Source: a virus
Strand: one strand, 5' to 3'
DNA length: 20,428 bases
Virus record (IMG/VR): IMGVR_UViG_3300027659_001407
Span: 1 to 20,428 of that record
The notes beneath the pieces were generated by a model. It saw only the letters and a program-made list of their open reading frames with translations, had not been told where the DNA came from and did no database searches. Each line of letters begins with the position of its first letter. Positions within the stretch are counted from its first letter, which is position 1. Below, one piece after another: positions 1-20,428 of the stretch. Made by a program: the position numbers and the translations under genes.

Positions 1-537
1 CTGAAATTGATGCAAGGCACGATTATCCAAAACCAAAGGGCTGACCTTTGCTTGGATGCCATGGCCGAAGGCTGCACCCACATTCTTTTCATTGACTCGG
101 ACATGACGTTTCCACAGGACATGGTCCAGCGGCTCTTGAAGCACGACAAAGAGATTGTGGCTGCCAACTGTGCCAGGCGCAGAATGCCCACTGGCCCAAC
201 TGCCCAGAACTATGATGAGAACGGCAAGCGCCAGGCGGTCTACACCATGCCAGAATCGACTGGAATTGAAGAGGTGGGAAGCATTGGAACGGGCATAATG
301 CTGATCAAGCGCGAGGTGTTTGAGGGCATGAGTGAGCCATGGTTTGATATGCCATGGCAGACCACCAGAGGCTACATGGGAGAAGATGTGTTCTTTTGTA
401 AGAAAGCTCAAGAGCTAGGTTACAAAGTCTACATCGACCATGATGTCTCAAAGGAAATTGGCCACATTGGCACGTTTGAGTTTCGCCATGAACACACTTG
501 GATTGTGAAAGAAGAGATGGAAAAAGAGGCCCAATAA
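1..537 (+). CDS. Glycosyltransferase-like protein (GT-A fold), 5' end outside window
   Basis: The reading frame is open from base 1, so the N-terminus lies outside the window; the in-frame TTG and ATG at 7 and 10 are unlikely to be the true start. About 20 residues after the edge comes a hydrophobic strand ending in F-I-D-S-D-M-T-F-P, the Asp-x-Asp metal/nucleotide-sugar site of family-2-type GT-A enzymes. Further on is G-E-D-V-F-F-C-K-K-A, matching the acidic 'ED' motif that precedes the acceptor region, and a late G-H-I-G that could supply a metal-ligand histidine. It would transfer a sugar from a nucleotide-sugar to an unknown acceptor, perhaps host surface glycan or a virion protein. The next gene begins within its stop codon (TAATG). 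The fold call is fairly secure; the substrate is unknown. Confidence 0.7.
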   Translation: MKLMQGTIIQNQRADLCLDAMAEGCTHILFIDSDMTFPQDMVQRLLKHDKEIVAANCARRRMPTGPTAQNYDENGKRQAVYTMPESTGIEEVGSIGTGIMLIKREVFEGMSEPWFDMPWQTTRGYMGEDVFFCKKAQELGYKVYIDHDVSKEIGHIGTFEFRHEHTWIVKEEMEKEAQ

Positions 538-1160
538 TGGCACTGACAACCTATACAGAGCTGAAGACATCCATTGGCGACTGGCTTAATCGGTCGGACC
601 TGACTTCTGTCATTCCTGACTTTATCTCTCTGGCGGAGGCGCAAATTGAAAGAACACTGCGCACCAGGCAGATGTTGACTAGGTCAAATTTGACAGTGGA
701 TGGAGAGTTTGAGTCAACGCCTGCTGACTTTTTAGAAGTCAAGGCATTTAAATTGACCAGCACAAATCCAAACACTCCTTTGTCTTTTATGACAATGGAT
801 GCCTTGGACCAAGAATCAACAAAATTTACGGCCAGCGCAAGGCCAAAGTTTTTTGGTGTAGTTGGTACTCAATTCAGATTTGTGCCAACGCCAGATGCAT
901 CCTACACGGCAGAAATTGTCTACTTTGCAAACCTTAATAAACTGTCTGTAAGTGTTGCAACCAATTTTATTTTGACATCGAGTCCTGACATTTATCTGTA
1001 TGGATCACTTCTCCAGGCTGCGCCATATCTGCAAGATGATGCGAGAATTCAAGTGTGGGCGACTCTTTATGAACGCGCATTAAATGACTTGCAAGTGGCC
1101 GATGACCGAGGTTCGACCTCTGGCGGCAATTTGTTGACTCGCGCAAAAACTTTTGGTTAA
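537..1160 (+). CDS. Virion head-tail adaptor-like protein
   Basis: A 207-residue protein. The ATG at 537 overlaps the previous stop by one base; an upstream in-frame ATG at 498 would add 13 residues lying inside the glycosyltransferase gene and is less likely. The N-terminal half is helical, with a pattern (short Tyr/Leu helix, D-W-L-N-R, P-D-F-I-S-L-A-E-A-Q-I-E-R) that I recognise from small phage adaptor proteins of the SU10/P22-gp4 kind, which sit under the portal and connect it to the tail. The C-terminal half has a Y-L-Y-G-S-L-L-Q-A-A-P-Y segment also typical of the family. Its place directly upstream of the fibre gene fits a connector role. The assignment rests on recalled family pattern, not a search. 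Confidence 0.62.
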   Translation: MALTTYTELKTSIGDWLNRSDLTSVIPDFISLAEAQIERTLRTRQMLTRSNLTVDGEFESTPADFLEVKAFKLTSTNPNTPLSFMTMDALDQESTKFTASARPKFFGVVGTQFRFVPTPDASYTAEIVYFANLNKLSVSVATNFILTSSPDIYLYGSLLQAAPYLQDDARIQVWATLYERALNDLQVADDRGSTSGGNLLTRAKTFG

Positions 1161-1169
1161 GGACTAAAA

Positions 1170-2765
1170 ATGGCAGATACCACAACCACAAACCTATTGC
1201 TGACCAAGCCAGAAGTTGGGGCAAGCTCAAACACTTGGGGGACCAAGGTCAACACAGACCTTGATTTGGTCGATGCAATTTTTGCAGCTGCCGGCACTGG
1301 CACAAGTGTTGGCCTCAATGTTGGCGCTGGCAAGACCTTGGCGGTCGCGGGTACGCTGACAGCCACAGGCACAACAAACCTAACCTCGCCAGCTGTCACT
1401 ACGGGACTCACGACACCATCCACCACCTTTGCCCTGGTTAACACCACAGCGACTACTTTGAACTTGGCCGGTGCAGCGACCGCTGTCAACATTGGCGCTG
1501 CCACAGGAACTGCCACAGTCAATAACACAACCTTGGCGGCTAAAGCAATCACAGCAAGCACGACATTGGCGGTGACAGGGACATCGACACTCACTGGCGC
1601 AGTCACAGCAACGGCAGGGGTGACAGGCCCACTCACATCGAGCAATGTGGCGATTACGGGCGGCTCAATTACTGGCATTACCGATTTGGCGGTGGCTGAT
1701 GGGGGAACTGGTGCTTCTACAGCACAGGCTGCATTGAATAATCTCTTGCCATCACAAACCTCTGCTGCCAACAAGTATCTGCAAAGCGATGGCACAAACG
1801 CATCATGGGATGCTGTCACGTTATCTACTTCAGACATCACAGGAACTTTGGCAGTTCTTAATGGCGGCACTGGCCAGACAAGCTACACCGATGGCCAGCT
1901 GCTGATTGGTAACAGCACCGGCAACACTTTGACCAAGGCATCTTTGACGGCTGGGTCTGGCGTGACCATCACACCAGGCGCTGGATCTATTCAAATTGCA
2001 TTTACTGGACCAGGCGCTGGATCGGTGACAAGTGTGGATGTATCGGGCGGCACAACTGGACTGACTACAAGCGGCGGCCCAGTCGCATCATCCGGCACAA
2101 TTACCCTAGCAGGGACATTGGCGGCAGCAAATGGCGGCACAGGGGTAGCAAACAACGCTGCCATGACAGTCACAGGCTCTGGCAACTTTGCCTACACAAG
2201 GACTCTGACAGGCACAACAAACGTCACATTCCCCACAACGGGAACATTAAGCACTTTGGCGGGTACAGAAACCCTGACAAACAAAACAATTGCTTACGGA
2301 AGTAACACACTCACTGATGTGGTAGGTGTTACAGCAACACAAACGCTGACAAACAAGACTCTGACATCTCCAACACTTACAACTCCTGTACTTGGAACAC
2401 CATCTAGCGGAACATTAAGTTCTTGCACAGTTGATGGCACAAACAAAGTTGGCTATCAAAACATTCCTTTGTCGGGCATTAAAACAGCAAGTTATACATT
2501 GGTTGCTGGAGATGTGGGTAAGTTTGTTGAATTGGGAACATCAGGAACAATTGTAGTTCCAGCATCTGTATTCGCAACGGGTGATGCAATCAGTATCTTT
2601 AACAATACATCAGCATCGATTTCTTGCGATTGCTCTGCTGTAACGACAGTTTACAAAGGTGGCACAGATACGGATATTGCCTCTTTTAGCGTTACTACAA
2701 GAGGTGTAGCTACTATTCTTTTTATCACTGCCACAGTTGCTGTAGTAACGGGGAATTTAGCATGA
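1170..2765 (+). CDS. Tail fibre protein with Gly-Gly-Thr-Gly and LTNKT repeats
   Basis: A 531-residue protein rich in Thr, Ala, Gly and Val with almost no charge in the middle, as expected for a fibrous beta-structured trimeric fibre. The N-terminus (L-L-L-T-K-P-E-V-G followed by N-T-W-G-x-K-V-N-T-D) resembles the virion-attachment ends of many phage fibres. The shaft has three GGTG motifs (about residues 178, 232 and 322) and two L-T-N-K-T repeats (369, 393), the latter a hallmark of phage fibre shafts. From about residue 435 a denser domain with three cysteines begins, probably a C-terminal head. AAGGA lies about 8 bases before the ATG. The 3' third is more AT-rich than the 5' part, which may mark a recombination joint. 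The next gene overlaps by ATGA. Confidence 0.85.
1974..2023 (+). repeat. 14-bp direct repeat in fibre gene
   Basis: CCAGGCGCTGGATC occurs at 1974-1987 and again at 2010-2023, in the same frame, encoding Pro-Gly-Ala-Gly-Ser each time. It is part of the internal periodicity of the fibre shaft and could support slippage or recombination between copies. No mobile-element meaning is implied. Confidence 0.75.
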
Positions 2766-3412
2766 GTGGGATGATGCTTAATATTGTGGGTGGCAGTTTT
2801 GCCCCTGCCATTCCTACAGTAATTGGTCAAGCCTTTGGTGGTGGATTCTATGCTGGTCAAATTGGGGTAAGTAGTGTTGCTACACACTTTTTAATTGTTG
2901 GGCCAAAGTCTACAGCACAAAGTTCATTAAAATGGAAAAACGCAAACACAGCAACATCTGGTGCTGATAGTGACATTAACGGCCCACAGAATACAGCGGA
3001 TATGGTTGCTGATGGTAACTCAACAGTTTATCCTGCAGCCCACTTCTGTAATGATTTATCCACTGGTGGTCAGACTGATTGGTATATGCCAGCCAAGAAC
3101 GAGTTAGAAGTTTGTTATTACAACTTAAAACCAGATTCTTTTGCAAACTATACTTCATCTGGAAATGGAATTAACCCTAATGCTGTCCCTGCTAGGGCAA
3201 GTGCCTACACTACTAGCAATCCAGCGCTAACTTCCGCTACTGAATTTAGAGACCAAACAGGTTCAGAACCTTTCGACATTAACGCTTACTGGTCTAGCAC
3301 CGAGTATTCTGCTACTTATGCTAGAAGCCAAGGCTTCTTAACAGGCAGGCAGGAATACAACGGCAAGGGAAATTCTTATCGTGTCCGAGCAGTTCGCAGA
3401 ATTGCAGTTTAA
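2762..3412 (+). CDS. DUF1566 / C-type-lectin-like tail tip protein, probable receptor binder
   Basis: A 216-residue protein whose ATG overlaps the fibre stop (ATGA). The N-terminal 35 residues are hydrophobic and Gly-rich. The rest has the order typical of DUF1566 (Lcl C-terminal) domains: G-G[12 protein letters not shown] (residues 102-115, the 'WRLPTxxEL' element), then Y-W-S-S-T-E-Y-S (176-183), then a Gly/Asn loop and a closing Y-R-V-R-A-V-R-R-I (206-214). Such domains have the C-type-lectin/formylglycine-enzyme fold and often sit at fibre tips or cell surfaces. Translational coupling to the fibre gene suggests it forms or caps the fibre tip. The lectin fold is a family inference; ligand and stoichiometry are unknown. 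Composition is AT-rich like its right-hand neighbours. Confidence 0.72.
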
Positions 3413-3427
3413 TAAAGGAGTATCCCA

Positions 3428-3853
3428 ATGTACATTTGCATTACCGAAGTAGATGCAGTTACAAAAATACCTTGCACAGTTGAGCCACAACGCACAGGCC
3501 CATCAATGCCAGCGGTTAAGGGTTGGACTCATATTTGGCATGACAGTTCTACATGGCCTGTTAGCACATCATCTGATGGCACATACCTACGTGCGCCTAA
3601 ATACTATGGCACTTGTGATGACGATGCTGACACTACCATTGCGGGTGTTTTGCAAGTCTTAACCGAAGCAGAATTCAATGCGGCCAAAGTTGCCGAGCAT
3701 GAAGCCCGTAAGCCTTATCCATCATGGATTGGCTATTTGGACACAATGACATGGGGTGCGCCAGTAGCTAGACCCGCTGATGCCATTATGAATGGTGGCA
3801 ATGTGCGTTATCAATGGGATGAAGCCACAGTCAATTGGATTCCAATGGCATGA
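3428..3853 (+). CDS. Small tail-fibre accessory/assembly-like protein
   Basis: A 141-residue protein with a very good ribosome binding site (AAAGGAG at 3414-3420, 7 bases before the ATG). Tryptophans are frequent, and the C-terminus has a run P-S-W-I-G-Y (98-103), M-T-W-G-A-P (107-112) and Y-Q-W-D-E-x-T-x-x-W (128-137). Similar Trp-rich ends occur in small phage proteins next to fibre genes, sometimes annotated as fibre assembly or tip proteins. No signal peptide or membrane segment is visible. Its position between the lectin-like gene and the sulfotransferase, with an ATGA link to the latter, places it in the host-recognition block. The exact role, assembly chaperone or structural tip, is not resolved. 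Confidence 0.6.
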   Translation: MYICITEVDAVTKIPCTVEPQRTGPSMPAVKGWTHIWHDSSTWPVSTSSDGTYLRAPKYYGTCDDDADTTIAGVLQVLTEAEFNAAKVAEHEARKPYPSWIGYLDTMTWGAPVARPADAIMNGGNVRYQWDEATVNWIPMA

Positions 3854-4671
3854 AAGAGTTTTTCTTTATCTCAGGTTTGCCAAGGTCAGGTTCAACCCTG
3901 CTCTCGGCTATCTTGCGTCAGAACCCTGAGTTCCATGCGGATATATCTTCGCCCATGCAAAGTTTGGTGATCTCAACCATCAATGTGATTACAGAAAACG
4001 AAAATAACCATTTGATTGATGAAGACAGACGCAAGCAAATACTTAAAGATTTATTTAATGCTTACTACAAAGAAGTTAAGCCAAATACAGTATTTGACAC
4101 TAGCAGACGTTGGACTTCTAAAACATCTCTATTGAAAGAGCTTTACCCACAGACCAAAATCATTTGCTGTGTGCGTGATTTGCCTTGGATACTTGATAGC
4201 TTTGAACGTATTGCTGCCAAGAACTCTTTGTATGGTGCGGCACTAACAGACGATGAAGCTAGGCAGACAGTCACCACAAGGTGCGATGCCCTGATGGATG
4301 TAAAAAAGGAAGGCCAAGTGGTCAAGCCTTATTACTTCTTAGAAGAAGGTTTACTGTTAAACCCCGACATGATTATGTTGGTGGAATATGAATCTTTATG
4401 CAAACAACCTGAAAGTGTTATGCGTGAGATTTATGGGTTTATTGGCAAGCCTTATTATGACCATGACTTCAAAAATGTTGAGTATGAGAACGAAGTGTTT
4501 GACAAAGCCTTGAACATGAAGAGCCTGCATACAGTCAGGAAAGAAGTGACATGGCAAGAACGCCCCTCAATCCTGCCCAAATCAGTTTGGGAGAAGTATT
4601 CGGGCAAAGACTTCTGGCGCACACCCGCACCAGAGTTTGCAATCAAACAACTTTATAAGGCCAAGGGATGA
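3850..4671 (+). CDS. PAPS-dependent sulfotransferase
   Basis: A 273-residue protein. I take the ATG at 3850, which overlaps the previous stop (ATGA), rather than the in-frame TTG at 3835. Residues 8-18 read S-G-L-P-R-S-G-S-T-L-L, the 5'-phosphosulfate-binding loop of sulfotransferases. Residues 107-121 (C-V-R-D-L-P-W-I-L-D-S-F-E-R-I) match the strand-helix carrying the Arg and Ser that hold the 3'-phosphate of PAPS. Length is normal for a single-domain soluble enzyme, with no signal peptide. It should transfer sulfate from PAPS to a hydroxyl or amine; the acceptor (host surface glycan, virion fibre or metabolite) is unknown. The next gene, an APS-kinase-like protein joined by ATGA, could make its donor. 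Low G+C suggests recent acquisition as a block. Confidence 0.85.
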   Translation: MKEFFFISGLPRSGSTLLSAILRQNPEFHADISSPMQSLVISTINVITENENNHLIDEDRRKQILKDLFNAYYKEVKPNTVFDTSRRWTSKTSLLKELYPQTKIICCVRDLPWILDSFERIAAKNSLYGAALTDDEARQTVTTRCDALMDVKKEGQVVKPYYFLEEGLLLNPDMIMLVEYESLCKQPESVMREIYGFIGKPYYDHDFKNVEYENEVFDKALNMKSLHTVRKEVTWQERPSILPKSVWEKYSGKDFWRTPAPEFAIKQLYKAKG

Positions 4672-5453
4672 AAAGAATTCTAATCATGGGCTTGCCTGGT
4701 GCTGGTAAAACTTACCTAGCGCAGCACATTCTTGAACACTTGCAAAACAACCATAAAACAGTTATGTGGCTGAATGCTGATGATGTGCGTAAGAAATACA
4801 ATGATTGGGATTTTTCTCATGAAGGCCGTATTCGCCAGAGTTTGCGGATGCGTGACCTAGCCGATAGTTACGATGTGGATTATGTGATCTGTGATTTTGT
4901 TGCCCCTTTAGTTGAGATGCGTAACAACTTCAAGGCTGATTGGACTGTCTGGGTTGACACGATCAATCAAGGCCGTTTTGAGGACACCAACAAGGTGTTT
5001 GTTGCACCAGAGCAGTATGATTTTAGGATTACCGAGCAAAAGGCTGAGAAGTGGGGTGAGTTCATTGCTGCCCACATCTTGGACAACCGCCCTCGGCCCG
5101 TCTTTGATTGGCAGAAAGAGACTGTCCAAATGCTTGGCAGATGGCAGCCTTGGCACGAAGGCCATCGAAAGCTGTTTGAGAGAGCATTGGCCAAGACGGG
5201 TCAAGTGGTCATCCAGATCAGAGATTGTCAGGGTTGGAACGGCTCAAACCCGTTTGCGGCCAATCAGGTCAAAGACTTTATCAAACGTGATTTAGACCCT
5301 TTGTACCAAGGTCAGTATGAAATTCAGCTTGTGCCAAATATTGTTAACATCACCTATGGGCGTGATGTTGGCTACAAAATTGAGCAAGAATCTTTTGATG
5401 ATGCAACACACGCCATTTCAGCAACCAAGATAAGAAAACAAATGGGCGTGTAA
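4668..5453 (+). CDS. APS-kinase-like P-loop domain fused to a nucleotidyltransferase domain
   Basis: A 261-residue two-domain protein. The N-terminal half has a Walker A loop G-L-P-G-A-G-K-T (8-15) and L-N-A-D-D-V-R (35-41), close to the L-D-G-D-x-V-R of adenylylsulfate kinases, then D-F-S-H-E-G-R-x-R-Q (48-57) and C-D-F-V-A-P (75-80), equivalent to the F-I-S-P substrate segment. The C-terminal half has G-R-W-Q-P-W-H-E-G-H (157-166), the H-x-G-H motif of cytidylyl/adenylyltransferases, and closes with Y-G-R-D-V-G-Y (230-236) and I-S-A-T-K-I-R (250-256), the paired ISxTxIR motif. It may therefore phosphorylate APS to PAPS and also run an adenylyl- or cytidylyl-transfer step. ATGA coupling to the sulfotransferase supports a shared pathway. 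Whether the second domain makes APS (ATP-sulfurylase-like) or a nucleotide cofactor is open. Confidence 0.78.
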   Translation: MKRILIMGLPGAGKTYLAQHILEHLQNNHKTVMWLNADDVRKKYNDWDFSHEGRIRQSLRMRDLADSYDVDYVICDFVAPLVEMRNNFKADWTVWVDTINQGRFEDTNKVFVAPEQYDFRITEQKAEKWGEFIAAHILDNRPRPVFDWQKETVQMLGRWQPWHEGHRKLFERALAKTGQVVIQIRDCQGWNGSNPFAANQVKDFIKRDLDPLYQGQYEIQLVPNIVNITYGRDVGYKIEQESFDDATHAISATKIRKQMGV

Positions 5454-5662
5454 TGAGCGATAAAATGATCAGTGAAACAGAAGCCAAACTGTCAGTGCAT
5501 GAGGCTATTTGTGCTGAACGATACGAGAGCATTCAGCAAAGTTTTGCCGCTGGCTCAAAGCGCATGACGAAGATTGAATATCTGCTTTATATCGTGATTG
5601 CCGCGGTTTTGTTTGGACCAGGGGTGGCTGCCGAATTTGTGAAAAAAATGTTGGGGCTATGA
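5453..5662 (+). CDS. Small XhlA-like membrane protein, possible holin accessory
   Basis: A 69-residue protein starting within the previous stop (TAATG). The first 40 residues are charged and helical (S-E-T-E-A-K-L-S-V-H-E), then residues 41-60 form one clear membrane segment, followed by a short basic tail (E-F-V-K-K-M). An amphipathic N-terminal helix followed by one TM helix is the layout of XhlA-type haemolysin/holin-accessory proteins. It opens the lysis cassette. The role is inferred from layout and position only. Confidence 0.55.
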   Translation: MSDKMISETEAKLSVHEAICAERYESIQQSFAAGSKRMTKIEYLLYIVIAAVLFGPGVAAEFVKKMLGL

Positions 5663-5751
5663 AAGACTGGGCCGTGGCACTCATTGCCGCGGTCTGCATC
5701 ACTGTCTTTGTCGTTTGGGGTAGTTTTGTCATCATTTTGATGTGGCCATGA
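5659..5751 (+). CDS. 30-residue single-TM micro-protein
   Basis: A very short gene whose ATG overlaps the previous stop (ATGA). After M-K-D-W the product is almost wholly hydrophobic (A-V-A-L-I-A-A-V-C-I-T-V-F-V-V-W) up to the terminal M-W-P, so it is one membrane helix with virtually no soluble part. The next gene again overlaps by ATGA, giving an unbroken chain of coupled starts, which is the main reason to believe it is translated. It could be a small holin, antiholin or membrane regulator of lysis; nothing in the sequence decides between these. Confidence 0.5.
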   Translation: MKDWAVALIAAVCITVFVVWGSFVIILMWP

Positions 5752-5873
5752 TCTATGCTCTGGTCCTATTAGCAGCTGCTGCCGAATATCGATGCACCAA
5801 GTGGACATGGACTGGTGATGTCTACAATCGGAGGGTTGTTTGCCTTGAATGGAAAAAGGTAGAAAAGAAATGA
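5748..5873 (+). CDS. 41-residue exported two-cysteine protein
   Basis: It begins at an ATG overlapping the previous stop and ends in a TGA overlapping the next ATG. A short hydrophobic N-terminus (M-I-Y-A-L-V-L-L-A-A-A-A) looks like a signal peptide or anchor, followed by Y-R-C-T-K-W-T-W-T-G-D-V-Y and V-V-C-L-E-W-K-K. Cys16 and Cys32 are well placed for a disulfide in the periplasm, and the Trp/Thr-rich strand suggests a tiny beta hairpin. I do not recognise a named family, though I recall comparable tiny ORFs in other phage lysis regions. The function is unknown; export and involvement in envelope disruption are inferences. Confidence 0.5.
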   Translation: MIYALVLLAAAAEYRCTKWTWTGDVYNRRVVCLEWKKVEKK

Positions 5874-6367
5874 TCGATCCGATTACAGCCCTGGCGGGAA
5901 TACAAAGCGCCATCAGCATGGTCAAGAAGGCAGCAAAGGTTGCCAATGACTTAGGCTCACTTGCGCCAATGATTGGCAAGCTATTTGACGCTAAGTCTGT
6001 AGCTACCAAAGCAATGCTTCAAGCCAAGCAGTCTGGCAAAGGCTCAAACATGGGAACGGCCTTGCAGATTGAAATGGCACTAGAGCAAGCCAGAGCGTTT
6101 GAGGAAGAGTTAAAGATGCTCTTCATGCAGACAGGAAAGATTGACGTTTGGAACAAGATAAAAGCTCGGCAAGCAGAGATGGACTTGGCAGATGCTAAAG
6201 AGATTAGTGCGCTAAAGGCAGAAGCAAAGAAAGCCAAAGAGAAAGAGCAAGAACAACTAGAGATTGGTTTGGCAATAGGTGGAGTCTTCTTTGTTCTGTT
6301 TCTAGTCTTTGTTGGCGTAAATGAGTTGATGGAATTCTGTGCCAGTACTAGAAGGTGCGGTCGGTGA
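5870..6367 (+). CDS. Coiled-coil protein with C-terminal membrane segment
   Basis: A 165-residue protein. I use the ATG at 5870, which overlaps the previous stop (ATGA) and has AAAGG ten bases upstream; the ATG at 5849 would lie inside the preceding gene. The N-terminus M-I-D-P-I-T-A-L resembles a conserved start I recall in phage proteins of this position. Residues about 66-130 are long charged helices rich in Ala, Lys and Glu (probable coiled coil), and residues 132-150 form a hydrophobic segment (G-L-A-I-G-G-V-F-F-V-L-F-L-V-F-V-G-V). It ends with two cysteines. A membrane-anchored protein of the lysis region; the role (holin partner or virion membrane protein) is unknown. Confidence 0.65.
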   Translation: MIDPITALAGIQSAISMVKKAAKVANDLGSLAPMIGKLFDAKSVATKAMLQAKQSGKGSNMGTALQIEMALEQARAFEEELKMLFMQTGKIDVWNKIKARQAEMDLADAKEISALKAEAKKAKEKEQEQLEIGLAIGGVFFVLFLVFVGVNELMEFCASTRRCGR

Positions 6368-6519
6368 ATGAGTACCAAAAAACCTTTGACCTTTGCCTCA
6401 AGATATTCGTTTACGGGTGTGTGGCTTTATGGTGTCTTGGGCTGCTCAAATTTTTGCCGGATGACTTGTCGGATCGGATCGTTAACCTACTGCTGGGCAG
6501 AATAGGATTAGGTAAATGA
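6364..6519 (+). CDS. 51-residue membrane protein, GTG start
   Basis: The GTG at 6364 overlaps the previous stop (GTGA), and its own TGA overlaps the next ATG. The product has three cysteines within a hydrophobic helix (residues 11-30, C-L-K-I-F-V-Y-G-C-V-A-L-W-C-L-G-L-L), then L-P-D-D-L-S-D-R-I and a second amphipathic helix. An ATG at 6368 opens another frame of 45 codons, but it lacks the coupling at its far end and gives a less protein-like sequence, so the GTG frame is preferred. Probably another small lysis-cassette membrane protein. Confidence 0.5.
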   Translation: MNEYQKTFDLCLKIFVYGCVALWCLGLLKFLPDDLSDRIVNLLLGRIGLGK

Positions 6520-6707
6520 GATATTTATTGCTTCTTTTACTGCTAACTGGCTGCGAAGAAAAGTATCGCTACAAGTGCCAGAACCCTGACAATTTTCACG
6601 CAACTGAGTGCCAGAAGCCTAGATGCCTATTCACTCAGACTTGCCCAGAATACTTGGTAGCACCCATCTTGGAGAAAAAAGTTGACGAAGTTAAACCTAA
6701 CAACTGA
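6516..6707 (+). CDS. Small cysteine-rich lipoprotein
   Basis: A 63-residue protein starting with M-R-Y followed by seven leucines and T-G-C: a textbook lipobox (L-T-G-C) with the lipidated cysteine at residue 13. The mature part of about 51 residues has four more cysteines (21, 32, 37, 43) and no further hydrophobic stretch, so it should sit on the periplasmic side of a membrane, perhaps with two disulfides. It overlaps the next gene by 26 bases. It could be an outer-membrane component of the lysis system, in addition to Rz1, or a superinfection-exclusion lipoprotein. The lipoprotein call is strong; the function is open. Confidence 0.72.
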   Translation: MRYLLLLLLLTGCEEKYRYKCQNPDNFHATECQKPRCLFTQTCPEYLVAPILEKKVDEVKPNN

Positions 6708-7185
6708 AGAGATCGAGGTCAGGGTCTGGAGCATTGTGGTGCTGGCCGTCACCCTGATTCTTTTCTTTATCGTGATTTCTCTTTTGTACTCAGTGACTTT
6801 TGTCACCCAGCCAATCAAATCAATGGCCCCCATTGACCAGGCATATACAAAGATGCTGAACGACATTGTTCTGTTAATCGTGGGTGGTATCGGTGGTGTT
6901 ATTGGTAAACGGGCAATGACTTCTAGGCAGCAGCCACCCATGGGCCAGCAGCCGATGTGCCAGCCCATGCAAGGCTACGGCCAGTATGGCTACAGCAACA
7001 ATCACGGGTTTAATGCCACCACCAATGGAATCCCAAGCCAGCCATTTGGCGCCATGCCCAAGTGGACCAACCCAGAGCTGGATGAGTCATGGACTCCTGG
7101 TCCACCACCCACAACGCCACCGGACCATCTTGAGGATGACCATGAGCGCGAACAGCTGGCGCAGGCCAGACAGGAGTCAGAATAA
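6682..7185 (+). CDS. Two-TM membrane protein, holin candidate, TTG start
   Basis: A 167-residue protein. The TTG at 6682 has GGAG at 6671-6674, seven bases upstream, and is the only start that keeps the first membrane helix. Residues 16-41 and 61-75 are hydrophobic; the short loop between them carries prolines and M-A-P-I-D-Q. After R-A-M-T the second half is a low-complexity Pro/Gln/Met/Gly tail (M-G-Q-Q-P-M and similar), ending acidic. Two TM helices with a soluble tail fit a class II holin, but the 90-residue tail is long for one. The stop overlaps the Rz start (TAATG), which also places it where a holin would be expected. Confidence 0.6.
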   Translation: MTKLNLTTEEIEVRVWSIVVLAVTLILFFIVISLLYSVTFVTQPIKSMAPIDQAYTKMLNDIVLLIVGGIGGVIGKRAMTSRQQPPMGQQPMCQPMQGYGQYGYSNNHGFNATTNGIPSQPFGAMPKWTNPELDESWTPGPPPTTPPDHLEDDHEREQLAQARQESE

Positions 7186-7661
7186 TGTTTGGCATCCCAT
7201 TACCCTATATCGCCCTGGCAATCGGCATTGCCTTGTTTGGCTCTTACCGAGGTGGCTATCATTATGGGTGGTCAGATCGTGACGCTGAAATGCAGATTGC
7301 CATTGCCAAAAAGAATGATGAGGCCAGAGCCAAAGAGGCAGAGCTTGGCACTAAGTTGATTGACCAGGAAACGAAACTCAGAAAGGCCCAAGATGATGTC
7401 AAGAAAAAACAGTCTGCTATGCATGAGCTTGCTAGGACTGGCCGGCTGCGCCTCCCAACCGCAAGTTGTCCACAAGCCAGTCCAAGTGCCACCATTGCCA
7501 TTGGAAATCCACAACCCAGCCAGCCCGATGAAAGCGAACTTGAGCGACAGACTATTGCAACTCTTATCGACATCGCAGCCGAAGGAGACAAAGCCATCAC
7601 CAAGCTCAACGCCTGCGCCAGCGCCTACGAAGAAGTAAGGAGAATTGTCAATGGTCAATAG
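7185..7661 (+). CDS. Rz: Rz-like inner-membrane spanin
   Basis: A 158-residue protein with AGGAG eight bases before the ATG. Residues 5-20 form an N-terminal membrane anchor. Then a charged, probably coiled-coil region (about 30-80: A-K-K-N-D-E-A-R-A-K-E-A-E-L) is followed by L-R-L-P-T-A-S-C, the segment seen in many Rz proteins near the junction between coil and C-terminal domain, and the protein ends with N-A-C-A-S-A-Y-E-E-V. This is the inner-membrane half of the two-component spanin that fuses inner and outer membranes in the last step of lysis. An Rz1 frame is nested inside it (7393-7638), which strongly supports the call. It overlaps the endolysin start by 11 bases. Confidence 0.85.
   Translation: MFGIPLPYIALAIGIALFGSYRGGYHYGWSDRDAEMQIAIAKKNDEARAKEAELGTKLIDQETKLRKAQDDVKKKQSAMHELARTGRLRLPTASCPQASPSATIAIGNPQPSQPDESELERQTIATLIDIAAEGDKAITKLNACASAYEEVRRIVNGQ
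7393..7638 (+). CDS. Rz1: Rz1-like outer-membrane spanin lipoprotein nested in Rz
   Basis: Read in another frame wholly inside Rz. Two adjacent ATGs (7393, 7396) follow an AAAGG at 7383-7387; an upstream TTG at 7360 is also in frame but gives a poor signal peptide. The product of about 81 residues has a lipoprotein signal (basic start, L-L-C-M-S-L-L-G-L) with lipobox L-A-G-C and Cys19. The mature part is proline-rich (P-V-Q-V-P-P-L-P-L) and ends P-S-S-T-P-A-P-A-P-T-K-K. A nested, proline-rich lipoprotein overlapping Rz is diagnostic of Rz1. It would sit in the outer membrane and bind Rz across the periplasm. Rz therefore has constrained codons in this stretch. Confidence 0.85.
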   Translation: MMSRKNSLLCMSLLGLAGCASQPQVVHKPVQVPPLPLEIHNPASPMKANLSDRLLQLLSTSQPKETKPSPSSTPAPAPTKK

Positions 7662-8244
7662 TCAGCAGCTCCAGCAACTGCACATTGGCCCAGAGTGGGT
7701 CGATGCGCTTAATGAGACTTTCCAGCGCTTTGACATTTCAACGCCATTGCGCCAGGCTGCCTTTATTGGCCAGTGTGGCCATGAGTGTGGCAATTTTAGG
7801 GTGCTGCAAGAGAACTTGAATTACAGAGCAGAGGCTCTGCAAAAGCTCTGGCCCAAGCGCTTTGACGCGGCCAAGGCCCAAGCCTGCGCCCGTAATCCAA
7901 AGGCCATTGCCACGGCTGTTTACTCGAACCGCATGGGCAACCGAGATGAGGCAAGTGGGGATGCCTGGCGCTTCATTGGCCGAGGATGCATCCAGCTCAC
8001 TGGCTCTAGCAATTATTTTCACGCTGGCCAAGCGCTTGGCGTGGACCTGATCATGCAGCCCGAGCTGGTGGCCACGCCCCAGTATGCAGCCCTAACTGCC
8101 GGATGGTTTTGGGACACCCACAAGCTCAACCAGTATGCGGATAGCCAAGACTACCGGACCATGACCAAAAAGATCAATGGCGGGTTCATAGGTTTAGACG
8201 ACCGCATCAAGCACATCAACCATGCACTGTCTGTCCTGACATAA
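7651..8244 (+). CDS. GH19 chitinase-like endolysin
   Basis: A 197-residue protein. I choose the ATG at 7651, eight bases after AAGGAG (7637-7642); the TTG at 7645 is too close to it. Residues 38-47 (F-I-G-Q-C-G-H-E-C-G) match the H-E-[ST]-G element holding the catalytic glutamate (Glu45 here) of glycoside hydrolase family 19, and residues 107-118 (R-F-I-G-R-G-C-I-Q-L-T-G) match the family's substrate-cleft motif. No signal peptide is seen, so the enzyme should need a holin to reach the cell wall. It cleaves the glycan strand of peptidoglycan. Four cysteines at 42, 46, 79 and 113 are notable for a cytoplasmic enzyme. It follows Rz/Rz1, an order that varies between phages. Confidence 0.88.
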   Translation: MVNSQQLQQLHIGPEWVDALNETFQRFDISTPLRQAAFIGQCGHECGNFRVLQENLNYRAEALQKLWPKRFDAAKAQACARNPKAIATAVYSNRMGNRDEASGDAWRFIGRGCIQLTGSSNYFHAGQALGVDLIMQPELVATPQYAALTAGWFWDTHKLNQYADSQDYRTMTKKINGGFIGLDDRIKHINHALSVLT

Positions 8245-8251
8245 TTAGCCC

Positions 8252-8908
8252 ATGGCCAATGTCAATCAACAACTCGAAGTCCCATCAATCCCAAGCCTTG
8301 GCTTTGCGCCAGAGGCTTATGAGAAACGCTACTTTGCTGAAAACAATGGGGCGCTGAACGGGTACTTTAGAAGATTGATCAGTGTACTGGGCGCTTTGTT
8401 TGGTCCAAGGGGCGGTAAGTTTTTAAACACACCCCATGGGGCATTTTTCGACTTGACCGACCAGGTGGCTGCAAGCACCACTGTCGCTACTGCTGTGGTA
8501 TTTGGCAACACAGACATCTCTAATGGGGTCACGCTGTCAAACAGCTCAAGGCTCAATGTCGCAGACTCTGGTGTCTTTAACATCCAGTTTTCGATTCAAC
8601 TCAAAAACACCACCAACGACAGCCATGATGTGGATATTTGGTTTCGCAAGAACGGCACAAATGTAGACAATTCAAACAGCCGGTATCACCCCCCTGCAAG
8701 AAAAAGCACAGGTGATCCAAGCCACATGATTGCGGCCTTGAACTTCTTTATTGAGTTGGATGCAGGCGACTATGTTGAAATCGTTTACAAAGTTGACAAT
8801 GTGAATGTGACGCTAGAGCATTTTGCTGCCGGCTCTAGCCCAACACGGCCAGCAGTGCCATCAGCCATTGCCACTGTGTCTTTTGTCTCAAATCTACCTA
8901 CAATTTAG
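8252..8908 (+). CDS. Virion protein with jelly-roll-like C-terminal domain
   Basis: A 218-residue protein. The N-terminal 60 residues are helical and may anchor it. From about residue 66 the sequence is beta-rich with a pattern I recognise from many phage genomes: F-F-D-L-T-D-Q, then F-N-I-Q-F-S-I-Q-L, then D-V-D-I-W-F-R-K-N-G and a late D-Y-V-E-I-V. This strand order recalls C1q/TNF-like jelly-roll domains used in receptor-binding or decoration proteins. No enzyme motif is visible. It starts seven bases after the endolysin stop, at the head of the structural block. A structural role is likely; whether it decorates the capsid or the tail is not decided. Confidence 0.6.
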   Translation: MANVNQQLEVPSIPSLGFAPEAYEKRYFAENNGALNGYFRRLISVLGALFGPRGGKFLNTPHGAFFDLTDQVAASTTVATAVVFGNTDISNGVTLSNSSRLNVADSGVFNIQFSIQLKNTTNDSHDVDIWFRKNGTNVDNSNSRYHPPARKSTGDPSHMIAALNFFIELDAGDYVEIVYKVDNVNVTLEHFAAGSSPTRPAVPSAIATVSFVSNLPTI

Positions 8909-8910
8909 CC

Positions 8911-10389
8911 ATGTACATACCCATCAAACTACCCCCAGGTGTTTACCGAAATGGCACTGAGTATCAGTCTGCTGGGCGCTGGCATGACGCTAATTTGGTG
9001 CGCTGGTATGAAAACACATTGAGACCAGTCAACGGCTGGCGCAGTAAATCGGCATCAACTGTGACGGGCGCTTGCAGGGCAATCATCACTTGGCGCGATA
9101 ACGCTGCCGACTCTTACATTGGGCTTGGCACTCACTCCAAGCTCTTTGCAATGGATGTTTTGGGTGTTCTGAAAGACATCACACCCACTGGATTTACAAC
9201 TGGCTTCATTGATGCCACCAGCACCACAGGCTACGGCAAAAACCTGTATGGCAGCTTTGCTTATGGCGTGCCACGGCCTGACACTGGATCGGCAGATATT
9301 GCCACCACTTGGTCACTTGATACATGGGGCGAGTATTTGGTGGCTTGCTCAAATTACGATGGCAAGATTTACGAGTGGCAGCTAGGCTTTGCCACACCCA
9401 CATTGGCTGCTGTTATTACTAACGCGCCAGTGAGTAACACTGCCATTTTGGTGACTGCCGAGCGTTTCCTGTTTGCACTTGGCGCGGGTGGAAACCCAAG
9501 AAAAGTGCAGTGGTGCGACCAAGAGAACAATACCCTTTGGACACCGGCAGGCGACAACCAGGCAGGCGATTATGAGCTGACAACGCCTGGCAGTTTACTG
9601 GCTGGCAAACGTGTCAAGGGCATCAACTTGCTGTTTACAGATGTGGATGTCCACACGGCCCAGTATGTTGGCGCGCCATTCATTTATGGCTTTGAGAAGG
9701 CCGGAAGCGGCTGCGGTCTTATCTCGGCCCAGTCTGTGGCGGCCATTGACACTGCTGCCATTTGGATGAGCAAGTCTGGGTTCTTTATCTATGACGGCTA
9801 CGTCAAGCCACTGCCTTGCGATGTCTCTGATTTTGTTTTTAGCAATATCAACTTTGACCAGAGAACAAAAATTGTTGCGGTCCACAACTCCAAGTTTGGT
9901 GAAATTTGGTGGTTTTACCCAAGCAATGCAGGCTTGGAAAATGACAGCTATGTAACTTTTAACTACCGCGAAAATCACTGGAATGTCGGCTCACTGGTGC
10001 GCCTATGTGGCACTGACGCTGGCGTTTTCACCCTGCCTTTGATGGTGGATGATAGCGGCGAGGTCTATGAGCATGAGGTCGGCTTTGACTATGATGGTGC
10101 GACACTCTTTGCAGAGTCTGGTCCCATCCAAATTGGCAATGGCGACAATGTGATGAAGGTCAGAGAAGTTGTGCCAGATGAGCAGACCTTGGGTGAGGCG
10201 GTGATTTCGTTCAAAACCCGTCTTTACCCGACAAGTGCTGAGTCTACCTTTGGGCCATTTACGGCAGCCAACCCAACTTCAGTAAGGTTTTCTGGCCGCC
10301 AAATCAACATGGTGGTAACTGGTGCGGCTTTGGCCGACTGGCGCATTGGAGTCATTAGACTTGATGCTGTGGCCAGCGGCAAGAGATGA
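8911..10389 (+). CDS. Large structural protein, possible tail-nozzle/stabilisation protein
   Basis: A 492-residue soluble protein that is rich in Trp, Tyr, Gly and beta-strand-like segments. The opening (I-K-L-P-P-G-V-Y-R-N-G-T-E-Y then G-R-W-H-D) is a conserved phage start. Repeated units with Gly-Asp-turns and W-S-L-D-T-W-G-E-Y / I-Y-E-W-Q-L-like strands suggest a beta-propeller, the fold of the P22 gp10 tail nozzle. It begins two bases after the previous stop without a clear ribosome binding site, so coupling is probable, and ends in an ATGA overlap. I infer a head-completion or tail-nozzle role from size, fold impression and context; no search supports it. Confidence 0.55.
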   Translation: MYIPIKLPPGVYRNGTEYQSAGRWHDANLVRWYENTLRPVNGWRSKSASTVTGACRAIITWRDNAADSYIGLGTHSKLFAMDVLGVLKDITPTGFTTGFIDATSTTGYGKNLYGSFAYGVPRPDTGSADIATTWSLDTWGEYLVACSNYDGKIYEWQLGFATPTLAAVITNAPVSNTAILVTAERFLFALGAGGNPRKVQWCDQENNTLWTPAGDNQAGDYELTTPGSLLAGKRVKGINLLFTDVDVHTAQYVGAPFIYGFEKAGSGCGLISAQSVAAIDTAAIWMSKSGFFIYDGYVKPLPCDVSDFVFSNINFDQRTKIVAVHNSKFGEIWWFYPSNAGLENDSYVTFNYRENHWNVGSLVRLCGTDAGVFTLPLMVDDSGEVYEHEVGFDYDGATLFAESGPIQIGNGDNVMKVREVVPDEQTLGEAVISFKTRLYPTSAESTFGPFTAANPTSVRFSGRQINMVVTGAALADWRIGVIRLDAVASGKR

Positions 10390-10754
10390 GCGACCAAGAA
10401 CAACTGGAGAGACTGCGCCATCATGTGGAGGCGGCATTAGAATACAGTGGAGGCACACACAATTTTGACGATGTCGCTGAGATGGTCGAGGGTCACAGAT
10501 TACAGCTGTGGCCGGCCAAGGACTCGGTGGTGTTGACAGAGATCATTGTCTATCCACGGCTGAAGAATTTGCATTACTTCTTGGCTGGTGGCGACCTAGA
10601 TGAACTCTCAAGGATGAGACCATTGATCGAATCCTGGGGCAAATCAGTTGGTTGCACCAGGGTGACTTTGGCAGGCCGAAGAGGCTGGGCAAAGACATTT
10701 TTGAAAGACGAAGGTTACAGCCCACAATGGTCTGTAATGGCAAAGGAACTTTAG
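10386..10754 (+). CDS. GNAT-like protein, T7 gp13-like internal virion candidate
   Basis: A 122-residue protein with an ATGA overlap. The order of elements (E-I-I-V-Y-P, L-H-Y-F-L-A-G-G-D-L, then G-C-T-R-V-T-L-A-G-R-R-G-W and F-L-K-D-E-G-Y) resembles small acetyltransferase-fold proteins found beside phage structural genes. The last element is the place where GNAT enzymes have their 'GF/GY' turn (a grown-up version being 'lGF.......m.k.l'). The usual acetyl-CoA loop (R-x-x-G-x-G/A) is not evident, so it may keep the fold without activity, like the T7 internal protein gp13. It lies just before the ejection genes, which supports a virion assembly role. Moderately uncertain. Confidence 0.5.
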   Translation: MSDQEQLERLRHHVEAALEYSGGTHNFDDVAEMVEGHRLQLWPAKDSVVLTEIIVYPRLKNLHYFLAGGDLDELSRMRPLIESWGKSVGCTRVTLAGRRGWAKTFLKDEGYSPQWSVMAKEL

Positions 10755-10763
10755 GGGATAAAT

Positions 10764-11894
10764 ATGGCATCAGAAGCACTCAATTGGGCATTGGCCAACG
10801 GCATGACGCAGGCCGAATTCGATCGGAACATTTTTAATGCTGTGCTTGATGCACAGAAAAACAATACCAGCAATGCCATGTTGCGCATTGAAATGGATCG
10901 ACTTGGCATTAGCCCAGAAGATGTGGCCCGTGCGACTGGTGTGACGACCCAGAGTGTCGCGTCTCAATATGCGACAGCAGTGCCAAAGACTCAGGCTGAA
11001 TTGATTGCAGATGCCGCAGCTGATGCAGAACTTGCAGCGCGTACAGCAAGAGACACAACGGCCAGTCAGGCTTTAATTGATGCCAGAAACTTGGCGGCTA
11101 GAACTTCTGCTGGTCTTTTAAATACAACACAACAAGCAGCGGTGGGACAAACCCAAGCCGACTTGGTGACTAGACAAAATGAGGCGGCTTTAGCATTGCA
11201 ACAACGCAATGCGGTGGCAGCTGCTGAAGCAGCGCGTTTGGCTGCATTGCAAAGAACTGGTGTAACAACGCCAGTAACAACGCCAGTAACAACGCCTGGT
11301 TTACTTGCCCCAACTGGTGCAACCAGTGTGACCGGCACAACACCATTTGCCAATGCCACCCAAGGCTTTGACCAGAACTTTAGAAATTACACATCCATCC
11401 CAATTGGCGCTCAGTACAACCCCAATGTTGTTGGCGGTACTGGCTCACCTTACTCTCAGATCATGGCCCAAATGAAACCAGTGGGCAATCCATACGCCAA
11501 CGTGGTGGCAGGCCAAGCAATGGGTGGATATAACCCTGCTTTGTATGACCAGATCGCAGCGGCCAATGTGGCCAGAGCTGCTGCCGCAGATGCTGGTGTG
11601 ACTTTGGCCGACTACTATAGCGGTGGCGATGGTGGCAGCGATGGCGGTGATGGTGGCGGTGGTGGAACTGGCGCTGGCGCTGGAACTGGTAACGCAATGG
11701 CCAAAGGTGGCTATGTCCATGGCGGCCTCATGTTTGGCCCCAACCCGCCTGGTCCAGATGATGGCGCTGTCAACCTTGATATGGGTGAGTATGTGATCAA
11801 AAAGTCTTCAGTCAACAAGTATGGCCGTGGTCTTCTGGACATGATCAATGAAGGCAAAGTGCCTGCCAAGAAAATGAAATCTTTACTGGGATAA
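10764..11894 (+). CDS. Probable internal virion (ejection) protein with Gly-Asp linker
   Basis: A 376-residue protein with AGGGG seven bases before the ATG. The first 60 residues look helical, including M-T-Q-A-E-F-D and L-G-I-S-P-E-D-V-A. Residues 80-165 are alanine-rich helices. Then follows T-T-P-V-T-T-P-V-T-T-P (168-178), a Tyr/Asn/Gly region and a flexible Gly-Asp tract (287-303). The last 40 residues (G-G-Y-V-H-G-G, then D-M-G-E-Y-V-I-K-K-S-S-V-N-K-Y-G and G-L-L-D-M-I-N) carry a 'GEYVI..svnkyG...l..iN' end found in several phage virion proteins. No membrane segment or catalytic motif is visible. Position and composition suggest an internal/ejection protein; the details are unknown. Confidence 0.55.
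   Translation: MASEALNWALANGMTQAEFDRNIFNAVLDAQKNNTSNAMLRIEMDRLGISPEDVARATGVTTQSVASQYATAVPKTQAELIADAAADAELAARTARDTTASQALIDARNLAARTSAGLLNTTQQAAVGQTQADLVTRQNEAALALQQRNAVAAAEAARLAALQRTGVTTPVTTPVTTPGLLAPTGATSVTGTTPFANATQGFDQNFRNYTSIPIGAQYNPNVVGGTGSPYSQIMAQMKPVGNPYANVVAGQAMGGYNPALYDQIAAANVARAAAADAGVTLADYYSGGDGGSDGGDGGGGGTGAGAGTGNAMAKGGYVHGGLMFGPNPPGPDDGAVNLDMGEYVIKKSSVNKYGRGLLDMINEGKVPAKKMKSLLG
11262..11297 (+). repeat. Three tandem 12-bp repeats
   Basis: GTAACAACGCCA is present three times in tandem, at 11262-11273, 11274-11285 and 11286-11297 (the last copy ends in T instead of A). It encodes a short Thr-Thr-Pro-Val linker in the internal virion protein. A unit of 12 bases keeps the frame, so copy number can change by slippage without breaking the gene. 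Confidence 0.85.
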
Positions 11895-11903
11895 GGTGGC
11901 AAT

Positions 11904-12854
11904 ATGTCAAAAGGTGGAACAACAACGTCAACAAGCTCCATTGATCCACAGATCAAAGAAGCATTCTTGGCCAACTTTCAGCAGGCCCAAGGGGTCGCTG
12001 GTGCTTTGCCGACTCAGCAGTTTGCTGGCTATAACCCGATGTACCAGGCAGGCGAGGAGGCTCTGGTCAACACGGCCCTCGCTGGCCCAGGCATCAGTGG
12101 CACAGACTTGGCAGCGCAGATGGCGGCTTATGGCGGTGTTTATCAGCCTGCACAGATTTCAGCGCAGCAGACTAATTTGGGATTGACTGGACCAGGCTCA
12201 ATTGGCTCTTACATGAATCCATATACAGAGTCTGTGCGCACCAACGCATTAGCTGACTTGGAATCTGCAAGACGATCTGCCATTCAGCAAACTGGTGAGC
12301 GTGCCACACAAGCCCGTGCATTTGGTGGATCACGCCAAGGTGTGGCCGAGGCTTTGACTAACCAAGGGTTTGCCAAGCAGGCAGCCACACTTGGCACAAC
12401 ATTAAACGAGCAGGCATTTAACCAGGCGATGGCCATGCAGCAGGCCGACATTGGTCGCAGATCAGCAGCCGACATTGCGAATCAGCAAGCAGGCTTGCAA
12501 GGTGCGCAATTGCGACTAGGCGGTGCAAGCCAGCTAGGTAATTTGGCTGCACAACAACAAGCATTGCGTCTTGGTGGCGCTCAAGCTGTCATGGGCGCTG
12601 GTGGTGCGCGTCAGGCTTTGGACCAGCAACAAATGGATGCAATCCGAAATATTGGTTTGCAGCGTTTGGGCATTGTTCAATCAAGTCTTGGCGCTCAACC
12701 GGCCAATCTTGGAATGCAGGCCACAACCCCATACAGCCAGAATGTTGGCGCTGGCGCTCTTGGTGGTGCATTGGCTGGGTCTCAATTGGCTGGCGCCTTT
12801 GGAGCAACGGCAGGCACTGGTGCAACTATTGGTGCATTGCTTGGTCTGATCTAA
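11904..12854 (+). CDS. Probable ejection protein, Gln/Ala/Gly-rich
   Basis: A 316-residue protein. AAGGTGG (11893-11899) lies four bases before the ATG. It opens with Ser/Thr (T-T-T-S-T-S-S), then long helices with many Gln, Ala and Arg (R-R-S-A-I-Q-Q-T-G-E-R-A-T-Q-A-R and similar). It ends in a Gly/Ala/Leu-rich, weakly hydrophobic tail (A-L-G-G-A-L-A-G-S-Q-L-A-G-A-F-G-A-T-A) that could enter a membrane. This general layout, helical body and glycine-rich amphiphilic end, matches small injection proteins such as P22 gp7. It may help form the trans-envelope channel for DNA. No sequence-specific motif proves it. Confidence 0.55.
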   Translation: MSKGGTTTSTSSIDPQIKEAFLANFQQAQGVAGALPTQQFAGYNPMYQAGEEALVNTALAGPGISGTDLAAQMAAYGGVYQPAQISAQQTNLGLTGPGSIGSYMNPYTESVRTNALADLESARRSAIQQTGERATQARAFGGSRQGVAEALTNQGFAKQAATLGTTLNEQAFNQAMAMQQADIGRRSAADIANQQAGLQGAQLRLGGASQLGNLAAQQQALRLGGAQAVMGAGGARQALDQQQMDAIRNIGLQRLGIVQSSLGAQPANLGMQATTPYSQNVGAGALGGALAGSQLAGAFGATAGTGATIGALLGLI

Positions 12855-12855
12855 T

Positions 12856-13305
12856 ATGCCAAACAATCCAACCCCAGAGCCACAACGCTACGCTGATGCG
12901 CAGCTGATGGCTTTGCTTGATCCCTCAAGCAAGCGTGACACCATCCTGATCACGCCTGGATCACCGATGCCCTCACGCATCCCTGACGGGTTGACAGTGG
13001 CTCAGACAAGCCGCGGCATTGTGATCACCAGTGACCCAGCAAAGGTCAGGATCATTGACCAAGGGTCTGAGAAAGATGTGGGCATGGCGCTCTTTGGCTA
13101 TGCATACGACCAAGCCAAAGGCTTTGACAATGTGGCGGTGGCCATGGATAGAAGTGGCATTCCGGTGGCAGAGCTGGCCATCAAGCCTGGTCAAGAGAGA
13201 CGGGCCATGAGGGCTGCATCTTTGCTTGCACCAGATACAGGATCAACTAACATGATGAGCAGAGGCGATGTGGTCAATACACGTCTCAGAGGTTTATTGG
13301 ATTAA
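12856..13305 (+). CDS. Hypothetical structural-region protein
   Basis: A 149-residue soluble protein starting one base after the previous stop (TAATATG), with no ribosome binding site, so it is probably translated by re-initiation. The middle (residues about 26-80) is beta-rich with alternating hydrophobic residues (T-I-L-I-T-P-G, G-I-V-I-T-S-D-P-A-K-V-R-I-I-D); the end is helical and basic. I do not recognise a family. Its place between two ejection-type genes suggests a virion or assembly role, perhaps a chaperone for a neighbour. Confidence 0.55.
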   Translation: MPNNPTPEPQRYADAQLMALLDPSSKRDTILITPGSPMPSRIPDGLTVAQTSRGIVITSDPAKVRIIDQGSEKDVGMALFGYAYDQAKGFDNVAVAMDRSGIPVAELAIKPGQERRAMRAASLLAPDTGSTNMMSRGDVVNTRLRGLLD

Positions 13306-13314
13306 GGTGGAAAT

Positions 13315-14775
13315 ATGGCTACTCAATTTGATTTTGCAAGTTTAGGCAATCTATTTGGCGGTGGTGGTGTACCAACTGGCCTTGATGCATTGCTGACAGA
13401 AGATCAGCGCAAGCTCTTAGGCCGTAATGCTGCACTGTCAGCAGCTGGCGCACTATTGCAGGCCAGTGGCCGGAGTGCAGTGCCAATCAGCATGGGCCAA
13501 GCACTTGGATCAGCTTTGCAGGCAGGCCAGCAAGGTTATCAGCAGGCAAGAGCCGGATCACTGCAAGATTTGTTTTTGGGTGAAAAGTTGAAAGAGATGC
13601 AACGACTTGGACAGTATCAAACTGCTTTGACTGGAACGCCCCAAGCAGCAGAATCTGTGCAACCAATGGAGCCATTAACGGCAGCACAGGCAAGCCTGCT
13701 AAGTCAGACTGCACCCACCAGTGCAGCCGGACCATTTGGTCCAAGTCCACAAAGAGCGCAGCTAATGGACCAAGTCCAAGCGCAGTCAACAATAGCGCCA
13801 GCGCCTTTAACCGCGACAGAAAAGCGCTATAACGAATTGATGCGCAAAGCTGATGTGGCCAATCAATTTGGCAAGTTTGATGATGCAGACAAATTGATGG
13901 GTCAGGCTTTAAAGATTAAGCCTCCAGAAAAATACTCTACAACACCACAGTTTGGTAACAGTAAACAAGGCACACCAATTTCATATGTCTTGAGCGAATC
14001 AGGCGGTATGAAACTGCTGGATGTCCAGCGCAGTCCTGAGTTTAACTATCAAGACACTGGCTCTTACATCAGTGTGCGTGACAAAAACTCAAACAAAGAA
14101 CTTGAGCGCATTGCAAAAACTATGAGTCCAGGGGAGATGGCATCCAATATTGTTGCCCAAGGAAACCTTGCAGTAAATCGTGCCAATTTAGGCGTGGCCC
14201 AAGCTGGCCTTGGTTTGCGTCAGCAAGAATTTGCCCGTAGTGGATTTGACCGAGTCGAAACGCCAGAAGGATTTTTTAATATACCTAAAGCCGGTGGACT
14301 GGCCCAGCCAATTATGGGACCAAGTGGTCAACTCAAAGGTGTCTCTGGCGGTAAGCCGACAGAGGGTGAGACAAATGCAGCTGGCTTTGCCCAGCGCATG
14401 GAGTTGGCTCAAAGCATTTTTGAAAAACTACCAGCAGGATCACAGCCAGGCGCTGGCACTCGAATTGCCGAGGCCGTGCCGTTTGTTGGCGGTGCATTGG
14501 CCCGAACCGGCCAAAGCTCAGACACTCAGATGTTTGACCAAGCAGCGCAAGACTGGATTCGCGCCAAGCTGCGTAAAGAATCTGGTGCTGCCATTGGTGT
14601 GGATGAGGCGCGACAAGAATATGCCACCTACTTCCCAATGGTGGGCGATACACCCGAAAAGATTGCGCAAAAAGCAGAGGCTAGGCGCGTAGTCACACTG
14701 GGGATGAAAAATTCTGCGGGTAAGGCATACACTCCTTACACACCAATGAACAGAGTTGTGACTGTGGATTACTAA
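13315..14775 (+). CDS. Probable internal virion protein with conserved C-terminal helical motif
   Basis: A 486-residue protein with the same AAGGTGG ribosome site as 11904. The first 100 residues are Ala/Gly/Gln-rich with a G-G-A-L-like amphiphilic part and S-M-G-Q-A-L-G-S-A-L-Q-A-G, a pattern common in phage internal proteins. A Thr/Ser/Pro region follows. About residues 405-450 carry W-I-R-A-K-L-R-K-E-S-G-A-A-I-G and Y-F-P-M-V-G-D-T-P-E, a motif I recall from many phage virion proteins. No catalytic residues are recognisable. Most likely a component of the ejected core; no transglycosylase signature is seen. Confidence 0.6.
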   Translation: MATQFDFASLGNLFGGGGVPTGLDALLTEDQRKLLGRNAALSAAGALLQASGRSAVPISMGQALGSALQAGQQGYQQARAGSLQDLFLGEKLKEMQRLGQYQTALTGTPQAAESVQPMEPLTAAQASLLSQTAPTSAAGPFGPSPQRAQLMDQVQAQSTIAPAPLTATEKRYNELMRKADVANQFGKFDDADKLMGQALKIKPPEKYSTTPQFGNSKQGTPISYVLSESGGMKLLDVQRSPEFNYQDTGSYISVRDKNSNKELERIAKTMSPGEMASNIVAQGNLAVNRANLGVAQAGLGLRQQEFARSGFDRVETPEGFFNIPKAGGLAQPIMGPSGQLKGVSGGKPTEGETNAAGFAQRMELAQSIFEKLPAGSQPGAGTRIAEAVPFVGGALARTGQSSDTQMFDQAAQDWIRAKLRKESGAAIGVDEARQEYATYFPMVGDTPEKIAQKAEARRVVTLGMKNSAGKAYTPYTPMNRVVTVDY

Positions 14776-14776
14776 T

Positions 14777-16696
14777 ATGCCATATTCAATTACCACCAAA
14801 GACGGCATCACGATCAATAACATCCCCGATGACGTTGCGCCTGACTCTCCAGAGTTAATCGAGCGCGTTGCTCAAATCAGATTAAGCGGTGGACAGGCTC
14901 AACCAGCTGCACCAGTAATGCCGCCAGACACATTGGGCCGACAAGTGGGAGCCGCTGTTCGACCTATGGCCCAAGCGGCATTGACTGCCGGTGGCCTACT
15001 ACCCATGGTGGTCGATCCCATGGTCAATTTTTTGAACTTGGCTGCTGGAACAAGAATTCCAACGCAAAGCCAAGCGGTTGAAAGAACATTGACAGGCATT
15101 GGATTTCCAGAGGCTAGAACGCCCCAAGAGCGCATCATGCAAGATGTGGCCACTGCCGGTTATGGCACTGGTGGTGTTGCCCGTGTTGCCGGTCAAGTCG
15201 CGCCAAGATTGCCTGGCATGGCCAGAGACTTGGCTCAATTCTTTGCGCAAAGCCCCAAGGCCCAGACCGCGGCTGCATTGACAGCATCAACTGCCGGTGG
15301 AATGTTGCGCGAAGGTGGCGCACCCCCAGCGCTCCAAGTTGGTGGTGCAATGTTGGCCGGCATGGTCGCGCCTGGTGGACCAACACTTTCGACAACTCAG
15401 AGAGCATTGGCAGCACCAAGTGGCTTAGTCAAACCATTTACACAAGCAGGCCGTGAGGTCATTGTTGGCAATGTCTTAAACAGATTGGCCACAGACCCAG
15501 AGCGTGCAGCGCTTAATTTGCAACAAGCCCAGCCACTTGTCCCAGGTGTTCGCGTCACGACAGCAGCTGGTGCGCGTGATCCTGGTCTTGCCGCGGCTGA
15601 GACTGCCATTCGCGGCCTAGACCAGTCTGGTGCATTCCCAAGCGTTTTGTCTTCAAATCAGCAGGCTTTGCTCGAATCATTCCGAAGGCTTGGTGGCCGA
15701 GCTGGTGACGAATTTACACCTGGCTCTATTCCTTATGCTGAAGCCAAGCGAAGCAGAATCACAGCGCCAATGCGTGAAGAGGCATTTGCTGGCGTGACTG
15801 TCGAGCCTGAGACATTCCAGCGCGGCATCAATTTGGTGGTCAACAAGGCCATTGACAATGTGATGTCCAGTCCAGTTGGTGTGCGTCAGGATGTTGAAAG
15901 CGCAATGAAGTTTGCGGCAGACCGAGTGCAGCGCGCCAAAACGCCTCAAGAGCTGTACGAGGTGCGCAAAGACTTGGCTGGTGCAGCCCAAGGCAAATAC
16001 AACCAAGAGCTGCCAAGTTTGCGTTTGGCCAAGGGCCAGCTCAATGAAGTTATCCGGTCTGTGGATGATGTCATTGAGGCAGCAGCCCCAGGCTTTAAAA
16101 AATATATGAGCCAGTTTGAGAAGTCATCGAGTGCCATTGACCAGATGAAAATTATGCAGGGCATCGAGGCCAAAGTTACAACTGGCCAGCCAAACTTGAT
16201 GACGCAAGAGCCTGTCTTGGCCGCGGCTGCATTGCGCAGGCAAGTGGCCACTAAGGCAGAAGAAATTGGCGCTCAATTGTCGCCAGCGGCTCAGACCCGT
16301 TTGGACAACATCATCAACGAAATCAATCGTGGTCAGGCTGCAACTGCACCAGGCGTGAAAGCACCTGGCTCAAACACATTCCAGAACATGAGCATGGGCA
16401 ATTTGATTGGCCGAGTGTTTAGCGAGTCAATGGCTGACAACACCACACTGCGCACCATGACAAGGCCACTGGACTTTCTCTATAAATTGCCTGACCAGCA
16501 GATTCAGCAATTGCTTGTTGAGGCTATGCTTGACCCCAAGTTGGCAGCAATGATGATGGGTAAGGCCAATGTGATGAAGGTCGAGCCATTGGCCAAGTCA
16601 CTGCGCAAAAAGGCTGAAGAGATGGGATTTGGCGCTGCTATTGGTGCGACACAAGAGCCGTATCGCGTAGATTTAACTGGCATGGCCAATCGTTAA
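14777..16696 (+). CDS. Large internal virion protein, ejection candidate
   Basis: A 639-residue protein, begun one base after the previous stop (TAATATG) without a visible Shine-Dalgarno sequence. The short N-terminal domain (Y-S-I-T-T-K-D-G-I-T-I, P-D-D-V, P-E-L-I-E-R-V-A-Q-I-R) resembles a conserved starter segment I recall from other phage internal proteins. A glycine/alanine-rich stretch at about 55-210 could be membrane-active (M-A-R-D-L-A-Q-F-F-A and T-A-G-G-M-L). The rest is long alpha-helix, with K-T-P-Q-E-L-Y-E-V-R-K-D-L at about 393-405. Size and helical content are like the large ejection proteins of podoviruses. No lysozyme or transglycosylase motif is seen. Confidence 0.6.
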   Translation: MPYSITTKDGITINNIPDDVAPDSPELIERVAQIRLSGGQAQPAAPVMPPDTLGRQVGAAVRPMAQAALTAGGLLPMVVDPMVNFLNLAAGTRIPTQSQAVERTLTGIGFPEARTPQERIMQDVATAGYGTGGVARVAGQVAPRLPGMARDLAQFFAQSPKAQTAAALTASTAGGMLREGGAPPALQVGGAMLAGMVAPGGPTLSTTQRALAAPSGLVKPFTQAGREVIVGNVLNRLATDPERAALNLQQAQPLVPGVRVTTAAGARDPGLAAAETAIRGLDQSGAFPSVLSSNQQALLESFRRLGGRAGDEFTPGSIPYAEAKRSRITAPMREEAFAGVTVEPETFQRGINLVVNKAIDNVMSSPVGVRQDVESAMKFAADRVQRAKTPQELYEVRKDLAGAAQGKYNQELPSLRLAKGQLNEVIRSVDDVIEAAAPGFKKYMSQFEKSSSAIDQMKIMQGIEAKVTTGQPNLMTQEPVLAAAALRRQVATKAEEIGAQLSPAAQTRLDNIINEINRGQAATAPGVKAPGSNTFQNMSMGNLIGRVFSESMADNTTLRTMTRPLDFLYKLPDQQIQQLLVEAMLDPKLAAMMMGKANVMKVEPLAKSLRKKAEEMGFGAAIGATQEPYRVDLTGMANR

Positions 16697-16705
16697 GGAA
16701 CAAAC

Positions 16706-19033
16706 ATGGCAGGCTTATTAGATGACATTTTGCAATATATGCAAGACCCTAGACGTACTCAGCAATTGCAGGGTACGGGCAGAGCAATCCAGCAAGGTCT
16801 TTTGAACATTGAAGAGAAAGATAAAAAGTTTCAAGACCTATATGACAAGGCATTTGGTGATCCAAAAAATATAGCCAAGGTCACAGACAAAAAGGCTTTG
16901 TCTGAACTGACTGAAATGATAATGGCTGGGCCAATGTCGATTGCGCCAATTGGCATGACTCAAAATGTATCTAAGGCATCTGCAAGAAATGTCAAAAAAG
17001 GTTCTGTCGCTACAGTATTTGACAACGTCACAGATTACAACGAAGCAATGAAGCTGGCTCAAAAGGGCGCTCATTTAAAACAAGACCCATCAGGTCAATA
17101 CATTGGCGGTCCAAGATCAACTGGGCCTGTCGGCTTAACTGTGGACAGTCCTGGTGCTTTATCAAATATGCGCCAAAGGGCAGATAAAAAAGTCGAAGCC
17201 GGTGCATTCAATGCGTCTTGGTATGACAGAGCCAGGCAGGCAGCCGAGAGCGCTTCTGGGTACAACCCCACCAACATGACCGCTGGGATGCCTCCACAAG
17301 GCCAAATGGCATCTTTATTTTCGCGTGGTGGGGCTGCCTACAGCCCACAAGCCACACCGCCAACTGAGATGAATTCTTTTATTCGTCAACACAATGCCCA
17401 GGTCATTGGTGGCCAACAAATTATTCCAAGGACTGGATCACAGGCTAGAAATGTAGCCAAAGCATATGACATTGATCCAGCCACTGGGATGTATGCATTT
17501 AATCCTGGAGCAATTAAGCTGGGCAAAAAGACTGGCCCTTACGCTGACGCAAAAGACCCAACCATTCCATCCACTGATTTGTATAAAACAGCCAGCGACA
17601 TTTGGCATGGCCGTGTAATGGGTTACAGCGACCCAGGGGGCAAAACATTTAGTCGAGGTTTTACTCCGCAAGAGCATGGATTTTTAACTGGTGAGAATTT
17701 ATTACTCGCAAACAGAGCAGAACAAAAAAGGCTTGCTGGGCAATTAGATGTGCCAAACACATCAGCAGAATTTATTTTTGATCCAAGAGCTGCGCAAGCA
17801 GCCACATGGGGTGCTGAACGAGAAATTTCATACAAGGCTGCTAGAGATGCTGAAATCAATAGATTTACAAAATCATCTGAAAAATATGACAGGCAATTAG
17901 CAAGATGGGAGCGAACGGGTAAAGGTGAAAAACCCAAAAAACCATCTTTGAAAAATATTGGAAAAGAATCTGACGAGTCTATTCAAGCAAGAGCTAGGGC
18001 CGGTATTGATGACGCTATGCAGCGCCAGATTGCTTCACAAACCTATGAATTTATTCCTGGTCAAAATGTTATGCCAGGAATTAACACTGCTGAAGAAGGT
18101 GTTCGAGCTGCTTATTCGCAAGGAATGCAAGCCCCAATGGGTAATCGTGACCCTTACATTGGCGCATTGCAAGCATATCAATTGCCAGTTAAACCAGTCA
18201 TGGGTGAATACCTTAATACTGCTGGTGTTGTTGAAAGAAACCCAGCATTTGTGGCCCAGCCTTTAGTTGGCCTTGTTGGCTCAACATTAGAAACATCGAC
18301 AGGAAAACTTGCCCGCGGTGGCCCCATGCTGGACCAGCCAGGGCGCAGTTTACTTGACGCAACTTCTGCTGTGCGCGCTGTAATGGATTTGCAAGAAGGT
18401 GTTGGCTGGAACAAATTTACGCCAGCCAATTCGAGCATGAAAACAGTGGAAAAAACTGGAATAAGATTTCAGCCAATGTTGTCTGGCGCCCAAGATGCAA
18501 GTCAGTTGCCCAGACAAATGGCACAGGCAAAAGCGGCATTAGAGGGGCAAGGTCTAGATGTTGTTGATGTAGGTGGTGCTTTACACGCTGGAAAATTTGA
18601 CAACTCTATGAACGGCAAAGCAATTCAAGAAGCTGTTAAAAATGCAAAAGCAAATATTCAAGATGGCCAATTGATTGCTGGAAGATTTGAATCAAATCTT
18701 CAAATGCCACCATGGGGCGCAGAGGGAAGTGGCCAAGTAGCGCAGTATTTACAAGGCCAATTAACACGGCCAGACATTCAAAATTTTGCGCAGCGTTTAG
18801 ATACAGCCGGTGTCCCACAAGTTAACGCACAGCAAACTCAGTTTATGCAGCAATTTTTAGAGCAAAACAATATGTCTCCAAGAGCTGACGTAATGAAAAT
18901 GCGCGACATCATTGGGACTAAAGGTTATCAAGGGTTCTTAAAGTATCTTCAAGAGAATGGCCCGAAGGGTTTGCCGGCAGTTGTTCCTCTTGGCCTGCTT
19001 GGGGACTATGAGGACTATCCAATTTTCCAATAA
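16706..19033 (+). CDS. Large virion protein at the end of the late operon
   Basis: The longest gene here, 775 residues, with AAGGA seven bases before the ATG. The N-terminus is helical and polar (L-L-D-D-I-L-Q-Y-M-Q-D-P-R-R). A stretch A-G-P-M-S-I-A-P-I-G-M-T-Q (about 72-84) is short and hydrophobic. The centre has scattered Trp and Tyr in a mixed alpha/beta pattern, with a very basic helix K-G-E-K-P-K-K-P around 410. The end (P-A-V-V-P-L-G-L-L-G-D-Y-E-D-Y) is hydrophobic then acidic. Codon use is more AT-rich than in the preceding ejection genes. An internal virion or toxin-like enzymatic cargo are both possible; I see no catalytic motif. A leftward ORF may overlap its last 116 bases. Confidence 0.55.
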   Translation: MAGLLDDILQYMQDPRRTQQLQGTGRAIQQGLLNIEEKDKKFQDLYDKAFGDPKNIAKVTDKKALSELTEMIMAGPMSIAPIGMTQNVSKASARNVKKGSVATVFDNVTDYNEAMKLAQKGAHLKQDPSGQYIGGPRSTGPVGLTVDSPGALSNMRQRADKKVEAGAFNASWYDRARQAAESASGYNPTNMTAGMPPQGQMASLFSRGGAAYSPQATPPTEMNSFIRQHNAQVIGGQQIIPRTGSQARNVAKAYDIDPATGMYAFNPGAIKLGKKTGPYADAKDPTIPSTDLYKTASDIWHGRVMGYSDPGGKTFSRGFTPQEHGFLTGENLLLANRAEQKRLAGQLDVPNTSAEFIFDPRAAQAATWGAEREISYKAARDAEINRFTKSSEKYDRQLARWERTGKGEKPKKPSLKNIGKESDESIQARARAGIDDAMQRQIASQTYEFIPGQNVMPGINTAEEGVRAAYSQGMQAPMGNRDPYIGALQAYQLPVKPVMGEYLNTAGVVERNPAFVAQPLVGLVGSTLETSTGKLARGGPMLDQPGRSLLDATSAVRAVMDLQEGVGWNKFTPANSSMKTVEKTGIRFQPMLSGAQDASQLPRQMAQAKAALEGQGLDVVDVGGALHAGKFDNSMNGKAIQEAVKNAKANIQDGQLIAGRFESNLQMPPWGAEGSGQVAQYLQGQLTRPDIQNFAQRLDTAGVPQVNAQQTQFMQQFLEQNNMSPRADVMKMRDIIGTKGYQGFLKYLQENGPKGLPAVVPLGLLGDYEDYPIFQ

Positions 19034-19148
19034 CTTTGTAATTTTTGTTTTTGATACCAGAAAACGGCAAAGGTATTGCAGCCTGATGTTTTGAGTAATA
19101 AACATCAAGCTGCGCGTTAGTTAGTTTTGAAAAATATTGAACAGGCAT
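18918..19148 (-). CDS. Possible 76-residue gene ending the leftward operon
   Basis: The minus-strand ATG at 19148 lies one base after the stop of the preceding gene (stop at 19152-19150), with a G-rich run six bases upstream. The first 38 residues fall in the gap between the converging operons and read like a real protein (Y-F-S-K-L-T-N-A-Q-L-D-V-Y-Y-S-K-H, then N-Y-K-V-I-G-K-L-D). The remaining half lies antisense to the 3' end of the 775-residue gene. A shared 116-base convergent overlap is unusual, and the hairpin at 19078-19113 is inside it, so the ORF may equally be chance. Function unknown. Confidence 0.35.
   Translation of the reverse strand: MPVQYFSKLTNAQLDVYYSKHQAAIPLPFSGIKNKNYKVIGKLDSPHSPQAGQEEQLPANPSGHSLEDTLRTLDNL
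19078..19113. terminator. Hairpin between convergent operons, possible bidirectional terminator
   Basis: GCAGC-C-TGATGTTT pairs with AAACATCA-A-GCTGC around an 8-base loop (19092-19099): 13 base pairs with a single C/A mismatch. It begins 45 bases after the last plus-strand stop and lies 37 bases past the minus-strand stop at 19150. A convergent gap is where a two-way terminator is expected. Neither flank has a strong T-run, so it would be a weak intrinsic terminator or an RNA-end stabiliser. It lies inside the possible leftward ORF 19148-18918, so if that is a gene the pairing is partly coding. Confidence 0.45.
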
Positions 19149-19149
19149 A

Positions 19150-19536
19150 TCAACCCCCAAAAAATGCGGCCACAAGAGGGTCGCGTTTAACTACCCGTCT
19201 TTTCTGTCTACGTCTGGCCAAGCCAAAGTCTTTGTCGTCTGCACTCATTTTGTCTCGGTATTTCCTGATTCGGTCTGAGCCTGGCACTGGCCCAGGCGCT
19301 TCAGCGTCAATGCCATCACCCCATGACCACAGAGGCCGCCACTGGCCATTGGCGCTCACTCTGGTATATCCACTGATATATACCAATTCATGGCGGTGCA
19401 AATCAAACAGAATCCTCGCAGCACTGCGCCTGGCACAGAAGCACAGCTTGGCCAAGTCAAGGTCTGAGAGATTGCCTTTCTTTTGAAGCGCTGCCTCGAT
19501 GGCAGGGCTTACACGGGGTTTTAAGCCTCTGGCCAT
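19150..19536 (-). CDS. Winged-helix-like DNA-binding protein
   Basis: A 128-residue basic protein. Residues 13-72 look like a winged helix: a helix A-I-E-A-A-L-Q, a turn G-N-L-S-D-L-D-L-A-K-L, a recognition helix R-R-S-A-A-R-I-L-F-D-L, then a beta wing L-V-Y-I-S-G-Y-T-R-V-x-x-x-G-Q-W-R-P-L-W. After an acidic/proline linker the tail is strongly basic (L-A-R-R-R-Q-K-R-R), also suited to nucleic acid. A small regulatory protein is likely, such as a modulator of host or phage transcription. It overlaps the upstream gene by 16 bases, so the two are co-transcribed. Confidence 0.6.
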   Translation of the reverse strand: MARGLKPRVSPAIEAALQKKGNLSDLDLAKLCFCARRSAARILFDLHRHELVYISGYTRVSANGQWRPLWSWGDGIDAEAPGPVPGSDRIRKYRDKMSADDKDFGLARRRQKRRVVKRDPLVAAFFGG

Positions 19537-19703
19537 GTGCTGGTCTCCATTCGGGCTTTTAAGCGCTCCAGCATGGTCCTGACCACGAATGCACGGGCTT
19601 TGACCTCAGTGGGAATGGCATGACCATAAACCTCTGGGTGAAGTAGGTCATTGACCAGGTCAAGGCAGGCATCGATGGCTGGGGGCAATTCTTTATCGGT
19701 CAT
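19521..19703 (-). CDS. 60-residue helical hypothetical protein
   Basis: I use the ATG at 19703 (M-T-D-K-E-L-P-P), 9 codons inside the longest frame, because the upstream ATG at 19730 lies deep inside the preceding gene. The product is predicted helical (I-D-A-C-L-D-L-V-N-D-L-L and E-V-K-A-R-A-F-V-V-R-T-M-L-E-R-L-K-A-R), with no membrane segment. Eleven-base overlap upstream and 16 downstream keep it in one operon. No family is recognised. Confidence 0.55.
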   Translation of the reverse strand: MTDKELPPAIDACLDLVNDLLHPEVYGHAIPTEVKARAFVVRTMLERLKARMETSTWPEA

Positions 19704-19962
19704 TGAACTTATCCAGCGCAGAGACTTCAATGTGGTCCACCAGGCTTTGCAGAATCATGTGAGCAATGTCCACGACAGTGCCAGCAATATATGCGTTATT
19801 GAGGGTCATGCACTCTTCATAGTCAGGCTCATAAGGCAAGGCAGTGTAATCGGTCGATCCTTTCTCTTCTGGGCTGTAGTCCAAGAGACAGATTAGGTCA
19901 ACACCCTCAATGGTGCAGTCGAAACGATAGAGGCCATCTGGGTAAATAGGTGTTGTGGTCAT
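19693..19962 (-). CDS. 89-residue acidic hypothetical protein
   Basis: An acidic protein with the start overlapping the previous stop (ATGA). Its first half has a beta pattern around Y-R-F-D-C-T-I-E-G-V-D-L-I-C-L-L-D-Y, then an acidic part (E-P-D-Y-E-E-C) with three cysteines overall, then a helix (A-G-T-V-V-D-I-A-H-M-I-L-Q-S-L-V-D-H-I-E). Strong negative charge is common in small early phage proteins that imitate DNA or bind host factors, but no such role can be claimed. Function unknown. Confidence 0.6.
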   Translation of the reverse strand: MTTTPIYPDGLYRFDCTIEGVDLICLLDYSPEEKGSTDYTALPYEPDYEECMTLNNAYIAGTVVDIAHMILQSLVDHIEVSALDKFNDR

Positions 19963-20084
19963 GCTGTTTTCCTACACTGTTTATTGCAGGCTGGGTTATG
20001 TTTAGACTGACACACGCCAAGAATTTGGCATCGTGTCAGCTTAGGTTTTGATTCTGGCTTGATGGGAATCCAGACTGATTTCAC
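19959..20084 (-). CDS. 41-residue four-cysteine micro-protein, GTG start
   Basis: Found by hand on the minus strand. The GTG at 20084 overlaps the stop of the 31-residue gene (GTGA), and its TGA overlaps the next ATG (ATGA), so it fills the gap between two genes exactly. The product is basic and has cysteines at 19, 25, 33 and 37 (C-x5-C-x7-C-x3-C) amid Lys, Gln and Asn (R-C-Q-I-L-G-V-C, P-A-C-N-K-Q-C-R-K). Four cysteines at such spacing suggest a small zinc-binding knot. Perfect coupling at both ends and no internal stop make translation likely. No family is recognised. Confidence 0.5.
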   Translation of the reverse strand: MKSVWIPIKPESKPKLTRCQILGVCQSKHNPACNKQCRKTA

Positions 20085-20176
20085 GCTGACCACCATGCCA
20101 CCAAGAGTGCGGCCATGCCAACGCCAATGGCAATGGCGGTCAAATAATCCAAAAGGGTTTCGGTTTGCGGTTTCAT
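20081..20176 (-). CDS. 31-residue single-TM micro-protein
   Basis: A short minus-strand gene starting at ATG 20176, with a purine-rich GAAAGAAA just upstream. After M-K-P-Q-T-E-T-L-L-D-Y the product is one hydrophobic segment (T-A-I-A-I-G-V-G-M-A-A-L-L-V-A) ending W-W-S-A. It lies 37 bases downstream of the leftward 66-residue gene, beyond a GC-rich hairpin. Its stop is shared with the next start. A membrane peptide of unknown purpose; small early phage membrane proteins often disturb host envelope or block superinfection. Confidence 0.45.
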   Translation of the reverse strand: MKPQTETLLDYLTAIAIGVGMAALLVAWWSA

Positions 20177-20190
20177 GATTTCTTTCGTTA

Positions 20191-20208
20191 ACGGGGCCGA
20201 AGCCCCGT
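20191..20208. terminator. GC-rich hairpin within the leftward operon
   Basis: ACGGGGC-CGAA-GCCCCGT forms a perfect 7-bp stem; read on the minus strand the loop is TTCG, giving the very stable UUCG tetraloop closed by C/G. On the plus strand it is followed three bases later by TTTTATTT, so as a Rho-independent terminator it points rightward, against the leftward operon. On the minus strand there is no T-run after it, so there it may act as an RNA processing or stability element between the 66-residue gene and the 31-residue gene. The pairing is certain; the role is inferred. Confidence 0.6.
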
Positions 20209-20213
20209 GGGTT

Positions 20214-20414
20214 TTATTTAACAGCCTTTAAAACTTCAGTGTCCACCCAGTCGCCAATCTGGGCAGGCATCCAGCCATTTTTTTGTTGACGGCCCAGATG
20301 AGTGCTGGCCATGTGGCAATAAGTATTGCCATCACGCTGTGCGCCCACAGCGACAATGCGCCATGTGTCGCCCATGTGGACAATGACTTTGTTGAAGAGC
20401 TGGTTTGTGTTCAT
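20214..20414 (-). CDS. 66-residue hypothetical protein
   Basis: A minus-strand gene starting near the right edge. The sequence is beta-rich with a compact, SH3-like feel: V-I-V-H-M-G-D-T-W-R-I-V-A-V-G, Y-C-H-M-A-S-T, then G-W-M-P-A-Q-I-G-D-W-V. Alternating strands and Gly/Asp turns suggest a small nucleic-acid or protein binding domain. No signal peptide or TM. The upstream region is cut by the window, so promoter and earlier genes are not seen. No family recognised. Confidence 0.55.
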   Translation of the reverse strand: MNTNQLFNKVIVHMGDTWRIVAVGAQRDGNTYCHMASTHLGRQQKNGWMPAQIGDWVDTEVLKAVK

Positions 20415-20428
20415 TTCGTTTAATCCGT

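Follow-up and report, generated by a model that had tools for sequence, protein, structure and literature searches.

A C-type-lectin-fold tip gene in a phage genome fragment: probable product of a diversity-generating retroelement now absent from its usual site

The diversity-generating retroelement (DGR) of Bordetella phage BPP-1 diversifies Mtd. Proteins carrying the Lcl_C domain, formerly DUF1566, are already known as DGR targets (PMC4159848, PMC6642488), and DUF1566 is given as the commonest Pfam domain among human-microbiome DGR targets (PMC4159848). In Treponema denticola, A-type targets are described in genomes without reverse transcriptase (RT) or template, and are interpreted as remnants of DGRs whose cores were lost (PMC4891356). 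No report of RT-less DGR targets in phages was found in the open-access literature that we searched. The gene described here lies in a 20,428-base linear viral record (IMGVR_UViG_3300027659_001407), a genome fragment analysed at its full length and called the window below. With a probability of roughly two in three, we take it to encode a DGR-made receptor-binding tip that is now fixed and drifting.

The 216-aa ORF at 2762–3412 (+ strand) was confirmed, and its product matched the Lcl_C profile PF07603 with 48.3 bits, above the gathering cut-off of 34.9. The protein also matched the C-terminal part of phrog_4245, and neither the phrog nor the NCBIfam profile searches gave a function closer than Lcl. 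The upstream ORF (1170–2765, + strand, 531 aa) is a tail-fibre gene (phrog_31660, tail fibre protein, E 8e-14, with a second, weaker phrog match to a virion protein). It stops in the TGA of an ATGA at 2762–2765 (+ strand), and the tip gene starts in the same ATGA. An initial search of viral contigs gave 144 relatives, and 79 loci were kept. Of 77 relatives scored, 25 share with the window an ATGA overlap to a preceding ORF that is 100 aa or longer; stop-to-stop frames of at least 290 codons were present in 28 of the 79, and the sole long-frame relative tested (L010) has an fn3 domain ahead of Lcl_C. Because the following genes of the window are also joined by ATGA overlaps, at 3850–3853 and 4668–4671, the coupling of fibre and tip is a matter of operon style and is not special.

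Downstream of the tip gene is a 15-bp gap (3413–3427, + strand), where RT-bearing relatives have Avd, a template repeat and RT. It is followed by a 141-aa gene (3428–3853, + strand; weak match to phrog_7759, of unknown function), which in relatives follows the tip gene or the cassette, and by a sulfotransferase gene accompanying the tip module (3850–4671, + strand; PF13469, 71 bits). The segment 3850–5453 holds this sulfotransferase and then a P-loop kinase/cytidylyltransferase-like gene. Elsewhere in the window lie a glycosyltransferase-like (Anp1) gene at 7–537 and a GH19 chitinase-like gene at 7645–8244, whose role is probably that of an endolysin. An Rfam search of the window gave no match, and megablast against phages gave one match, with 3% coverage. 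The protein encoded at 8911–10386 matched 132 phage records by tblastn, 98 of them named Pseudomonas, and its best matches are annotated 'phage stabilization protein'. A scan of genome contigs with the tip yielded one distant locus, in a Bacteroidales MAG, which gives no host.

An AlphaFold2 model of the tip, based on a 50-sequence alignment, had a mean pLDDT of 92.9. Its best solved structural match was the C-terminal domain of Legionella Lcl (8q4e; Z 12.3 over 126 residues), to which the tip also matched by profile (E 1.2e-6); a fimbrial protein of Bacteroides came next, with Z 12.1. Matches to C-type lectins lay near Z 7, a value of little meaning by itself. The model thus supports a C-type-lectin fold for the window tip. 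Mtd and TvpA were not among the structural matches listed, which is informative neither way. A phmmer search of the single tip protein against the PDB gave an antibody chain as its sole match (E 0.08), which was taken as chance. Judging from its position beside the fibre, its predicted fold and its variable surface, the protein is a probable receptor-binding tip that sets host range.

In a profile of 63 distinct sequences, residues 182–207 of the tip contain many sites of 2.2–3.6 bits that alternate with invariant or near-invariant residues, and residues 172–175, just ahead, are variable too. The preliminary description of this DNA had placed a DUF1566-like domain directly after a fibre through an ATGA overlap, had given it a C-type-lectin-like fold and had singled out the stretch from Y-W-S-S-T-E-Y-S to Y-R-V-R; the domain and overlap are confirmed, the fold is borne out by prediction, and the stretch proved highly variable between relatives. 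In most of the hypervariable codons positions 1 and 2 are near random and position 3 is mostly T or C. This pattern is the reverse of ordinary coding change and, on codon composition, reads as the trace of rewriting from AAY template codons. Window codons 182–207 (3305–3382, + strand) align with the variable regions of RT-bearing relatives, of which they are the counterpart with a decayed signature, and the AAC and AAT codons of the relatives' templates coincide with the hypervariable codons of the profile. Residue K202 (3365–3367) is invariant in 63 of 63 sequences, yet templates read AAG there; template CAG codons are likewise mostly unchanged in variable regions. Either strong selection or the sparing of these adenines could account for this.

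An RT (RVT_1) was found in two of the 79 whole records of the first scan (none of 40, then two of 39). Both loci, L052 and L078, have the gene order Lcl_C, Avd, template repeat, RT, 141-aa gene. In L078 the RVT_1 and bAvd matches (67.8 and 43.1 bits) are over the Pfam cut-offs; Avd passed the bAvd cut-off in all three proteins tested, and the NCBIfam Avd model matches it below its own cut-off. With the relatives' RT as query 80 loci were obtained, and 16 with tip, Avd and RT were studied by an ungapped scan for mismatches between template and variable region, L087 being a repeat of L085. In eight distinct cassettes 136 of 136 mismatches fell on a template A, as did 18 of 18 in a ninth found later; L086 had 13 on A and one other. 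Left out of this count, because the ungapped scan hit a length difference or overran the template end, were L052 (20 on A, 16 other), L089 (12 and 6), L090–L092 (23 and 22) and L093 (15 and 6). RT, Avd, template and an A-specific variable region occur together in L078, L084, L085 and others. Where RT-bearing relatives have a recognisable 141-aa gene, about 1.7–1.9 kb separates it from the tip.

Cassettes are rare among the relatives fetched. An RT was present in six of the 135 records that were fetched with tip proteins and searched whole, many relatives' contigs being short fragments, and four of these six are probably one population, as they have equal scores. The family template pattern was found in 11 of 12 RT-bearing records, the exception being L089, and in none of 114 others, the window included. 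One of the 114, L059, ends 217 bases past the tip, inside an apparent Avd start, and is therefore probably RT-bearing. In a tree of the tips outside the variable region, which has many unresolved forks and six of 112 loci unclassified, RT-bearing and RT-less tips interleave; its strongly supported branches require at least three changes of RT state, in a direction that the tree does not fix.

To compare alleles, a locus was called RT-less if its downstream sequence covered at least 900 bases and showed neither Avd nor RT in the first 2.5 kb, so that the call describes the locus and not each whole record. The comparison took in 154 RT-less alleles, their variable regions being under 90% alike. 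At 13 scored sites T or C makes up 87% of their third bases, against 59% elsewhere in the gene. A perfect 13/13 signature was seen in 31 of the alleles, with 0.15 expected. The difference between variable-region sites and 37 variable control codons had a p of 6e-7, and after amino-acid matching 787 of 959 third bases were T or C, against 520 expected. All eight RT-bearing alleles scored 13/13. Five longer RT-less contigs were examined by an adenine-tolerant scan, which gave no template-like copy of their own tips; the same scan worked in one RT-bearing control. In record G139, 126 bases are common to the start and to a stretch 37 bases from the end, and by this shared stretch its completeness is suggested only.

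In the window, no RVT_1 was found in any of its 20,428 bases, and nothing matched the family template pattern with up to three mismatches, a search that a divergent template would escape. There is no Avd-like ORF between the tip and the next gene. The window holds a single tip gene, and 8 of its 13 third bases are T or C, the level of the background (0.59–0.62) and among the lowest eight of the 154 RT-less alleles. Since this tip alone shows no signature, the case for its DGR past rests on its relatives; since the usual site has no DGR, rewriting of the binding surface from that site has ceased. The preliminary description had further pointed to the fold as a DGR target in other systems and had proposed that an RT and a template repeat be sought in the rest of the genome. 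A DGR link holds for the family, in which RT, template repeat and Avd accompany the same gene in relatives, and is not supported for the window phage, in whose record neither element was found.

Pairs of alleles were then compared. Of 15 RT-less pairs with flank identities of 0.86–0.99, which form nine groups and are not independent, 10 had a variable region no less conserved than the flank. The five exceptions were less conserved than the flank, L264/L201 mildly and L246/L249 and three pairs of the L402 group (L402, L371, L318, L321) strongly; in L246/L249 and in the L402 group, third bases and framework codons are among the differing positions, a pattern that looks like segment exchange. Three further pairs were left out for an unclassified partner (flank/variable region 0.984/0.988, 0.882/0.893 and 0.866/0.714). 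All four non-identical RT-bearing pairs above the cut-off, a small sample from three groups, had diverged more in the variable region than in the flank; the clearest, L052/L083, has a flank identity of 0.991, over 109 bases only, against 0.738 in the variable region. Thirty pairs labelled RT-less with flanks at least 0.998 identical have identical variable regions, as have four RT-bearing pairs. Some of the thirty could come from populations sampled more than once, and a number of partners ended up unclassified, so they were not used as evidence.

Extra tip genes with different variable regions precede the 141-aa gene in at least 28 of 98 loci; L010, L026, L064 and other RT-less loci carry Lcl_C genes in tandem pairs or triplets whose leaders differ. 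Variable regions 0.96 and 0.905 identical were found between backbones of 0.87 and 0.78 identity. The tip, 141-aa and sulfotransferase genes occur together in contigs unmatched to most of the window's virion genes, and the sulfotransferase is 80–91% identical in such relatives. Transfer is therefore indicated, and the three genes look like one travelling module.

Three Pseudomonas phage isolates carry related loci. Cruim01, which like Aurca01 is described as a siphovirus (PMC11256456), carries a pair of tips together with Avd, template and RT. The complete genomes of Aurca01 and Medea1 lack RVT_1, and each holds two tips at the corresponding position. In Aurca01 a NUMOD4/HNH homing-endonuclease-like gene (L162:6491–6982) occupies the site at which Cruim01 has its Avd, template and RT. 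Just ahead of the template in Cruim01 is an Rfam RT-15 RNA (L161:6860–7052), which was absent from the other DGR loci tested, L052, L078, L084 and L085. The Cruim01 template fits all four variable regions of Aurca01 and Medea1, with 60 mismatches at A sites and a single one among 192 non-A positions. When Aurca01 and Medea1 are compared, the first tip copy lies inside a broader tract of ordinary differences (5645–6042). The second copy has 15 differences at template-A sites and one other base, between flanks that are identical over 619 bases downstream and differ at five of 303 upstream, with two more differences at the edge of the copy. An RT-less locus is therefore not always a fixed one. 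Of all the observations, this second copy points most clearly to rewriting in trans; it would also fit the exchange of a short tract.

These observations can be arranged in the following pathway, which is our preferred reading. A receptor-binding tip with a C-type-lectin fold would be carried with the tail fibre. In DGR-bearing relatives Avd and RT would copy the A-rich template repeat with errors at A, and the error-bearing copy would be transferred to the final codons of that gene. In the window phage the cassette is absent from its usual site, which would leave the surface fixed and subject to ordinary mutational drift, and we infer that a DGR is absent from the rest of its genome too. The window lineage may either have lost the cassette or have imported a finished tip, two histories that look the same for this phage. 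Across the family, ready-made tips would persist, often two or three in tandem, and move between phages by recombination. If instead RT-less phages were diversified in trans by Avd, RT and template from a co-infecting phage or from a prophage, one would readily understand why the Aurca01 and Medea1 variable regions all fit the Cruim01 template, why their second copies differ at A sites between near-identical flanks, and why 31 RT-less alleles keep a perfect signature; Cruim01-like prophages have moreover been reported in P. syringae (PMC11256456). We nevertheless consider this unlikely, as most of the 15 RT-less pairs have a variable region no less conserved than the flank, the window signature has decayed and no donor was found for the window, while the ordinary differences in the first Aurca01/Medea1 copy and the third-base and framework changes elsewhere are explained by recombination. 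A wider version, in which the DGR is a shared good, with a minority of carrier phages or prophages rewriting RT-less phages in trans while the others circulate tandem tip libraries, is likewise doubtful; its strongest case is the second Aurca01/Medea1 copy, changed at template-A sites between near-identical flanks that lack a cassette.

The window phage might also have its own DGR in the missing part of its genome, given that the record is a 20.4-kb linear fragment and that relatives' contigs reach 40–60 kb. However, RT directly follows the tip wherever both were seen in this analysis, the five longer RT-less contigs contain no template-like copy of their own tips, and the window stands at background where every RT-bearing allele is perfect, so that we regard such an element as improbable. 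A tip with no DGR history at all, shaped as a surface domain by ordinary diversifying selection and by recombination, would agree with the lack of a signature in the window tip alone and with the visible exchange of modules. Selection by itself would not be expected to vary codon positions 1 and 2 while keeping T or C at the third base, as in the 154 RT-less alleles, and this bias survives amino-acid matching, at codons that are AAY in the relatives' templates; a history of this kind is very improbable. A DGR-made tip, now fixed and drifting, is retained as the most likely reading for the window gene.

DGR surveys usually start from the RT, and phages with finished tips only would therefore be missed, although they form the large majority among the relatives fetched here. 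If the preferred reading is correct, DGRs affect phage host range more broadly than a tally of RTs would imply, and binders made by them can be fixed, stored and traded among phages. As the tips of RT-less isolates match the template of another isolate, rewriting in trans is directly testable.

The RT-bearing relatives resemble BPP-1 in the order target, Avd, template, RT, in the lectin-fold target and in the phage tail context, and the RT of L078 is 34% identical to that of BPP-1. Unlike BPP-1, the window record has no DGR, and the receptor-binding role of its tip is inferred. The closest solved fold, the Lcl C-terminal domain (8q4e), belongs to a bacterial adhesin according to its entry name and is 25% identical to the window tip in the structural alignment. 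The tips of Cruim01, Aurca01 and Medea1 belong to the same fold family, share about 35% identity with the window tip and, in Cruim01 only, have a DGR at the corresponding position; unlike the window tip, the two of them tested score below the Pfam cut-off. With the DUF1566 targets described in PMC4159848 and PMC6642488 the family shares the domain and a C-terminal variable region, and its RT-bearing members share the A-specific differences; those targets are listed with RT and template, whereas the window record has neither and its signature has decayed. The RT-less leftover targets with A-type variable regions described in T. denticola (PMC4891356) are similar, but they belong to bacterial strains and are mostly lipoproteins, whereas the genes of the window family are phage genes beside a fibre. 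Unlike the T. denticola targets as described there, the window family is RT-less in the large majority of the relatives fetched, with tips often held in tandem and exchanged, a state that is new as far as the literature searched shows.
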